A DNA stretch of 64,000 nucleotides from Antarctobacter aquimaris (lineage in GTDB: Bacteria; Pseudomonadota; Alphaproteobacteria; Rhodobacterales; Rhodobacteraceae). Below the pieces are notes generated by a model. It ran no database searches, was not told where the DNA came from, and saw only the letters and a program-made list of their open reading frames with translations. A program made the position numbers and the translations under genes. The DNA is taken from contig NZ_FXYF01000004.1 in the NCBI RefSeq assembly GCF_900184945.1, positions 62,001 to 126,000 on the forward strand, given 5' to 3'. Positions within the stretch are counted from its first letter, which is position 1; each line of letters starts with the position of its first letter. Below are positions 1-64,000 of this stretch, one piece after another.

Positions 1-1
1 G

Positions 2-46
2 ACCTGGCACGACGGCGTCAACCACCCCTCGGACAGGACCCCCTGA
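2..46 (+). CDS. C-terminal tail of a gene entering from the left (very tentative)
   Basis: An open frame enters from the left edge and ends at a TGA at 44-46, giving a 14-residue tail ending SDRTP. It is followed by a GC-rich hairpin and a long inverted repeat, as expected downstream of a gene on this strand. Only the tail is visible, so the product cannot be named, and a chance open frame is possible. Confidence 0.25.
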   Translation, partial: TWHDGVNHPSDRTP

Positions 47-80
47 AATTGGTTTCGCCGCGCTGCGCGCGGCGACCGGC

Positions 81-167
81 CGGGGGCTCCGCCCCCGGAC
101 CCCCGGAGGTATTTGGACCAAGAAGAAACCAATGGGCGCTCTCCCGGCTTCTTCTTGGTCCAAATAC
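81..167. repeat. GC-rich hairpin plus 19-bp perfect inverted repeat; dispersed repeat copy 1, possible bidirectional terminator
   Basis: Positions 81-98 form a short hairpin (CGGGGGC-tcc-GCCCCCG). Positions 109-127 and 149-167 are a perfect 19-bp inverted repeat (arm starts GTATTTGGACC, ends AAGAAGAA) around a 21-nt loop. The block GGGGCTCCGCCCCC ... GTATTT ... AGAAGAAACC recurs in diverged form at 5268-5334. It lies between a possible plus-strand gene end and the minus-strand inositol monophosphatase, so it may end transcription from both sides. That role is inferred. Confidence 0.7.
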
Positions 168-213
168 TCATCTTGCACCTGACGAACAGGCGCCCCGCCG
201 TTCAGGGGGCGCC

Positions 214-1005
214 TCAGGCCTCGCGCAGCAGCCTGGCGAGGCCACCAAAGATCTCGTTGTTGGCGCAGAGGATGCTGCCGCTTTCCAGCGGGTCCTGGTC
301 GGCGCGGATGCCCTCGACCAGCGCGCCGGCCTCCCGGGCGATCAGCGACCCCGCCGCCACGTCCCACAGCTGCACCTCGCGTTCCCAGTAGCCCTCGTAG
401 CGGCCCGCCGCCACATAGGCGAGGTCCAGCGCGGCCGAGCCAAAGCGCCGCACCCCGGCGCATTCCGGCATCACCCGGGCGAGGTCCTTCAGCATGGCGG
501 GCAGGGTCCGCTTGGCGGCAAAGGGGATGCCGGTGGCGAACACCGCCTCGATCATCTTGCGGCGGCCCGACACGCGCAGGCGCTTGGAGTCGTTCAGCCA
601 GGCACCGGTGCCCTTTTCGGCGTAGAACATCTCGTCCTTGGCCGCGTCGAACACCACCGCCGACACGATCTGCCCCTTGTGCTCCAGCGCGATCGAGATC
701 GCCCAGTGCGGCAGCCCGTGCAGAAAGTTCGTGGTGCCGTCCAGCGGGTCGACGATCCAGCGGCGGGTCGGGTCTTCGCCCGCGATCTCGCCGCCCTCCT
801 CGGCCAGCCAGCCATAGGTCGGCCGGGCGCCCAGCAGCTCCTCCTTGAGGATGCGCTCGGACTCGAGGTCGGCGCGCGACACGAAATCGCCCGCGCCCTT
901 CATCGAGACCTGGAGGTTCTCGACCTCGCGGAAGTCCTTGACCAGCGACCGCCCCGCCTTGCGCGCCGCCTTCATCATGATGTTCAGATTCGCGCTGCCC
1001 TGCAT
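214..1005 (-). CDS. suhB: Inositol monophosphatase family protein (SuhB-like)
   Basis: Predicted Mg2+-dependent phosphatase of the inositol monophosphatase/FIG superfamily, hydrolysing a sugar-alcohol or nucleotide monophosphate in the cytoplasm. The 263-residue length fits the family. The metal-binding signature WIVDPLDGTTNF lies at 83-94, preceded by the acidic pair EE at 69-70. The C-terminal signature WDVAAG at about 214-219 supplies the third metal-ligand aspartate (D215). The ATG is at 1005-1003. The family also includes CysQ-type 3'-phosphoadenosine phosphatases, so the exact substrate is not fixed by sequence. It appears monocistronic, with the inverted repeat at 109-167 beyond its stop. 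Confidence 0.9.
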   Translation of the reverse strand: MQGSANLNIMMKAARKAGRSLVKDFREVENLQVSMKGAGDFVSRADLESERILKEELLGARPTYGWLAEEGGEIAGEDPTRRWIVDPLDGTTNFLHGLPHWAISIALEHKGQIVSAVVFDAAKDEMFYAEKGTGAWLNDSKRLRVSGRRKMIEAVFATGIPFAAKRTLPAMLKDLARVMPECAGVRRFGSAALDLAYVAAGRYEGYWEREVQLWDVAAGSLIAREAGALVEGIRADQDPLESGSILCANNEIFGGLARLLREA

Positions 1006-1088
1006 GGCCCGGCCCTTCCCGAGAAGTCAAAAGGAAATCAGGCCGCGCGTATACGCGGCCCGATCCGGCTTGCCAAGGGGCGAGCGGG

Positions 1089-1382
1089 TCAGCGGTAGAC
1101 GACGCCCTTTTCGCCGGGCACGATCTGCGGCTGGTAGCTGCGCTGCTTGGTGCCGCCGCTGCGGTTGTAATAGGGTCCGGCGTTCGGCACGCCGCAGCAG
1201 ACCACGCCGCCGGCCAGCACCGGCTGCAGTCCCGCCGGGCAGTAGTTCGCCGCCTTGTAGTCGTGGACCAGGAAGTTCGAGTTCGGATTGTTCGTCGCGT
1301 CGCCCATGTACATGTCGCCCCAGGCAAACGCCGCGCCGCCGCAAAGGCTCAACGCCGCGGCGGCAATCAGAGTCAGTCGCAT
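1089..1382 (-). CDS. Small secreted protein of unknown function
   Basis: A 97-residue protein with a clear Sec signal peptide (Met-Arg, a hydrophobic run, cleavage after AAFA at about residue 20). The mature part is rich in Gly, Asn, Tyr and Pro and holds a CC pair and further cysteines, suggesting disulfides in the periplasm. The ATG at 1382 is preferred over an in-frame ATG at 1394 because a GGGGGA ribosome-binding site sits about 4 nt upstream of the former. I do not recognise the family. It lies next to suhB on the same strand. Confidence 0.6.
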   Translation of the reverse strand: MRLTLIAAAALSLCGGAAFAWGDMYMGDATNNPNSNFLVHDYKAANYCPAGLQPVLAGGVVCCGVPNAGPYYNRSGGTKQRSYQPQIVPGEKGVVYR

Positions 1383-1666
1383 GATGTCCCCCATCGTGAC
1401 CAGGTGTTCCTGGGCGGAAGGCTATCAGCGCAGGCGCGGCTGTCAATTTTTTCGTGCCGGATCAGGAAGGTTTTCCCGAAAGCGGGGCGGGCCGCCCCTG
1501 CCCGGCGCCGCGGTCCCGCGGGGCGGCGGCGAATGTTGCAGGTTTCGGCGCTTTGGCGCGCGGCCGGGACGGCCCGGCACACGCCCGGTCACGACCGTGT
1601 GCAGCGGGCTGTTCGCGGCGGCCGCGGCGGCGCATCCTGACGGCGCACCACCCCCAGGAGACCGCC

Positions 1667-2125
1667 ATGCCCATCCTCACCCGCCGCACCGCCCTTGGCC
1701 TCACCCTCGCCGCCCCGGCCCTGCTGCTGGCCGGCACGCGCGCCCGCGCCGGCGAACCGCCGATCTACGCCGAAGGCGGCATCGCCATCGACGGGTCCGA
1801 CCCGGTCGCCTATTTCGCCGGCAATGGCCCGGTGCCCGGCGGCGCCGCGCAGGCCGAATGGAACGGCGCCACCTGGCGCTTTGCCAGCCCGGACAACGCC
1901 GCCCGCTTTGCCGCGACGCCCGAGGCCTTCGCGCCGCAGTTCGGCGGCTACTGCGCCTTTGCCGCCTCGCGCGGCTACCTCGCGCCGACCATCCCGGAGG
2001 CCTGGACGCTCCACGAAGGCCAGCTTTTTCTCAACGCCAGCCTGCGCGCGCGGGACCTCTGGTTGCAGGACATCCCCGGCAACGTGGCCAAGGGCCGCGC
2101 GAACTGGCCCGGCATCCTCGGCTGA
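1667..2125 (+). CDS. YHS domain-containing exported protein
   Basis: A 152-residue protein with an N-terminal segment resembling a Tat or Sec signal (TRRTALGL, a hydrophobic stretch, cleavage near ARA-GEP). A YHS-type domain follows: DPVAYF, WRFAS, then a GGYCAFA core, a pattern seen in small YHS proteins thought to bind metal or haem. The start at 1667 is supported by an AGGAG at 1656-1660. No partner gene is adjacent; it converges on the aminotransferase pair downstream. The biochemical role is unknown. Confidence 0.7.
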   Translation: MPILTRRTALGLTLAAPALLLAGTRARAGEPPIYAEGGIAIDGSDPVAYFAGNGPVPGGAAQAEWNGATWRFASPDNAARFAATPEAFAPQFGGYCAFAASRGYLAPTIPEAWTLHEGQLFLNASLRARDLWLQDIPGNVAKGRANWPGILG

Positions 2126-2146
2126 ACGCCGCGCAGCGGCGTCCAT

Positions 2147-2167
2147 GGGACGGCGGGCGGGGCGATG
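2147..2167. repeat. 21-bp dispersed repeat, copy 1
   Basis: The 21 bp starting GGGACGGCGGGCGGGGC and ending GATG are identical to positions 5384-5404. A degenerate version (GGGACGGTGGGCGGGGCG) occurs near 50889-50906. All copies lie outside intact genes. This is a dispersed intergenic element of unknown role. Confidence 0.7.
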
Positions 2168-2219
2168 TTCCGGACGCAGTCCGGGACGAGCGTCGTCCGG
2201 CGTCCTCAGCCAGTCCCGC

Positions 2220-3877
<1,658 letters not shown>

Positions 3878-3907
3878 TCAAGCGGCTTCACCGGAAAGGA
3901 CACCGAC

Positions 3908-4300
3908 ATGACCGACACGACAGACTGGTACGGCCCCGAAAGCGCCACCTTCGGCGACCGCGTCGCCGCCGCCCGCGAGGCGGCCGGCATGTCGCAGGAA
4001 GAGCTGGCCAGGCGGCTGGGCATCAAGCTCAAGACCCTCCAGGCCTGGGAGGACGACCTGGGCGAACCCCGCGCCAACCGGCTGAGCATCCTGGCCGGGC
4101 TGCTCAACGTCTCCATCGTCTGGCTCATCACCGGCGAGGGCGAAGGCCTGTCCGAGCCTGCCGAGGATGACCTGATCACCCCCGACATGAACGCCGTGCT
4201 GACCGAGATCCGCGCCCTGCGCGGCCAGTTCCGCACCGGCGCGGAAAAGCTCGGGCGGCTGGAAAAGCGCCTCCGCCTGCTGCTCAAGGAAGGAAGCTGA
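3908..4300 (+). CDS. XRE-family helix-turn-helix regulator
   Basis: A 130-residue protein with an N-terminal Cro/C1-type HTH (about residues 13-75; AGMSQEELARRLGIKLKTLQAWE). The C-terminal part is helical with ALRGQF and KLGRLEKRLRLLL segments that could form a coiled coil for dimerisation. It lies 3 bp upstream of the sdhE-like gene, suggesting co-transcription. The target is unknown. Confidence 0.85.
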   Translation: MTDTTDWYGPESATFGDRVAAAREAAGMSQEELARRLGIKLKTLQAWEDDLGEPRANRLSILAGLLNVSIVWLITGEGEGLSEPAEDDLITPDMNAVLTEIRALRGQFRTGAEKLGRLEKRLRLLLKEGS

Positions 4301-4303
4301 GCC

Positions 4304-4576
4304 ATGACCGCCGCCGCGACCGAAGACCGTGCCACCCGGCTGAAACGCCTTGCCATGCGCTCGATGCGGCGCGGCACCAAGGAAATGGACATCCTGCTGA
4401 TGCGCTTTGCCGACGCGCGGCTGGCGGTCATGGACGATGCCGCGCTCGATGCCTACGAGGCGCTGCTGTCGGAAAACGACCAGGACCTCTACCAGTGGGT
4501 GTCGGGCCAGCAGCCCGCGCCCGCGGTCCACGCGCCCCTGGTGGCCGAAATCGCCCGCGTCGCCGCCCAGGGCTGA
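4304..4576 (+). CDS. sdhE: Succinate dehydrogenase assembly factor SdhE (DUF339)
   Basis: A 90-residue protein matching the SdhE/Sdh5 family, which promotes covalent FAD attachment to the succinate dehydrogenase flavoprotein. The family hallmark RRGTKEMDILL appears near residues 24-34 and is followed by the expected helical bundle (YEALLSENDQDLYQWVSG). It is cytosolic. It starts 3 bp after the XRE gene and is followed by a perfect hairpin at 4592-4613. Confidence 0.88.
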   Translation: MTAAATEDRATRLKRLAMRSMRRGTKEMDILLMRFADARLAVMDDAALDAYEALLSENDQDLYQWVSGQQPAPAVHAPLVAEIARVAAQG

Positions 4577-4591
4577 GCCGCCCGGACCCCG

Positions 4592-4613
4592 GCCCGGGCA
4601 CCGCTGCCCGGGC
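4592..4613 (+). terminator. Hairpin downstream of sdhE
   Basis: A perfect 9-bp stem (GCCCGGGCA / TGCCCGGGC) with a CCGC loop lies 16 nt after the sdhE stop. No T-run follows, so it is either a U-tract-poor terminator or an mRNA 3'-end stabiliser. Confidence 0.6.
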
Positions 4614-4614
4614 A

Positions 4615-4682
4615 TGGTAACCTCGGTTAACCAAGCCCCCAAAATCGCTCGAATTTTCCCGGTCTTCGTGTGGGTTTAACCC
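4615..4682. promoter_or_regulatory. Candidate operator/promoter region of the MarR-type gene
   Basis: An imperfect palindrome TGGTAACCTCGGTTAACCA (4615-4633) and a second short one GGGTTTAACCC (4672-4682) flank an AT-richer stretch upstream of the MarR-family gene at 4739. MarR regulators often bind such palindromes in their own promoters, so autoregulation is plausible. This is inference from position and symmetry only. Confidence 0.4.
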
Positions 4683-4738
4683 GATATTTGCGTTTTTCGC
4701 CGAATTCTCCACTGCAAGGAAAACAGGCGGAGATCGAA

Positions 4739-5236
4739 ATGAGCATTCATTCGTCCATGCACCAGGGCCCGGGACAGGGCTTCATGGCGAACTACCTGGA
4801 TGCGTTGAGCCTGGTGGAACGGTTGCACCGCCTGCTGCTCGACGTGATCAAGGACGAGTTCGAAAGACTCGGCATCATCGACGTGAACGCGGTGCAGGCG
4901 CTGCTGCTGTTCAACATCGGTGAAAACGAAGTGACGGCGGGCGAGCTGAAGAGCCGCGGCTACTACCAGGGCTCCAACGTCAGCTACAACCTCAAGAAGC
5001 TGGTCGAGATGGGCTACATGCACCACCAGCGCTGCGAGATCGACCGCCGGTCGGTCCGCGTGCGGCTGACCCAACGCGGCCGCGACATCCGCGACATCGT
5101 GCGCGAACTGTTCGCGCGCCATGCCGAGGGGTTGCAGGGCAAGGGGGTGCTGACCGTCGAGGGGATCGACGACATCACCACCGCGCTGCGCCGGGTCGAA
5201 CGCTACTGGACCGACCAGATCCGCTACATCTACTGA
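4739..5236 (+). CDS. MarR-family winged-helix regulator (LdtR-like)
   Basis: A 165-residue regulator. The N-terminal helix (MANYLDALSLVERLHRLLLDVIKDEFERLG) is the dimerisation part; residues about 60-130 form the winged helix, with GYYQGSNVSYNLKKL as recognition helix and an Arg-rich wing (CEIDRRSVRVRLTQRG). This pattern resembles the alphaproteobacterial LdtR group, reported to control cell-wall L,D-transpeptidase and stress genes; I infer that affiliation. The start at 4739 was chosen over an in-frame upstream codon because a purine-rich GGCGGAGA element precedes it. Palindromes upstream suggest autoregulation. Confidence 0.8.
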   Translation: MSIHSSMHQGPGQGFMANYLDALSLVERLHRLLLDVIKDEFERLGIIDVNAVQALLLFNIGENEVTAGELKSRGYYQGSNVSYNLKKLVEMGYMHHQRCEIDRRSVRVRLTQRGRDIRDIVRELFARHAEGLQGKGVLTVEGIDDITTALRRVERYWTDQIRYIY

Positions 5237-5267
5237 CCGGCCGCGCCCGGGTGCCCCGGGCGCACGT

Positions 5268-5334
5268 GGGGGGCTCTGCCCCCGCCGCCCCTGCGGGGCG
5301 ACTCCCCCGGGTGTATTTTCACAGAGAAGAAACC
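5268..5334. repeat. Dispersed GC-rich repeat, copy 2
   Basis: A diverged copy of the element at 81-167: GGGGCTCTGCCCCCG, a further GC hairpin (CGCCCCTGCGGGGCG), then GTGTATTTTCACAGAGAAGAAACC. It sits in the convergent space between the MarR gene and the DUF1194 operon, the kind of place where the first copy also lies. The 21-bp element at 5384-5404 follows closely. Confidence 0.65.
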
Positions 5335-5383
5335 AGGGGCCGTGCCTCTGCCGTGTTGCGGGTCTTGTGGCGGGGGCAAAGGT

Positions 5384-5404
5384 GGGACGGCGGGCGGGGC
5401 GATG
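5384..5404. repeat. 21-bp dispersed repeat, copy 2
   Basis: Identical over 21 bp to 2147-2167. It lies 35 bp before the stop codon of the minus-strand DUF1194 gene. Confidence 0.7.
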
Positions 5405-5438
5405 TGCGCCCCACGGGGTGCACGCGCGGCGACCACCG

Positions 5439-6113
5439 TCACCTTGCCGAGACGGCCAGGACCTGCAATTCGCGTTTCAGCTTGCGCGCCATGGCGGCCT
5501 CGAAGGCCTCGAAGCCCAGCGCCGTCTCGACAAAGGCCTCCGGCCCCTGCACCACGTAGGCGCGGTAGTAGGCGGCCAGCGCGCCGATGCCGTCGGCATC
5601 GGACGAGCCGCTGACCACCAGCCCGTTGATGGTGATCCCCTCGGGGCGCTGGTCGCGCGGGCGCGGGCCGGTGTTCGATTCGCCGTCGCCCGACAGGTCC
5701 AGCACCCGCCGCCAGCACGCCCCCTGCCCCGCCAGCAGCGCCGCGCCGAACCGCTTGGCCGCGCCGATCGCCGTCGAGGGGTCCATCGGCGCCCGCGCCG
5801 TGGCGCGCAGCGCGGCAGCGAGGTCGGAGATGTCCGCCGGGCCGCCGATCACGCGCCAGTCCGCCACCAGCCGCTGGCTGTCCGGCCCGCTCCACTCGAA
5901 GACCGCCAGCGACACCGGCGCGTCGGGCAGCGCCAGCAGCGCCGCTTTGACCTCGGGGTCCTCCAGCGCGCCGGCCAGCCCGTCCAGTTGCAGCCGGTAT
6001 TCCCGCGCGTCGACCGAGCCGGAGACATCCAGCCCCAGCGCCAGCGCCTGGCGGCAGGCCGCGCCCGCACTGCCGGCCCAGAGCAGCGCCGCCAGCAGGG
6101 CCAGCGCCCTCAC
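5439..6113 (-). CDS. DUF1194 (VWA-like) exported protein, second of a tandem pair
   Basis: A 224-residue protein with a signal peptide (cleavage near GSAGA-ACR) and a von Willebrand factor A-like DUF1194 fold: the MIDAS-type motif DVSGSVD (about 29-35), SLAVFEWSG, DLSGDGESN and ITINGLVV. Such VWA domains bind divalent metal and usually mediate protein-protein contacts; no substrate is known. It starts with GTG at 6113-6111, overlapping the stop of the preceding DUF1194 gene (GTGA). It is clearly paralogous to its neighbour, so the pair arose by tandem duplication and may act together in the periplasm. Confidence 0.85.
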   Translation of the reverse strand: MRALALLAALLWAGSAGAACRQALALGLDVSGSVDAREYRLQLDGLAGALEDPEVKAALLALPDAPVSLAVFEWSGPDSQRLVADWRVIGGPADISDLAAALRATARAPMDPSTAIGAAKRFGAALLAGQGACWRRVLDLSGDGESNTGPRPRDQRPEGITINGLVVSGSSDADGIGALAAYYRAYVVQGPEAFVETALGFEAFEAAMARKLKRELQVLAVSAR

Positions 6114-6811
6114 CCCGGCCCGCCCGGCGCGGCGGGCAGCGCGCTGACCGCGCGGTCCTGGATCTCGCGGTAGAGCTTGCGCACCATCGCGCGCTCATAG
6201 CCCTCATAGCCCTCGGCGGTCTCGAGAAAGGCACCGGCGCCGTGCAGCACCTCGAACTCGTAGTGATCCACCACCGCGGGATCCGCGCCCAGCACCGCAA
6301 GCCCGTTCACCGTGACCGATTCAAACGGAAAGTGCCGGTAGGCCAGCTGCGGCCAGAACCCGTCGTTGGTGATGCCGTCGCCCGACACGTCGATCACCTT
6401 CCGCTCGCAGGGCGGCGCGTCGGTCATCAGCCCGGCGCCAAAGCCAAGGGCGTAGCCCAGCGCGGTGGGAAAGCGGCTGTAGGATCGCTGCACCCGCCGC
6501 AGCCGGTCGGCCACCGCCTCGATCCCCGCCGCGTCCTGCAACAGCACCCAGTCCTGCACCACGACCGACTGGCGCCGCCCGCTCCATTCGTAGACCGCCA
6601 GCGCCACGCCGCCGCCCGGTTGCAGGATCGCCTCCGTCACGTCGGGCGACAAGAGCGCCGCCGCCAGCCCGTCGCGCTGCAGCGCGTATTCGCGGTCGTC
6701 CACCGAGGAGGACACGTCCAGCGCCAAGAGCAGCGCCAGCCGGCAGGCCGCCTCGGCGCCGGCCGGGGCCAGCGCCGCGCATCCTGTCAGGACGGCCGCG
6801 CAGGCCTTCAC
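6110..6811 (-). CDS. DUF1194 (VWA-like) exported protein, first of a tandem pair
   Basis: A 233-residue paralogue of the next gene. A signal or lipoprotein-like N-terminus (VLTGCAALAPAGAEA) is followed by the VWA/DUF1194 motifs DVSSSVDDREYALQ, VALAVYEWSG, DVSGDGITNDG and VTVNGLAVLG. The GTG start at 6811-6809 overlaps the stop of the glyoxalase gene (GTGA), which decides the start. A cysteine in LTGC could mark a lipoprotein, but the context is weak. The function of the family is unknown. Confidence 0.85.
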   Translation of the reverse strand: MKACAAVLTGCAALAPAGAEAACRLALLLALDVSSSVDDREYALQRDGLAAALLSPDVTEAILQPGGGVALAVYEWSGRRQSVVVQDWVLLQDAAGIEAVADRLRRVQRSYSRFPTALGYALGFGAGLMTDAPPCERKVIDVSGDGITNDGFWPQLAYRHFPFESVTVNGLAVLGADPAVVDHYEFEVLHGAGAFLETAEGYEGYERAMVRKLYREIQDRAVSALPAAPGGPG

Positions 6812-7236
6812 CAGTGCCCCGTGTTGCCCATGCTGGCCCAGGGTTCCGCCGGCGGCAGCGCCTCGCCCTGCTGCAACAGTTCCACCGACACGTTGTCCGG
6901 CGACCGGACAAAGGCCATGCGGCCGTCGCGCGGCGGGCGGTTGATCGTCACGCCGTTGTCCATCAGGTGCTGGCAGGCCTCGTAGATGTTCGGCACCGAG
7001 TAGGCGAGGTGGCCGAAGTGCCGCGAATCCGACGGCAGCCCGTCGTCGCCGTCCCAGTTCCAGGTCAGTTCCACCGGGCATTCCTCCTGCCCCGGAGGCG
7101 CCATGAAGATCAGGGTAAAGCGGCCCTGCTGGCTTTCGCTGCGGCGGGTCTCCTTCAGGCCCAGAAGCTCGTAGAATTTCATCGAGGTCTCCAGGTCCTT
7201 CACCCGGACCATCGTGTGCAGATACTTGATGCCCAT
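6808..7236 (-). CDS. gloA: Lactoylglutathione lyase (glyoxalase I)
   Basis: A 142-residue glyoxalase I that would convert the methylglyoxal-glutathione hemithioacetal to S-lactoylglutathione in the cytosol. Two beta-alpha-beta-beta-beta modules are visible, with candidate metal ligands H7 (YLHTMVRV), E56 (VELTWN), H76 (FGHLAYSV) and E119 (SVELLQQGE). Length and ligand spacing match the bacterial enzyme. It heads a three-gene coupled run with the two DUF1194 genes. Confidence 0.92.
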   Translation of the reverse strand: MGIKYLHTMVRVKDLETSMKFYELLGLKETRRSESQQGRFTLIFMAPPGQEECPVELTWNWDGDDGLPSDSRHFGHLAYSVPNIYEACQHLMDNGVTINRPPRDGRMAFVRSPDNVSVELLQQGEALPPAEPWASMGNTGHW

Positions 7237-7285
7237 GTCGTTCCCTCTCGTCGTCCGGCCCGCGCCGCGGATCGTGGCGCCGGTC

Positions 7286-8659
7286 TCAGAATACCGATTT
7301 CAGCCCCAGGCGCAGGTCGGTGCCCCGGGTCTCGTAGACGCTATAATTGGAACTTCGGTCGCGGAAGGAAACCCCGATTTCCGGGGCAAAGCCGTAATAG
7401 TCGATGTCGGGCAGCAGCACGTCGATGGACAGCGACCACTCCTGGTCGCGCCGCGGATCGGTCCAGAAACTGGTGGGGCCGTGGTCGAAATCCGCCCGTT
7501 CCCAGGCCAGCGTCGCGCGCGGCAGCATGCCCTTGACCGGCTGGCCCAGCGCCAGGCTCAGCGCCGCGCGCCCGGTCTCGCGCGCCACCAGCGCCGACTC
7601 GCTCTCGGTGTCGGCCAGCGACAGGTCCAGCGTCAGCGACGCGCCGCCCAGGCGGCGGGTCAGGCTCAGGCCGGCCTCGCGCGTCAGCGCGTCGCGCACC
7701 GCCGCGTCATGCCGCCGCTCGCGCTCGACCCCCAGCCGCACCGACCCGATCAGGCCCTCCGACAGCGCGCGTCCATACTGCAGGTCCACCCGCGCCGCAT
7801 CGGCGAACAGCGTGCCGCCCAGCCAGTGCCGCACCACCGAGGCCTGCGAGGCCGCCAGCCAGGCGCCGTCCGGCCCGCGCATCTCGTAGCCCAGGCTCAG
7901 TTTCAGCGCGTCCTGCCGGTAATCGGCGCTGTCGACGCCCGGCACCTTGCGCCGCGCCTCGTCGGAAAACCGCACCCGCTGCACCTCGAACCCGGCGCCC
8001 AGGTTCAGCCGGCGGTTGTCGTCCAGCGGCAGGCGGTAGAGGTAATCGGCCCCCACGACATAGCGCTGCCCCGACAGCGGCACCGCCGAAGGGTTGACGA
8101 AGGGCAGCCCGCCAAAGGTAAAGCTGTTGGTCTTGGGCGCGCCGTTCAGGTTGTCGGACGGCTCGACCGCGGCATTCAGCGACAGCCGCCAGGGGGTGAT
8201 CCGCCGCAGCTGGCGGAAATCGCGCACAGCGACCCCGCGCAGGTCCTCGTCCGGGGCGATCTGCGCCGCGCGCCGCAGCCACAGCTGCGCCATCCCGTGC
8301 CGCCCGCCGGCGATGCGCGCCTGCGCCATCAGCAGCGCGGAAAAGAACCGGTCGCGCCCGTCCTCGGCGGCGGCAAAGGCGGTGCGCGCCGTGCTGGCCG
8401 CCTCGCCTGCGCGGCCCAGGTCGGTCAGCGCGCGGGATTTCATCATCAGCGCCGGCACGTCGCCCGGCTTGCCCAGCAGCACGCCCTCGGCCAGCACCAG
8501 CGCCAGCTCGGCCTGCCCCGCGGCCAGCGCCTGCGCGGCGGCGTCGCGCGCGGTGTCGACGGTCATCCGCACCGGCTCGGCCAGAGCGGGGGGCGCCCCG
8601 GCCAGGGCGGCCAGGGCCAGCGCGCGGGCCGCGCGCAGAACAGAGGCGCGCAGGCCCAT
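7286..8659 (-). CDS. Slam-like surface lipoprotein assembly modifier (outer-membrane barrel)
   Basis: A 457-residue protein with a signal peptide (cleavage near PALA-EPV), a helical TPR-like N-terminal region (about 30-150) and a C-terminal beta-barrel of alternating strands ending in phenylalanine, as in BamA-inserted outer-membrane proteins. This two-part plan matches Slam (DUF560) proteins, which move lipoproteins such as TbpB to the cell surface. The gene starts 3 bp after a TbpB-like lipoprotein gene, the usual Slam-substrate pairing. Assignment rests on architecture and neighbour; I could not run a profile search. Confidence 0.75.
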   Translation of the reverse strand: MGLRASVLRAARALALAALAGAPPALAEPVRMTVDTARDAAAQALAAGQAELALVLAEGVLLGKPGDVPALMMKSRALTDLGRAGEAASTARTAFAAAEDGRDRFFSALLMAQARIAGGRHGMAQLWLRRAAQIAPDEDLRGVAVRDFRQLRRITPWRLSLNAAVEPSDNLNGAPKTNSFTFGGLPFVNPSAVPLSGQRYVVGADYLYRLPLDDNRRLNLGAGFEVQRVRFSDEARRKVPGVDSADYRQDALKLSLGYEMRGPDGAWLAASQASVVRHWLGGTLFADAARVDLQYGRALSEGLIGSVRLGVERERRHDAAVRDALTREAGLSLTRRLGGASLTLDLSLADTESESALVARETGRAALSLALGQPVKGMLPRATLAWERADFDHGPTSFWTDPRRDQEWSLSIDVLLPDIDYYGFAPEIGVSFRDRSSNYSVYETRGTDLRLGLKSVF

Positions 8660-8662
8660 CGC

Positions 8663-9667
8663 TCAGGGTCGGGTGGCGATGAAACCGCCCGTCTCGCGGA
8701 CCTGTTGCAGCAGGTAGTCGCCGGACACCGGGTCGATGCCCACCGGGCCGTCCCCTTCGACCACGACGATGCCCACCACTTCCTCTCCGTTCGGCCCGGC
8801 AAACAGGCCCGCCCAGCTGCCGGTCTGCTTTTCGTCGCCCTCCAGCACCGTGCTGGCGTCCGAGGACGAGATGGTCCAGTTGTCGAAATTGATCTCGGCG
8901 GTCTTCAGCGTGATGTAGTCGGCGTTGTCCAGGTCGGGCAGCCGCAGGCCGTTGGCGTCAAAGAAGGTGCGGTTGACGATCAGCCCCTCGACCGCGCCCT
9001 GGACGTCAAAGTCCATGATGTCGACGTCGATCAGCGCGGTCCCGGCGACGTATTCCATCCGCGTGCCCGTGGTGTCGTCCACCACGGTCCGCACCGCGGC
9101 GTATTCGCCGGTAAAGACGTAGGAGTCGTTGGCCTTGGGCAGCTTGCCCTTGCCGCCCAGCCGCTGCGCCGCCGCGCCGCCAAAGCCGAACGACAGGTAG
9201 CGGTCCGACCCCACCGCGCCGACCTGCGAATTGCCGCTCGCCGAGCGTCGGAACACCGCGTAGTACTCCGACCGCGCCGACGGGCCGGCCGCGTTGCGAT
9301 AGGCGCCGAACCGGGTTGGCGCCAGCGCGGCGTTCACGCCCGGGTTGCGGACATAGGTGTTTTCACCGGCCAGGATCTGGTTGCTGTCGAACGGCAGGTT
9401 GTTGAACACCAGCGTATCGCTGCGCGCGTCATAGGTCATGTCGTTGACCGTCAGGGACGCGTCCGGGCTATCCAGTTCGCTGGTGTACAGGTTGTCGGGA
9501 TCCTTGTCCGTCCCGCTTCCGGGACCACCCGGATCGGTCGGTTCGGGCTCGGGGACCAAAGGCTGCGCCCCGGTCCCGATGCCAGTGCTGCTGTCGTTGG
9601 TCAGATTCGCGCCGTCACAAGCGGCAAGCGCGCTCGCCAGCGCGAGCGCTGCGATAATGCGATACAT
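8663..9667 (-). CDS. TbpB-like beta-barrel lipoprotein, probable Slam substrate
   Basis: A 334-residue lipoprotein: signal peptide with lipobox LAAC (Cys17), an acidic Pro/Gly-rich tether (about 20-60), then beta-rich sequence. The C-terminal [22 protein letters not shown] is split by eye into the GxFxGPxxEEVxG signature seen in the eight-stranded barrels of TbpB/HpuA-like surface lipoproteins. The expected place is the outer membrane, flipped outward by the adjacent Slam protein. The ligand (transferrin, haem or other) is unknown; a free-living alphaproteobacterium need not bind host proteins. ATG at 9667, divergent from thyA. Confidence 0.75.
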
Positions 9668-9893
9668 GGGACTGCCTCAGGTCTTGCCTTTTCTTATTGC
9701 GGCCAAGGTGCGGGGGCCTGTGGAAAAAGTCAATCGCGCCCGTCCTGCGGGTATCGATTGTGCGGCATATTCGCCCCACACCGGCTTCACTCCACGCCCC
9801 GCCCCCCGCCACAGCCGCTTTCCGCCCCGCGGGGAATCGCGTATGTTGCGGCTTCGACCTCTGCCACCACAGACCCTTGAGGGGAGCCCCCAG

Positions 9894-10681
9894 ATGCAGC
9901 AATACCACGATGCGCTCCGCACCGTCCTTGAGAAGGGCGAGGAAACCAGCGACCGCACCGGCACCGGCACCCGCTCCTACTTCGGCCTTCAGTGCCGCTA
10001 CCCGCTGGCCGACGGCTTCCCCCTCGTGACGACCAAGAAACTGCACCTGCGCTCCATCGTGCACGAACTGCTGTGGTTCCTCTCCGGCGACACCAACATC
10101 CGCTACCTCAAGCAGAACGGCGTCAGCATCTGGGACGAATGGGCCGACGCCAACGGCGACCTCGGCCCGGTATACGGCCACCAGTGGCGCCACTGGCCGG
10201 GCGCAAAAGGCACCATCGACCAGGTCCAGACCCTCATCGACCAGATCCGCAAGACGCCCGATTCCCGCCGCCTGATCGTCTCCGCCTGGAACCCGGCCGA
10301 CGTGCCGCACATGGCCCTGCCGCCCTGCCACACGCTCTGGCAGGTCCGCATCATCGGCCGCAAGCTGCACCTGCAACTCTACCAGCGCTCCGCCGACATG
10401 TTCCTCGGCGTGCCTTTCAACATCGCCTCCTACGCGCTGCTGCAATGCATGATCGCCCAGGTCACGGGGTATGAGCCGGGCGATTTTGTCCACGCCATTG
10501 GCGACGCGCACATCTACGCCAACCACATGGACCAGGTGGCCGAGCAGCTCTCGCGCACGCCCCGCCCCCTGCCCCGGCTCGCCTTCACCCGCCCCGTCAC
10601 CGATCTCTTCGACTTCCGCTACGAGGACATCACCTTTCCCGGCTACGATCCCCTGCCCGCCATCAAGGCGCCGGTGGCGGT

Positions 10682-10685
<4 letters not shown>
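9894..10685 (+). CDS. thyA: Thymidylate synthase
   Basis: A 263-residue ThyA that methylates dUMP to dTMP using 5,10-methylenetetrahydrofolate. Visible: folate/dUMP Arg loop DRTGTGTRS (20-28), catalytic Cys145 in [28 protein letters not shown], and HIYANHMDQ with the C-terminal [11 protein letters not shown]. The start at 9894 (MQQYHDAL) matches E. coli ThyA length and N-terminus; longer upstream frames are non-conserved. It overlaps folA by 4 bp (ATGA), so dTMP synthesis and folate recycling are coupled. Confidence 0.97.
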
Positions 10686-11167
<482 letters not shown>

Positions 11168-11195
11168 TTCATCAAAACAGACCAATGGAGAAGTT

Positions 11196-11714
11196 ATGTT
11201 TGGAAGCAAGAAAGATGACTTACCACAATGTGTCGTATGCGGCCGGCCAAGGCGAGGTCTGAATAGTGAAGGCGTTTGCATGGGCTGCGTCGAAGACGCG
11301 AGGCTTAAAGCCCGTGCAGAGAAAGTTTCGGCTGTCGCAGAGATAGACAACGACCTGAGAAGGAGAGCGGATGCTCTGCTTCTCACGACAGAGCCAACTC
11401 TAGATCAAGTGGAAAGCCGGCTAGGAATAGTTTCGGGATGCAGCGCATTAGGAATGCACATCTTTCGAGACCTGACCGCTGAAATCCGTGATGTAATCGG
11501 CGGGCGCTCAGGCGCATACGAGAAGGCGATGCGCGAAGCACGCGATTTTGCTCTATCTGATATGAGAATACAGGCGGCAGAATTGAACGCTGACGCGGTA
11601 GTTTCCGTAGATATCTCCGTCTCAGAGGTTACTGGTGGAGGTGGATTGTTTGGCGGAAAGGGAATGCTTTTGGTCTTCGCGTCGGGAACGGCGGTGAAAC
11701 TCACCGGCCAGTAA
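11196..11714 (+). CDS. Zinc-finger-containing DUF74/YbjQ heavy-metal-binding-fold protein
   Basis: A 172-residue soluble protein. The N-terminus carries a zinc-ribbon-like CVVC ... CMGC pair of knuckles (C-x2-C-x12-C-x2-C, about residues 12-29), then a charged helix (about 35-60). From about residue 75 the sequence matches the YbjQ/DUF74 fold: VSGCSALGMHIFRDL, the RSGAYEKAMREARDFAL helix, and ELNADAVVSVDISVSEV, with a Gly-rich loop. DUF74 proteins form ring-like oligomers; their role is not established. Base composition is unlike the neighbours, suggesting transfer. Confidence 0.8.
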   Translation: MFGSKKDDLPQCVVCGRPRRGLNSEGVCMGCVEDARLKARAEKVSAVAEIDNDLRRRADALLLTTEPTLDQVESRLGIVSGCSALGMHIFRDLTAEIRDVIGGRSGAYEKAMREARDFALSDMRIQAAELNADAVVSVDISVSEVTGGGGLFGGKGMLLVFASGTAVKLTGQ

Positions 11715-11952
11715 TACGCGGATTCTTTGATCGTATAGAGGGCTTTTAACTCAGAGCCTTGACACCCCCCGCCCGGAACAAGGGCCGCAGGCCCGCCGGG
11801 CGAGCGCCTGACCGGCCCCACCGGGCAGGCGCTTTGGCCGCCACCTGCGCGCACCTCGAAACACCTTCGGATGTGGCCCGATAAACCGCACCCGTTCGAC
11901 CCACGCAGCGCCTCCCCGCCGGTCAGTCGCCCGCCCGGCTTCTCACCCCGCT

Positions 11953-12144
11953 CCACGGCCCCTCTCGGCTCCAAACATCCCCATCAAGATCACCCGTCCC
12001 GGGCCTGACCCGGGACCTCGACCCGCCCCGCGCGCCCGGGACTCCGCGCCACGGCCCCTCTTGGCTCCACCCGTCCCCATCAAGACCACCCGTCCCGGGC
12101 CTGACCCGGGACCTCGACCCGCCCCGCGCGCCCCAGGGGCCAGC
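11953..12144. repeat. Two tandem copies of a 96-bp unit with a perfect palindrome
   Basis: A unit starting CCACGGCCCCTC recurs at 11953 and 12049 with few differences. Each copy has a 21-bp inverted repeat, GTCCCGGG-cctga-CCCGGGAC (11996-12016 and 12092-12112), followed by the same CTCGACCCGCCCCGCGCGCC segment. Such palindromes can form stable hairpins and resemble dispersed intergenic repeats in alphaproteobacteria. Function unknown. Confidence 0.75.
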
Positions 12145-12247
12145 GTCCCCCTAGGCGCCCGGACGGACACGACCCGGACCCAAGAACCGCCCGGCTTAAC
12201 CTTTTCTGCCGCAACGTCAGGCCAAACCGCCCGCCCCCGCGCCCGGA

Positions 12248-12299
12248 TTTTGTACAAAACGACATTTTTCGCGTACAGGACGTACAGAACGTACAAAAC
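12248..12299. promoter_or_regulatory. Cluster of GTACARRAC 9-mers upstream of parE
   Basis: A perfect palindrome TTTTGTACAAAA (12248-12259) overlaps one GTACAAAAC (12252-12260). Exactly 21 bp downstream begin three contiguous 9-mers: GTACAGGAC (12273), GTACAGAAC (12282) and GTACAAAAC (12291). The array lies about 170 bp before the parE start and looks like a multi-site binding region for an unidentified protein. Confidence 0.6.
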
Positions 12300-12469
12300 C
12301 CGCCCCCGGACCCGCGCGCCACAGCGCCCCGAACACCGCTACATCTGGTGTCCGCGCAGCGTTGCCCCCACAACGCACGCCCCCTTCACCCCGGCGCACG
12401 CCCCGTTTACCGCGCCTTCCCGCTCTGCCATACTGCGAGCCAACCAACCAGAACAAACCGAGCACACAC

Positions 12470-14428
12470 ATGGCCGACGATCTCCTCAAAGTGACCGAGA
12501 CCACCTCCTATGACGCCTCCTCCATCGAGGTGCTCGAAGGGCTGGAGCCCGTGCGCAAACGCCCCGGCATGTACATCGGCGGCACAGACGAACGCGCCCT
12601 GCACCACCTTGTCGCCGAGGTTCTGGACAACTCCATGGACGAGGCGGTGGCAGGCCACGCCAACCGCATCGAGATCACGCTGATATCGGATTACTCCATT
12701 GAAATCAAGGACAACGGCCGCGGCATCCCGATCGACCCGCACCCCAAGTTCCCCGGCAAATCGGCGCTCGAGGTGATCCTCTGCACGCTGCACGCGGGCG
12801 GCAAGTTCTCCGGCGACGCCTACGAGACCTCCGGCGGGTTGCACGGCGTCGGCGCGTCGGTGGTCAACGCGCTGTCGGATTCCATGGTGGTGCAGGTGGC
12901 GCGCGACCGCACGCTCTACGAGCAGCGCTTTTCCCGCGGCATCCCGCTCGGCCCGGTGCAGAAGATCGGCCAGGCCCCGAACCGCCGCGGCACCACCGTC
13001 ACCTTTCACGCCGATGAAGAAATCTTTGGACATCATAGGTTTAAGCCGCACCGCCTGTTCAAGATGGTGCGCTCAAAGGCCTATCTTTTCTCCGGTGTCG
13101 AGATCCGCTGGAAGACCGAGATCGAGGACGGCGACACACCGATGGAGGCCAGCTTCCACTTCCCCGGCGGGTTGTCCGACTACCTCAGCGAAACGCTTGG
13201 CGGGGCCTCCACCTACGCCGACAAACCCTTTGCCGGAACCGTCGATTTCAAGGAGAAATTCAACACGCCGGGCAAGGTCGAATGGGCGATCAACTGGACC
13301 CCGTCGCGCGACGGCTTCCTCCAGTCCTACTGCAACACCGTCCCCACCCCCGAGGGCGGCACCCACGAGGCCGGCTTCTGGGCCGCGATCCTCAAGGGCA
13401 TCCGCGCCTACGGCGAGCTGGTAAGCAACCGGAAAGCCACGCAAATCACCCGTGAGGACCTGATGACGGGCGGCTGCGCGCTGGTCTCCTGCTTCATCCG
13501 CGAGCCGGAGTTCGTCGGCCAGACCAAGGACCGATTGGCCACCACCGAGGCGCAGCGCCTGGTGGAAAACGCGGTGCGCGACCACTTCGACAACTGGCTG
13601 GCGTCAGACACCAAATCCGCGGGCGCGATCCTCGATTTCCTGGTGCTGCGCTCCGAGGAACGCCTGCGCCGGCGGCAGGAAAAGGAAACCGCCCGCAAGA
13701 CGGCGACCAAGAAACTGCGCCTGCCCGGCAAGCTGACCGACTGCTCGGCGAAGTCGCGCGAGAACACCGAGATCTTCATCGTCGAGGGCGATTCGGCCGG
13801 CGGCTCGGCCAAGGGCGCGCGCTTCCGCGAATTCCAGGCCCTCCTCCCCCTGCGCGGCAAGATCCTCAACGTGCTCGGCGCCGCCTCCTCCAAGCTGGGA
13901 CAGAACACCGAGATCCGCGACCTTTGCGAGGCGCTCGGCGTGGGCCTCGGGACCAAGTTCAACGTCGACGACCTGCGCTATGACAAGGTCATCATCATGA
14001 CCGACGCGGACGTCGACGGCGCGCACATCGCCTCGCTGCTGATGACCTTCTTCTTCACCCAGATGCGGCCGCTGATCGACCACGGGCACCTCTACCTCGC
14101 CTGCCCGCCGCTCTACCGGCTGACCCAGGGGGCGAAACGCCTCTACGTGGCCGACGACGCCGCCAAGGAGGCCGCGCTGAAAAAGGGCCTGGGCGGCAAG
14201 GGCAAGATCGACGTGCAGCGGTTCAAGGGACTGGGCGAAATGGACGCCAAGGACCTCAAGGAAACCACGATGGACCCGGCGACACGGACGCTGATCCGCG
14301 TGACCATCGACGAGGACGAACCGGGCGAGACCGGCGACCTGGTAGAGCGTCTGATGGGCAAGAAACCGGAACTGCGGTTCCAGTATATTCAGGAAAACGC
14401 GAGGTTTGTGGAGGAACTGGATGTTTAG
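12470..14428 (+). CDS. parE: DNA topoisomerase IV subunit B
   Basis: A 652-residue type IIA topoisomerase ATPase subunit that works with ParC to decatenate replicated chromosomes. GHKL ATPase motifs are EVLDNSMDEA, DNGRGIP and GGLHGVGASVVNALS; the transducer domain follows, and the TOPRIM domain carries IVEGDSAGGSAKGAR and DADVDGAHI; the C-terminus is the usual RFQYIQENA. Length and the lack of the GyrB-specific insert favour ParE over GyrB. The start at 12470 (MADDLLKV) removes a Pro/Arg-rich, non-conserved upstream extension. The 3' end overlaps the next gene by 8 bp. Confidence 0.95.
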   Translation: MADDLLKVTETTSYDASSIEVLEGLEPVRKRPGMYIGGTDERALHHLVAEVLDNSMDEAVAGHANRIEITLISDYSIEIKDNGRGIPIDPHPKFPGKSALEVILCTLHAGGKFSGDAYETSGGLHGVGASVVNALSDSMVVQVARDRTLYEQRFSRGIPLGPVQKIGQAPNRRGTTVTFHADEEIFGHHRFKPHRLFKMVRSKAYLFSGVEIRWKTEIEDGDTPMEASFHFPGGLSDYLSETLGGASTYADKPFAGTVDFKEKFNTPGKVEWAINWTPSRDGFLQSYCNTVPTPEGGTHEAGFWAAILKGIRAYGELVSNRKATQITREDLMTGGCALVSCFIREPEFVGQTKDRLATTEAQRLVENAVRDHFDNWLASDTKSAGAILDFLVLRSEERLRRRQEKETARKTATKKLRLPGKLTDCSAKSRENTEIFIVEGDSAGGSAKGARFREFQALLPLRGKILNVLGAASSKLGQNTEIRDLCEALGVGLGTKFNVDDLRYDKVIIMTDADVDGAHIASLLMTFFFTQMRPLIDHGHLYLACPPLYRLTQGAKRLYVADDAAKEAALKKGLGGKGKIDVQRFKGLGEMDAKDLKETTMDPATRTLIRVTIDEDEPGETGDLVERLMGKKPELRFQYIQENARFVEELDV

Positions 14429-15386
14429 GATTTTCGCACGCTCCGCACTTTTGTGCCTTGGCGCTCTCTCCTGCGCTGCCGTCGGCTACGCGGAGACATG
14501 GGAACAGAAGATCTCAGCCGCGCGGGAGAATGCCAGCCGGCTGGAACTAATGGCCGACGAACGGGGCGCGCCCATGCTGGGCACCCTCGACCTGCAGGCA
14601 GATGTGGCCGAATTCAAATGCCTGATCCTCGGTGAGATGCTGAACGCGGGCGATGTTGCCTCGCACATGGAACTCTTCGGCCCCAACCCTGCGGAAGAGC
14701 CGGACCTGAACGATCCCTATTCCATACGCCTGCACGCCATGGCCGATGCGAAATGGGCCTACCAGGCCAGCCTGATCGTGGACCTTTCCGAGGATCAGCG
14801 GCTGGAGATGTGGAACCTGACCTGCGACGGCAAGCTGGGCATTCCCGCCGGCCTTGTGACCGCTGACTGGACCACTCGCGCCACATTCCGGGTGGACGCC
14901 GGGGCCCTCTACGTGCTGGGCGATATCGAGGAGGGGTTCTTTGACGAGTTCCAGTCCTTCCTTCAGGAACATGAGATAAACCGCGTCTTTTTCGGCAGCC
15001 GGGGCGGCTCTGTCGGCGAGGCGGTCAAGACTGGAAAGCTGATCCGGCAGCTTGGGCTGGAAACCGATCTCTACGCCACCTGCGCCTCGGCCTGCCCGCT
15101 GGCCTACCTGGGCGGCACGCCGCGCCTCATCAACAACTGGCGCTTCAAGCTGGGCTTTCACCAGATGGCCTATGACGGCGCCGCGCTGGCGCTGGATCAT
15201 GAACTCTACGGGCTGGTGCGGGACTATGTCACCGAGATGGGCGCCAACGGCGATTTCGTCGTGACCGCCATGCAAAGCGCTCCGATCGACCAGATGCATT
15301 ACCCCGAGTTCCAGGAGATGTGCGACGCGGACATCACCTGGGTCCGCGGCAACTGCTCGCAACCCCATCCCTCGGTCCGTCGCTGA
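14421..15386 (+). CDS. Exported ClpP/crotonase-like protein (COG3904 type)
   Basis: A 321-residue protein with a signal peptide (cleavage near GYA-ETW). The C-terminal half resembles periplasmic ClpP-like proteins: a GSRGGSVGEA oxyanion-type loop (192-201), a CASAC segment holding candidate nucleophile S223, then YLGG and GFHQ with H247. The Ser-His pattern fits a serine-protease-like fold of unproven activity. The ATG at 14421 lies inside the parE 3' end with GGAGG 6 nt upstream, so parE and this gene are probably co-translated. The N-terminal half (30-150) is unrecognised. Confidence 0.75.
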   Translation: MFRIFARSALLCLGALSCAAVGYAETWEQKISAARENASRLELMADERGAPMLGTLDLQADVAEFKCLILGEMLNAGDVASHMELFGPNPAEEPDLNDPYSIRLHAMADAKWAYQASLIVDLSEDQRLEMWNLTCDGKLGIPAGLVTADWTTRATFRVDAGALYVLGDIEEGFFDEFQSFLQEHEINRVFFGSRGGSVGEAVKTGKLIRQLGLETDLYATCASACPLAYLGGTPRLINNWRFKLGFHQMAYDGAALALDHELYGLVRDYVTEMGANGDFVVTAMQSAPIDQMHYPEFQEMCDADITWVRGNCSQPHPSVRR

Positions 15387-15663
15387 ACCCGGCCCGCGTT
15401 CGGCTTGCCCGCCCGAGCGCACCGGGGTTCCGCGCATCGCGTGAGGGGCGAAGGTCGGCAAGACGCACCGCACCCCACGACGATATTTCGCGTCACCCGC
15501 CGCACGCCCCTTGCAAGCCGCCGACGGCTGCACACATCTTGTCCTGCATCCCCGACGATGCCTCACCGGTGACATCGCCCTGACCGCGTGTCAGGCAACC
15601 CTGCCCCCTCTGAGCGTCCATATCCCCGGCATCCCGCCGGCAAGTGTCGAAAGAGGAATTCCC

Positions 15664-15828
15664 ATGTCCAAGGACAAGAACCGCGGCAACAAGGAAGCCA
15701 AGAAGCCGAAGAAGGAAAAGCCCAAGGTCCTCGCCACCGCCAACAATGGCACCGGCAAGGAAACCGTGATCGCGGGCAAGGTGGTGGGCGGCAAGCCCTC
15801 CGGCAAGCCCGGCGGCAAGGCGGCCTGA
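15664..15828 (+). CDS. Small lysine-rich conserved protein
   Basis: A 54-residue, highly basic, low-complexity protein (KDKNRGNKEAKKPKKEKPK, then GKVVGGKPSGKPGGKAA). A GAGGAA ribosome-binding site lies about 8 nt upstream and a strong hairpin follows the stop, which supports a real gene. Similar short Lys-rich proteins of unknown role occur in proteobacteria. It may be disordered and bind nucleic acid; that is inference. Confidence 0.65.
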   Translation: MSKDKNRGNKEAKKPKKEKPKVLATANNGTGKETVIAGKVVGGKPSGKPGGKAA

Positions 15829-15836
15829 CCCCGGCA

Positions 15837-15863
15837 GAAGCGCGCCGGCCCCCGGCGCGCTTC
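15837..15863 (+). terminator. Hairpin after the small basic gene
   Basis: A perfect 12-bp stem (GAAGCGCGCCGG / CCGGCGCGCTTC) with a 3-nt loop starts 8 nt after the stop codon. No T-tract follows. Likely terminator or RNA-stabilising structure. Confidence 0.7.
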
Positions 15864-15981
15864 GCCCCCCGCGTGGCTGACGGTCAAGTCCGGCGCACCG
15901 GCCTTTCTCAGCCGCCCGGCAAGGGCTATCCTCCGGCCAGGTGTCCGCCTTCCGCAGCGCCTGCCCCACGCGAGGATGGCC

Positions 15982-17559
15982 ATGCCTGATTTCCTGCCCC
16001 TCAGATCCCTCGTCGCCGCCTGCGCGCTGGCCACGGCAGCCGCGGCCCAGGCAGAGGTTCCAGACCCGGTCCCCGGCCAGGACCCCGGCCCGCTGCCGCG
16101 CTTCGAGGCGCTGACAGAGGGCTGTTTCTACGGCCCGGTCCCCGATACCAACGACCTCTGCGGCTATGTCGTCGTGCCCGCCGCGCGCAACGCCGATGGC
16201 ACCCCGAACGGCACGGCCACGGTGCATGTCGCCGTGCTGGTCCTGCGCCCCGACACCCCCTCTGACCAAGACCCGCTGTTCCTGACCCACGGCGGCCCGG
16301 GCGGGTCGATCATGCCGGTGGGCCTGGGCGCGCAATACCGCGACGATCCCTGGCTGACCCGGCTGGGCGCGACTCGTGACATCGTGCTGATCGACCAGCG
16401 CGGTTCGGGCGCCAGTCGCCCGCTGCTGGACTGCGATGCCTACGGACGCGCGCGGATCGCCGGCGCGCGCGCAGGGCTGGACGCCGCCACGCAGGCCGAC
16501 CTTGTGGCAGTGGCGCTGGCCGGCTGTGCCGACGCGTTGAAAGCCGCCGGCCACGATGCCGCCGATTTCAACAGCGCCGAGATCGCTGCCGACATGGACG
16601 CCGTCCGGCAGGCGCTGGGTTATGACCGGATGCATTTCTACGGCCAGTCCTCGGGCACCTTCGTCGCGCAGAACCTGATGCGCGATTTTCCCGCCAGCCT
16701 GCGCAGCGTCATCCTCGACGGGCCCTACCCCGCCGCGCTGGACTTTGGCACCGGGCAGGCCGCGCTCAAGCAGGCCTCCTGGCAGAAGGTGATCGACGCC
16801 TGCGCCGCCGAACCAGCCTGCGACGCCGCCCACGCGGGCTTTGCCGACCGTCTGGAGGCCATCCACGCCGCGCTAAAGGACACCCCGGCGACCCTGACGC
16901 TGAATTTCGACGAGTTGCACCGCTACTGGGATTTCCTGCCCGCCGGCCCCGATGGCATTCCGCTGTCGACCCTGCCGCTCACGGCCGAGATGTTCAGCCT
17001 GGCCACCTTCAGCGCGCTCTATACCCCCGGTGGGCTGCGCTCGCTCCCCGGTCTGCCCGAGGCCTTTGCCGCCGATCCCAACACCGTCAAGGACGCCGCC
17101 CTGTTCCTGCTGACCTACTGGCCGGTGCAGCAGCTTGCGCATTTCACCGTGACCTGCGGTGACAAGGCGGGCTTTGACCTCGCGGATGTGGGGCTGGAAC
17201 AGGCCAGCCCGCTGATCCGCGACTACGTCGACTTCGACACGCGGCAATACGCGGTGGCCTGCGCCCGGCTGGACCTGCCGCGCCTGCCCGACCGCTATCA
17301 CCGGATGGTCGAAAGCGCGGTGCCCACGCTGATCCTGACCGGCGCCTTTGACGCCGCCACGCCCGAGGCCCTGCTGGACCTGATCCTGCCCGGCCTGCCC
17401 AATGCCACGGTCGCCCGCTTTGGCGACGGCGCGCATGTGCAGCTGACCCGGCCCGAGACCTGCGCCGACCAGCTTATCATCGACTTCGTGACAGAGCCCG
17501 AGGCCAAGCCGGACCTGACCTGCGCGCAGGCCCTGTCCTTCAGTTTCGCCGGCGAGTAA
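15982..17559 (+). CDS. Exported alpha/beta hydrolase, tripeptidyl-aminopeptidase-like
   Basis: A 525-residue secreted hydrolase. A signal peptide (cleavage near AQA-EVP) is followed by the alpha/beta core: HGGPGGS oxyanion loop (103-109), DQRGSGAS, nucleophile S223 in GQSSG, the acid D457 in GAFDAATP and H485 in DGAHVQL. The last part matches the TAP-like C-terminal domain of secreted aminopeptidases/proline iminopeptidase relatives. Several cysteines suggest disulfides. The start at 15982 is preferred to an ATG 6 nt upstream because GAGG then has correct spacing. It ends 6 bp before the convergent LuxR gene. The true substrate is unknown. Confidence 0.85.
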   Translation: MPDFLPLRSLVAACALATAAAAQAEVPDPVPGQDPGPLPRFEALTEGCFYGPVPDTNDLCGYVVVPAARNADGTPNGTATVHVAVLVLRPDTPSDQDPLFLTHGGPGGSIMPVGLGAQYRDDPWLTRLGATRDIVLIDQRGSGASRPLLDCDAYGRARIAGARAGLDAATQADLVAVALAGCADALKAAGHDAADFNSAEIAADMDAVRQALGYDRMHFYGQSSGTFVAQNLMRDFPASLRSVILDGPYPAALDFGTGQAALKQASWQKVIDACAAEPACDAAHAGFADRLEAIHAALKDTPATLTLNFDELHRYWDFLPAGPDGIPLSTLPLTAEMFSLATFSALYTPGGLRSLPGLPEAFAADPNTVKDAALFLLTYWPVQQLAHFTVTCGDKAGFDLADVGLEQASPLIRDYVDFDTRQYAVACARLDLPRLPDRYHRMVESAVPTLILTGAFDAATPEALLDLILPGLPNATVARFGDGAHVQLTRPETCADQLIIDFVTEPEAKPDLTCAQALSFSFAGE

Positions 17560-17565
17560 AGCCGC

Positions 17566-18357
17566 TCACGCCGACAGCAACGGCATGACCAGCGAAAACA
17601 GTTGCGCCTGCGAGGCGATCGCGCATTTGCGGTACAGCTGCTTGCGAAAGACCTTGACCGTCTGCGCGCTGACGCCCAGTTGCAGCCCGATCGACATGGA
17701 ACTGTGGCCGCGCAGGATCAGCAGCGCGACCTCGGCCTGGCGGCGACTCAGACCGATGCCATGCTGGCGCTCCAGCGCCGCGATCAGCTGCTCGGCCAAC
17801 GCGGACTCGGTGAAATCGCCGCTGGAGGACAGCCCGGCCCACTGCATCCTGCTCAATCCGCAGGCAATCGGCGCCAGTCTCTGGGCAGTGTCCAGGTCCC
17901 GTGCGGAAAAGATGCGGCCCGAACTCGCGTCCTTGCCCAGGCAGACCTGCACCGACACGCCCGTCGCCGGGTAGCTGACAAAGGCAATCTCGTCGATCAG
18001 GGTGGTGCGCCGGTAATAGGCCGCGAAATACTCGTTCCGGTGGAACTGGTCGGGGGCGATGTCGCGCAGGCGGTACAGCCCCTCGGGCACCCGGCGGACG
18101 TGCAGGTCATGAAAGGGATCCAGAAGGTAGGCGCCGGGAATGTAATCGCTTTCCAGCTTTTCATGCACGCGGGGTTCGCGCGTCCGGGTGAACAGCACCT
18201 CGGGGCGGCGCGACTGGAAGTAGGTCAGCATCGTGGCGTTGTCGATGTCGAGGCAACGGTCCAGCCAGGCGTAGAACACGGCGGCGAAATCTTCGCTTCC
18301 CAAGGCACCGATTGCCCTGCCAAGGTGGTGTTCGGCGGAATTGGGGAAGGCCCGCAT
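17566..18357 (-). CDS. LuxR-family regulator, likely local regulator of the transporter operon
   Basis: A 263-residue protein with an unrecognised N-terminal sensory part (about 1-190) and a C-terminal LuxR/GerE helix-turn-helix (LSRRQAEVALLILRGHSS, then IGLQLGVSAQTVKVFRKQLY). It is divergent from the polyamine-type ABC operon and separated from it by an 86-bp region with inverted repeats, so it is the obvious candidate regulator. The start at 18357 (MRAFPN) was chosen because the longer frame runs through the palindromic control region. Confidence 0.85.
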   Translation of the reverse strand: MRAFPNSAEHHLGRAIGALGSEDFAAVFYAWLDRCLDIDNATMLTYFQSRRPEVLFTRTREPRVHEKLESDYIPGAYLLDPFHDLHVRRVPEGLYRLRDIAPDQFHRNEYFAAYYRRTTLIDEIAFVSYPATGVSVQVCLGKDASSGRIFSARDLDTAQRLAPIACGLSRMQWAGLSSSGDFTESALAEQLIAALERQHGIGLSRRQAEVALLILRGHSSMSIGLQLGVSAQTVKVFRKQLYRKCAIASQAQLFSLVMPLLSA

Positions 18358-18358
18358 G

Positions 18359-18427
18359 ATACCCCCTTGGGGGTATATACCCCCCGATCCGGCCAACTTA
18401 GCGTGATACTCAGGTATCCGGGGGTAT
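18359..18427. promoter_or_regulatory. Palindromic control region between luxR-type gene and ABC operon
   Basis: A perfect palindrome ATACCCCC-TT-GGGGGTAT (18359-18376) is followed at once by another half-site ATACCCCCC (18377-18385), and an inverted half-site GGGGGTAT lies at 18420-18427. Four copies of one 8-bp half-site in an 86-bp divergent promoter are hard to ascribe to chance and likely bind the LuxR-type protein. Binding is inferred. Confidence 0.6.
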
Positions 18428-18443
18428 GGTACAAGGGGAAACG

Positions 18444-19517
18444 ATGACCGCACAAGGCGTTGCCGTCGATATCGACCGCGTCGTGAAACGCTACGGCGCA
18501 GTGACCGCGCTGCATGGCGTGTCGATGGACGTGCGCGACGGCGAATTCTTTACCCTGCTGGGGCCGTCCGGCTGCGGCAAGACCACGCTGCTGCGCTGCA
18601 TCGCCGGGTTCGAGGACGTGACGCAGGGCTCCATTCGCCTGCACGGTGCCGACATCGCGCCGCTGCCGCCGCACAAGCGGCCCGTCAACACGGTGTTCCA
18701 GCAATACGCCCTGTTCCCGCACATGACCGTGCTGGAAAACGTCAGCTTTGGCCTGTTGCGCCGACGGTCGACACCCCAGCAGGCCGAGGCCCGCGCGCGC
18801 GAGGTGCTGGACCTGGTCCGCCTGTCGGAGTTCGCCGAACGCCGCCCGGCCCAGCTGTCCGGCGGCCAGCAGCAGCGCGTGGCGCTGGCCCGCGCGCTGG
18901 CCCCGAACCCGCAGGTGCTGCTGCTGGACGAACCGCTGTCGGCGCTGGACCTCAAGCTGCGGCAGGCGGTGCGGGTGGAGCTCAAGCAGATCCAGCGCGA
19001 AACCGGCATCGCCTTTGTCTTTGTCACCCATGACCAGGAAGAGGCGCTGACCATGTCCGACCGCATCGCCGTGATGTCGTCCGGCCATGTTCAGCAGATC
19101 GGCACCCCGCGCGAGATCTACGAGGCCCCGCTCAACCGTTTTGTCGCCGACTTCATCGGCGAGACGAACCTGATCGATGTCGCGGTGACGCGCGTCACAG
19201 GCGGCATGGCCGAGGTGATCCTGCCCGGCGGTGCCACATTGACCTGCCCTGCCGCCGACCGCGCCGCCAGGGGGCACGGCCACCTGTCGATCCGCCCCGA
19301 ACGCATCACCCCCACCGCACCCGGCGAAGGCAGCGTGCAGGCGACAGTCGAACATCATGTCTACCTCGGCACCGATATCCAGCTGCACACCCGCCTGACC
19401 GATGGCGAACCCATGGTGGTGCGCATCCAGAACGCCGACGCGGCCAGCATCCCCGCGCCCGGCGCCCAGGTCGGGCTGAGGGTGGAGGCGGGCGCGGCCC
19501 GCCTGCTGGCCGACTGA
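18444..19517 (+). CDS. potA: ABC transporter ATP-binding protein, polyamine (PotA) type
   Basis: A 357-residue ATPase of the spermidine/putrescine import family. Walker [10 protein letters not shown] starts at residue 40; the Q-loop follows in [13 protein letters not shown], then signature [15 protein letters not shown], Walker [12 protein letters not shown] and the H-loop FVTHDQEEA. The C-terminal TOBE-like region (about 240-357; LSIRPERI) is typical of PotA/PotG. The start at 18444 has AAGGGGA just upstream. It is first in an operon of transporter, amidohydrolase and molybdoenzyme genes. The sequence assigns the class, not the substrate. Confidence 0.9.
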
Positions 19518-20434
19518 TGGCGGGCGCCGCGCCGCAGGGCGCCTCCCGCTCCGAGATCTACCGCGGCAACGGCCCGCGCCTGATGCTGCCGGCCTGGGTT
19601 TTCATCGGCATCTTCATGGTGCTGCCGGTGCTGCTGATGGCCACCTATTCCTTTCTGACCAAGGAGTTTCGCGGCGGCGTCATCTGGGAATTCACGCTGG
19701 CCGCCTATGACCAGTTCTTTTTCGACCGGGGCCTCTTTGGCGATGAACCGCCCACCATCGAATGGACCTACATCGGCATCTTCTGGCGCTCGATCTGGCA
19801 GGCGGCGCTGGCCACCGTGCTGTGCCTGCTGATCGGCTTTCCCACCGCCTGGTTCATCGCCACGCGGCCCGCCCGCAGCCGCGCCGTCTGGCTGTTCCTG
19901 ATCACCATCCCCTACTGGGTCAACCTGCTGATCCGCACCGTGTCGATGAAGTTCCTGATCCGCGACAACGGCCCGCTGAACGAATTCCTGCTCTGGACCG
20001 GCGTGATCGGAGAGCCGCTGTCGCTGGTGAACACCAACTTTGCCGTGCAGCTGGGCCTGTTCTATTCCTACCTGCCCTTCATGGTGCTGCCGATCTACGC
20101 CGCCGTCGAACGCTATGACTTCTCCCTGTCCGAGGCGGCGGCCGACCTCTATTCCGACAGCTGGACGACCCTGCGGCTGGTCATCCTGCCGGTGGTCAAG
20201 CCGGGGATCGTGGCGGGCTGCATCCTGGTCTTTGTCCCTTCGCTGGGTGCCTTCCTCGCACCCGACCTGCTGGGCGGGGCCAAGACCTTCATGATCGGCT
20301 CGCTGATCGAGGAACAGTTCAAGGGCGCGGCGGGCAACTGGCCGTTTGGTGCCGCGGCGGCGATGATCCTGTTGACCATCGTCATGGGCGTGCTGCTGAT
20401 CCACGCCCGCGCCCAGACACGGGGGGACCGGTGA
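19517..20434 (+). CDS. potB: ABC transporter permease, PotB type
   Basis: A 305-residue inner-membrane permease with about six transmembrane segments, the first near residues 25-47 ([20 protein letters not shown]). The EAA loop for contact with the ATPase is seen as [25 protein letters not shown]. The start codon shares one base with the potA stop (TGATG). It pairs with the downstream PotC-type permease to form the heterodimeric channel. Confidence 0.9.
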
Positions 20435-21243
20435 TGGCAGGCAAGACCGACCTGCGCCGTTTCACCGGCTTTGCGCCGATCACCGCGCTCTGCCTTTTCG
20501 TGCTCTATGCGCCCTTGGTCATCGTCGCGGTCTACAGCTTCAACGAATCCACCTCGATCACCCGTTGGGGCGGCTTTTCGCTGAAATGGTACGTCGACGT
20601 CTTCACCGGCCCGGATGCGCCCAAGTTCCGCGCCGCCGCGACCAACTCATTCGTCATCGCGCTGGGTGCTGCCACCTGCGCCACCACCATCGCCACCGCC
20701 GCCGCCGTGGCGATGAATCGGGCCGGGCGGTTTCGCGGCAAGACGGCCAGCCTGGCGCTGATCAACCTGCCGCTGATGGTGCCCGAGATCGTGACCGCCG
20801 TCGCCTCGCTGATCTTCTTCATCACCATCGGGTTCAAGACCGGGCTCCTGACCATCTTCATCGCCCATGTCGTGTTCTGCATCCCCTTTGCCTACCTGCC
20901 GATCTCGGCGCGGATGCAGAGCATCCCCGACACCTATGAACAGGCCGCGATGGACCTCTACGCCACCCCGTGGGAGGCATTCCGCCTGGTGCTGCTGCCG
21001 CTGATGATCCCCGGCATATTGTCGGGGTTCCTCTTGGCCTTCATCATCTCGCTCGACGATTTCCTGATCACGAACTTCGTCAAGGGGGCGGGGATCGAAA
21101 CCCTGCCCACGGCGATTTTCGGATCGGTCAAACAGGGCATCAAGCCCAACATCATGGCCATCTCGACGCTGCTGCTGGGCGTCTCGGTGGTCTTTGTCAC
21201 GCTCTCCTGGTTCATCGGGCGGGCGGGGCAGACGAAACGGTAA
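20434..21243 (+). CDS. potC: ABC transporter permease, PotC type
   Basis: A 269-residue permease with six predicted membrane spans; the EAA motif is [21 protein letters not shown]. The ATG at 20434 shares one base with the potB stop; a GTG at 20431 is an alternative. It is the second half of the channel. The stop is followed by an AAGGGAG that serves the binding-protein gene. Confidence 0.9.
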
Positions 21244-21263
21244 CCAACAAGGGAGCAACTGAC

Positions 21264-22289
21264 ATGAAGACGATCCTGACAACCACCGCCCTCGCCCTGG
21301 CACTGGCCAGCGCCGCGCAGGCCGAAGGCAAGCTGCTGGTCTACCACTGGTTCGAATACATGCCGCAGGAACTGCTGGACAAATTCGCCGCCGAGTACGA
21401 CGTCGAGGTGGTCATGGACACCTACGACAGCAACGAGGCGCTGCTGGCCTCGCTGAAGGCGGGCAAGCTGGGCAGCTACGACGTGGCCGTGCCGGGCGAC
21501 TACATGGTCAAGATCATGGCCGACGAAGGGATGCTGGACACCTTCGAGCCGTCCGAGATCCCCAACTTCGGCAACATTCAGGACCAATGGCTGGACGTGG
21601 CCTTTGACCCCGGCCGCAAATCCTCGATCCCCTACCAGTGGGGCTCGACCTCGATCTCGGTCAACACGCAGGTCTATTCCGGCCCGCTCGACAGCCTGTC
21701 GCTGGTGTTCGACCCGCCGGCCGAGCTGAAGGGCAAGATCAACGTGCTGGACACCGCGGGCGAGACGCTGACGCTGGCCTCGCTCTACGCCGGCATCCCG
21801 CAATGTTCCTCGGACCGCGAACAGCTGAAGGCGCTCAACGACCTGGTGCAGGCGGCCAAGCCGGACTGGGCCTCGTTCGGGTCGGACGTGGCCAAGGACG
21901 TGCTGGTGTCCGGTGACGCGGCGGTCGGCATGATCTGGTCCGGGTTTTCCGCCAAGGCCCGCGCCGAAGGGGCGCCGGTGCAATACGTCTTTCCCAAGGA
22001 GGGCATGATCGTCTGGATGGACAACGTCGTCCTGCTCAAGGACGCGCCCAACCGCGACAACGCGCTGAAGTTCATGAACTTCCTGCTGGAGCCGGAGAAC
22101 GCGGCCGCCGTGACCAACTACGCCGCCTATTCCTCGGGCGTAAAGGGGGTCGCGCCCTTCCTGCTGCCGGAAATCGCCAATTCGCCCGAAAGCAACCCGC
22201 CCGAGGGGGTCAAGGGCGTCTTTGTCGAGGCCTGCCCGCAAGAGGTACAGGTCCTCTACGACGCGATCTGGACCAACCTGAAAAAGTGA
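21264..22289 (+). CDS. potD: Periplasmic polyamine-type solute-binding protein (PotD/PotF)
   Basis: A 341-residue binding protein with a signal peptide (cleavage near AQA-EGK). Features of the PotD/PotF family: LLVYHWFEYMPQELLDKF, YDVAVPGDYMV, PYQWGSTSISVN and an acidic/aromatic pocket (YVFPKEGMIVWMDN). It would capture the amine or polyamine and deliver it to PotBC. The ligand cannot be named from sequence. It is followed by the amidohydrolase gene with a TGATG overlap. Confidence 0.9.
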   Translation: MKTILTTTALALALASAAQAEGKLLVYHWFEYMPQELLDKFAAEYDVEVVMDTYDSNEALLASLKAGKLGSYDVAVPGDYMVKIMADEGMLDTFEPSEIPNFGNIQDQWLDVAFDPGRKSSIPYQWGSTSISVNTQVYSGPLDSLSLVFDPPAELKGKINVLDTAGETLTLASLYAGIPQCSSDREQLKALNDLVQAAKPDWASFGSDVAKDVLVSGDAAVGMIWSGFSAKARAEGAPVQYVFPKEGMIVWMDNVVLLKDAPNRDNALKFMNFLLEPENAAAVTNYAAYSSGVKGVAPFLLPEIANSPESNPPEGVKGVFVEACPQEVQVLYDAIWTNLKK

Positions 22290-23050
22290 TGAAAGTCGCC
22301 CTTCACCAGGGGCCGCCCCTCGGCGGCGACATCGAGGCGGGTTTTGCCCGCCTCGAGACCCAGACCCGCGCGGCGGCGCTGTCCGGCGCGCGCATGATCG
22401 TCTTTCCCGAGCTTCTGCTGCCCGGCTACAACCAGCCCGACCTGCACGCCACCCTGTCGCAGCCTTTGGGCGGGGAGTGGTGCCAAAGAGTGGCGCGGAT
22501 CGCCCGCGACACCGGCTGCGGCATCACCCTGGGCTGGGCCGAACGCGACGGCGACACGGTCTACAACGCCGCCACCGCCTTTGGCGCGGACGGCGCGGTG
22601 CTGGGCCATTACCGCAAGATCCAGCTGTTCGGCCCGATGGAACAGGCCAGCTTTGCCTTTGGCGACAGCTACTGCACCTTCGATCTTCACGGTATCCCCA
22701 CCGCCCTGCTGATCTGCTACGACATCGAGTTTCCGCCCCACGTCCGCGCCCTGGCCGAGCGCGGCGTCAAGCTGATCCTCGTCCCCACCGCCAACCCCGA
22801 GGGGTTCGAGCATGTCTCGACCGTCTTTGTCCCCGCCCGCGCCGCCGAAATGGACCTGACCATCGTCTATGCCAATTTCAGCGGGCCGGAGGGCGACATC
22901 ACCTTTGGCGGCCATTCGCTGATCGCCGGTCCCGATGCGCGCCCCTTGGTCAGTGCGACGCGCGGCGAGGCGCTGCTGGTGGCCGACATATCCCAGCCGA
23001 TCGCGCCTGCCCTGCGCTCACAGCAGCGTGCCGATTTCCGCGGGGTCTGA
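22289..23050 (+). CDS. Carbon-nitrogen hydrolase (nitrilase superfamily amidase)
   Basis: A 253-residue cytoplasmic amidohydrolase with the Glu-Lys-Cys triad: E41 in VFPELLLPG, K110 in GHYRKIQLF and C143 in LLICYDIEFP. Length and motif context resemble the aliphatic amidase/N-carbamoylputrescine amidase branch rather than true nitrilases. It starts one base inside the binding-protein stop (TGATG), so it probably works on the imported compound or a product of it. Specific substrate unknown. Confidence 0.88.
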   Translation: MKVALHQGPPLGGDIEAGFARLETQTRAAALSGARMIVFPELLLPGYNQPDLHATLSQPLGGEWCQRVARIARDTGCGITLGWAERDGDTVYNAATAFGADGAVLGHYRKIQLFGPMEQASFAFGDSYCTFDLHGIPTALLICYDIEFPPHVRALAERGVKLILVPTANPEGFEHVSTVFVPARAAEMDLTIVYANFSGPEGDITFGGHSLIAGPDARPLVSATRGEALLVADISQPIAPALRSQQRADFRGV

Positions 23051-23121
23051 CGCCCCCTCTGGCGCGGACAGGCCAAAGCCTGATACATCTTTCGGCGCAG
23101 CCCCTTCCGAACGAGGCCCCC

Positions 23122-25419
23122 ATGGGAGAGAGACACCGCGACCTGCTGACCAGCGCCCACTGGGGCACCTACTGGGTCGACGTGGAAAACGGCAAGGTCA
23201 CCGCCCTGCGCGACTTTGCGCCGGACCCGGACCCCTCGCCCATCGGGCATGGCATCGTCAGCGTGCTGGAGGGGCCCACCCGCATCACCCGCCCCATGGT
23301 GCGGCGCGGCTGGCTGGAACACGGCCCCGGCGGCGACACCCATAAGCGCGGCGAGGATGAGTATGTCCCCGTCACCTGGGACCAGATGAACAAAATCGTC
23401 GCCGATGAGATCACCCGCATCCGCCAGACCTTTGGCAACGGCGCGCTCTATGCCGGATCTTATGGCTGGGCCAGCGCCGGGCGCTTTCACCACGCGCAGG
23501 GACAGCTGAAACGCTTCCTGAACCTCGCCGGCGGCTACGTGCGGTCGGTCGACACCTACAGTCATGCGGCGGCCGAGGTCGTCACACCCCACGTGATCGG
23601 CGGCTTCGACATGCTGGTCAAGGACACCACGACCTGGGGCTCGATCATCGAGCACGCAGAGCTGTTCGTCGCCTTCGGCGGCGTGCCGGTCAAGAACGGC
23701 CAGATCAGCCAGGGCGGCACCGGGCGGCACATCCAGCGCGGCGCGCTCCGCGAGGCCCACGCCGCCGGGGTCGGGTTCGTCAACGTCTCGCCGCTGCGTT
23801 CGGACCTGCTGGAGGAGTTGGACGCGCACTGGATCGCGCCGCGCCCCTCGACCGACACCGCGCTGATGCTGGCGCTCTGCCACACTCTGCTGGCCGAGGG
23901 GCTGCACGACCCCGCCTTCCTCAGCCGCTACTGCACCGGCTTTGACCGTTTCGCCGCCTACCTGACGGGCGACAGCGACGGCACGCCCAAATCCGCCGAC
24001 TGGGCCGCGCCGATCTGCGACCTGCCCGCCGACACCATCCGAAACCTTGCCCGCCGCATGGCGCGCAGCCGCACGATGATCTCAGTCTCCTGGTCGCTGA
24101 CCCGGCAGGACCACGGCGAGATGTGTTATTGGGCGGCGATCTCGCTGGCCGCGATGCTGGGGCAGATCGGACAACCCGGCACCGGCATCGGCTTTGGCTA
24201 CTCGGCCGAGAACTTCATCGGCGCCTCGCTGCACTACCCGCGCTTTGCCTCCGTCCCGCAGGGCCGCAACCCGGTCGATGATTTCATCCCCGTCGCCCGC
24301 ATCACCGAGATGCTGGAAAACCCCGGCGGCATCTACGACTACAACGGCCAGCGACGGACCTTCCCCGATATCCGCATGATCTGGTGGGCGGGCGGCAATC
24401 CGTTCCACCACCACCAGGATCTCAACCGCTTCCGCAAGGCATTGGCCAAGGCCGAGACCATCGTCGTCAACGACTGGTGCTGGACGGCGATGGCGCGGCA
24501 TGCCGACATCGTGCTGCCCTGCACCACCACGCTGGAGCGCGCCGACATCGCGCTGAACCCGCGCGACCCGGTGCAGGTGGTCATGGACCCGGTCATTCCG
24601 CCCGTCGGCGAGGCGCGCAGCGACCATGACATTTTCCGCGGCATCGCCGGGGCGCTGGGGTTCGAGCAGCAGTTCACCGAAGGCCGCACCCCCGAGGAGT
24701 GGATGCGCCACCTCTACGACGTCTCGCGCCAGCAGGCCGCCGAAAAGGGCATCGAGATGCCGGGCTGGGACCAGTTCCAGCGCGACGGCTGGTTCACGAT
24801 CCCCGGCCCCGCGCAGGAGCAGGTCCTGCTCAGCGGCTTTCGCGCGGATCCGCAGGCGCATCCGCTGACCACGCCCTCGGGCCGGATCGAGCTGTTTTCC
24901 GAGACCGTCGCCAGCTTTGCCTACGACGACTATCCCGGCCACGCCGCCTGGACCGAACCGCAGGAATGGCTGGGAGCGGCCCGGCCGGGCCAGCTGCACA
25001 TGATTTCCAACCAGCCGCGGACCAAGCTGCACAGCCAGCTGGATCACGGCTCGGTCAGCCGGAATGACCGCATCGCCGGGCGCGAACCGGTGACGATGCA
25101 CCCCGAGGACGCCGCCGAGCGCGGCCTGACCGAAGGCCAGATGCTGCGCGTCTTCAACGAGCGCGGCGCCTTCCTGGGCGGGCTGCGCCTGTCGACGGAC
25201 GTGCGGCGCGGCGTGATCCAGGTCGCCACCGGCGCCTGGTTCGATCCCCAGGACGGCACCTGCCGGGTGGGCAATCCCAACGCGGTGACGCTGGACCGAG
25301 GCACCTCGCGGCTGGCGCAGGGACCTTCGGCGCACTCCTGCCTTGTCTCGGTCGAACCCGCGCCCGGCCCCTTGCCCGCACCAAGGGCGTACGACGGCCC
25401 CCGGATCGCCGGGGCCTAG
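23122..25419 (+). CDS. Cytoplasmic molybdopterin oxidoreductase, DMSO/TMAO/biotin-sulfoxide reductase family
   Basis: A 765-residue molybdenum enzyme of the BisC/DorA/TorA group. No Tat signal and no N-terminal [4Fe-4S] cysteines are present, so a soluble cytoplasmic BisC-like enzyme is most likely. Family marks: SYGWASAGRFHHAQ, the putative Mo ligand S147 in DTYSHAAAEV, NDWCWTAMARHADIVLP, and the C-terminal MGD-binding domain (about 620-765). It would reduce an S-oxide or N-oxide. It follows the amidohydrolase by 71 bp and likely shares its operon. Electron donor and substrate are unknown. Confidence 0.88.
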   Translation: MGERHRDLLTSAHWGTYWVDVENGKVTALRDFAPDPDPSPIGHGIVSVLEGPTRITRPMVRRGWLEHGPGGDTHKRGEDEYVPVTWDQMNKIVADEITRIRQTFGNGALYAGSYGWASAGRFHHAQGQLKRFLNLAGGYVRSVDTYSHAAAEVVTPHVIGGFDMLVKDTTTWGSIIEHAELFVAFGGVPVKNGQISQGGTGRHIQRGALREAHAAGVGFVNVSPLRSDLLEELDAHWIAPRPSTDTALMLALCHTLLAEGLHDPAFLSRYCTGFDRFAAYLTGDSDGTPKSADWAAPICDLPADTIRNLARRMARSRTMISVSWSLTRQDHGEMCYWAAISLAAMLGQIGQPGTGIGFGYSAENFIGASLHYPRFASVPQGRNPVDDFIPVARITEMLENPGGIYDYNGQRRTFPDIRMIWWAGGNPFHHHQDLNRFRKALAKAETIVVNDWCWTAMARHADIVLPCTTTLERADIALNPRDPVQVVMDPVIPPVGEARSDHDIFRGIAGALGFEQQFTEGRTPEEWMRHLYDVSRQQAAEKGIEMPGWDQFQRDGWFTIPGPAQEQVLLSGFRADPQAHPLTTPSGRIELFSETVASFAYDDYPGHAAWTEPQEWLGAARPGQLHMISNQPRTKLHSQLDHGSVSRNDRIAGREPVTMHPEDAAERGLTEGQMLRVFNERGAFLGGLRLSTDVRRGVIQVATGAWFDPQDGTCRVGNPNAVTLDRGTSRLAQGPSAHSCLVSVEPAPGPLPAPRAYDGPRIAGA

Positions 25420-25446
25420 CGGCAGGACCGAGTCGCACAAGCCTCC

Positions 25447-25477
25447 GCGACTCCGGCCCTCACACGGTCGGAGTCGC
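25447..25477 (+). terminator. Hairpin downstream of the molybdoenzyme gene
   Basis: A 9-bp perfect stem (GCGACTCCG / CGGAGTCGC) with a 13-nt loop lies 28 nt after the stop. There is no T-tract, so termination strength is uncertain. Confidence 0.5.
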
Positions 25478-25674
25478 CGAATGTCCGCCGCTGTCGCACC
25501 GACCGGGCGCGCGAAAAAAAGATTTCTGACGCACCGCGAAAGATGCGCGCCGAAGCCGGGATCGCCATCGGTGCCGTGACCGGCCATGGCAGTTAAACCC
25601 TACCCCGCGACCCGCTCAAACCACGGTAATCAAACAGCTTATCGGCGATTCAGGTTGGATCGTCCCGGCTGGCG

Positions 25675-25689
25675 CATGTCCTGGACATG
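25675..25689. promoter_or_regulatory. 15-bp palindrome, candidate operator of the OmpA/caspase operon
   Basis: CATGTCC-T-GGACATG is a perfect 7-bp inverted repeat. It lies about 190 bp before the first gene of the operon and just upstream of an AT-rich stretch that includes TTATATG near 25740. A regulator is not identifiable. Confidence 0.4.
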
Positions 25690-25879
25690 GCGATTTCAAC
25701 CCCGGAACACATTCCAAAAAAATACGTATTCCATGCATGTTATATGTCTTGATCTGCCTCAAGGTGAAGCCCCGCCGCATGGAGGATGCTCAAGCCATCA
25801 ACAACGCCCCAATGAGGTCAACGAGTAGCCGATTTCCTCAGTTCAGGCGTGAAGCATGCAATGCCGTGGGAGAGACGAC

Positions 25880-26800
25880 ATGCAGACAGTCCGAAGACAC
25901 CTCGCCATCCTGTTCGCCCTGGTCCTGGGGGCGTTTTCCCCGGCCATGGCGCAGACCACCGCCGAAACGCTGACCTTCGACGCGGGCAGCCGTGCCGACG
26001 ACGTGACCGCGATCATCAAGTCGCTGGCCCCGACCGCCGGAACAACCGCGCCGCCGCCGGTCATCACGCATCGCCTGCCGAACGTGTTCCTGCCGCCGGT
26101 GATCGTGGGAAGGCCGACAACCGTCATCATCGATCGCCGGCCGATCGTGCTGGACTATCGCTACAGCCTGGACCTGACGATCTACTTTGCGCATGACAGC
26201 GCCTTCCTGACGCCCCAGGCGCGGGACCACCTGTCGCTGATCGGCCAGGCACTGGCGGCGCCGGACCTGGCCAACTACCGCTACCTGATCGCCGGGCACA
26301 CCGACGCGCGCGGGCCGGACGACTACAACGTCGACCTGTCCTACCGCCGTGCGTGGGCGGTGAAACGCTACCTCATGCGCTACCACATGATCCCGTCCTG
26401 GCGGCTGGAAGTGGTTGGCTGGGGCGAGCGGTATCCGCGCAACCCGCTGGACCCCTACGCTGCCGAGAATCGGCGCGTGGAGATCACCCTGATCGACGCC
26501 ATCCAGCCCATCGTGCCGCAACCGCTGCCGATGCCGGCGCCGCAACCCACGCCACTGCCGCAGACCAGCGACGTGACCCCGCCGCCCATGCCGCAGCCGC
26601 AACCCATGCTGCCGCCGCAGGCCGGATCCTACTACGTCCCGGCGCTGCCGCCCTGCCCCGCGGGCGTGGTCGGCCAGGACGGCATGACGCTGGATCTCGA
26701 CGACTTCACGCCGGAGCCGGGGGTCGACTGCGATCCCATGCTGCCGGCCAGCGGACGCGTCATCGTCCAGCCCGACGGCCGCATGATCGTCGTGAACTGA
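25880..26800 (+). CDS. OmpA-family exported protein with Pro-rich tail
   Basis: A 306-residue protein with a signal peptide (cleavage near AMA-QTT). An OmpA-C-like peptidoglycan-binding domain spans about 95-200: YFAHDSAFLTPQA, then LIAGHTDARG with the ligand-binding Asp, and ENRRVEITL with the conserved Arg. A Pro/Gln/Met-rich stretch (about 205-250) leads to a short Cys-containing C-terminal segment. It would tether a periplasmic complex to the cell wall. First gene of a six-gene exported set; start chosen at the Met before the clear signal sequence. Confidence 0.85.
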   Translation: MQTVRRHLAILFALVLGAFSPAMAQTTAETLTFDAGSRADDVTAIIKSLAPTAGTTAPPPVITHRLPNVFLPPVIVGRPTTVIIDRRPIVLDYRYSLDLTIYFAHDSAFLTPQARDHLSLIGQALAAPDLANYRYLIAGHTDARGPDDYNVDLSYRRAWAVKRYLMRYHMIPSWRLEVVGWGERYPRNPLDPYAAENRRVEITLIDAIQPIVPQPLPMPAPQPTPLPQTSDVTPPPMPQPQPMLPPQAGSYYVPALPPCPAGVVGQDGMTLDLDDFTPEPGVDCDPMLPASGRVIVQPDGRMIVVN

Positions 26801-26806
26801 CCCACC

Positions 26807-26835
26807 GGCCCCGGGCCGACAGCCGGTCCGGGGCC
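26807..26835 (+). terminator. Hairpin between first and second genes of the operon
   Basis: An 8-bp stem (GGCCCCGG / CCGGGGCC) with a 13-nt loop in the 66-bp gap. It may tune relative expression rather than end transcription, because the next gene follows closely on the same strand. Confidence 0.4.
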
Positions 26836-26866
26836 CGTTCCGAACCCATTCCCAAAGGAGACCTCC

Positions 26867-27853
26867 ATGAAACCTCTCTTCAAGGGCCTGACGGCCGTCT
26901 TCACGACCCTCGCGCTGGTTCTGGCGCTGACGGTCGCCCCGGCTCCGGCACAGGCCGGAGACCAGCCCAACATCCTGCCCGTGCCCGAGGACTTCGACCT
27001 CGACACCGTGCCCGGCAACTCGCGCGTGTTCGAACGGGTGCTGCGCGCCATCATCACCGAGATGCAGACCCAGGGCTTTCGCGTCTATGACCAGACCGGC
27101 CTCATCATGGGCTTCACCGACCCGAACCGGGTCCGCCGCAGCGATGCCGAGCTGATCGCCCTGGCGCAGCGGGTGCCCAACGTGCCGATCGACGTGATCC
27201 TGCCGATCCAGATCTACGCCTCGGCCGATCAAAATCCCTACATCCCCGACGTGGTCGACCTGCGCATCCGCGTCACCGGCCGGATGCTGCACGCGCAGAC
27301 CATGCAGAACCTGGGCAACTTCGAGGTCGCCTTCGGCCCCGGTGCCAACGAGCTGCCGGTCGCCTCGCTGCCGCGCAACTGCGGGCGCGACTGCGTGCTG
27401 GAGCATGTCGGCAAGGAAGCGCAGACCATCGCCTCGGCGGTCGGCTCGGCGCTGGCGATGAAGCTGGACGTGCTGTCCCCGGCCAGCCCGCAGCCCGCAC
27501 CGCAGCAGCCCGTCGTCGGCATGACCCCGGTCCAGCCGCAGCCCATGGTGCCGATGGCGCCCTCCGGCTGCACCGGCCTGACCACCGCCTACACGCTGGC
27601 CTTCGCCGGGTTCCAGCCGCAGGAAATGACCCTGATCGAAGGCTACCTCGCCGGCTTCAAGGGCTATGACCACCACCGCCCCGTGCGCGTGACCATGACC
27701 ACGGCCGACTACTGGTACGAAACCTGCTCGGACGTGGCCCGGCTGAACCGCAACCTGCGCCTGATGACCGAGGCGATGGGCGTGCAGGCGCAGATCTCGA
27801 TGGCGGGCAACCGCTTCGAGATCCGCAAGGTCGGGCTCATGGGCAACCGCTGA
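26867..27853 (+). CDS. Exported hypothetical protein, possibly CsgG-like
   Basis: A 328-residue protein with a signal peptide (cleavage near AQA-GDQ). Residues about 40-200 alternate helix and strand (RVFERVLRAIITEMQTQGFRV by region, PIDVILPIQIYAS, LRIRVTGRMLHAQT) in a way that recalls the CsgG/FlgO-type fold, but this is a visual impression. A Pro/Gln-rich linker (about 203-225) precedes a C-terminal domain with two cysteines (CTGLT, ETCSD). It is flanked by OmpA-like and trypsin-like genes of the same run. Function unknown. Confidence 0.7.
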   Translation: MKPLFKGLTAVFTTLALVLALTVAPAPAQAGDQPNILPVPEDFDLDTVPGNSRVFERVLRAIITEMQTQGFRVYDQTGLIMGFTDPNRVRRSDAELIALAQRVPNVPIDVILPIQIYASADQNPYIPDVVDLRIRVTGRMLHAQTMQNLGNFEVAFGPGANELPVASLPRNCGRDCVLEHVGKEAQTIASAVGSALAMKLDVLSPASPQPAPQQPVVGMTPVQPQPMVPMAPSGCTGLTTAYTLAFAGFQPQEMTLIEGYLAGFKGYDHHRPVRVTMTTADYWYETCSDVARLNRNLRLMTEAMGVQAQISMAGNRFEIRKVGLMGNR

Positions 27854-27863
27854 GCCCGGCCCA

Positions 27864-27894
27864 AGGACGCGCGCCCCGTCCCGGCGCGCGTCCT
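27864..27894 (+). terminator. Strong hairpin between the hypothetical and trypsin-like genes
   Basis: A perfect 12-bp stem (AGGACGCGCGCC / GGCGCGCGTCCT) with a 7-nt loop begins 10 nt after the stop. Since the run of co-directional genes continues 36 nt later, it may act as a partial terminator or mRNA processing element. Confidence 0.55.
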
Positions 27895-27929
27895 CCTCCG
27901 AACCGCTTCCAACCAGGACGGATTCCCCG

Positions 27930-28871
27930 ATGCCCCGCTTGCCCCTCATCCGCCTTGCCACCGCGCTGACCCTGGCGCTGTCCGGCACGGCCCTGGCACA
28001 GGTCGCCACATTCGACCCTGCGGAATACGGGCATGTCGATCTTGTCCTGCGCGAAAGCACCGGCAACGCCAGCGCCTACATCGCCGCCCAGGACGGCGCG
28101 TTCGAGCCGATCCGCGAACTGCCGCAGGACGACCCGATCCGCCGCATCGCCGGCGCCATCGGCCGGCTGGACCTGCTGCAAAGAAACCCCGACGGCAGCC
28201 GCGGCCTTGTCACCTGCACCGGCGCGATCCTGCCCGGCGGCTGGGTGCTGACCAACCACCACTGCATTCCGCAGGACGGCGACAGCCAGCTGCTTGCCGC
28301 GTCGATCCTGACCGGCTACCTGACCCAGGGCGACACCGGCACGCACCGCTACACCCTCTCCTTGGCACCGCAGGACTGGCACAAGGTGCTGGACTTCAGC
28401 CTGGTGCGCATGACCGACCTGCCCGCCGACATCCTGCCCCTGATGATCGAGGATGTGGAGGTCGACCCCGGCGACTCGCTGATGGTCATCCATCACCCGC
28501 TGGGCAAACCGCAGGTCATGACCCGCTTTCGCTGCTTTGCCACGCGTGACCAGGACGGCAGCCCGATCCTGCGCCACCGCTGCGACACCCAGCCGGGCAG
28601 TTCCGGGTCGATCCTGTTCGACCGCGCGCTGCATCCCGTCGCGCTGCACCATTCCGGCGGCATGACGCCCAACGACGACACCAGCTTCAACAAGAGCACG
28701 CGGATCTCCGCGATCCTCCAGGCCTCCGACCTGCTGCGCGAGATCACCGGCCAGGCGCGCACCGTCCCGGCGGCCGGCCCGATGCCGGTCGAACGCAGCG
28801 CCCCCGAGGCCACGACCCCGCGCCCCGGCCTTTCGGTCGGCGGCGTCAACGATCTTCTGCGCGGCAATTGA
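27930..28871 (+). CDS. Exported trypsin-like serine protease
   Basis: A 313-residue secreted protease of the chymotrypsin fold. After the signal peptide (cleavage near ALA-QVA), the catalytic triad is visible: His in VLTNHHCI, Asp in VLDFSLVRM and Ser in TQPGSSGSIL. Cysteines in CTGAI/HHC and RFRCFA/HRCDTQ suggest two disulfides. The N-terminal 90 residues are an unrecognised pre-domain that could act as a propeptide. The C-terminus is Pro-rich. It lies in the exported OmpA/caspase run, so it may process or be processed by a neighbour; that is inference. Confidence 0.88.
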   Translation: MPRLPLIRLATALTLALSGTALAQVATFDPAEYGHVDLVLRESTGNASAYIAAQDGAFEPIRELPQDDPIRRIAGAIGRLDLLQRNPDGSRGLVTCTGAILPGGWVLTNHHCIPQDGDSQLLAASILTGYLTQGDTGTHRYTLSLAPQDWHKVLDFSLVRMTDLPADILPLMIEDVEVDPGDSLMVIHHPLGKPQVMTRFRCFATRDQDGSPILRHRCDTQPGSSGSILFDRALHPVALHHSGGMTPNDDTSFNKSTRISAILQASDLLREITGQARTVPAAGPMPVERSAPEATTPRPGLSVGGVNDLLRGN

Positions 28872-28904
28872 CCCCGCGACCGTCCCTTGAAAAGGAGCCG
28901 TCCC

Positions 28905-29594
28905 ATGACCCGATCCCTCCGCAGCCCCTTCCGCAAGCTGGGTCTTGCGCTTGGCCTTGCGCTGCTCGCGCTGCCGGCGTTCGCTGACCAGGCCGCTGAC
29001 GTCGACGCGCTGATCCGCCAGCTGGCCCCGGTGGAAACCCAGCAGGAAAGCGCGGCCCCCGCCCCCGAATCCGTCGAGGTGCATGGCAAGCGCATCTGGA
29101 TCGTCCCTTATCACCGGGTCGATCTGGAGGTGTATTTCGCCTTCGACAGTTCCGAGCTGACCTGGCGTGCGCAGCAGGACCTGACGGCGCTGGGCCATGC
29201 GCTGTCCTCGCAGCAGCTGCGCCCGCACCGCTATCTGATCGCCGGGCACACCGATGCGACGGGCGATGCGGGGCACAACCAGTGGCTGTCGGAACGCCGC
29301 GCCGAGGCGGTGGTGCGCTTCCTGATCAACAATTTCCCGATCGAGCCGTACCGCCTGCTGGCGGTGGGCTGGGGCGAAAGCCGGCTCAAGACCCCCGCCA
29401 CCCCCAACGCCGCGATCAACCGCCGGGTCGAGGTGGTGCTGATGCTGCCGGTGGAATCCAATGCGCCGGTCGCCCCCGAGGTCGGCCCGGCGACACCGCC
29501 CGCCGCCGCAGCCCCGCCCGCCGCCGCGCCCGAGGCGCCCCTGCCCGGCACCATCACCACCGACAAGGACGGCAAGGTGACGATCACCTGGTAA
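28905..29594 (+). CDS. Second OmpA-family exported protein
   Basis: A 229-residue protein with a signal peptide (cleavage near AFA-DQA). The OmpA-C-like domain spans about 65-175 (VYFAFDSSELTWRAQQ, LIAGHTDATG, INRRVEVVLML) and is similar to that of the first gene of the run, including the LLAVGWGESR / LEVVGWGERY segment. The C-terminus is Ala/Pro-rich and ends KVTITW. Two related peptidoglycan-binding anchors in one operon suggest a wall-anchored complex. AAAGGAG precedes the start. Confidence 0.88.
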   Translation: MTRSLRSPFRKLGLALGLALLALPAFADQAADVDALIRQLAPVETQQESAAPAPESVEVHGKRIWIVPYHRVDLEVYFAFDSSELTWRAQQDLTALGHALSSQQLRPHRYLIAGHTDATGDAGHNQWLSERRAEAVVRFLINNFPIEPYRLLAVGWGESRLKTPATPNAAINRRVEVVLMLPVESNAPVAPEVGPATPPAAAAPPAAAPEAPLPGTITTDKDGKVTITW

Positions 29595-29646
29595 CCGGGG
29601 CCAGGCGGCGACCCCGCCGCCCTCCCCCCACCGGAAAGGCTTCGCG

Positions 29647-31488
29647 ATGAAACGCTCGCTGCTTCTGGCTTCACTGGCGCTGGCCGTCATGGTCGGCGCC
29701 CTGACCGGCCCCGGCCGGGCCGAGGACGCGCCGGTCGTGCTGTCGGGCCACAAGGGCGCGCTCGAGGATGCCGAGTTCAGCCCGGACGGCCTGCATGTTC
29801 TGACCGGCAGCGCCGACTGGACCGCCGAGCTGTGGGAGCTGTCGAGCGCGCGCAGCCTGCTGATCCTGGATGCGCACCTGCACCGGGTCAGCGGTGTCGC
29901 CTTCAGCCCGGACGGCACCCGCGCGGTCACCGTCGGCGCGGACGGCGCGCTGCGGCTCTGGGATCTCGCCACCGGCGACGAAGTGCTGACCGTCGAACGC
30001 GAAGGCCAGCGCTTTACCTCCGTCGCCTTCAGCCCGAACGGGCGGCAGGCCGTCACCGGCGGCAACGACGGCACCGCCCGCCTGTGGGACCTGCGCAGCG
30101 GCGCGCAACTGCGCGTGTTCGAAGGCCACACCGACGCCGTCACCGACATCGCCCTCAGCCCCGATGGCACCCGCCTGCTGACCGGCAGCACGGACCGCAC
30201 GGCGCGGCTCTGGGACGTGGCCAGTGGTGCTGCGCTGAAAAGCTTCGCAGGGCACGAGGCGCTGATCCTCGCCGTTGCCTATGCGCCCGACGGCAAACAG
30301 GTGCTGACCGGCAGCTGGGACAAGACCGCCCGCCTCTGGGACGTGGACACCGGGCGCGAGCTGCGCCGCTTTCCCGGTCATGATGCCGCGATCCGCGCCG
30401 TCGCCTTCAGCCCGGACGGCGCGCTGGTGCTGACCGGCGAATGGAACAACACCGCCTGGCTGTGGAACACCGCGACGGGTGAGGAGATCCGGTCGTTCAC
30501 CGGGCACACCGCCTCGATCGACGCGGTCGCCTTTGCGCCGGACGGCCGGCGGCTGCTGACCGGCAGCTGGGACGGCACGGCGATGATCTGGCCGGTGCCC
30601 GAAGCCTACTGGCCACAGGGCGCGCCACAGGACGCGCCACGGGTCGCCGTGGCCACGCCACCGCCCAGGCCCGCCCCGGCCAAACCCGCCGCGCCGCCAC
30701 CGCGCCCGGTGTCCCGGCCCGACATGCTGGTGGTGGTGATCGGCAACCGCACCTATGCCGAGGCGCCGCCCGTGTCCTATGCCCGCAATGACGCCGAGGC
30801 CATCGCCCGCTATTTCGAGACCACGCTGGGCGTGCCGCCGGAAAACGTCATCGTCGAGCTGGACCTGACCTCGATCGGCATGAACCGCCTGTTCGGCACC
30901 GAGGACCTGCCCGAAGGCCGGCTGGCCCGCCGCGCGCGCTTTGTCGACGAAATCGTCGTCTACTATTCCGGTCACGGCGTCCCGGTGTTCCGCGCCGAGG
31001 GCCTGCCCATCGGCTACCTGCTGCCGGTCGACGTGCCCGCCGCGCAGCCCGGCTTTGGCGCCTACCCGCTGGACCTGCTGATCCGCCAGCTGGAGGACCT
31101 GCCGGTCAAACGCGTGATCCTGATGATGGACGCCTGTTTCTCGGGCCTGTCGACGCAGGGCAGCCTGGTGCCCAATGTCTCGGGCGCCTTCGGCGTCGCC
31201 ATCGCACCGCCGCAGGAAAGGGCCAAGGTCTCGGTCCTGACCGCCACCGATTTCCGCACGCCGCAATTCGCCCACTGGCTGGACGACAAGGAACACGGCG
31301 CCTTCTCGTGGTTCGTGCTCGAAGGGTTGAAGGGCGCCGCCGACCACGATGGCGACGGGTTGATCCACCTCAGCGAGCTGCGCGACTATGTCGACAAGTC
31401 GCTGGCGATGCGCGATCTGGTGCAAAGCCCCAGCCTGATGCCCGGCAGCGAGGACTCCGTGCTGGCCGAATTCACGCGGGGCGAGTAG
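29647..31488 (+). CDS. Exported WD40 beta-propeller fused to a caspase-like (C14) domain
   Basis: A 613-residue protein. A signal peptide (1-25) is followed by seven WD40 repeats at about 34-63, 76-106, 119-147, 160-189, 202-231, 244-273 and 286-315, enough for a closed propeller. A Pro-rich linker (322-357) leads to a peptidase C14 domain (about 359-600) with the His-Cys dyad H443 in YYSGHG and C497 in DACFSG. An EF-hand-like loop DHDGDGLIHLSEL (567-579) could bind Ca2+, a common cofactor of orthocaspases. Both catalytic residues are intact, so activity is likely. It lies in an exported set with OmpA-like and trypsin-like proteins; export of a caspase homologue is notable. Confidence 0.92.
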   Translation: MKRSLLLASLALAVMVGALTGPGRAEDAPVVLSGHKGALEDAEFSPDGLHVLTGSADWTAELWELSSARSLLILDAHLHRVSGVAFSPDGTRAVTVGADGALRLWDLATGDEVLTVEREGQRFTSVAFSPNGRQAVTGGNDGTARLWDLRSGAQLRVFEGHTDAVTDIALSPDGTRLLTGSTDRTARLWDVASGAALKSFAGHEALILAVAYAPDGKQVLTGSWDKTARLWDVDTGRELRRFPGHDAAIRAVAFSPDGALVLTGEWNNTAWLWNTATGEEIRSFTGHTASIDAVAFAPDGRRLLTGSWDGTAMIWPVPEAYWPQGAPQDAPRVAVATPPPRPAPAKPAAPPPRPVSRPDMLVVVIGNRTYAEAPPVSYARNDAEAIARYFETTLGVPPENVIVELDLTSIGMNRLFGTEDLPEGRLARRARFVDEIVVYYSGHGVPVFRAEGLPIGYLLPVDVPAAQPGFGAYPLDLLIRQLEDLPVKRVILMMDACFSGLSTQGSLVPNVSGAFGVAIAPPQERAKVSVLTATDFRTPQFAHWLDDKEHGAFSWFVLEGLKGAADHDGDGLIHLSELRDYVDKSLAMRDLVQSPSLMPGSEDSVLAEFTRGE

Positions 31489-31491
31489 GCC

Positions 31492-32931
31492 ATGGGACGG
31501 GCGCGCCGCCTGCTGGGCCTTGGACTGCTGGTGCTGCTGCCCTGGCTGCCGCACGAGGCCCCGGCGCAGGCCGAGACGCAGCTTGGGGCCGAGCTGTGCA
31601 GCGCCGCGCGCGCCGCGATCCCGGCCGGCAGCCGCATCGTTCTGGCCCCGCCCGCCGCCGCCGACACCCCCCTGCCGGTGGCCGAGGTCGAGGCGATCAT
31701 GAGCCGCGCGGCCCAGGCCATGTGCGCCGACTGGCCCGACCGCCCGCGCATCCTGGCCGGCAGTTCGGAATTGCAGGCCTCGCTGGCGCTGATCCGCGAC
31801 AGGCAAGGCCCTGAGGCCTGGCGCAAGACCTTTGACGCGACCGTCCGGCAGGCGGCCGAGTTCGTCCTGGTCGGCGAAACCGGCCTGTCGGGCGGCGCGG
31901 TCACGCTGCGCCTGACGCTGGTCGCGCTGGAGGACGGGCAGGTCATCGTCAAGACGCCGGACATCCCGCTGACCGGCCTCGCCCTGCCCGCCGCTGGCGA
32001 CCCGCGCGCCGCCATCGCCGATGCCGTGCGCCAGTTCCAGGACACGCTGCCCGCCGCGCGCGAAGATATCACCGTGGGCCGCTTCGCGAACGAGGTGACA
32101 GGGCTGGAGACCGCCGCCGGGCGGGCGCTGGCCGAAATGGTGGTCGAGGCCTGGCTCGACAGTGCCAACTCGATCACCGCGATGCTGCGCGATGCGGCGC
32201 CCGCCCAGGTCCACCGGGGCGATCCGCCGGAGGCCGGCTTTGCCCTGACCGGCACGGTCCGGCTGATCGACCGCGACCGCTTTCAGCTGGTTCTGCGGCT
32301 GACGCAGGACGGCGTTCTGCACGCGGCGCGCACGCTCGACCTGTCGACGCTGCAACTGCCGCCGCAACTGCGCGAACTGCTGGACCCCGCCGCCCTGCCG
32401 CGCGACGACAGCCTGTCAAGTTTCACCTCGGCGCTGTCAGCGATGGGCAAGGGCACCCTGCGCATGGTGGCGGGGGGCGGCCGCGACGGCGCCTACCCGA
32501 TCTGCCGCACCAGCGACGCGCGGCGCCTGATGACCGACTGCCGCGACAGCCTGATCCGCCTCAGCCTGACCTCGGACATTGGCGGCGAGTTGCTCTGCCT
32601 GTCGCTGGACGACAGCGGGCTCTTCTACGTCATGCTGCCCAGCCCCTATGCCCCCGCCACCCGCCTGCGCGCCAATCTGCCGCTGACCCTGCCCGACGAC
32701 CTGCCGCTGCTGGCAGACGGCAACCAGGTCCACTGGCCGGCGATGGGGCCGCCGTCGGACACGCTGGTGGGCTGCCTGGTCTACCCGCGCCTGCCGGGCA
32801 CGCTGATGCAGGCGCTGGACCGCTTTGACGGCAAGGCGCTGGATGCGCGTGACCTGTCGGCCCTGCGCATGACCCTGCGCGACTCCGCCCCTGCCGCCGC
32901 CGCCGCCGTGCAGGTCCGCATCATCGACTGA
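31492..32931 (+). CDS. Exported protein with DUF4384-like C-terminus, partner of the caspase gene
   Basis: A 479-residue protein with a signal peptide (cleavage near AQA-ETQ). Residues about 30-180 look like a small alpha/beta domain (GSRIVLAPP, EFVLVGETGLSGGAVTLRLTLVALEDG) reminiscent of FlgO/CsgG-type proteins. The C-terminal part (about 355-420; GELLCLSLDDSGLFYVMLPS, TLPDDLPL) resembles DUF4384, a domain often found with bacterial caspases. It starts 3 bp after the caspase gene, so the two are almost certainly co-expressed. The family links are by eye. Confidence 0.7.
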   Translation: MGRARRLLGLGLLVLLPWLPHEAPAQAETQLGAELCSAARAAIPAGSRIVLAPPAAADTPLPVAEVEAIMSRAAQAMCADWPDRPRILAGSSELQASLALIRDRQGPEAWRKTFDATVRQAAEFVLVGETGLSGGAVTLRLTLVALEDGQVIVKTPDIPLTGLALPAAGDPRAAIADAVRQFQDTLPAAREDITVGRFANEVTGLETAAGRALAEMVVEAWLDSANSITAMLRDAAPAQVHRGDPPEAGFALTGTVRLIDRDRFQLVLRLTQDGVLHAARTLDLSTLQLPPQLRELLDPAALPRDDSLSSFTSALSAMGKGTLRMVAGGGRDGAYPICRTSDARRLMTDCRDSLIRLSLTSDIGGELLCLSLDDSGLFYVMLPSPYAPATRLRANLPLTLPDDLPLLADGNQVHWPAMGPPSDTLVGCLVYPRLPGTLMQALDRFDGKALDARDLSALRMTLRDSAPAAAAAVQVRIID

Positions 32932-32937
32932 GAGCCC

Positions 32938-34584
32938 CTACGCCGCCCGTACCTTGCCGCGGCAATAGCACGAGGCCCGAACCGGCACCGTCGCCCGCGC
33001 CGTGGTCTGGTCCAGTTGCAGCCGGATGTGCCGCGCCTCGACCAGCTCGCCGCGCCGCACCAGGCATTCGTGCAGCCCGTGCAGGCTCCAGACGTTGCGC
33101 GGATGCTGGCAGGGGCGGGACAGCGTGTCATCCAGACCCAGGTCGGCGCGATACACCGCCTCCGCCTCGTCGAAGTTCTGCGCGTCCATCAGCAGCGCGC
33201 CCAGCGCGTGCCGCGTCGGCTGCATCCAGCCCCAGGGTTCGTCATACAGCAGGTCATCGTCCAGCTGGACCGACCGGCGCAGGTGGTCCAGCCCCTCCTC
33301 CACCCGCCCGCTCTTGAAGGCGACCTCGCCGTCCATCATCGCCTCGCCCACCAGCAGCACGTCGGCAGCGGGATTGTTGAACACGAACCAGTCGTCCGGC
33401 ACCGCCTTGCGCGCCGCCACCGCCTTTTCCCGCTCCGCCATCGCCTCCTCGTGACGGCCCAGGTTGGCCAGCGCGATGGCGCGCGCCTGGTACATCGCCG
33501 GATAGGTATAGCGGTACAGCTCCGGGTCGCCGGGGAACGGCTCGGCCAGGATCTGCTCCCACATCCCGAACCGCACCATGACGTGGATCTTCTTGCCGTA
33601 GAAACTTTCGAACAGTTCCGGCATGAAGCGTACCACCTCCTCTGGCATCATCTCGGTCAGCCGCGCGGCGGCGGCCAGCGCCACCTCGGGCTGACCCAGG
33701 AACATCGCGCCGTAGGCTTCGAAATGCACGTTGTGGATGCGGTACACGGTGTAGAAGTTCTGCGCCCCGGCCACCGCCTCGTACTTGCGGTCGATCTCGG
33801 CGGCGGCGTGGTTGCGCGCCACCACGGCCTGGTAGTCGCCGCAGAGCACATCGATATGCGTCGCCATGTGCACGAGGTGCCCGCTGTCGGGCACCAGGTC
33901 GGTCAGCCGGTCGCCATGGCGCAGCGCCTTTTCCGGCGTCGGCGACATCTCCATCAGGTGGATGTACATGTGCAAGAGGCCCGGATGGTCCCAGGCGCCG
34001 GGCAGTTCGGCAAAGGCGCGCTCCAGCGCCGCCTGCGCCTCGAGGGTCGAGGCGCCCTCGCGCGGGCCGCCGGCCTTGAGGTCCCACAGCAGCCAGGGCG
34101 TGCGGTTCATCAGCGCCTCGGCAAAGACGGTGATCACGTCCAGATCGTCGGGATGGGCGGCGTAGACCCGGCGCATCGACTCGGCAAAGGCGTCGTTCCA
34201 GGGGCCGAAATCCTCGATCCCCGGATCGTCCGGATACCGCTCGGCCAGCGCCTCTACCAGGTCGGTCTCGACCTCGGTCAGCGAGTCTTTCAGCGCCTGC
34301 GCGGCGGCGATGGCGGCATGGGCGCGGTCCAGCGCCGATTGCCGTTCCTCTGCGTCAAAGAACTCCCATGACCGGTTGTAGTTGGGCCCGATGGCATAGG
34401 CGAGACCCCAGTGCGCCGCGCCGCAGCCCGGATCGGCGGCGATCGCCTCGTCAAAGGCTTTCGCGGCAGCCTCGTGGTTGTAACCGTAAAGCCAGACAAG
34501 CCCCCGGTCGAACGCCGCCTGCGCGGCCTCTGACGATGTCGTGACGGGCCGGGAATGCCGGCCAAGGTCGAAATGCGTGGTCAT
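32938..34584 (-). CDS. Tetratricopeptide-repeat protein
   Basis: A 548-residue soluble protein without a signal peptide, built of helical TPR-like repeats: early (AFDRGLVWLYGYNHEAAAKAFDEA by region 28-51), middle (LYRYTYPAMYQARAIALANLGRHEEAMAEREKA by region) and late. Conserved family features include HPGLLHMYIHLMEMS and a HMATHIDV segment with several His residues. Such proteins occur widely without assigned function and usually act as scaffolds. It converges on the caspase operon (6-bp gap) and is divergent from the AcoR-like regulator. Confidence 0.85.
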   Translation of the reverse strand: MTTHFDLGRHSRPVTTSSEAAQAAFDRGLVWLYGYNHEAAAKAFDEAIAADPGCGAAHWGLAYAIGPNYNRSWEFFDAEERQSALDRAHAAIAAAQALKDSLTEVETDLVEALAERYPDDPGIEDFGPWNDAFAESMRRVYAAHPDDLDVITVFAEALMNRTPWLLWDLKAGGPREGASTLEAQAALERAFAELPGAWDHPGLLHMYIHLMEMSPTPEKALRHGDRLTDLVPDSGHLVHMATHIDVLCGDYQAVVARNHAAAEIDRKYEAVAGAQNFYTVYRIHNVHFEAYGAMFLGQPEVALAAAARLTEMMPEEVVRFMPELFESFYGKKIHVMVRFGMWEQILAEPFPGDPELYRYTYPAMYQARAIALANLGRHEEAMAEREKAVAARKAVPDDWFVFNNPAADVLLVGEAMMDGEVAFKSGRVEEGLDHLRRSVQLDDDLLYDEPWGWMQPTRHALGALLMDAQNFDEAEAVYRADLGLDDTLSRPCQHPRNVWSLHGLHECLVRRGELVEARHIRLQLDQTTARATVPVRASCYCRGKVRAA

Positions 34585-34714
34585 CGTGTCCCCCGATCAA
34601 TGCCTTCACGGTCCAATCGTGCGCAGTCTAGCACAGTCACCGATCTTTGTCGGACTCCGGTCCGCCCGCAGGCTATGGTACCGTTCACCGGCACAACCGG
34701 AGGGGAGGACGGCG

Positions 34715-36460
34715 ATGCGCGACAGGGAGCACGTGTTGGAGATCGACCGCGTCCTGCGCGGACAGGAGACCGGGCGCGACGCGCTGGTGAGTGCCAGCTG
34801 GCGGCGCTGTGTCGAAACCTACGGCATGGACCCGACGCGCCCCGACCCCGCCCACATCGTCACCGCCGCCGAGCTGCGTGAGCACCGCGAACAGTCCGAA
34901 CGGCTGATCGCCACCGCGCGGTCGGGCCTGCAATCGCTGTTCCGGCAGGTGGCCGGGCACAACTACGTGCTGCTGCTGGCCGATGCCCACGGCGTCTGCG
35001 TCGATTTCTTCGGCGATCCGAAGTTCGAGGACGAGCTGCGCGCCGCCGGGCTCTACCTTGGCTCCGACTGGACCGAGGACCTCGCCGGCACCTGCGGCGT
35101 AGGCTCCTGCATCGTGACCGGCGAGGCGGTGACCATCCACCAGTCCGATCACTTTGGCCTGGCGCATACGCCGCTGTCCTGCACCGCCGCGCCGATCTTT
35201 GACACCAAGGGCGAGCTGTCGGCGGTGCTCGATATCTCCTTGCTGCGTTCACCCTCGCCCAAATCCTCGCAGAACCTGGCGATGAGCCTGGTCACCTCCT
35301 CGGCCCGAAGGGTCGAGATGGCGAACCTGATGGCGATGACGCGGCGCGACTGGGTGCTGCGGGTCTCCACCAGCCCCGAGTTCCTGGAGGTCGACCCCGA
35401 GGCCGCCGTGGCGCTGGACGGGGCGGGACGCATCATCGGCATGACCAGCGGGGCGCGCCGCGCGCTGGACCCGGACGGCACCGGCCGGCTGATCGGCACC
35501 CGCATCGACGACTGGCTGGAGCTGACCGTGGACGACCTGCCCGAGCTGATGCGCGGCCGCCCGACCGAGGACCGCGTGTTGCGGCACAAGGACGGGCGCG
35601 GGCTGTTCGGCCACGCCATCGCGCCGCAATCGGCCCGCAGCGCCGCCGCCCTCAGGCGGCACGCGCCGGACCTGCCCGGCCCGCTGGGCAGCTTTGCCGG
35701 ACCCGACGCGGCGCTGCGCCGCCTGCTGCACCAGGCCGCGCGGCTGGCCCGCACCCAGGTGCCGCTGCTGATCACCGGCGAAACCGGCACCGGCAAGGAA
35801 AAGCTGGCCCGCGCCATCCACGTCTGCGGCCCGCAGGGGCGCGCCTTTCACGATGTGCGCTGCGCCGGGCTGGGGGACGTCGACACGCTGCGCGACGCCG
35901 TGGCCGGCACGCTGTTCCTGCGCGGGGTCGAGGACCTGTCGCCCACAGCCCAGGATGCGCTGCTGGCGCTGCTGGACCGTTCGCGCGACCTGCGGGTGAT
36001 CGCCTCGTGCCGGATCGCCCCCGCCGCGCTCGCCGACACCCTGCGGCACGACCTGTTCTACCGCCTCGTCGGCGCGACGCTGGAGCTGCCGCCGCTGCGC
36101 CACCGCGCCGATTTCGACTGGCTGCTGGACCGCCTGCTGCGCCGCCGTTCGGCCGACGACACGCGGCTGTCCCCCGCCGCCCGGGCCGAGCTGAAATCGC
36201 GCCACTGGCCCGGCAACATCCGCGAACTGGAGCGCGCGCTGGACGTGGCGCTGGCGCTGGTCGAGGGCAGCGTGATCGACCTGCCCGACCTGCCCGCGCC
36301 ACCCCACGCCACCCGCGCCGACAACGACCACGATGAAGACCTTGAATCGGTGCTGATCGCCTGCGGCTGGAACATGGCGCAGGCGGCGCGGCGGCTGGGG
36401 GTCAACCGCTCGACCGTGCTGCGGCGCATCCGCAAGGCCGGGCTGACCCCGCACGCCTGA
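34715..36460 (+). CDS. AcoR-like GAF/AAA+/Fis regulator with degenerate ATPase motifs
   Basis: A 581-residue activator-type protein. An N-terminal GAF-like sensor (about 75-180; GTCGVGSCIVTGEAV) and a PAS-like segment (about 225-300) precede an AAA+ domain with Walker A GETGTGKE (355-362), an Arg-finger-region FYR (448-450) and a C-terminal Fis HTH (CGWNMAQAARRLGVNRSTVLRRI by region 550-572). The expected GAFTGA sigma-54 contact loop is absent: the segment between the VRCAG strand and GTLFL is shortened. Walker B reads GTLFLRGVED, with DE replaced by RG. It may therefore work without sigma-54, as reported for Rhodobacter NtrC. Start: AGGGGAGG precedes 34715. Likely controls the adjacent monooxygenase gene. 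Confidence 0.85.
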   Translation: MRDREHVLEIDRVLRGQETGRDALVSASWRRCVETYGMDPTRPDPAHIVTAAELREHREQSERLIATARSGLQSLFRQVAGHNYVLLLADAHGVCVDFFGDPKFEDELRAAGLYLGSDWTEDLAGTCGVGSCIVTGEAVTIHQSDHFGLAHTPLSCTAAPIFDTKGELSAVLDISLLRSPSPKSSQNLAMSLVTSSARRVEMANLMAMTRRDWVLRVSTSPEFLEVDPEAAVALDGAGRIIGMTSGARRALDPDGTGRLIGTRIDDWLELTVDDLPELMRGRPTEDRVLRHKDGRGLFGHAIAPQSARSAAALRRHAPDLPGPLGSFAGPDAALRRLLHQAARLARTQVPLLITGETGTGKEKLARAIHVCGPQGRAFHDVRCAGLGDVDTLRDAVAGTLFLRGVEDLSPTAQDALLALLDRSRDLRVIASCRIAPAALADTLRHDLFYRLVGATLELPPLRHRADFDWLLDRLLRRRSADDTRLSPAARAELKSRHWPGNIRELERALDVALALVEGSVIDLPDLPAPPHATRADNDHDEDLESVLIACGWNMAQAARRLGVNRSTVLRRIRKAGLTPHA

Positions 36461-36469
36461 CGCCCCGCC

Positions 36470-36494
36470 GTTGCGCCCCCGTTGCGCGCGCAAC
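36470..36494. promoter_or_regulatory. GTTGCGC palindrome upstream of the monooxygenase gene
   Basis: A perfect palindrome GTTGCGC-GCGCAAC (36481-36494) is preceded 11 bp upstream by another GTTGCGC half-site (36470-36476); further partial GCAAC/GTTGC motifs follow at about 36506 and 36542. No convincing sigma-54 -24/-12 element was seen. This is a candidate binding region for the AcoR-like protein encoded just upstream. Confidence 0.5.
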
Positions 36495-36612
36495 AGCCCG
36501 CCCCGGGCAACGCGGATTTCCGGGCCAAAGGCGCGCAAAGCCGTTGCCGCGCGGGGCCCCGCTCTGTCAGCCTCCCGCCTTGAGGACTTCAAGACCAACA
36601 CGGGAGGACCAG

Positions 36613-38412
36613 ATGCTCGATTCCACGCTTTCTGACCAGACACAGGCCGTTCTGGACGACTTCGGCGCCGCGCTCGAAGCCGGCGACATCGCCCGCGCGC
36701 GCGAGATGTTCGTCGATGACTGCTACTGGCGCGACCTCGTCAGCTTTACCTGGAACCTCAAGACGATGGAGGGCAAGGACCAGGTCGAGGACATGCTGAA
36801 ACACCAGCTGGCCACGACCAAACCCACCGGCTGGGCGCTGGCCGAGGGCGAGACACCGACAGAGGACGGCGGCATCACCACCGCCTGGATCACCTTCGAA
36901 ACCGGGGTCGCGCGTGGCTATGGCCTTGTCCGCCTGCGCGACGGCAAGATCTGGACCCTGCTGACCACCATGGTCGAACTCAAGGGCCACGAGGAACCCA
37001 AGGGCTTTGCCCGCCCGCTGGGCGCCAAGCACGGCGCCGACAAGCACCGCCCCACCTGGAAGGAAGAGCGCGAACAGGAAGCCAAGGAACTCGGCTACAC
37101 CAAACAGCCCTACGTCGTCATCATCGGCGGCGGCCAGGGCGGCATCGCGCTGGGCGCGCGGCTGCGGCAACTGGGCGTGCCCACCATCATCGTCGAGAAA
37201 AACGACCGCCCCGGCGACAGCTGGCGCAATCGGTACAAGTCGCTCTGCCTGCATGACCCGGTCTGGTACGACCACCTGCCCTACATCAAGTTCCCCGAGA
37301 ACTGGCCGATCTTCAGCCCCAAGGACAAGATCGGCGACTGGCTGGAAATGTACACCAAGGTGATGGAGCTGAACTACTGGACCCGGACCACCGCCAAGTC
37401 CGCCAGCTACGACGAGAAGACCAAGGAATGGACCGTCGTCGTCGACCGCGACGGCAAGGAAGTGGTGCTGAAGCCCAAGCATCTGGTCATGGCCACCGGC
37501 ATGTCGGGCAAGCCGCGGATGCCGAACTTCCCCGGCATGGACACGTTCAAGGGCGACCAGCACCATTCCAGCCAGCACCCCGGCCCGGACAAGTACAAGG
37601 GCAAGAAGGCCGTGGTGATCGGCTCCAACAACTCGGCCCACGACATCTGCGCCGCGCTGTGGGAAAACGACGTCGACGTGACCATGGTGCAGCGCTCCTC
37701 GACCCATATCGTGCGGTCCGACACGCTGATGGACGTCGGCCTGGGCGCGCTCTACTCCGAGGAGGCGGTCAACAACGGCGTGACGACTGAGAAGGCCGAC
37801 CTGATCTTTGCCTCGCTGCCCTACGCCATCCTGCACGAATTCCAGATACCGGCCTACGCCGAGATGAAAAAGCGCGACGCCGCGTTCTACGAAGGGCTTG
37901 AAAAGGCGGGCTTCTGGCTGGACTGGGGCGATGACGACTCGGGGCTGTTCATGAAGTACCTACGCCGTGGTTCGGGCTATTACATCGACATCGGCGCCAG
38001 CCAGCTGATCATCGACGGCCAGATCAAGCTGAAACGCGGGCAGGTCGTCAGCGTCGATGAAACCGGCGTCAACCTGGACGACGGCACGCACCTCGATGCC
38101 GACGTGATCGTCTACGCCACCGGCTACAACTCGATGAACGGCTGGGTGGCCGACCTGATGGGCCAGGAGGCGGCCGACCGGCTGGGCAAGGTCTGGGGGC
38201 TGGGATCGAACACCACCAAGGACCCCGGTCCCTGGGAGGGCGAACAGCGCAACATGTGGAAGCCGACGCAGGTCGAGGCGCTGTGGATGCATGGCGGCAA
38301 CCTGCACCAGTCGCGCCATTACTCGCAGTTCCTGGCCTTGCAGCTGAAGGCCCGGATGGAAGGCATCCCGACGCCGGTCTACGCGCTTCAGGAGGTGCAT
38401 CACACCAGCTGA
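36613..38412 (+). CDS. Flavin-containing monooxygenase with N-terminal NTF2-like domain
   Basis: A 599-residue two-domain protein. Residues about 5-130 resemble an NTF2/SnoaL-like alpha+beta cone (AALEAGDIARAREMF, DDCYWRDLVSFTWNLKT). The rest is a class B flavoprotein monooxygenase: FAD-binding GGGQGGIALGARL (near 172-184), the FMO-type FKGDQHHSSQH motif, NADPH-binding VIGSNNSAHDICAAL and ATGYNSMNGW near the end. It would oxygenate a carbonyl or heteroatom substrate using NADPH and O2. The adjacent AcoR-like regulator suggests substrate-induced expression. Related fusions are often annotated NAD(P)/FAD-dependent oxidoreductase. Confidence 0.87.
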   Translation: MLDSTLSDQTQAVLDDFGAALEAGDIARAREMFVDDCYWRDLVSFTWNLKTMEGKDQVEDMLKHQLATTKPTGWALAEGETPTEDGGITTAWITFETGVARGYGLVRLRDGKIWTLLTTMVELKGHEEPKGFARPLGAKHGADKHRPTWKEEREQEAKELGYTKQPYVVIIGGGQGGIALGARLRQLGVPTIIVEKNDRPGDSWRNRYKSLCLHDPVWYDHLPYIKFPENWPIFSPKDKIGDWLEMYTKVMELNYWTRTTAKSASYDEKTKEWTVVVDRDGKEVVLKPKHLVMATGMSGKPRMPNFPGMDTFKGDQHHSSQHPGPDKYKGKKAVVIGSNNSAHDICAALWENDVDVTMVQRSSTHIVRSDTLMDVGLGALYSEEAVNNGVTTEKADLIFASLPYAILHEFQIPAYAEMKKRDAAFYEGLEKAGFWLDWGDDDSGLFMKYLRRGSGYYIDIGASQLIIDGQIKLKRGQVVSVDETGVNLDDGTHLDADVIVYATGYNSMNGWVADLMGQEAADRLGKVWGLGSNTTKDPGPWEGEQRNMWKPTQVEALWMHGGNLHQSRHYSQFLALQLKARMEGIPTPVYALQEVHHTS

Positions 38413-38460
38413 ACGCGGTCACAGATCGGTCAGGCGGCGCGTCCCACCGGGGCGCGCCGT

Positions 38461-39087
38461 CTATGCGTCGCCCGTGCGCCGTTCGCGACCCACATGCGCC
38501 GCGCCCGCGTTCAGAAAGGCACGCGCCTCTGCGTCCGTCGTGACCCTCTGCGCCGCGAGGATCCCGGTCAGATGCGCGGCGGCGATGCTGGCCCCGGCGA
38601 TGCCCTGCGACGCCGGACAGGCCCCGAAATCCGCCGCAGGCAGGTCCAGCCTGGACCATTCCCCCTGGCCGCAGCGCGCATCCCCCTGCACCCCGATGAC
38701 CGAGGGCAAGGCGGCGGGCCAGACCGGATCGCCCCGCGCCGGGGCCGAGGCGACGACGATCCGATCTCCCAGCGCCGCGATCGCAGCCGCAACCGCCGGA
38801 TCGTTGCGCGCCAGGCCCAAAGAGCAATGCACGATCTGCGCGCCGCTCTCACCCGCGCGCTCCAGCGCCGTCACAAGGTCCGAGGTCCGCGCCGCCAGCC
38901 GCGCCTTGAACACCGGGATGCTCAGCAGCCGCACGCCAGGCGCCTCCGACAGGATCGCCCGCGCCACGGCGCTGGCGTGCTGCCCGGCCGGGCTGTCGGT
39001 GACGGCCTCCAACAAGGGGTCGATGACCCCCACGCAGCCCTCGAACTCCGCTGGCAAAGGCCCGTCGATCAGCGCCACCAGCCTCAC
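38461..39087 (-). CDS. qhpE: QhpE, subtilisin-like leader peptidase for amine dehydrogenase maturation
   Basis: A 208-residue, small subtilase. The triad is seen as Asp in ALIDGP (near residue 8), His in GQHASAVA and Ser in GASIAAAHLTG, the last corresponding to GTSMAxPH of subtilisins. In Paracoccus, QhpE removes the leader of the crosslinked gamma subunit in the cytoplasm; the absence of a signal peptide here agrees. The start is taken as GTG at 39087, which overlaps the qhpF stop (GTGA). Last gene of the qhp operon. Confidence 0.85.
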   Translation of the reverse strand: MRLVALIDGPLPAEFEGCVGVIDPLLEAVTDSPAGQHASAVARAILSEAPGVRLLSIPVFKARLAARTSDLVTALERAGESGAQIVHCSLGLARNDPAVAAAIAALGDRIVVASAPARGDPVWPAALPSVIGVQGDARCGQGEWSRLDLPAADFGACPASQGIAGASIAAAHLTGILAAQRVTTDAEARAFLNAGAAHVGRERRTGDA

Positions 39088-40796
39088 GCTGCACTCCAAT
39101 CCCGCAGGTCGACCGTCATGTCAAAGCCGCCATAAGCCGCCTCGTTGCCATGGGTGACGACGATCCGCGTCGCCCCTTTGTGCCGCGTGTCGATGCCCTC
39201 CATGATCCGGCTCACCGTTCCCGGATCGACCTCGGACAGCGCCTCGTCGAGGATCAGCACCCGAAACGGCCGCAACAGCGCCCGCGCCACGCAGAGCCTC
39301 TGCCGCTCGCCCCCGGACAGCGTCAGCCCGTCCTCGCCCAGCCGTGCCGCCAGCCCGCCGCGCTCGGCCAGCCGATCAGACAGGCCGACCAGCGCCAGCG
39401 CCGCCTGCATCGCCTCGGGCGGCGTGTCGGGGGCGGACAAGGCGAGGTTCTCGGCCACCGTGCCCAACATGACGAAGGGGCGCTGCGGCACGTAGGCCAC
39501 CGCGCCGCGCAGGTCGGCGCGCGACAGGTGCCGCAGGTCCACGCCGTCCAGCAGGATGCGCCCCGCCCCCGGGTCGCCATGACGCTGGAACAGCGCGAGA
39601 AAGGTGGATTTGCCCGCCCCGCTCGGCCCCTCCAAGCGCATTTTAGAACCGCCCGGAATCTCCAGCGTGACGCCGCGCGCCATCACCTTGCCGCCGGCCT
39701 CCAGCGTCACGCCCTCGACCCGCAGCGCCCCCGGCCCGTCCGGCAGGGCAACAGGCGCCAAGGGCCAGGCCAGCGCCGCGTCCTCCGCCATGATCCCGCT
39801 CAGCCGGTCCAGCGCCGCCTTGACCCGCGCCTGCGCGTGCCACAGCCCGATCAGCGACTGCATCGGCCCGACGAGGAACCCCAGGTAGGCAATGAAGGCG
39901 ATCAGCGACCCCAGCGGCCATTGCCCGTCGATCACCATCAGACCGCCGACGAGGAAGATGGCCGAGCGCACCAGCGCCGCCAGCCCGGTCGGTACGCCGC
40001 GCGTCACCTCGCCCCACAGCTGCGCGCGCATCAGCACGGCGTTCAGGCTGCGTTGCCGCCGCGCCAGCCCCTGCGCCACCGGTTCCTCCGCCCGGGCCGC
40101 CTGGATGGAGCCCAGCCCCGCCACCATCTCGGCGATCTGCCCGGCAAATTCGCCGCGCTCGGCGCGGGTCTCACGCGCCAGCCGTTCGGTCCTTGGCCGC
40201 GCCCAGGCAAAGAAGGCCAGCTCGAAAGGCGCCAGCGCCACCGCCACCAGCGCCAGCTGCCAGTTCAGCACGAACAGCATGACCGCCCCGCCGATCAGCC
40301 GCAGCACACCCGACGATCCCGTGAGCAAAGCGTTGAAGGCAAACTGCTGCACCTCGCCCGCGTCACCGTCGATCCGGGCCAGGATCTCGCCCGTGCGCCT
40401 TTGCGCCCGCCACTCCGGCGACCGCTCCAGCACCGCCGCCGTCAGCGCTGCGCGCAGGTCGGCCAGCATCCCCACCGACGCCCGCATGTGCAGGATCGCG
40501 TTCAGCGACCCCAGCCCGAGGCTGGCAAAGCCCACCACCAGCAGGGCCAGCGACCAGACCACCAGCGCCTGCCGGTCGCCCGCCATCAGCCCCTCGTCAA
40601 TGACCAGCTTGGTCAGGTAGGGCGGCACCAGCGCCGCCAGCGCCGCCAAGAGGCCAAGGCCCAGCAGCAGCCCCAGCACCCGCAGGCGCGGCCGCAGCAC
40701 CGGCAGCAGCCAGCCCGCCGCCCTTTCGTCAAAAAGACGCGCCCCGGCCCAGTGGCCAAGGCGCGCCCGCTTTTCCGTCTCCGGACTCGCCGTCAC
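39084..40796 (-). CDS. qhpF: QhpF, ABC exporter of the amine dehydrogenase cluster
   Basis: A 570-residue half-transporter with a six-helix exporter domain (about 25-320) and an ATPase domain: Walker A GPSGAGKSTF, signature LSGGERQRLCVARAL, Walker B RVLILDEALSEVDP. It would move the crosslinked, processed gamma subunit to the periplasm, the role proposed for QhpF. It starts with GTG at 40796-40794, overlapping the qhpB stop. Order, coupling and class all match the known qhp locus. Confidence 0.87.
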   Translation of the reverse strand: MTASPETEKRARLGHWAGARLFDERAAGWLLPVLRPRLRVLGLLLGLGLLAALAALVPPYLTKLVIDEGLMAGDRQALVVWSLALLVVGFASLGLGSLNAILHMRASVGMLADLRAALTAAVLERSPEWRAQRRTGEILARIDGDAGEVQQFAFNALLTGSSGVLRLIGGAVMLFVLNWQLALVAVALAPFELAFFAWARPRTERLARETRAERGEFAGQIAEMVAGLGSIQAARAEEPVAQGLARRQRSLNAVLMRAQLWGEVTRGVPTGLAALVRSAIFLVGGLMVIDGQWPLGSLIAFIAYLGFLVGPMQSLIGLWHAQARVKAALDRLSGIMAEDAALAWPLAPVALPDGPGALRVEGVTLEAGGKVMARGVTLEIPGGSKMRLEGPSGAGKSTFLALFQRHGDPGAGRILLDGVDLRHLSRADLRGAVAYVPQRPFVMLGTVAENLALSAPDTPPEAMQAALALVGLSDRLAERGGLAARLGEDGLTLSGGERQRLCVARALLRPFRVLILDEALSEVDPGTVSRIMEGIDTRHKGATRIVVTHGNEAAYGGFDMTVDLRDWSAA

Positions 40797-41875
40797 TCGA
40801 CCTGCACGATCTGCAACGTCGCCGTGCCCATGTCGCCACCCGAGGGCACCAGCATCTCGCCGATGCGCTCCAGCGTCTCGGCGTCGTAGACACCGATATC
40901 GTCGTTGGTGCCGCCGACATACAGCTCCTTGCCGTCCGACGAGATCTGGATCACGTAGTAGGTGTGCGGCATGTCCACGCGCTTGATCAGCTCCTGCTTT
41001 TCCACGTCATGCTTGCTGAGCTGGGTATAGACGCCGTACAGCAGGTTCGGTGCGTTGGGGTCGCGCACGCCGGTGAACATCAGCACCTCGAGCGAGGCAA
41101 AGTCCTGGATCTCGGTCGCGCCGGTCTCGAGGTCGACCGAGGAAAAGCCCCAGACGAAATCCGCCATCTCGGTCTGCGTCTCGTCGGTGAACACCGCCGC
41201 CGTGTACATCAGCAGGAACTCGTCGTTCTGCCGTCCAATCGGCCAGAAGGCCAGCACGTCGGGCGGCGAATAGGTCGGCCGGTCCCAGTTGGCATTGGCG
41301 ATGGCGGTGGTGATCGCACCGCTCCTGGGGTCGAAGGCATAGATGTCGTGCCCGCCGATGTAGACCGTGCCGTCATCGCCGGTCTGCATCACGGTGGACC
41401 GGCGCGGCGCGGGATAGGTCCGCACCGGCTGCGCGTCGGTGCCGCCCGCCGCATCGTAGACGGCAAACTCGGGCTCCATCACCTCGTAGCGGTCCACCAG
41501 GTGACGCGTGGGGTTGCGCACCGTGTAGACCTCGGACCCGTCCGGCGACACCGCCAGCGACCCGATGGAACGCCGCGTGACGTCACCGGCGGACTGCGCC
41601 GCGTAGAACACCCGCTCGCAGGTCTCGATGTTGATGCCGATCACGTCCTGCCAGCGGTTGACCAGCGCATAGGCCACCGTTCCGTCCGGCGACATCTGGA
41701 TTACCGCCGGGCTCATCTCCAGCCCGTCGCCCAGCGGGCAGTCCTTGACCAGTTCGCGCGCACCCGCGTCAAAGACGTAGAGGTTGCCCGGCTTGGCGAT
41801 GGTCACCAGCAGGTCCTTTGCGAGTGCCGGTGAGGCCACGGCCAGCGCCGCGGCAATCGTCATTGCGTGTTTCAT
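40793..41875 (-). CDS. qhpB: Quinohemoprotein amine dehydrogenase beta subunit
   Basis: A 360-residue periplasmic beta-propeller subunit. Signal peptide with cleavage near ALA-KDL; repeated blades are visible (GNLYVFDAGARELV, MSPDGTVAYALVN, VSPDGSEVYTV, GTVYIGGHDIYAFD, SSDGKELYVGGTNDDIGVYD by region). In the holoenzyme this subunit packs the gamma subunit and forms the active-site wall. Of two adjacent ATGs the one at 41875 has better spacing from TGAGGG. It lies 7 bp after qhpC. Confidence 0.92.
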   Translation of the reverse strand: MKHAMTIAAALAVASPALAKDLLVTIAKPGNLYVFDAGARELVKDCPLGDGLEMSPAVIQMSPDGTVAYALVNRWQDVIGINIETCERVFYAAQSAGDVTRRSIGSLAVSPDGSEVYTVRNPTRHLVDRYEVMEPEFAVYDAAGGTDAQPVRTYPAPRRSTVMQTGDDGTVYIGGHDIYAFDPRSGAITTAIANANWDRPTYSPPDVLAFWPIGRQNDEFLLMYTAAVFTDETQTEMADFVWGFSSVDLETGATEIQDFASLEVLMFTGVRDPNAPNLLYGVYTQLSKHDVEKQELIKRVDMPHTYYVIQISSDGKELYVGGTNDDIGVYDAETLERIGEMLVPSGGDMGTATLQIVQVE

Positions 41876-41882
41876 CATGCCC

Positions 41883-42206
41883 TCAAGTGTTCGAGTCCTT
41901 GGGGAAGACCGAGCCCAGCGCGCGCCAGTCGTCGGCGGCGTTGGGGGCATCGGCGCTCCAGTCGGGATAGGTGACCATGGTGTCGGGCACCTGCGCGGGC
42001 CACCAGCAGGGGTCGGAACAGCCGTAAAGGTCGGCCTCCATCGGCTGGCACAGCGCGGCAACCCCGCCAAAGGGGTCCACTTCCCAGCCCGGGTCGAATG
42101 TGGTGGCGCAGCCCGCGGTGACGGTCTGCATGGCGCGGACCTCGTCCATCTTGTCCTCCGCCGCGGCCTGAAGCGTCCGCGCGGCTTTCTGGTTCAGCGG
42201 TTTCAT
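41883..42206 (-). CDS. qhpC: Quinohemoprotein amine dehydrogenase gamma subunit precursor (CTQ- and thioether-bearing)
   Basis: A 107-residue RiPP-like precursor of the catalytic subunit. The predicted leader is residues 1-26. With an offset of 26, every crosslinked residue known in the Paracoccus protein has its counterpart: C33-E42, C53-D59 and C67-D75 for the three thioethers, and C63-W69 for cysteine tryptophylquinone (motif YGCSDPCWW, then PAQVPD). The leader lacks an export signal, in keeping with export by QhpF. The start overlaps the qhpD stop (ATGA at 42206-42203). Confidence 0.95.
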
Positions 42207-43633
42207 TTGTGGTTCGCCTTTCTCGGAGCGATGTGATCGTGGAAATACTGCGGGTTGGTGGCGATCAGGTCGCCGTAGACCTCGATGCCGAAGTCCACCC
42301 AGTCCCGCATCAGGTCGCAGTAATGATACGCGGGCATCAGCGGATCGCTGAAATGGGCATAGCTTTCGTGGTAGCAGCCGCCCGAGCACAGGTTGCGGAT
42401 GCGGCAGGTGGCGCAGCCCTTGTCGGTGCGGTCCAGCCGGCTTTCGAGGAACCCGGCCAGCTTGGGCTTTTCGATCCCGGTCGTCACATCACCGAACTTG
42501 AGGTCCGTTCCGGTGAAGCGGTGGCAGAGATTGATGGTGCCGGAATGATCGACCGCCAGCATCCCGATGCCCGCGCCGCAGGGCAGCGCCTTGGACCGGC
42601 CTTCCCACAGGTCCTGCATCAGCTGGTGCATGTTGGAAAAGCCGATGTTGCGCCCGGCCCGCGCCTCTTCGTGGTAGCGGCGGCCCAGCGATTTCATGCC
42701 GTCAAAGACCTCCTGTAGCTCGGCCCCCGACAGGTTGAAGGCGGTCATGTCGCCCGAGGTGACCGGCGACACCCCGACCTCGGCAAAGCCGATGTCGTTC
42801 TTGAGGTGGTCCCAGATCTCCTCGACCGCCGTGACCCCGGCCGTCAGCGTCACCCGCGCCCCCACCGGGCGCGAGCGGTAGCGCGACAGCAGCATCCGCG
42901 CCTTGGCCGCCACCGTGTCATAGCTGCCCTTGCCGCCCACGGTCTTGCGGTTGAGGTCGTGCAGCGCCTTGGGCCCGTCCATCGACACCGTCAGGCCGAA
43001 CCGATGCGCATCCAGCCAGTCGACAAGGTCCTCGGTCAGCAGCGTGGCGTTGGTGGTCAGGGTAAAGTTGACCTCCTTGCCCAGCGCGGCAAAGCGCGGC
43101 TCGGCGTGGTCGACCACGTCGCGGATCAGCCGGATATTGGACAGCGGCTCGCCGCCGAAGAACACGATGTTGTAAGCCTCGCGGTCCGGGCTTTCCTTCA
43201 GCAGCAGGTCGATGGATTGCACCGCCGTGTCCAGCGCCATCTTGCGGCCCTTGGACGGGGTATCCAGGTCCTCCTTGTAGCAGTAGGAACAGGCCAGGTT
43301 GCAGCCGGTGTTCACGTTCAGGATGATCGTGGACAGGGGAAAGTTCTCGATCCTGATGTCGGGCCGCTCGGCCTTGGCCGGGCTGCCGTCGGTCACGATG
43401 TCGAGGTCGATCAGCCCGCGCAGCCGCTGCGCCAGGTCCACCGGGTCATGCCCGGCAAACCGCGCGCGCATGTCGTCCTCGGCCACCTGGCCCTTTTCGG
43501 CCAAGAGGGTCAGGACCTCGCCGTCCAGCGCGTCAAGCTCGAACAGCGACGTGGTGGGGATGTGGAACAGCAGGTCGCGGCTGTCCACCCGCACACGGTG
43601 CGCGTTCTGGGGTTGGAAATGCAGGTATCCCAT
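42203..43633 (-). CDS. qhpD: QhpD, radical SAM/SPASM peptide maturase forming thioether crosslinks
   Basis: A 476-residue radical SAM enzyme. The N-terminal region (1-90) has the look of a leader-recognition domain; the [4Fe-4S]/SAM motif is C111-x3-C115-x2-C118 (CNLACSYCY), GGEPL follows, and the C-terminal SPASM region has [17 protein letters not shown] for auxiliary clusters. QhpD installs the three Cys-to-Asp/Glu thioethers in QhpC. It begins 10 bp after qhpA and overlaps qhpC by 4 bp. Confidence 0.95.
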
Positions 43634-43643
43634 GATCTCTCCC

Positions 43644-45179
43644 TCAGCGGATCGGCGGATCGATGAAGCGCTGGACCGTCACGATCAGCTGCGCTTCGGC
43701 CGAAAGCCCGCCAGAGTTGGCGACGATCTTCAGATCGCCGGCGTTGTTGGTCGAGAACGGGCGCGCCGGGTTGGGACCGGCCGCGGCGGGCATGAAGATG
43801 CCGTCCTCGCCGAGGCTGCCGGCGAATTCGGCGTCCCTCATCGCGGCCGCGACTTCGTTGTGATCGGTCACGCTCCACTCCGTCGGCACGACGCCGAGCC
43901 GCAGGTCGTCCTCGGTGCCCGGCTGGCCGTCCGGTCCGTTTGCCCATCCGATCGCCTTGAAGGCGATGGGCACGGCGTCCGGACCAACCGGACTGTCGCC
44001 GCCGACCCGGGCAATGGCAAAGGACGGCTCTACAGTGATGCGGTCGAACGCCTCGGAGACGACGATCTCGGATCGCGCGTCACCCGCCGTCAATGCCACC
44101 GCGCCATCGGTTTCGGTCAGCAGGGAGGTCGCCAGGCCAACCGGCGTCGCGCCGTGAACCACGAGTTCGCCGCCTTCGGCGCCGATCCCCTCAAGCCCGG
44201 TCCCGACGATCAGGACATCGCCGGATCGCGCCATCAGCGCCTCGGGGACAGTCCCGAGGATGGCCGGCCCGGCCCCATCGCGGGCGCCCGAGATGGTGCC
44301 GCCAAGGCTGTCACGGTCACGCAGGAACTGCCGGCCCTCGAAGGTGTCGCCATCCTCGGAAAGGGCCACCACCTGGCGGAAGGCCTCGCCGTCGATGGAC
44401 AGGTTCGCGCGCCACTCGTAGCCAGTGTACAGGTTCATCTGCCCCGCGACCGGCATTTCGCTGCCGTCTTCCAGCCAGAGCGTCCCGGACAAGGCAAAGG
44501 GAGATGCGTCGCCCGCAACGGTGATCCGGCCAAAGGCGCGGCCCTTGCCCGGCAGGTCGGTCAACACGACCCAGTCGCCGCCCGGCGCCTGTTTTTCAGC
44601 CGCCTGCCAGGCGGTCCATTCCTCGGTCTCCAGCGGGTAGGCATCGGACAACAGCGGCACCATCTCGGTCTTGGCGATCTTGTACCACTCGCGGTCGCGG
44701 CCCAGCGCCTGGTACTCGACCGTCGGGAACTGGCCGACATGGAAATCCATGTGCAGGTCCCATTCCTCGGTGGTGCGGCGTTGCAGGCCGACCCGCGCGG
44801 CGGTGTGGCAGCGCGCGCACATCGACGCCATCGGTTCTTCCACGACCTCGACGTGGGCCGGATCCTTTTCCAGCGCGTAACGCCACGGCGCCGCCTCGGA
44901 GGGGGCCAGGCCCTGCGTTTCCGACAGGTAGGCCACCAGCGCGGCCTGGTCGTCCGGCGACACGACCACGTCATGCACAAGGCGCATCCGCACGATGGTC
45001 ATCAGCCAGCCTTCGGGCGTCTTGCGCTGTCCGGCGATGCGCGACAGCCCCGCCTCCGTCGCCTCGTGGCAGCTGCCGCAGGCATCCGCCAGCAGTTGCG
45101 CCCCGTCCTGGGCCAGCGCCGGCGTCCCGGCAAGGGCCAGCGCGGCGATCAGGGCCGGCGCTGTCTTTGATCGTGTCAT
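43644..45179 (-). CDS. qhpA: Quinohemoprotein amine dehydrogenase alpha subunit (dihaem)
   Basis: A 511-residue periplasmic subunit. After the signal peptide (cleavage near ALA-QDG) the N-terminal cytochrome domain has two haem c sites, CGSCH at 34-38 and CARCH at 121-125; the remainder is beta-rich, matching the extra domains of the family. Electrons from CTQ in the gamma subunit pass through these haems to a periplasmic acceptor. The start overlaps the qhpG stop (ATGA at 45179-45176). Confidence 0.95.
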   Translation of the reverse strand: MTRSKTAPALIAALALAGTPALAQDGAQLLADACGSCHEATEAGLSRIAGQRKTPEGWLMTIVRMRLVHDVVVSPDDQAALVAYLSETQGLAPSEAAPWRYALEKDPAHVEVVEEPMASMCARCHTAARVGLQRRTTEEWDLHMDFHVGQFPTVEYQALGRDREWYKIAKTEMVPLLSDAYPLETEEWTAWQAAEKQAPGGDWVVLTDLPGKGRAFGRITVAGDASPFALSGTLWLEDGSEMPVAGQMNLYTGYEWRANLSIDGEAFRQVVALSEDGDTFEGRQFLRDRDSLGGTISGARDGAGPAILGTVPEALMARSGDVLIVGTGLEGIGAEGGELVVHGATPVGLATSLLTETDGAVALTAGDARSEIVVSEAFDRITVEPSFAIARVGGDSPVGPDAVPIAFKAIGWANGPDGQPGTEDDLRLGVVPTEWSVTDHNEVAAAMRDAEFAGSLGEDGIFMPAAAGPNPARPFSTNNAGDLKIVANSGGLSAEAQLIVTVQRFIDPPIR

Positions 45180-46426
45180 GTGACAACCTCCTTGTTTTTC
45201 AGGGCGGGCGCGGTCGTGATGCCGCGCGCCGCAAGCCAGTCGTAAATGCGTCCCGCCGTCTCGGGCGGTGTTTCGGGCAGGACGCGCGCGGCAAAGCCCG
45301 CGCGGTCCGGCATCGGTCCGCGTCCCAGCCGCGCCAGCAGCGGCGCGATCTCGACCCCGCCGACAAAGGCGGCGCCCTCCGGGTCCTGCGGCGTGACCAG
45401 CACCTGCGCCTCGGCCAGCCGCCCGGCGCGCACGATCACGCGGTTCTCAAGATGCGGCGCGGCGGGCGGCACCGGCTCGGCGGACATCTCGTCGGGCCAT
45501 CCGGCGCGCGCGCGCCAGAACCGGCCGCCCATCCCCGCGGCGCGGTAGAAATCGCGGCCCACCCGGGCCTGGCGGTCAAAGGTCGCCACCACCCGGTCAC
45601 GGTAGAACCGCGCGGCCAGCCCGCCCTGCCCGTCCAGCAGCGCCGCGCACAGGGGCACCGCCATCAGCGCCGAGGCCAGCGCCCAGAACATCCCGTGCCC
45701 GGACAGCGGGTCCATCGCCACCGCCGCGTCACCGATGCGCGGCATCGCAGGGTCCAGATCCGGCGCGGACAGCCGCAGTTCGGCCCCGCGCACCACCAGC
45801 CCCCGAGGCGCAAACCCGGTCATCGCCGCCCAGACCGCCGCCGGATCGCGCGCAGCAGCCGCGTCCACCGTGACCTGCATCCAGCCCCGCGCGCCGTCGC
45901 CGATCCGCCACAGCCAGCCCTCGGGCAGCGCCCGCACCTCGGCCCCCGCCGCGCTCGCGCCCGCCTCAGCGGCGATGCTCACCGTCGGGATGCCGCGCAA
46001 CCGCCCCTCCGCCACCGGCGCGCGCCGTCCGCGCGCCTCGATCACCAGCCCGGCAGCAATCTCCCGCCCATCGGCCAGCTCCAAAACACCCCGCCGCACC
46101 CGGCGCACCGGCGCGCGCACCAGCGTCACGCCCTCAACCACCGCCTGCGCCTGCAATCCCTCGTCGAAAGCCGGGCGCGACAGCATGTGTTCGCGGTTCG
46201 GCTGGCCGCTCAGCGTGCCCCAGTCGACCCGGCGCTCCACCAGCGGGCCCAGCCCCTCGACCGCCAGCCGCTGCGCCCGCAGCGCCGCGACCAGCCGCAG
46301 ACCCGCGCCCTCGGCCCAGGCCCCGCGCCCGCCCACCTCGGCCAAGGTCACCCGCGCCCCGGCGCGTGCCAGCAGGATGGCCGCAATGGTCCCCGCCGGT
46401 CCGCCCCCTGCAATCGCAATATCCAT
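45176..46426 (-). CDS. qhpG: QhpG, FAD-dependent monooxygenase for CTQ biogenesis
   Basis: A 416-residue flavoprotein of the p-hydroxybenzoate-hydroxylase-like fold: Rossmann motif GGGPAGTIAAILLARAG (near 7-23), RPAFDEGL, and the second FAD motif GDAAVAMDPLSGHGMFWAL. In Paracoccus, QhpG hydroxylates the tryptophan of QhpC that becomes the quinone. First gene of the operon, divergent from qhpR. The ATG at 46426 (MDIAIAGGG) is chosen over a GTG 12 nt upstream that lacks a spaced Shine-Dalgarno sequence. Confidence 0.9.
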   Translation of the reverse strand: MDIAIAGGGPAGTIAAILLARAGARVTLAEVGGRGAWAEGAGLRLVAALRAQRLAVEGLGPLVERRVDWGTLSGQPNREHMLSRPAFDEGLQAQAVVEGVTLVRAPVRRVRRGVLELADGREIAAGLVIEARGRRAPVAEGRLRGIPTVSIAAEAGASAAGAEVRALPEGWLWRIGDGARGWMQVTVDAAAARDPAAVWAAMTGFAPRGLVVRGAELRLSAPDLDPAMPRIGDAAVAMDPLSGHGMFWALASALMAVPLCAALLDGQGGLAARFYRDRVVATFDRQARVGRDFYRAAGMGGRFWRARAGWPDEMSAEPVPPAAPHLENRVIVRAGRLAEAQVLVTPQDPEGAAFVGGVEIAPLLARLGRGPMPDRAGFAARVLPETPPETAGRIYDWLAARGITTAPALKNKEVVT

Positions 46427-46612
46427 GAGTCGCGGCACCCCTTGAAAGTCCCAAGGATCAGCCTAAGGCGATCCCGCGGCGCGCCGTCCGACATTTTCGG
46501 ACAATGTTTGGGCAAAGCCTCCAGAACCTCGACCGCCCGGTCGATTTTGCATTTGATTTGTTCGGTGCTACGCTCGAACACTCGGGGGCAGCCTCAGACC
46601 GCAACGGGAATC
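46427..46612. promoter_or_regulatory. Divergent qhpG-qhpR promoter region
   Basis: A 186-bp intergenic region between divergent genes. It contains an inverted repeat GTCCGA-catt-TCGGAC-like at 46486-46502 (arms GTCCGA/TCGGAC, 5-nt loop) and AT-richer stretches near 46545-46575 toward qhpR. Control by the AraC-type QhpR is expected from Paracoccus, but I cannot identify its site with confidence. Confidence 0.45.
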
Positions 46613-47626
46613 ATGGCCGACTCAGCCCAGATCGTCTCATCCGTGATCCGCGATCCGATTCGCGTTGCCCTCGACCTGGGGGGAGATGCCGACAGCCTCT
46701 GTTCCGCCGCCCGGATCGACAGCGCGACCCTGTCGGGCGGCGCGCCCTCGCTGCCGCTGCGCTGTTTCGTGGCGCTGAACCAGCTGGCCGCCAAGCAGCT
46801 GCGCGCGCCGCATTTCGGCCGCCTCGTCGGCAGCCGGTTCGAGGTCGCCAACATCGGCGAGGTCGGCCGCGCCGCCATGGCCGCGCCCTCGCTGGGCGCC
46901 GCCTTGCGATTGATGGAGCGCGCCTTTGCCACGGTGCAAAGCGAAACCGAGCTGCATCTCGACGTCACCGACGGCGTCGCCTGCCTGTCCTATCGCATCC
47001 TCGATCCCAACATCTGGCCGCGCGACCAGGACGCCGAACTGACGCTGGGCGTGTTCCGGCAACTGGTGCTCCAGGCCGCCGGACCCGGCTACCGGCCGCT
47101 GGGCCTCAGCTTTGAACACCCCGCCGGCGGGGCCGAACGGCGCAGCGGCGGCGATCCCGGTTGCCCGGTCAGCTACGACGCCGAAACCAACGCGCTTTGC
47201 TTTCACGCCCGCCTGCTGGACCGCGCCATGCCGGGCAGCCATCGCGACCAGTATCAGCGCATGGCCACGGTGCTGACCGCCGCCGCCCAGCGGCTGGAGC
47301 GCGACGGCAGCGTGACCGCCCGCGTCCGGCGCGAGATCCTGCGCAACCTCGGGCAGGTCGCCGTCGATCAGACCGCCATCGCCCAGCGCCTGGGCATGTC
47401 GCGCCGCAGCCTGCGGCGGCACCTGGCGGACGAGGGCACCAGCTTTGCCGACATCCTGGGTGACTGCCGCGATGGCCAGGCGCGCATCCTGCTGCGCGAC
47501 ACCCGGCTGACCATCCCCGAGATCGCCGACCGGCTGGACTACTCCGAGGCCAGCGGCTTTGAACGCGCGTTCCGGCGGCGCACCGGGCAGACCCCTTCGG
47601 CCTTTCGCAAATCCGCCACCGGCTGA
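46613..47626 (+). CDS. qhpR: QhpR, AraC-family activator of the amine dehydrogenase operon
   Basis: A 337-residue AraC-type regulator: an N-terminal Arabinose_bd-like/OruR-type domain (about 20-200) and a C-terminal double HTH (AIAQRLGMSRRSLRRHLADEG by region 245-265; ARILLRDTRLTIPEIADRLDYSEASGFERAFRR by region). Position and family match QhpR of Paracoccus denitrificans, which activates qhp genes in response to primary amines. Long upstream in-frame extensions antisense to qhpG are discarded; ATG at 46613. Confidence 0.88.
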   Translation: MADSAQIVSSVIRDPIRVALDLGGDADSLCSAARIDSATLSGGAPSLPLRCFVALNQLAAKQLRAPHFGRLVGSRFEVANIGEVGRAAMAAPSLGAALRLMERAFATVQSETELHLDVTDGVACLSYRILDPNIWPRDQDAELTLGVFRQLVLQAAGPGYRPLGLSFEHPAGGAERRSGGDPGCPVSYDAETNALCFHARLLDRAMPGSHRDQYQRMATVLTAAAQRLERDGSVTARVRREILRNLGQVAVDQTAIAQRLGMSRRSLRRHLADEGTSFADILGDCRDGQARILLRDTRLTIPEIADRLDYSEASGFERAFRRRTGQTPSAFRKSATG

Positions 47627-47714
47627 TCCGCCTCAATCCGGCTTGACCCGTCCCCCCCTGCGCGGCGACAAGCGCGGGACACCGCAACGCGCCGCATCCC
47701 CAAGGAGACGCCCC

Positions 47715-48527
47715 ATGCCGAAACTCAAGAAACTGCTGATCACGGGGGCCGGCGGCAACCTGGGCAAGGTCTGCCGCAACGGCCTGACCGGGATCGCCGA
47801 GACCATCCGCATCAGCGACCGCCCCGGCGCCGATCTCGGCCCCGCCGCCGCACACGAGGAAATCGTGACCTGCGACCTGGGCGACAAGGCCGCCGTCGAG
47901 GCGCTGGTCGACGGCTGCGACGGCATCGTCCACATGGGCGGCCAGTCGATCGAAGGCACCTGGGACAAGGTGCGCAACGCCAACATCGACGGGGTGTTCC
48001 ACCTCTACGAGGGCGCGCGCAAATCCTCGGTCACGCCGCGCATCGTCTTTGCCAGCTCGAACCACGCCATCGGCTTTTACCAGCAGACCGAACGGCTGGA
48101 CGCCAACAGCACCCCGCGCCCCGACAGCCTCTACGGCGTGTCCAAGGTGTTTGGCGAGGCCATGGCCAGCATGTACCACGACAAGTTCGGGATCGAGACC
48201 GCCTCGATCCGCATCGGGTCCTGCTTTCCCGAGCCGATCAACCACCGGATGCTGGCCACCTGGCTCAGCTTTGACGATTTCACCCGGCTGATCGAACGCA
48301 TCTTCACCGTGCCGCGCCTGGGCTGCCCGGTGATCTACGGCGCCTCGGCCAACCCCGAAAGCTGGTGGGACAACCGCGAGGTCGCCTACATCGGCTGGCA
48401 TCCGCAGGACAGTGCCGAGGTGTTCCGCGCCAAGCTGGACGCCCGGATGTCGCCGCCGCCCAAGGACGATGCGACCGCGCTCTACCACGGCGGGGCCTTC
48501 TGCGCCGACGGCATCCACGAGGACTGA
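47715..48527 (+). CDS. udh: Uronate dehydrogenase (NAD-dependent epimerase/dehydratase family)
   Basis: A 270-residue short-chain-type dehydrogenase that would oxidise D-galacturonate or D-glucuronate to the aldarolactone with NAD+. Visible: nucleotide-binding TGAGGNLGK (10-18), the CDL and HMGGQS segments, S114/S115 and the active-site Y140-x3-K144 (YGVSK). Length and the extended WWDN/GWHPQDSAE C-terminus match the Agrobacterium/Pseudomonas uronate dehydrogenases. AAGGAG precedes the start. No other uronate genes are nearby. Confidence 0.82.
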   Translation: MPKLKKLLITGAGGNLGKVCRNGLTGIAETIRISDRPGADLGPAAAHEEIVTCDLGDKAAVEALVDGCDGIVHMGGQSIEGTWDKVRNANIDGVFHLYEGARKSSVTPRIVFASSNHAIGFYQQTERLDANSTPRPDSLYGVSKVFGEAMASMYHDKFGIETASIRIGSCFPEPINHRMLATWLSFDDFTRLIERIFTVPRLGCPVIYGASANPESWWDNREVAYIGWHPQDSAEVFRAKLDARMSPPPKDDATALYHGGAFCADGIHED

Positions 48528-48541
48528 GGCAACCCGCGTCT

Positions 48542-48555
48542 TGACGCCGGTCAAG
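48542..48555. promoter_or_regulatory. FNR/CRP-family-type palindrome upstream of the HemG-like gene
   Basis: TTGAC-gccg-GTCAA, part of the longer palindrome CTTGAC-gccg-GTCAAG (48541-48556), matches the TTG-N8-CAA half-site layout of FNR/DNR/NnrR regulators. It is centred about 62 bp before the start codon at 48611, a position suited to redox or NO control. Binding is inferred. Confidence 0.55.
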
Positions 48556-48610
48556 GCGCGCCGCTCTCCCGTCTGGCAGATTGCCCGCAACTGCCATCCA
48601 GGGGGACGCC

Positions 48611-49147
48611 ATGAAACTGCTGATCGCCTACGCCTCGACCGAAGGACAGACGCGCAAGATCGCCCGCCACGTTGCCGACCGCCTGGCCGATGCCGGTCAC
48701 ATGGTCGAACTGGTGGGCCTGACGGACGCCGGGGACATCGACCTGCACCGCTTTGACCGGGTGATCCTGGCCGCCTCGGTCCACCTGGGCAACTACCAGC
48801 CCGAAATCGCCCATTTCATCGAGGACCGCGCCGCGGCGCTGAACGGCCGCAAGTGCCTGTTCCTCTCCGTCTCGCTGGCCGCCGCCGGGCACGAGGCCGA
48901 GGACTGGCGCGGGCTGGAACACATCGTGCGGGATTTCCTCGACGCCACCGGGTGGGAGCCGGACCGCGTCGCGCAGGTCGCCGGGGCCTACAAGCCCTCG
49001 GAATACGACATCTTCCGCCGCTTCGTCATGAAGCGCATCCTGGCCACCCGGGACCCGCACGCCGATCCGGGCACCGACAAGGAATACACCGACTGGCCCG
49101 CGCTGGACGCGCTGGTTGACGGCTGGGTCGCGGAAAAACCCGCCTGA
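48611..49147 (+). CDS. hemG: Flavodoxin-domain protein, HemG-like protoporphyrinogen oxidase
   Basis: A 178-residue flavodoxin-fold protein: FMN phosphate loop YASTEGQTRKIA (8-19), ILAASVHLGNYQPEIAHF, and the HemG-type C-terminal KPSEYDIFRRFVMKRI. HemG uses quinones to oxidise protoporphyrinogen IX without oxygen. A general flavodoxin role is an alternative because HemG proteins carry a family-specific loop that I cannot confirm by eye. A TTGAC-N4-GTCAA box lies upstream. Confidence 0.75.
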   Translation: MKLLIAYASTEGQTRKIARHVADRLADAGHMVELVGLTDAGDIDLHRFDRVILAASVHLGNYQPEIAHFIEDRAAALNGRKCLFLSVSLAAAGHEAEDWRGLEHIVRDFLDATGWEPDRVAQVAGAYKPSEYDIFRRFVMKRILATRDPHADPGTDKEYTDWPALDALVDGWVAEKPA

Positions 49148-49149
49148 GC

Positions 49150-49365
49150 CCTCGGCCCGCCCGCAGCAAGGCCACCTGCGCCTCTGCCGCCGCGGGCCAG
49201 GTCACCAGGATCACCGCGCAGCCCTCGCATCCCGCCTGCGCCAGCGCCGTTTCCCGCACATCTTCGTCGGCCAGCCGGTCATGAAAGATCGCCTCCGCCT
49301 CCTGCAACCGCTCGACCGCGCGCAGGGTCATGGGGTCGCCCCCCGGCGCTGCGCCGACCAGAGAG
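49150..49365 (-). pseudogene. Fragment of uroporphyrinogen-III C-methyltransferase (cobA/cysG)
   Basis: Reading the minus strand from about 49365, a broken frame gives QVSLVGAAPGGDP, then MTLRAVERLQEAEAIFHDRLADEDV by region. This is the N-terminal signature of SUMT enzymes, which make precorrin-2 for sirohaem, the cofactor of nitrite reductase. The methyltransferase core is absent and the frame degenerates after about 60 residues. Part of the decayed nitrate-assimilation remnant. Confidence 0.7.
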
Positions 49366-49369
49366 ACCT

Positions 49370-49690
49370 GCCCAACGCGCGGCCCGCCGCCATGGCGTCC
49401 TTGATCATCCCCGCCAGCCCGGCGATTGCCTCGGCCGTCTCGCCCGTCATCCGGAGCAGCATCAGCAGCGAGCTCACCGCCTCGGCGTGGCCACTTCGCC
49501 CAGCATCAGCGTCATGTCATCGGGCACCTCACCCTGCGGCAGCGACCGCAACCGCCCCGGCCCCCGGTCCAGCGTTCCGACAGGCTCATTCGCCCTCTTG
49601 ATCGCGCTGCCGATGGCGGCAAGACGGCAACGGCCGAGGAAGGGCCCACCCGCCCGCCGGGTAGGCCAGGTCAAAGATCAGCGCCTCGCG
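49370..49690 (-). pseudogene. Fragment of a TrpD-like glycosyltransferase-family gene
   Basis: Two frames on the minus strand together give LRSLPQGEVPDDMTLMLGEVA and then HAEAVSSLLMLLRMTGETAEAIAGLAG by region, resembling the N-terminal helical domain of anthranilate-phosphoribosyltransferase-like proteins. A frameshift near 49495 joins them. The catalytic part is missing. Such genes occur near nitrate/nitrite assimilation genes in related bacteria (recalled, not checked). Confidence 0.5.
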
Positions 49691-49799
49691 CATGTGGCTG
49701 AGGTCGACCCCATCGTGGATCAGGCCAAAGAACCCGGTGCGGTCGCCGTGTCCTTGACGACAAGACCGGCAGGCTGGCGGGTCCGCGTCGCCCCCCCTG

Positions 49800-50420
49800 G
49801 CCTGCTCATAGAGCGGCGCGGCCGAAGAGATGCCCGTCGACCTCCAGGCATTCACCCGCGGCCAGCACGTCCGGGTCCGATGTCAGCGTCTGCGCATCCA
49901 CCACGATGCCGCGACCGCCTCGATACCGGCGCGTTGGCCAGCCGGATCTCGGGGTGGATGCCCACAGCCTTGAACACGAGGTCGGCCACCAGCCCGGTGT
50001 TGTCCTGCACGAGCACGCGCTCGACACGGTCCTTGCCCAGGGGCGCGGCGGCAGCGACCTTGGTCACAACCTCGATGCCGCGCGCCTCCAGGTCCTTGCG
50101 CGGCAGGTCGCCCGTTGCCGGGTCGAGCTGACGCTCCAGCAGGTGCAGCGCCGTGACCTCCCGGCCGCGTTCATGCAGGCCCCCGCCCATGACCACCGCC
50201 TTTCCGCCCTTGGCAGAGGCCTCGATCATCGCGTTGGTGTCGTCGAGATCGCGGTATGTGACCTCGCCCTTCAGGTCCCGCCCCTCGACCGGGATGATGA
50301 AGGGGGCCGACCCGGTGGCGATCAGCAGCTTGTCGCGCCGTTCTGCCCGTGCCCCCCCCTGGCGGCGCGGTCGATCCGGGTGACGTGCTCGCCGACCCGG
50401 CAGGTGATGCCATGCGCTCA
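49800..50420 (-). pseudogene. Fragment of NAD(P)H nitrite reductase large subunit (nirB)
   Basis: The minus strand has a recognisable NirB N-terminal flavoprotein segment: VGEHVTRIDRAAR in one frame, then DKLLIATGSAPFIIPVEGRD, TYRDLDDTNAMI, VVMGGGL, QLDPATGDLPRKDLEARGIEV and LVQDNTG in another, then SDPDVLAAGECLEVDGHLFG in a third. The frame changes, the damaged second nucleotide-binding loop (GGGLHERG) and the lack of the sirohaem half show a dead gene. Confidence 0.8.
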
Positions 50421-50569
50421 GCGGTTCGTCCAGCGGCAGCGCCGAGCGCAGCGCCGGCTTGGTCGCGGTGGCCGACAGACCGGCGGAAAACAGCGTTTCG
50501 TTGCGCTGTTCGACCATGGTGTAGGGCCTGGCCCGCTTGGCGGCCTTGGCCTGCGCGTCCTCGTGCAGG

Positions 50570-50800
50570 GTGACCGCCTCGGCCCGGAGTTGCGCCGGAC
50601 CGGGCACCGCCAGCAGGCGCCACAGCTCCGTCATCCGGTCCCGCGGGTTGACCCCGGCGGCGGCCTTCAGCGCCGGGGTGATCCAGCTCAGGCCCGGCAC
50701 CCGGAACCATGTGTCAGCGGCGTTGATGCGGGTGAACAGGCGCGCGCGCCGGGCCTCGCTTGTGGCATAGCTCGGGTCGATGGCGGTCGTGTCTGCGGTC
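50570..50800 (-). pseudogene. Fragment of nitrate ABC transporter permease (nrtB)
   Basis: The minus strand reads IDPSYATSEARRARLFTRINAADTWFRVPGLSWITPALKAAAGVNPRDRMTELWRLLAVPGPAQ by region, close to the N-terminal part of NrtB/NasE permeases as I recall it. The membrane domain that should follow is missing, and the sequence passes within about 170 bp into nirB-like sequence, implying a large internal deletion. Confidence 0.6.
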
Positions 50801-50944
50801 TCCTGTGCCGCCGGTCAGCGTGGCGGCCCCCGGGAATGCATGTGCTGCGGTGGCGGTTGCGCGCGCGGGGAGCGGGGCGCCCGCGGCCGGGGACGGTGGG
50901 CGGGGCGTCGCGCTTGCGCGCGCGCCGTCCCCCGGCCCGCGGCA

Positions 50945-51590
50945 TCAGCCCTTGACCTCGGTGCCGACCACCGCCTGCACGCCCTTCAGGCCGATCGGCA
51001 GACTGTCGAGGCAGGCGCTTGGCGTGCGGCCGGGGTCGGCGCCGTGTAGCCGTCGCCCTCCCGGGGGAAATCGGCCGCGTCGGCCAGTCCCTCGTCGACC
51101 GGCCGGCGCGCCGCCTGCAAACAGGTTTCGGGGCGGGAGACCTTGCGCGCCACCTCGTCGCACCAGCTGTCCGGCTGGGCTTCCGGGATCTGCGCCCAGC
51201 GGCGCATCTGCGTCAGCTCCCACACCGCGTCCGAATAGAACGGTCAGGTCGCCTTGTGGCGGAAGAACTTGACGTCGGGAATGTCCCGCTTGTCGCCCCT
51301 CTCGAACTCAAAAAGCCGGTCATCGCGTTGGCGATCGCCTCGGCATCGGCGCCCCCGATTTCCGGCCGCGCCACGATCTCCACCGCCTGCGCGGTTGGCG
51401 TTGTCGTTCTCGTCCGGCCAGATGGCAGCCGAGATGCGCCGCGCCGGCCCCGCCTGCCGCACCGGAGCGTCGTGCTGCCGTGCTCCGACCGGATCGCGCG
51501 CGCCTTGGGCGCCGCGGGGTCGTCGCAACGGCGGACAGGGCCGCGCCGTGGCGCCGCCCAGTTGCGGTGTGCCTCGGGTCGACAGGGCGC
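50945..51590 (-). pseudogene. Frameshifted remnant of nitrate-binding protein (nrtA)
   Basis: Minus-strand segments in three frames rebuild the NrtA C-terminal half: EIVARPEIGGADAEAIANAMT, FEFERGDKRDIPDVKFFRHKA, a stop at about 51247, WELTQMRRWAQIPEAQPDSWCDEVARKV, DEGLADAADFP, DGYTAPTP and LPIGLKGVQAV, each by region, ending at 50945. At least three frameshifts and a stop codon are needed, so no functional protein is made. The N-terminal half is gone. Confidence 0.8.
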
Positions 51591-51610
51591 GCGTCAACGG
51601 ACGCGCGCCC
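51585..51610 (-). terminator. fliC terminator hairpin
   Basis: A perfect 11-bp stem (GGGCGCGCGTC / GACGCGCGCCC) with an AACG loop begins 8 nt beyond the fliC stop on the minus strand. No T-tract follows, but stem strength and position fit a terminator. Confidence 0.75.
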
Positions 51611-51618
51611 GCCGCGTG

Positions 51619-52947
51619 TTACTTGAACAGCGACAGCAGCGACTGCGGTGCCTGGTTGGCGATCGACAGCGCCTGCACGCCCAGCTGCTGCTGCACCTGG
51701 AGCGCCTGCAGACGGGCCGAAGCCTCTTCCATGTCGGCATCGACCAGGGCGCCGATACCCGATTTCAGCGCATCGGTCAGCGACGACACAAAGGCCGCCT
51801 GGGTTTCGATCCGGCCCTGCGCCGAACCGAAGGCGGCGGCCGAGTCGATGGCGATCTGGATCAGCGTCTCGACCTCGGTCAGGGCCGCGTCCACGCCGGT
51901 CTGGGTCGTGACGTCGATGTTGGCCAGTTCCTCCAGCCGGCCGCCGACGGTGGTGTCGGTGGTGGCATAGCTGCGCACCTGCACCGAGAAGTTGTCGCCG
52001 GTGTTGTTGGCGCCGGTGAAGTTGATCTGGTTTGCGCTGGTTCCACTGACCGCCGCCGCGATGCCCAGACCGTCGGTGATCGACGAATTGTCCGAGACGT
52101 ACTTGTTGAAGGCCGCGACCAGGCCCGCGGCCACGTCCGCCTCGGTATCGCCGTCGCGGGCGACATAGGTGATCTCCTGCGCGCCGGCGGTTGCGGTGGT
52201 GTTGAAGGTGGTCAGCCCACCCGCGCCCGCGGTGATCTCGATCGAGAAACCGGTGCCGGCGGCGACCTCCGCGGTGCCCGCGCCCGCGGCCTGGCCGACG
52301 ACGGCCAGCGTGGTGGGCTGCACGGCCGCACCGGTCAGCGCGACAGCGGCGGTGTTGGCCGCACCCGACAGCGCGTCCGTACCGACCGCCACCGCCGCGG
52401 CCGAGGCCACGTTGATCGACGACGCCCCCACACCCAGGTCCTGCTTGTTCACGGTGATGTCGGAGGCGGTCACCCCGGTGCCGGACCGGTCGAGCGAGGC
52501 CAGCACGTTGATCCGACCCGTCCCTGCGGTCTTTGCGGTGTTCGACAGCAGGTTCAGGCCGTTGAACTGCGCCGCGCCGACCACTGCGGCGATCTGGTCG
52601 CGCAGCGCATTGATGTCGGCCTGGATCTTGCCGCGATCGACGTTTTCCTCCTGGGCGGCAACGATGCGGCCCTTGATCTCGGTCAGCAGGTCGGTCGTCG
52701 TCTCGGCCGCCTGGCGGGCGACGGCGACGGTCGACTGGCCCAGGTTGAGACTGTCGGAGATGCCTTTGAAGCCCTTCACGTCCGCTTCCATCACCTTGGA
52801 GATGGCCCAGACGGCAGAATTGTCCTTGGCGGTGGCGACGCGCTTGCCGGTCGAGATCTCCGACTGCGTGTCCAATAGGTTGGCGTTGATGGATTTGAGG
52901 GTTTGCAGCGCCACCATGGCGCCGTTGTTCGTCAGGATGCTAGACAT
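51619..52947 (-). CDS. fliC: Flagellin
   Basis: A 442-residue flagellin. The N-terminal D0/D1 helices are typical (SSILTNNGAMVALQTLKSINANL by region, STGKRVATAKDNSAVWAIS), and so are the C-terminal ones (LQALQVQQQLGVQALSIANQAPQSLLSLF by region). The centre is Ala/Thr/Gly-rich and variable. There is no signal peptide, as expected for type III export. The gene is intact but stands alone: no flagellar partner is within the window, the decayed nitrate genes lie on one side and the polyol operon on the other. Confidence 0.97.
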   Translation of the reverse strand: MSSILTNNGAMVALQTLKSINANLLDTQSEISTGKRVATAKDNSAVWAISKVMEADVKGFKGISDSLNLGQSTVAVARQAAETTTDLLTEIKGRIVAAQEENVDRGKIQADINALRDQIAAVVGAAQFNGLNLLSNTAKTAGTGRINVLASLDRSGTGVTASDITVNKQDLGVGASSINVASAAAVAVGTDALSGAANTAAVALTGAAVQPTTLAVVGQAAGAGTAEVAAGTGFSIEITAGAGGLTTFNTTATAGAQEITYVARDGDTEADVAAGLVAAFNKYVSDNSSITDGLGIAAAVSGTSANQINFTGANNTGDNFSVQVRSYATTDTTVGGRLEELANIDVTTQTGVDAALTEVETLIQIAIDSAAAFGSAQGRIETQAAFVSSLTDALKSGIGALVDADMEEASARLQALQVQQQLGVQALSIANQAPQSLLSLFK

Positions 52948-53268
52948 ATTCTTGCCCTTGCTTTTCGAAAGCGCGTTTTGGCGCCGGTTTCATTTGCCGC
53001 GATCGACATTTTCTGACGTCGTTCTGACGGATGCAGTCCGAACTCCTTGCCGGCCTGCGCCACCGCTTCAGGTGCGAGGCCAACCTCGCGCTTTCGTATG
53101 AACAGAAGCCTAAAAGCCTCTTCTTGCTTGCCTAGAATTTGTCTGAAACCGGAAGCATCGCCGCGGGGCCCCCGCAACGACATCGCGCGCGCAGGGGTCT
53201 GTCCCTGCGCGCGCGTCCGGGGCCTGCACCCCTGTCCTGCTCGAAAATTCGTGACTGCGGTCCGGGCG
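52948..53268. other. 321-bp gene-free stretch between mtlK and fliC
   Basis: It contains the 13-bp-stem hairpin at 53184-53215 behind mtlK and, nearer fliC, an AT-richer leader. A tandem pair of CGTCAGAA-type motifs sits at about 53010-53035 on the minus strand. I could not identify a convincing sigma-28 promoter for fliC. Confidence 0.6.
53184..53215 (-). terminator. Terminator hairpin of the polyol operon
   Basis: A perfect 13-bp stem (CGCGCGCGCAGGG / CCCTGCGCGCGCG) with a 6-nt loop lies 53 nt past the mtlK stop on the minus strand. It is the strongest hairpin in the intergenic region and probably ends the smo operon transcript. Confidence 0.75.
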
Positions 53269-54738
53269 TCAGCCCAGGTAGGCGCGCAGCGCCGCCTCGG
53301 TGCCCTCGGCCCAGATCCGCGTCAGCGCCTCGGCAAAGGCGGCGGAGAACCGGGCGTCGTCGGCCAGCTTGCCGTAGAAATGGCGCTGTTCCAGCCAGGC
53401 CTGCGGGCTCTCGCGCGCCTCGATCGACGCCTTGACCAGGTCGTCCCAGACCGGATCGTTGGCGATGATCTCGGATCCGTCCTCGCGCGTGCCGTAGCAC
53501 ATCCGCGCCCACAGCGCCTGGCTCAGCGCCAGCCCCTGCAACGGCGTGCCGGCGGCCACCGCGTCGCGGATCACCGGCAGCACCGCGCCGGTGTGGCGGG
53601 ACGACCCGTCAAAGGCCACGCGGCGCACGGTGTCGATGATCCTGGGGTTGGAGAACCGTTCGTCGATCAGGTCGACATAGGCCTGCGGGGTCATGCCCGG
53701 CACCGCGTGCACATGCGGCGCGATCTCGTCCAGCGCCACCTTGCGCAGCAGCCCGCGGATCAGCGGATGCGCCATCGCGCCGTCGATCGACTCGATGCCC
53801 AGGATCTCGGCCGGGGCGGCGATGATCTGGTGGCCGCCATTCAGCATCCGCAGCTTCATCGCCTCGTAGTCATGCACCAGGTCGGTGATCGTGGCGCCGA
53901 CCTGTTCCCAGGCCGGCCGCCCGGCGCAGAACTTGTCCTCGATCACCCACTGGCGGTAATTCTCGTGCGTGACCGGCACGTCGTCGTCGATGCCGAATTC
54001 GCGCACCAGCGCCAGTTCGCGCGGGCCGGTCGCCGGCACGATGCAATCCACCATCGAATTGGGGAACGTGACCTCGGCGGCGATCCAGTCCGCCAGCGCC
54101 GGATCGGCGAGGCGCGCGAGGCCCAGCACAACCTCTTCCAGCTTGGTGCCGTTGCCCGGCAGGTTGTCGCAGCTCTGGCAGGTGAACGGACCCGCGCCGC
54201 TGTCGCGCCGCTTGCGCAGCGCGGCGATCATCGCGCCAAAGGCGGTGCGCGGCGTGTCCAGGTTGGCCACGTCGTGCCGGATGTCCGGATGCGTGGGGTC
54301 AAAGCTCTTGGTCGCGGGGTCCAGGTAATAGCCACCCTCGGTCACCGTCAGCGCGACGATGCGGATCGCCGGATCGGCCATCTTCTCGATCAGCGGGCCG
54401 TTGCCCTCGACGATCGGCACGTAGTCGATCATCGCCCCCACCACCTCGGCCGAGGATCCCTTGGGGTCCAGCTCGATCAGCGTGGTCAGGTAATCCTGGT
54501 TCGCCATCTTCTCGCGCATCGCCGCGTCGTAGGCGCGGACGCCCGCGCCGACGATGGCCCAGTCGTGCGCCTGCCCCTGCTGCATCAGCCGGTGCAGATA
54601 CCACGCCTGGTGCCCGCGGTGGAAATTCCCCAGCCCGATGTGCACGATCCCGGGGGTCAGGGCCGAACGGTCGTAGGTCGGCACCAGAACGCCCTCGGGC
54701 AGGTCGGATAGATTGGCGGCACAAAGCTTGATCGCCAT
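53269..54738 (-). CDS. mtlK: Mannitol 2-dehydrogenase (long-chain polyol dehydrogenase)
   Basis: A 489-residue NAD-dependent enzyme oxidising D-mannitol (and D-arabitol) to the 2-ketose. Family marks: N-terminal GLGNFHRGHQAWY (35-47) for nucleotide binding, TVTEGGYY, and the catalytic K295-x4-N300-x2-H303 in KLRMLNGGHQ. Length matches Rhodobacter MtlK (polyol-specific long-chain dehydrogenase). It is the last gene of the smo operon here, 69 bp after smoS; a xylulokinase gene does not follow. Confidence 0.95.
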   Translation of the reverse strand: MAIKLCAANLSDLPEGVLVPTYDRSALTPGIVHIGLGNFHRGHQAWYLHRLMQQGQAHDWAIVGAGVRAYDAAMREKMANQDYLTTLIELDPKGSSAEVVGAMIDYVPIVEGNGPLIEKMADPAIRIVALTVTEGGYYLDPATKSFDPTHPDIRHDVANLDTPRTAFGAMIAALRKRRDSGAGPFTCQSCDNLPGNGTKLEEVVLGLARLADPALADWIAAEVTFPNSMVDCIVPATGPRELALVREFGIDDDVPVTHENYRQWVIEDKFCAGRPAWEQVGATITDLVHDYEAMKLRMLNGGHQIIAAPAEILGIESIDGAMAHPLIRGLLRKVALDEIAPHVHAVPGMTPQAYVDLIDERFSNPRIIDTVRRVAFDGSSRHTGAVLPVIRDAVAAGTPLQGLALSQALWARMCYGTREDGSEIIANDPVWDDLVKASIEARESPQAWLEQRHFYGKLADDARFSAAFAEALTRIWAEGTEAALRAYLG

Positions 54739-54807
54739 GGGGTCCTCACAGGCTGGCCGGGGGGTGTCCCCGGTCTCGGTCTTGTTTGCGTGCGGCGGGA
54801 TGCGCGG

Positions 54808-55577
54808 TCAGCTCATCCACTGGCCGCCGTCGACATTGTAGGTCTGCGACACGATGTAATCGGCCTCGGACGAGGCCAGGAACACCGCCATTCCGGCCAG
54901 GTCCTCGGGCCGCGCATAGCGCCCGGCGGGCACGCTGGCCTCGACCTCGCGCTTTTTCTGGCCCGGCGCCTTGCCTTCCAGCTTGGCGAACATGGCGTCG
55001 ACATGGACCCAGTGGTCGCCCTCGACGACACCGGGGGCGATGGCGTTGACGTTGATGCCGTGCTTGATCAGGTTCAGCCCGGCCGATTGCGTCATCGAGA
55101 TGACCGCCGCCTTGGTCGAGCAGTAGACCAGCACCAGCGCTTCGCCGCGCCGCCCGGCCTGGCTGGCCATGTTGATGATCTTTCCGCCGTGGCCCTGCGC
55201 GATCATCTGCTTTGCCGCCGCCTGCATCGTGAACAGCGTGCCCGCGACGTTGATGGCGTACAGCCGGTCATAGCCCTCGCGGGTGATGTCCACCGTCTCG
55301 GCGGCGTCGAACACGGCGGCGTTGTTCACCAGGATGTCCAGCTTGCCCGCGCGGGCGACGACACCGGCGATGGCCGCGTCGATGCTGTCCTGTCGCGTCA
55401 CGTCCAGGTGCAGCGCATAGGCGCCCGGTCCGATTTCGGCGGCGGCCGCCTCGGCCGCCTCCATGTTGATGTCGCCGATGGCGACGGTCGCGCCTTCGCG
55501 GACATAGGCCTCGGCAAAGCCCCGGCCGATGCCACGGGCCGCACCCGTGATCAGGGCGGATTTCCCAGTCAGGCGTG

Positions 55578-55581
<4 letters not shown>
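54808..55581 (-). CDS. smoS: Sorbitol/L-iditol dehydrogenase (SDR)
   Basis: A 257-residue classical short-chain dehydrogenase converting sorbitol to fructose (also galactitol to tagatose in Rhodobacter). Visible: [10 protein letters not shown] (12-21), NNAA, and catalytic S140, Y153 and K157 (YCSTK). The N-terminus after the overlapping start and the C-terminal NVDGGQWMS are typical of SmoS. ATG overlaps the smoK stop (ATGA at 55581-55578). Confidence 0.93.
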
Positions 55582-56582
<1,001 letters not shown>

Positions 56583-56594
56583 GGTTTCAGATCC

Positions 56595-57425
56595 TTATTT
56601 CACAGCGCCGAAGGTCAGGCCACTGACAAGTTGCTTCTGGCTGAACCAGCCGAGGATGAGGATCGGCGCGATGGCCATGGTCGAGGCCGCCGACAGTTTG
56701 GCGTAGAACAGGCCCTCGGGGCTGGAATAGCTGGCGATGAAGGCCGTGAGCGGGGCCGCCTTGGCCGCGGTCAGGTTCAGCGTCCAGAAGGCTTCGTTCC
56801 AGGCGAGGATGAAGTTCAGCAGCAGTGTCGATGCGATGCCCGGAATGGCCATCGGGGTGAGGATGTAGAGGATCTCGTCCTTCAGGCTGGCGCCGTCCAT
56901 CCGCCCGGCTTCAAGGATATCGACAGGGATTTCCTTGAAGTAGGTGTACAGCATCCAGACGATGATCGGCAGGTTGATCAGCATCAGCACGATGACCAGT
57001 CCCGCGCGGCTGTCCAGCAGGCCCATCTGGATGAAGATCAGGTAGATCGGGTAAAGCACGCCGACCGCCGGAAGCATCTTGGTCGAGAGCATCCACAGCA
57101 GGATGTCCTTGGTCTTTCGCGAGGGCACAAAGGCCATCGACCAGGCCGCGGGCACCGCGACGATGATGCCCAGGATGGTCGACCCGCCGGCGATGATGAT
57201 CGAGTTCCACAGGAAGCGGGCGTAGTTGGACCGCTCCAGCACGGCTTCGTAGTTTTCCAGCGTCCAGTCGAAGGCCAGGAACACCGGCGGATCGGAAATG
57301 GCCTGCGCTTCGGTCTTGAAGCTGGTCAGGATGGTCCAGAGGATCGGGAAGAAGATCAGCAGACCGACTGCCCAGGCGGCGGTGGTGTTGATCACCTTGC
57401 GTTGTGTCGTGACGGCACGTGCCAT
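56595..57425 (-). CDS. smoG: Polyol ABC transporter permease (MalG type)
   Basis: A 276-residue inner-membrane permease with six membrane spans. The EAA loop reads DILEAGRMDGASLKDEILYILTPMAIPG by region. It pairs with SmoF to form the channel. Placed 13 bp after smoF. Confidence 0.92.
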   Translation of the reverse strand: MARAVTTQRKVINTTAAWAVGLLIFFPILWTILTSFKTEAQAISDPPVFLAFDWTLENYEAVLERSNYARFLWNSIIIAGGSTILGIIVAVPAAWSMAFVPSRKTKDILLWMLSTKMLPAVGVLYPIYLIFIQMGLLDSRAGLVIVLMLINLPIIVWMLYTYFKEIPVDILEAGRMDGASLKDEILYILTPMAIPGIASTLLLNFILAWNEAFWTLNLTAAKAAPLTAFIASYSSPEGLFYAKLSAASTMAIAPILILGWFSQKQLVSGLTFGAVK

Positions 57426-57438
57426 GATTGTTCTCTCC

Positions 57439-58308
57439 TCACGCGTCCAGGTTCTTGCCGACGATGCGCATCAGGAAGATGGCAACGATGTTGGCGAGAA
57501 TGATTGCGTAGACACCACCTGCAGATCCCAGGCCGACGTTCTGGCTTTCCAGCACGCGCTGGTAGATCAGGTATGTCAGGGTCCGGGAGCCGAAGGCGCC
57601 GCCGGTGGTCACAAAGATTTCGGCGAAGATCGACAGCAGGAAGATCGTCTCGATCAGGATGACGATGGTGATCGCCCGGCTCAGGTGCGGCAGGATGATG
57701 TACCAGAACCGCTTGAGCACCGGCGCGCCGTCCATTTCCGAGGCTTCCAGCTGTTCGCCGTCCAGCGACTGGATCGCGGTCAGCAGGATCAGCGTGGCGA
57801 AGGGCAGCCATTGCCAGCTGACGATCATGATGATCGACACCAGCGAGGCGTCAGACACCCAGACCACGGGATCGGCCCCGAAAAAGCGCCACAGATGCGC
57901 CAGCAGGCCGTTGGTCGGGTCCATGAACATGTTCTTCCAGACCAGCGCGGACACGGTGGGCATCACGAAGAAGGGCGCGATCACCAGGATCCGCACCATC
58001 CCCTGGCCCCACATGGGCTGGTTCAGCAGGATCCCGAGCAGCACGCCGAATATCACGGTGATCAGCAGGGCGCCGCCCACGATGATCAGCGTCGCCTGGA
58101 TGCTGGGCCAGAACGAACTCGAAGAGATGAAGCGGACGTAGTTGTCAAACCCCGCAAAGCTGGGCTCGCGGTCGGGTCGCAGCGGAAAGTAGTTCCGGAA
58201 TGAGAACCACAGCGTCATAACGAGCGGCACCAGCATCCATCCCAACAACAGGATAACTGCGGGTGCCATCATCAGGCGGGCTGCGGAGCGTGAGTGCTGG
58301 GTGGCCAT
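57439..58308 (-). CDS. smoF: Polyol ABC transporter permease (MalF type)
   Basis: A 289-residue permease with six spans. The EAA-type loop is QLEASEMDGAPVLKRFWYIILPHL by region. N-terminal positive residues precede the first span (MMAPAVILLLGWMLVPLVM). It follows smoE after a 121-bp gap that contains a strong hairpin. Confidence 0.92.
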   Translation of the reverse strand: MATQHSRSAARLMMAPAVILLLGWMLVPLVMTLWFSFRNYFPLRPDREPSFAGFDNYVRFISSSSFWPSIQATLIIVGGALLITVIFGVLLGILLNQPMWGQGMVRILVIAPFFVMPTVSALVWKNMFMDPTNGLLAHLWRFFGADPVVWVSDASLVSIIMIVSWQWLPFATLILLTAIQSLDGEQLEASEMDGAPVLKRFWYIILPHLSRAITIVILIETIFLLSIFAEIFVTTGGAFGSRTLTYLIYQRVLESQNVGLGSAGGVYAIILANIVAIFLMRIVGKNLDA

Positions 58309-58383
58309 GACACATCTCCTCCATGTGCGGACGGGCGCCGCATGAGACGATCCAGGAAATCGTGGTATCGGGGTGTGGGGTGC

Positions 58384-58410
58384 CGGGGGGCGGTGCGTCG
58401 CCGCCCCCCG
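58384..58410 (-). terminator. Hairpin between smoE and smoF
   Basis: A perfect 10-bp stem (CGGGGGGCGG / CCGCCCCCCG) with a 7-nt loop starts 19 nt after the smoE stop. In ABC operons such structures often raise binding-protein mRNA relative to permease mRNA, which is the likely role here. Confidence 0.7.
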
Positions 58411-58429
58411 CAGTCATGCAGGGCCGCGT

Positions 58430-59737
58430 TTAGCGGTAACCGGCCGCTTCCATGGCTTCGTTGGTCAGAGCCTGCGCCTTCTCAAGCGCCTCGTCAATCG
58501 TCTGCTGACCTGCGTAGACGGCCGAGAACTGCTGGCTGACTTCGGTCGCGATGCCGGCGAACTCGGGGATCGCCACGAACTGCACGCCGACGTAGGGAAC
58601 CGGCTTGACCGTCGGGTTGTTCGGGTCTGCGGCCAGGATCGACTCCAGGGTCTTGGCGGCAAACGGAACCTTCTGGTACTCGGGGTTCTCATACAGCGAG
58701 GTGCGCGCGCCCGGAGGAACGTTGGCCCAGCCTTCTTTCGACGCGACAAGCTCGACGTAGCTCTTCGAGGTCGCCCACTCGATGAACTCCTTGGCAGCCG
58801 CTTCCTTCTGCGTGCCGGCCGGGATCGCCAGCGCCCAGGCCCAGAGCCAGTTCGCCTTCTTCTCGACACCTTCGGCGTTCGGCGCCAGGGCAAAGCCCAC
58901 CTTGTCGGCCACGGTCGAGTCGTTCGGGTTGGTCACGAAGGACGCCGCAACGGTGGCGTCGATCCACATGCCGCACTTGCCCTGCTGGAACAGCGACAGG
59001 TTCTCGTTGAAGCCGTTGGAGGCATAGCCCGGAGGACCGTAGTTGTTCATCATGTCGACAAAGAATTCCAGAGCGGCCTTCCACTCCGGCTGGTCGAACT
59101 GGGCGTTCCAGTCCTCGTCGAACCAGCGCGCGCCGAACGAGTTCGCCGTCACGGTGATGAAGGCGCCGCCTTCACCCCAGCCGGCCTTGCCGCGCAGGCA
59201 GATGCCGTTGATGTCGTTGTCGCGGTCGGTCATCGCCGCCGCGGCGTCACGGATGAATTCCCAGGTCGGGGCGTCGGGCATGGTCAGCCCGGCCTTTTCC
59301 ATCAGGTCCGTGCGATACATGATCATCGAGCTTTCGCCGTAGAACGGTGCCGCATACAGCGTGCCGTCGTGGCTCAGGCCGTTCCGCATGGCGGGCAGCA
59401 GATCGTCGACGTCGTATTCCGCGGACAGGTCGTCCAGCGGGACCAGCCAGCCGTTGGCGCCCCAGATGGGCGTCTCGTACATGCCGATCGTCATGATGTC
59501 GAACTGGCCACCCTTGGCGCTGATGTCGGTCGTCACGCGCTGGCGGAGAACGTTCTCTTCCAGAATGACCCACTCGACTTCGTGGCCGGTCGCCTTGGTG
59601 AATTCGTCCGACAGACCCTGCATCCGGATCATGTCGCCGTTGTTCACGGTGGCGATGGTCAGCGTTTCGGCGGTCGCGCCGGTGACGGCAACCGACACCA
59701 GAGCGGAGGCGGCAAAGAGTGCGCCTTTCAGTTTCAT
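58430..59737 (-). CDS. smoE: Polyol ABC transporter solute-binding protein
   Basis: A 435-residue periplasmic binding protein with a signal peptide (cleavage near ATA-ETL). Type I sugar-binding family features: VLRQRVTTDISAKGGQFDIMTIG by region, WGANGWLVPLDD, GESSMIMYRTDLMEKAGL and WANVPPGARTS. Sorbitol/mannitol is the expected ligand from operon context. The start at 59737 has GGGAGG 8 nt upstream. It heads the smo operon behind a palindromic operator. Confidence 0.92.
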   Translation of the reverse strand: MKLKGALFAASALVSVAVTGATAETLTIATVNNGDMIRMQGLSDEFTKATGHEVEWVILEENVLRQRVTTDISAKGGQFDIMTIGMYETPIWGANGWLVPLDDLSAEYDVDDLLPAMRNGLSHDGTLYAAPFYGESSMIMYRTDLMEKAGLTMPDAPTWEFIRDAAAAMTDRDNDINGICLRGKAGWGEGGAFITVTANSFGARWFDEDWNAQFDQPEWKAALEFFVDMMNNYGPPGYASNGFNENLSLFQQGKCGMWIDATVAASFVTNPNDSTVADKVGFALAPNAEGVEKKANWLWAWALAIPAGTQKEAAAKEFIEWATSKSYVELVASKEGWANVPPGARTSLYENPEYQKVPFAAKTLESILAADPNNPTVKPVPYVGVQFVAIPEFAGIATEVSQQFSAVYAGQQTIDEALEKAQALTNEAMEAAGYR

Positions 59738-59808
59738 CAGGTATCCTCCCTTGGAGTGCTCACTGCACCACTGCAACCTAGAGGAACGCCCGTTAGCGAG
59801 TCAATAAT

Positions 59809-59830
59809 AAAGTTTACGGGAGTAAACTTT
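59809..59830. promoter_or_regulatory. Perfect 22-bp operator palindrome of the polyol operon
   Basis: AAAGTTTAC-ggga-GTAAACTTT is a perfect 9-bp inverted repeat. It lies 72 bp upstream of the smoE start and just after the regulator gene, the expected place for a LacI/GalR-type operator. The sequence TTATTATTGAC follows on the minus strand and may include promoter elements. Confidence 0.75.
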
Positions 59831-59833
59831 TAT

Positions 59834-59899
59834 CTTTCCGCAGCGCAGCATAATTCTTTCCGCGACGCAGCGTAAACCTTGCCGCAATGCAGCATTCTC
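59834..59899. repeat. Three 22-bp direct repeats between the regulator gene and smoE
   Basis: Three abutting units start at 59834, 59856 and 59878 and share CTT(T/G)CCGC-(A/G)-x-(C/T)GCAGC(A/G)T. The 22-bp period is close to two DNA turns, so the sites face the same side. The last unit overlaps the regulator's stop codon. They lie upstream of the operator relative to smoE and could be an activator array. Confidence 0.65.
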
Positions 59900-60929
59900 A
59901 CGCCGATTGGCGCATCAGCAGCTTGCCGTCAAAAAAGACTTCGACCCGCTCCGCAGCACCAAGCCCGCTTTCGATCAGGGAAAACAGCAGTTCTACGCTG
60001 CGTTCCGCGATTGCCGAATAGTCGTGCGACACCGTGGTCAGCGGCGGGCAGGTGTAGCGCGAAAACGGATGGTCGTCGTGGCCGGCGATGCGCAGCGCGG
60101 TGCCCGGCCCCCGGCCGACTCGCAGCCCCTTGTGAAAGGCCGCCGCCAGCAGGCCGATGGCCAGGCGGTCGTTGCTGCACAGCACGGTGTCGGTGGGCAA
60201 CCCGTGCGCCTCGATCAGCTTGATTCCCTGCTCCATGCCGATTCGCTCGAACTCCCAGCCGTCGCCCTCGACCTGCAACAGCATCGGCTCATGGCCCAGC
60301 CCCTCCATCACCTCGCAATAGGTCTGGCGGCGGCGGTAGGCGTTCGGGTTGGAGGGGGTGCGCATCTCGAAAAATGCCGGCGGCTGGCCGGTCCGGCACA
60401 GGTATTCGCAGATCAGCGAGGTCGCCTGCGAATTGTTGTGGCCGATGAACCCGTTACCCAACCCCTTGATGTTACTGTCAAACAGGACCGACGGCACGGC
60501 ATCGCAGAAACTTTCCACGGCACTTCGGTCCGATGTCCGGCCCAGCGGCGCCAGCAGCGCGCCGGCGGGCTTGATGGCGCGCAGGCTCTCGAGGTTCTCG
60601 ACCTCCTGCGCGCTGTCCCCGTGCGAGCTCAGCAGGATCGGGCGAAAGCCGGCGGCGTTCACCAGCATCTCCAGCTTGCGGGCGAATTCGGCGAACACCG
60701 GGTCGGCCAGGTAGGGCACCACGATGCCGATGTTCTTGGTCAGCTTGCGGTTCTGGTTGATGGCAAAGATGTTCGGACGGTAGTCGTATTCCTCCAGCGC
60801 GCGTTCGATCCGCGCGCGGGTGGATTTGCGGACACTGTCCGGGTCGTGGAAATACTTCGACACCGTCGGCCGCGAGATACCGCTGACCTCGGCGAACTCT
60901 TCCATATTCCGGATCTTGCGGCCGCTCAT
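59898..60929 (-). CDS. LacI-family regulator of the polyol operon
   Basis: A 343-residue repressor-type protein. N-terminal LacI HTH (MEEFAEVSGISRPTVSKYF by region), the hinge helix region RPNIFAINQNRKLTKNIGIVVPYL by region, and a periplasmic-binding-protein-like effector domain (about 65-340). It is directly upstream of smoE on the same strand and likely binds the palindrome at 59809-59830; a polyol would be the inducer. ATG at 60929 has GGAGG 8 nt upstream; an upstream GTG is too close. Confidence 0.9.
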   Translation of the reverse strand: MSGRKIRNMEEFAEVSGISRPTVSKYFHDPDSVRKSTRARIERALEEYDYRPNIFAINQNRKLTKNIGIVVPYLADPVFAEFARKLEMLVNAAGFRPILLSSHGDSAQEVENLESLRAIKPAGALLAPLGRTSDRSAVESFCDAVPSVLFDSNIKGLGNGFIGHNNSQATSLICEYLCRTGQPPAFFEMRTPSNPNAYRRRQTYCEVMEGLGHEPMLLQVEGDGWEFERIGMEQGIKLIEAHGLPTDTVLCSNDRLAIGLLAAAFHKGLRVGRGPGTALRIAGHDDHPFSRYTCPPLTTVSHDYSAIAERSVELLFSLIESGLGAAERVEVFFDGKLLMRQSA

Positions 60930-61086
60930 CGGCACGTCCTCCCTCTACATCGGCACGCGCCTTTGACAATGCAGTCAGTCCAGCCGCCTGCAAAGTATTA
61001 TTTTTACGCGCGCGATGATTTCAGCATGTGATGTCAAATCCGATCCGTCAAGAGCATCCCGGAACTACGGGCGTCAAGACCCCGGA

Positions 61087-62295
61087 TTATCGGAACGCGC
61101 GTTCCGTCACGGCGACCCCTTCGCCGATGGTGTCCGGCGGGTGCAGGATCACCCTGTCGCCGGCGCTCAGCCCCGCCAGCACCTCGGCGTGCCGACCGTC
61201 GCGCCGGCCGATCGACAGCTCCACCTCGCGCGCTTGCCCGTCGTCGTAGCGGTAGCAAAACCACCGCCCCTCGCGCCGGAACACCGCCGCCAGCGGCACC
61301 AGCAGCGCGTCCGGGGTGCGCCACTCCTCGATCCGTACAAAGACGGCAAAGCCCTGCCCCAGCCCCGCCCGCGCCTCCGGCGGCGAGGTGAAGTCGAGCA
61401 CCGCGTCGACCCGCTGCTCCTCGATGCCCAGCGCCGACACCACCGTGCGCGCCGCCGGTTCGATCAGGCTCAACTCCGCCTCCAGCACCCCCGCGCCGCC
61501 CCAGCGTTCCACCGTGGCGGGCGCGCCGATGCTCAGCCGCGTCGCCTCGGAGGACAGCAGGTCAGCGACGATCTCCAGCTCCGCCGGGTCGCCGATGGTC
61601 AACAGCGGCGCGCCGGCCTGCACCGGCCGCGCGCTCTTGCCCTCGATCGACAGCACCACGCCGTCCGCCGGCGCGCGGATCGTCAGGCAGCAGCTGTCGG
61701 CCTCCGCCGCCTCCGCGACCGGGTCGACCAGCACCGCCGCCGCGCTGTCCAGCGCCGCGCGCGACATCGCCAGCCGCGCCTCGGCCGACTGCCGGTCCGC
61801 CTCGGCCAGGCTCAGCTGCTGGCTTGCCGTCTCCAGCGCGGTCAAGGAGGTGGTGCCCCGGTCGGCCAGCGCCTTGGCCCTTTCGTACTGCGATTTTGCA
61901 TAGGCCGCCTGCGCCTCGGTCCGCACCACCTCGGCCTCGGCGAACTTCACGTTCGCCTCCGCCTCGTGCAGCGCCGCCACCGCCTGCGCCCGGCTGCGCG
62001 CGTCCAGCAGGGTGGGCGCGGCGGGCTGCACCTCCGCCACCACGGTCACCCCCCTGGCCACCATGTCGCCCACCGCCACGGGCGAGCGCAGCACCGTCCC
62101 GGCAATCGGCGCGGCCACCGCGTAGACCTCCTTGATCCGCGTCTTGCCGTCGGCGTCCACGGTCACGCTCAGCGCGCCCCGCGCCAGCACCGCCAGGTCC
62201 ACCGGGACCGGGTCGGTGCGAAAGGCCGTCGCCACCAGCCCGCCGACAATGGCGATCCCGGCAACCGACAGCCCGATGGTGCGCAAGGTCCACAT
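61087..62295 (-). CDS. HlyD-family periplasmic adaptor (membrane fusion protein)
   Basis: A 402-residue adaptor with an N-terminal membrane anchor (about 5-27), a barrel-sandwich/lipoyl half (ADGKTRIKEVYAVAAPIAGTV by region), a long alpha-helical hairpin (about 95-190; repeated Ala/Glu-rich heptads), the returning lipoyl half (IRAPADGVVLSIEGKSARPV by region) and C-terminal beta-barrels. It would link an inner-membrane ABC transporter to an outer-membrane channel. It lies 4 bp after the FtsX-type permease gene, so they form one export system; substrate unknown. Confidence 0.9.
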   Translation of the reverse strand: MWTLRTIGLSVAGIAIVGGLVATAFRTDPVPVDLAVLARGALSVTVDADGKTRIKEVYAVAAPIAGTVLRSPVAVGDMVARGVTVVAEVQPAAPTLLDARSRAQAVAALHEAEANVKFAEAEVVRTEAQAAYAKSQYERAKALADRGTTSLTALETASQQLSLAEADRQSAEARLAMSRAALDSAAAVLVDPVAEAAEADSCCLTIRAPADGVVLSIEGKSARPVQAGAPLLTIGDPAELEIVADLLSSEATRLSIGAPATVERWGGAGVLEAELSLIEPAARTVVSALGIEEQRVDAVLDFTSPPEARAGLGQGFAVFVRIEEWRTPDALLVPLAAVFRREGRWFCYRYDDGQAREVELSIGRRDGRHAEVLAGLSAGDRVILHPPDTIGEGVAVTERAFR

Positions 62296-62299
62296 CGGT

Positions 62300-64000
62300 T
62301 CACTCCCTCGTTTTCATCACGGCAATCAGGTCCAGCCGGGTCAGCCGCCGCGCCACCAGCGCAACGGAGACCACCGCCGACCCCAGCACGATCAGGCTCG
62401 CCCGGGCATAGGTCCGCGGCTCCAGCACCAGCGGGATGGCATAGAGGTCGCTGGAAAACCCGCTGGTCATCAGCTCGGCCACCGCATGGCCGATCCACCA
62501 GCCCAGCGGCTGCGCCAGCAGCGCCAGCAACAGCACCTCTCCGGCCAGGATATAGGCCACCTCGGACTGCGAGAAGCCCAGGATGCGCAGGCAGGCCAGC
62601 TCCCGCGCCCGTTCCGACAGCTGCACCCGCGTCGCGTTGTAGGCCACGCCCACGGTGATGATCGCCCCCAGGATGGCATAGACCGAGGTCACCACCAGGA
62701 TGTTCTGGCTCAGCGTCTCCATGAAGCTCTGGCGGTTCTCGGTCATGTTGATGGTGCCCACCAGCCGGGGGAAATCCTTGATCGCCGCCTGGAAATCCTC
62801 CGCCGCGCCCGGATCCTCGAGCGTGACGTTCACGGTCGACACCCGCGGGCTCTGCCGGAACATCCGGTTCAGCGTCTCGTGCGAGACATAGGCGCCCAGG
62901 CCAAAGAACTGCGTCACCACCCCCGCCACCGGCAGCTGGTAGGTCTCGCGCCGCCCGGTCTCGAAGGTGACGGTCAGCGTGTCGCCCACCTCGATGTGCA
63001 GCGCCCTGGCCAGCCGGTCCGACAGCAGCACGCCGAACGGATCGGGCGCGATCACCTGCCCGTCGTCGTCCACCACCCGCGCCAGGTCCGCACCCTCGGC
63101 CACGGTGGACACCGGCACCTGCTTTTCATAGGGCCCGTGGATCAGCCGCGCCGCGTGCATCTGCTGCGGCTCGACCTGCAACACGCCGGGCAGCCGCGCC
63201 ACCTCGGCCAGTGCCGAAATCGGCGCGTCCGGGTCGAACAGCAGCAGCATGTCCTGCCGGTTGGACTGGTAAAAGGCGGTGTCGATGATCTTTCGCACCG
63301 CGTCGGGAAAAAAGGTCGAGGCGACCAGGATCGCCACCGCCAGCGCCATGCCCAGCAGCGTCATCGCCGCACGCAGCGGCCAGCGCGTCAGGCTGCGCAG
63401 GATCATCCGCGTCGGCTGGCCCAGGTGCAACACCTCGGCCAGCGTGTCAAAGACCGTGCCGCGGAAATTCGGCGGCGCGGGCGGCGCCATCGCCACCGCC
63501 GGGGCCAGCCTTGCCGCCCGCATCGCCGCGTTCAGCGCCCCCGCGCTGGTCGCCGCCAGCCCCAGGATGGCCGAGGCGGCATAGACGCTCAGCGGCACGC
63601 CGAACACCAGGAAAGGAAAGTCGAAATACTTGGCATAGAGCTGCGCCATGGCCTGCGCCAGCCAGCTGCCCGCCGCCCAGCCGATGCCCACCCCCACCAG
63701 CGCGATCAGCCCCGCCAGCATCAGGTAATGCAGGCCGATCTCCCAGTTGGTGTAGCCCACCGCCTTCATCAGCCCGATCTCGGCGCGCTCCAGCTGCACG
63801 ATGCGGCCCATGACCATGTTCACCAGGAACACCGTGATCCCCAGGAAGATCGGCGGCAGCACCCAGGCCATGACCTCCAGCTGCTGGATCTCGGCGTCGA
63901 GAAAGGCATTGGACTGCTGCGTGTCGCGCCCCTGCGGCGTGGTGGCGCCATAGGGGTCCAGCAGCGCCTCCACCGCCTGCTTGACCGGCTCCACCGGGGT
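62300..64000 (-). CDS. FtsX/MacB-type ABC transporter permease, truncated by the window
   Basis: The C-terminal 566 or so codons of a large permease are present; the 5' part lies beyond the right edge. Two FtsX-like membrane modules are visible: one early (WVLPPIFLGITVFLVNMVMGRI, then GYTNWEIGLHYLMLAG by region) and one near the end (ILVVTSVYAILGAIITVGVAYN, then ILGFSQSEVAYILAGE by region), separated by a periplasmic domain (about residues 230-440 of the visible part). With the adaptor it resembles DevBC/MacAB-like exporters. The ATPase gene is expected beyond the edge. Confidence 0.9.
   Translation of the reverse strand, partial: TPVEPVKQAVEALLDPYGATTPQGRDTQQSNAFLDAEIQQLEVMAWVLPPIFLGITVFLVNMVMGRIVQLERAEIGLMKAVGYTNWEIGLHYLMLAGLIALVGVGIGWAAGSWLAQAMAQLYAKYFDFPFLVFGVPLSVYAASAILGLAATSAGALNAAMRAARLAPAVAMAPPAPPNFRGTVFDTLAEVLHLGQPTRMILRSLTRWPLRAAMTLLGMALAVAILVASTFFPDAVRKIIDTAFYQSNRQDMLLLFDPDAPISALAEVARLPGVLQVEPQQMHAARLIHGPYEKQVPVSTVAEGADLARVVDDDGQVIAPDPFGVLLSDRLARALHIEVGDTLTVTFETGRRETYQLPVAGVVTQFFGLGAYVSHETLNRMFRQSPRVSTVNVTLEDPGAAEDFQAAIKDFPRLVGTINMTENRQSFMETLSQNILVVTSVYAILGAIITVGVAYNATRVQLSERARELACLRILGFSQSEVAYILAGEVLLLALLAQPLGWWIGHAVAELMTSGFSSDLYAIPLVLEPRTYARASLIVLGSAVVSVALVARRLTRLDLIAVMKTRE

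Follow-up and report, generated by a model that had tools for sequence, protein, structure and literature searches.

Most discussion of bacterial caspases casts them as enzymes of suicide or defence in the cytosol, with unknown triggers. An operon of Antarctobacter aquimaris raises the question of what such an enzyme would do outside the inner membrane, where it would work beside a second protease and two wall-binding proteins. The window analysed here, a 64,000-nucleotide stretch of this genome, carries six consecutive plus-strand ORFs between positions 25880 and 32931, all present in the order originally predicted: an OmpA-like protein, a two-domain protein, a trypsin-like protease, a second OmpA-like protein, a WD40-caspase and a last protein that had been called DUF4384-like. 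In order from gene 1 to gene 6 the intergenic gaps are 66, 76, 15, 52 and 3 bp with gene 4 starting at TTG 28887; the gap between genes 3 and 4 becomes 33 bp if ATG 28905 is taken as the start, and the 3 bp between the caspase gene and the last gene agree with the original prediction. A scan of the operon region found no sigma-70-like promoter, and terminator-like sites showed no excess over shuffled sequences, so that co-transcription rests on gene spacing and conservation. A chance arrangement is unlikely because the identical gene set recurs in other genera. The observation of a six-gene exported operon was confirmed, while its first interpretation was partly supported. The ten neighbours scanned in the window were metabolic or regulatory genes with no defence genes among them, giving no support to a defence-island setting.

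All six proteins had been said to carry signal peptides, and by a crude rule their N-termini are indeed signal-like. The same rule is passed by 25/27 caspases (one pass, that of locus L062, falls within the caspase domain), 12/14 trypsins, 25/28 members of the gene 6 family (D4384), 44/46 OmpA proteins and 49/55 members of the gene 2 family (P2), and by 0/31 ORFs of families f6, f7 and f9. The rule is loose: it is passed by 99/218 other ORFs when any start is allowed, and by membrane families too (f8, 4/10; f20, 3/4). Cysteine counts are even in the five genes other than the caspase gene (2, 4, 4, 0 and 6) and the caspase has one, the catalytic residue, a pattern that fits an oxidising compartment; the Pelagimonas caspase, with 2 or 3 cysteines, does not keep the lone-cysteine pattern, which counts against this. 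An envelope location of the whole set is thus supported at the level of sequence. The claim that the caspase acts outside the inner membrane stands to that extent, but not as a novelty: in the parts of the papers available, a 2012 survey found OmpA in 14/217 metacaspase operons and discussed extracellular metacaspases (PMC3501461), a secreted Bradyrhizobium caspase was reported (PMC3355149), and trypsin, p20 and DUF4384 were described as fused in one protein in Rhizobiales (PMC6426788).

Proteases, anchors and scaffold-fold proteins

Gene 5 (P0005; 29647..31488) encodes the exported caspase. Its seven WD40 repeats (7 stretches, WD40 E=3.6e-74), its C14 caspase domain (41.5-42.1 bits against a PF00656 cut-off of 21.4) and its intact catalytic dyad were all borne out, with H443 (codon 30973..30975) in an SGHG motif and C497 (codon 31135..31137), the sole cysteine of the protein, in DACFSG. 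The dyad is kept in 26/26 caspase domains of related loci; the accessible text of a published survey gives 18.9% of alphaproteobacterial orthocaspases as having no catalytic dyad (PMC6426788). Overlooked in the original prediction were residues 566-577 (DHDGDGLIHLSE; 31342..31377), which by pattern match resemble a 12-residue EF-hand loop, though Pfam EF-hand models give them only 12 bits, far under the cut-offs. The loop is present in 13/26 caspase domains of related loci and absent from the other half. The nearest named relatives suggest that the host lives in sea water. If it does, and if the loop binds Ca2+, the high extracellular calcium would keep the loop always filled, and the sensor, or cleavage of a zymogen, would then have to provide the control.

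The second protease, gene 3 (P0003; 27930..28871), matches PF13365 (Trypsin_2, E=2.5e-13). Its H111/D155/S225 triad, also missed at first, is intact and is kept in 14/14 homologs, and its cysteine pair C96/C112 adjoins the catalytic His as in S1 peptidases, which have a disulfide at this place. The protein ends in a conserved C-terminal peptide, GLSxGGxNDLLRGN. Pfam at E<=0.1 yields trypsin models only, with no PDZ domain of the HtrA/DegP/DegS type.

Genes 1 and 4 encode the two exported OmpA-like, peptidoglycan-binding candidates. Gene 1 (P0001; 25880..26800, alternative start 25856; PF00691 E=1.1e-18) has a signal-like N-terminus ending in AFSPAMA and 2 Cys in its mature part, and its orthologs are 64% (G242) and 77% (Mameliella L044) identical. 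Gene 4 (P0004; 28887..29594; PF00691 E=1.6e-20) likewise has a signal-like N-terminus and starts at TTG, with an alternative ATG at 28905. GHTD and RRA motifs accompany the PF00691 matches in the window; in OmpA C-terminal domains a conserved Asp and Arg serve wall binding. The sequences strongly indicate two OmpA wall-binding proteins together with two proteases that keep their catalytic residues.

Structure prediction, proposed at the outset for the second and sixth proteins, was run for both. In the AlphaFold model of P0002 (gene 2; 26867..27853; pLDDT 81.7, pTM 0.67), Foldseek and VIA-align assigned residues ~28-205 to a FlgT/CsgG/PelC/TolB-N-like fold, while the C-terminal alpha/beta domain (~235-325) had no clear match. 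The label CsgG-like therefore holds for the fold but not for the sequence family: P0002 matched no Pfam family, and no curli gene was found among the ten neighbours scanned. A PDB sequence search with the P0002 family returned nothing credible. P0002 has 4 Cys, two of which (C172 and C176) are invariant in a 30-sequence family alignment. The model of P0006 (gene 6; 31492..32931; pLDDT 81.4, pTM 0.42) comprises an LpoB-like domain (23-162), a PelC/TolB-N-like domain (167-294) and a C-terminal beta-sandwich (319-479) that occupies the place of DUF4384 in relatives. An HMM of the family from which its orthologs had been left out still detected P0006 (E=1.4e-10). Two relatives (L040:15889 and L054:7495) do match DUF4384 (PF14326), while the Pelagimonas ortholog stays under the cut-off (24.5 of 27 bits); P0006 itself gave no PF14326 match at E<=0.1. 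Kinship with DUF4384 proteins was thus upheld through relatives, but detection in P0006 was not. A PDB sequence search with P0006 found nothing credible, and KaiC-type structure matches, with TM-scores near 0.1, were set aside. The models strongly indicate that P0002 and P0006 share a fold with the outer-membrane or periplasmic scaffolds FlgT, LpoB, PelC and TolB-N. The fold is all that the gene 2 N-domain and the two gene 6 domains have in common with LpoB, FlgT, CsgG and PelC, from which they differ in having no sequence-family match, other domains attached and no reported lipobox.

The likeliest reading, to which we give an even chance, is that the operon encodes a peptidoglycan-anchored sensor-protease module working in the periplasm. 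Genes 1, 2, 4 and 6 would hold the caspase at the wall or outer membrane. By analogy with TolB, whose propeller docks the OmpA-like Pal, the caspase propeller may be a sensor or docking part. Envelope disturbance or ligand binding might then release or activate the caspase, and the trypsin-like protease could act above or below it, with envelope proteins being cut. The parts list works like that of Tol-Pal, with TolB-N-like domains, a beta-propeller and an OmpA-like wall binder. However, the propeller of the window consists of seven WD40 repeats and shares its polypeptide with a caspase. The TolB-N-like domains lie on other proteins, so that the TolB architecture is split, and TolQRA are absent from the operon.

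Conservation and modular partners

All six genes recur with their order unchanged in Mameliella (L044-L047) and in another Antarctobacter locus (L043), whose contig ends in gene 6, and Pelagimonas keeps all six with two insertions. Co-occurrence thus held in these three genera, though more remote relatives retain the set only in part. Conservation as a unit in the nearest genera is supported, as is the linkage of the caspase with a second protease and with wall anchors. In comparisons with L044 and L047 dN/dS was 0.20-0.44 for every gene; the gene set is under purifying selection where measured.

For the wider search P0002 was taken as bait, since P0006 matched only its own genome among the 61 searched. 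P0002 was present in 3/295 genomes of the family, and the P2 family in 20/385 genomes of the class. Among plasmids there was one record, from Methylobacterium aquaticum; none of 50,697 phage records held a relative of P0002, which rules against a phage origin. The 39 P2 loci comprise the window, 1 plasmid, 35 loci from named genomes and 2 others (L049 and L063 were dropped from 37 selected loci, being of the same genomes as L040 and L041). P2 is present in each by construction; 22 have a caspase (those of L045 and L047 recovered by a scan of all ORFs), 14 a trypsin, 31 an OmpA protein and 25 a member of the gene 6 family. The association with a caspase is not obligatory: a caspase is lacking in 17/39, and caspase, trypsin and separate subtilisin alike in 12/39 (11/39 with the OmpA-S8 fusion of L078 included); some of these loci lie on short contigs.

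Several other results bear on the association. First, fetched flanks held a caspase in 17/27 P2 loci compared to ~0.4 expected from at least 84 PF00656 matches in ~124 Mb, a lower bound because the genome search misses the four Mameliella operon caspases (Pfam, 37.7-41.2 bits). Second, 6/19 class-drawn genomes with P2 have a caspase within 7 kb, compared to ~0.3 expected by chance for 10 kb on each side; 13/19 have none within 10 kb, and 7 of these have no caspase at all. This sample overlaps the locus set (G513 shares caspase places with the L069 genome, and G599 resembles L061) and includes two genomes of one genus (G437 and G541). Caspases only away from P2 are found, for example, in G530, G605 (19 caspases), G619 and G696. 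Third, the caspase is kept while its partner domain is swapped among WD40, Sel1, PAN, FGE-sulfatase, DctP, SH3, PG_binding_1 and YARHG. Lastly, OmpA-S8 (subtilisin) fusions, with both domains over Pfam cut-offs, occur in L061, L062, L077 and L078. By these sequence comparisons P0002 marks a wider, patchy, modular family, and it is strongly indicated that the gene set belongs to a modular family joining a caspase to interchangeable sensor-like domains.

Exported proteases that retain their catalytic residues and are encoded next to anchors could also serve housekeeping envelope proteolysis, as a sheddase or in the maturation of surface or OmpA-anchored proteins during growth, with no sensing, and the conserved C-terminal peptides could be docking or processing tags. 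Occurrence as patchy as that of P0002 in the family and P2 in the class, together with the swapping of sensor-like domains, fits an accessory system better, and we consider housekeeping unlikely. The related sets with their interchangeable sensor-like parts suggest a little-studied envelope surveillance module. If this is true, a conserved, exported, wall-anchored caspase would put caspase-type signalling into the bacterial envelope; the named Mameliella and Antarctobacter isolates would offer a compact system for asking what bacterial caspases sense and cut, and P0002 as family marker gives access to a set of unannotated envelope genes.

Relation to known caspase and conflict systems

Like prokaryotic orthocaspases and metacaspases (PF00656), the caspase of the window has a p20 domain over the Pfam cut-off, an H/C dyad and their frequent partner, WD40. 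It differs in being exported and in having only one cysteine, and it shares its operon with another exported protease, a pair of OmpA anchors and two proteins whose scaffold folds are of the outer-membrane type. As far as the available text describes them, the Rhizobiales fusions (PMC6426788) combine in a single polypeptide the equivalents of genes 3, 5 and 6, with the trypsin triad intact. However, their p20 is a QC pseudo-orthocaspase, whereas the dyad here is intact, and the parts in the window are separate, accompanied by OmpA proteins and P0002, with DUF4384 recognisable only in gene 6 relatives. The original statement that no characterised example of the set was known needs qualifying: the full assembly was not found in the literature searched, but fragments are already in print, namely OmpA beside metacaspases (PMC3501461) and the fusions just described, in the portions of these papers available.

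The VMAP/iSTAND ternary conflict systems (PMC7159879), in the part of the description available, share caspase, trypsin, FGE, OmpA and Sel1 parts and modular swapping, but are cytosolic or membrane-proximal where the set in the window is exported. These shared parts, a patchy and once plasmid-borne occurrence, and the proposal of the 2012 survey, in the text available, that extracellular metacaspases might act on neighbours (PMC3501461) would suit a periplasmic antiphage or fratricidal system, which would match, in exported form, the caspase/trypsin conflict systems that multicellular bacteria possess. Against this, MoxR, vWA and VMAP/STAND/iSTAND domains are absent from the six proteins (for P0005, from the best 25 of 53 families) and the ten neighbours. 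Within the same scope no nuclease domain was found, which sets the operon apart from the Canu gated nuclease-protease defence, with its MBL-type nuclease next to the protease, as the available text describes it (PMC12799240), and the six proteins, with the same limit on P0005, contain no toxin domain. P0002 relatives are missing from the phage collection, and PADLOC gave partial matches only: ZorB/MotB models to the OmpA domains (best 2.3e-6), a 1972-position HEAT-ARM model to the WD40 part (4.8e-21), and a match of 0.0013 to the PADLOC caspase model. We hold a conflict system to be very unlikely.

An unannotated cassette and a possible larger machine

In 12/39 P2 loci (L041, L066, L067, L069-L072, L074-L076, L079 and L080) we found members of families 5-9, 13-16 and 20, an unannotated cassette that includes a lytic transglycosylase (SLT domain, E=4.6e-24). 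The cassette marker, family 7, was detected in 13/22 P2 genomes searched (9/18 among genomes outside its profile), lying on a contig separate from P2 in at least three (G336, G339 and G340). It had no match in the window genome, in the Mameliella genomes of L044 and L047, in Pelagimonas (L048) or in five other P2 genomes, which argues that the module can stand without the cassette. Family 20 resembled, weakly, a profile of three TolQ/ExbB/MotA-type proteins of the window genome over the pore helices (P=0.0012; reversed control, P=0.049); a fourth MotA_ExbB match (L083) was left out of the comparison, and against the three proteins singly the values were P=0.61, 0.52 and 0.0092. Family 20 matched no Pfam family and no credible PDB chain, its elastase matches in the PDB search being taken as chance.

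Alternatively, the operon might be a protease arm, able to stand alone, of some larger envelope machine not yet described. Such a machine would combine the lytic transglycosylase with a putative pair resembling MotA/TolQ and MotB and with partners in the cytosol, and the protease modules would be its effectors or cargo. The frequency of the cassette families and of family 7, the SLT domain and the control-exceeding likeness of family 20 favour this reading. The absence of family 7 from the window genome and the other genomes tested stands against it, as does the reliance of the motor on a weak similarity with no Pfam or credible PDB match; we find it possible but doubtful. Equally tentative is the broader proposal that P0002 marks an undescribed, widely scattered proteobacterial wall-spanning machine, in which FlgT/LpoB-type outer-membrane scaffolds and a lytic transglycosylase would accompany a proton-channel-like pair, with interchangeable exported caspase, trypsin or subtilisin partly joined by short C-terminal tails that end in Trp; the operon would be its self-sufficient caspase form, a periplasmic inflammasome analogue. 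The four MotA_ExbB matches of the window genome all lie on contigs other than that of the operon.

The tails speak on both sides of the larger-machine reading. Caspases (1/27) and D4384 proteins (0/27) rarely or never end in Trp, which counts against it. In related loci, terminal-Trp tails do occur on several kinds of protein that are not akin, namely OmpA, P2, S8 and S1 proteins (43/117, compared to 3/300 other ORFs), which favours it; in the window, gene 4 carries one of them, the C-terminal peptide TDKDGKVTITW (29559..29591).

The six genes and their folds

The operon consists of six ORFs, each without interruption, at 25880-32931 (+) of the window, in agreement with the original prediction of six consecutive plus-strand genes. 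Pfam matches agree with the predicted OmpA domains of genes 1 and 4 (PF00691), trypsin-like protease of gene 3 (Trypsin_2) and seven WD40 stretches plus caspase domain (PF00656) of gene 5. The intergenic gaps are 66, 76, 15 (or 33), 52 and 3 bp, the last being the spacing predicted between the caspase gene and gene 6. No promoter was recognised at the operon, and the count of terminator-like sites there was not above that of shuffles. On its 5' side are transporter genes and those for a nitrilase-type hydrolase and for a molybdopterin oxidoreductase; on its 3' side are a TPR protein (opposite strand) and a sigma-54-type regulator.

The gene 5 caspase domain scores 41.5-42.1 bits against PF00656 (cut-off 21.4) and is one of five matches to this family among the matches listed for the window's 5.3 Mb genome (G000); the other four lie outside the operon (C10:3345-4013, C33:44766-45428, C31:243477-244205 and C11:372534-372842). 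Its dyad H443/C497 is intact, as predicted, and is kept in 26/26 caspase domains of related loci, and the gene 3 triad H111/D155/S225 is kept in 14/14 trypsins, with an Asp six residues ahead of the catalytic Ser in these enzymes. By pattern match, an EF-hand-like loop occurs in 13 of the 26 caspases; in the six caspases scored, it reached about 12-14 bits against Pfam EF-hand, under the cut-offs.

Genes 2 (P0002) and 6 (P0006) have no Pfam match at E<=0.1, so that for gene 2, predicted to be CsgG-like, what stands is a resemblance of fold. In its structure model (mean pLDDT 81.7, pTM 0.67), residues 28-205 align by VIA-align with FlgT (Z 11.1, rmsd 3.4 over 147), HpaA (10.8), the LPHT ring (9.9), PelC (9.7), and LptE and CsgG (about 9), and Foldseek finds the LPHT ring (E=4.2e-6), GNA1162 (1.6e-5) and FlgT (2.4e-5). 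Anticodon-binding domains of polymerase gamma match at similar Z, so the fold is a common one that indicates the type of protein and not its function. For gene 6, predicted to have a DUF4384-like C-terminus, homology to the D4384 family (its relatives in other loci) held, a profile of 18 such proteins with gene 6 orthologs excluded giving E=1.4e-10 over residues 14-270; the DUF4384 part alone was not significant in this search. The gene 6 model has pLDDT 81.4 and pTM 0.42, which makes its single domains more reliable than their arrangement. Residues 23-162 resemble LpoB (Z 9.8, 9.2, 8.7), residues 167-294 PelC and TolB-N (Z 8.1 to 6.4) and residues 319-479 beta-sandwiches (Z up to 7.0), where values below 8 may, by the tool's own warning, reflect merely a shared arrangement.

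Export and C-terminal tails

The operon proteins are very probably exported. First, the N-termini of 6/6 window proteins pass a crude signal-peptide rule, in line with the signal peptides predicted for all six, although the rule is loose. In related loci it passes 25/27 caspases (that of locus L062 only via a stretch within its caspase domain), 12/14 trypsins, 25/28 D4384-family ORFs, 44/46 OmpA proteins and 49/55 homologs of gene 2 (the P2 family), compared to 0/31 ORFs of cassette families f6, f7 and f9; it also passes membrane families f8 (4/10) and f20 (3/4), and 99/218 other ORFs if any start is permitted. Second, the cysteine pattern fits an oxidising compartment, a sign independent of the signal rule. 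Cysteine counts in the mature proteins of genes 1-6 are 2, 4, 4, 0, 1 and 6. The sole cysteine of gene 5 is the catalytic C497, and of the four in the gene 3 trypsin, C96 and C112 lie beside the catalytic His, at the position where S1 enzymes have a disulfide. Past residue 40, the WD40-caspases of L043 (Antarctobacter) and of L044 and L046 (Mameliella) likewise have the catalytic Cys only; L045 and L047 carry extra cysteines where the ORF start is over-long, and the Pelagimonas enzymes one or two besides the catalytic one.

A terminal Trp closes 21/44 complete OmpA ORFs, 15/54 P2 proteins, 5/5 separate subtilisins and 2/14 trypsins, compared to 1/27 caspases, 0/27 D4384 proteins and 3/300 other ORFs, counts that overstate independence because the tail-bearing rows are interrelated. 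In these loci, proteins of four unrelated families end alike, which suggests that they share a signal for docking or sorting. In the window the terminal Trp is found in gene 4 (TDKDGKVTITW, 29559-29591 (+)); the proteins of genes 1, 2, 3, 5 and 6 are without it, and the gene 3 trypsin has a different conserved C-terminal tail. Trp tails, seen in the window and in L061, L062, L064, L066, L071, L073, L074, L077 and L078, often follow a DGI or DxxG motif.

A probable modular family

P0002 was found in 3/295 genomes of the organism's family (the window's, G242 and G087), in each within about 9 kb of a gene 5-type caspase. Some C14 match occurs in 60/295, the window's included, and close relatives of the gene 5 caspase domain only in G242 (76%) and G087 (37%). 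A P2 scan of 84,980 species genomes gave 37 loci, including some in Antarctobacter (86% identity), Mameliella (80-86%), Pelagimonas (62%), Pinisolibacter, Actibacterium, Colwellia, Alteromonas and Aestuariibacter; 20/385 genomes drawn from the class have a P2 match, 9/20 of them weak (E above about 1e-20). Checking co-occurrence across relatives, as had been proposed, recovered the six genes in the same order in Mameliella (L044, L045, L046, L047) and Antarctobacter (L043, whose contig stops within gene 6), and in Pelagimonas with two insertions: a second caspase (1167-1171 aa) that separates genes 2 and 3, and a D4384 protein ahead of the set. Between the window and L044 and L047, dN/dS is 0.20-0.44 for every gene. 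The window's flanking TPR and molybdopterin oxidoreductase genes were not in the fetched operon flanks of L044-L048 or L040; the four Mameliella genomes have the TPR gene (62-63% identity), with 4.6 kb around it lacking genes 1, 2, 3 and 6, so the operon's location differs between the two genera. The second caspase, likewise exported, lies at L040:10244-13759 and L048:10995-14498, the P0002-type gene is split over two frames at L061:1316-2281 and L077:8296-9200, and the P2 match of G599 has an in-frame TAG.

The link between caspase and P2 is real yet optional. Across 39 loci (the window, two other genome loci, one plasmid and 35 of the 37 scan loci) we counted a caspase in 22, a trypsin in 14, both in 12, OmpA in 31 and the D4384 family in 25; a caspase, trypsin or separate subtilisin is present in 27/39, or 28/39 with the fused subtilisin of L078. 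In 27 P2 genomes (about 124 Mb, L063 assessed through L041) with at least 84 PF00656 matches, 17/27 loci have a caspase in the fetched flanks, compared to about 0.4 expected. Thirteen of the 17 are within the 84; the four Mameliella operon caspases (37.7-41.2 bits) are outside, so 84 is a lower bound and the order of the expectation is the same. Among 19 further class-drawn P2 genomes, which partly overlap the scan (G513 and G599 resemble scan loci, and G437 and G541 each other), six have a caspase at most 7 kb from P2 (G437, G479, G541, G599, G668, G697), compared to about 0.3 expected for 10 kb each side and 59 matches in about 80 Mb. Of the other 13, seven lack any caspase match and the rest have caspases elsewhere only, e.g. 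19 in G605.

The caspase is kept while its adjoining domain varies: WD40 in the window, Antarctobacter, Mameliella, Pelagimonas and, in reversed order, L060; Sel1 (L041); PAN (L050, second caspase); FGE-sulfatase (L052, L062); SH3 (L062); DctP solute-binding (L061); PG_binding_1 (L079); YARHG (L055); and long repeats weakly DUF1349-like, under cut-off, in the second caspase of L040. Five loci (L064, L066, L071, L073, L074) have a subtilisin and no caspase, and 4/5 of their genomes have no PF00656 among the matches listed. Four OmpA-subtilisin fusions, both domains over Pfam cut-offs and ending RIKW (L061:2322-4451, L062:3290-5542, L077:9206-11116, L078:96-2021), physically join anchor and protease. 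Kinases with FGE domains occur in L064, L067 and L071, in L064 with PG-binding domains too. We hold with good confidence that the operon belongs to one modular family.

Known systems and a larger cassette

The reading we favour is that the operon is a wall-anchored sensor-protease module of the periplasm, a statement that, taken as a whole, has about an even chance of being right; we infer that such a module would sense, be activated and choose its substrates. TolB-Pal, a propeller on an OmpA-like domain, serves as an analogy, though the TolB/Pal complex (2hqs) is like gene 6 through the N-domain only.

In the accessible parts of the literature, OmpA is reported in 14/217 metacaspase operons, 11 sequences have a putative peptidoglycan-binding domain, and extracellular roles are proposed (PMC3501461); a secreted caspase with YARHG domains is described (PMC3355149). 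Orthocaspase partners include WD40 and DUF4384 (PMC7475262), the latter in 23 cyanobacterial orthocaspases (PMC8283722), and a Rhizobiales fusion differs in uniting trypsin, a QC-type p20 and DUF4384 in a single protein (PMC6426788). Conflict systems, cytosolic and membrane-near, have parts overlapping with the operon's (PMC7159879), and nucleases activated by trypsin and caspase are known (PMC12799240). In line with the original remark that no characterised example of this set was known, neither the operon nor the P0002 family is described among the matches listed, in a literature that covers subscription papers partly and in which Dataset S1 of PMC3501461 may list such operons.

In 12/39 loci (L041, L066, L067, L069-L072, L074-L076, L079, L080), P2 is accompanied by part of a larger cassette, made up of families 5-9, 13-16 and 20. 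Of ten L074 members scanned by Pfam at E<=0.1, one is known, a lytic transglycosylase, and none exceeded an NCBIfam cut-off. Family 9 is short, with a single helix resembling MotB by eye, and family 20 weakly resembles MotA/TolQ. Family 7 was found in 13/22 P2 genomes searched, or newly in 9/18, four having supplied its profile (strong: G326, G336, G339, G340, G344; weaker: G329, G331, G338, G341). It lies on a different contig from P2 in G336, G339 and G340 and just outside the fetched flank in G326. It was not found in the window genome, those of L044, L047 and L048, nor five others; judged by this one marker, the window would have the protease half alone. The cassette, unannotated, spans L074:12042-20327 and is also present in L066, L067, L069-L072, L075, L076 and L079; its genes, up to 11, include one for an SLT transglycosylase and a pair that may form a proton channel, and it adjoins P0002 homologs of Alpha- and Gammaproteobacteria. 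The one plasmid version of the operon, on Methylobacterium aquaticum pMaq22A_2p (L080), has caspase, trypsin, OmpA and P0002, and genes for a toxin-antitoxin pair, an integrase and a transposase come after it.
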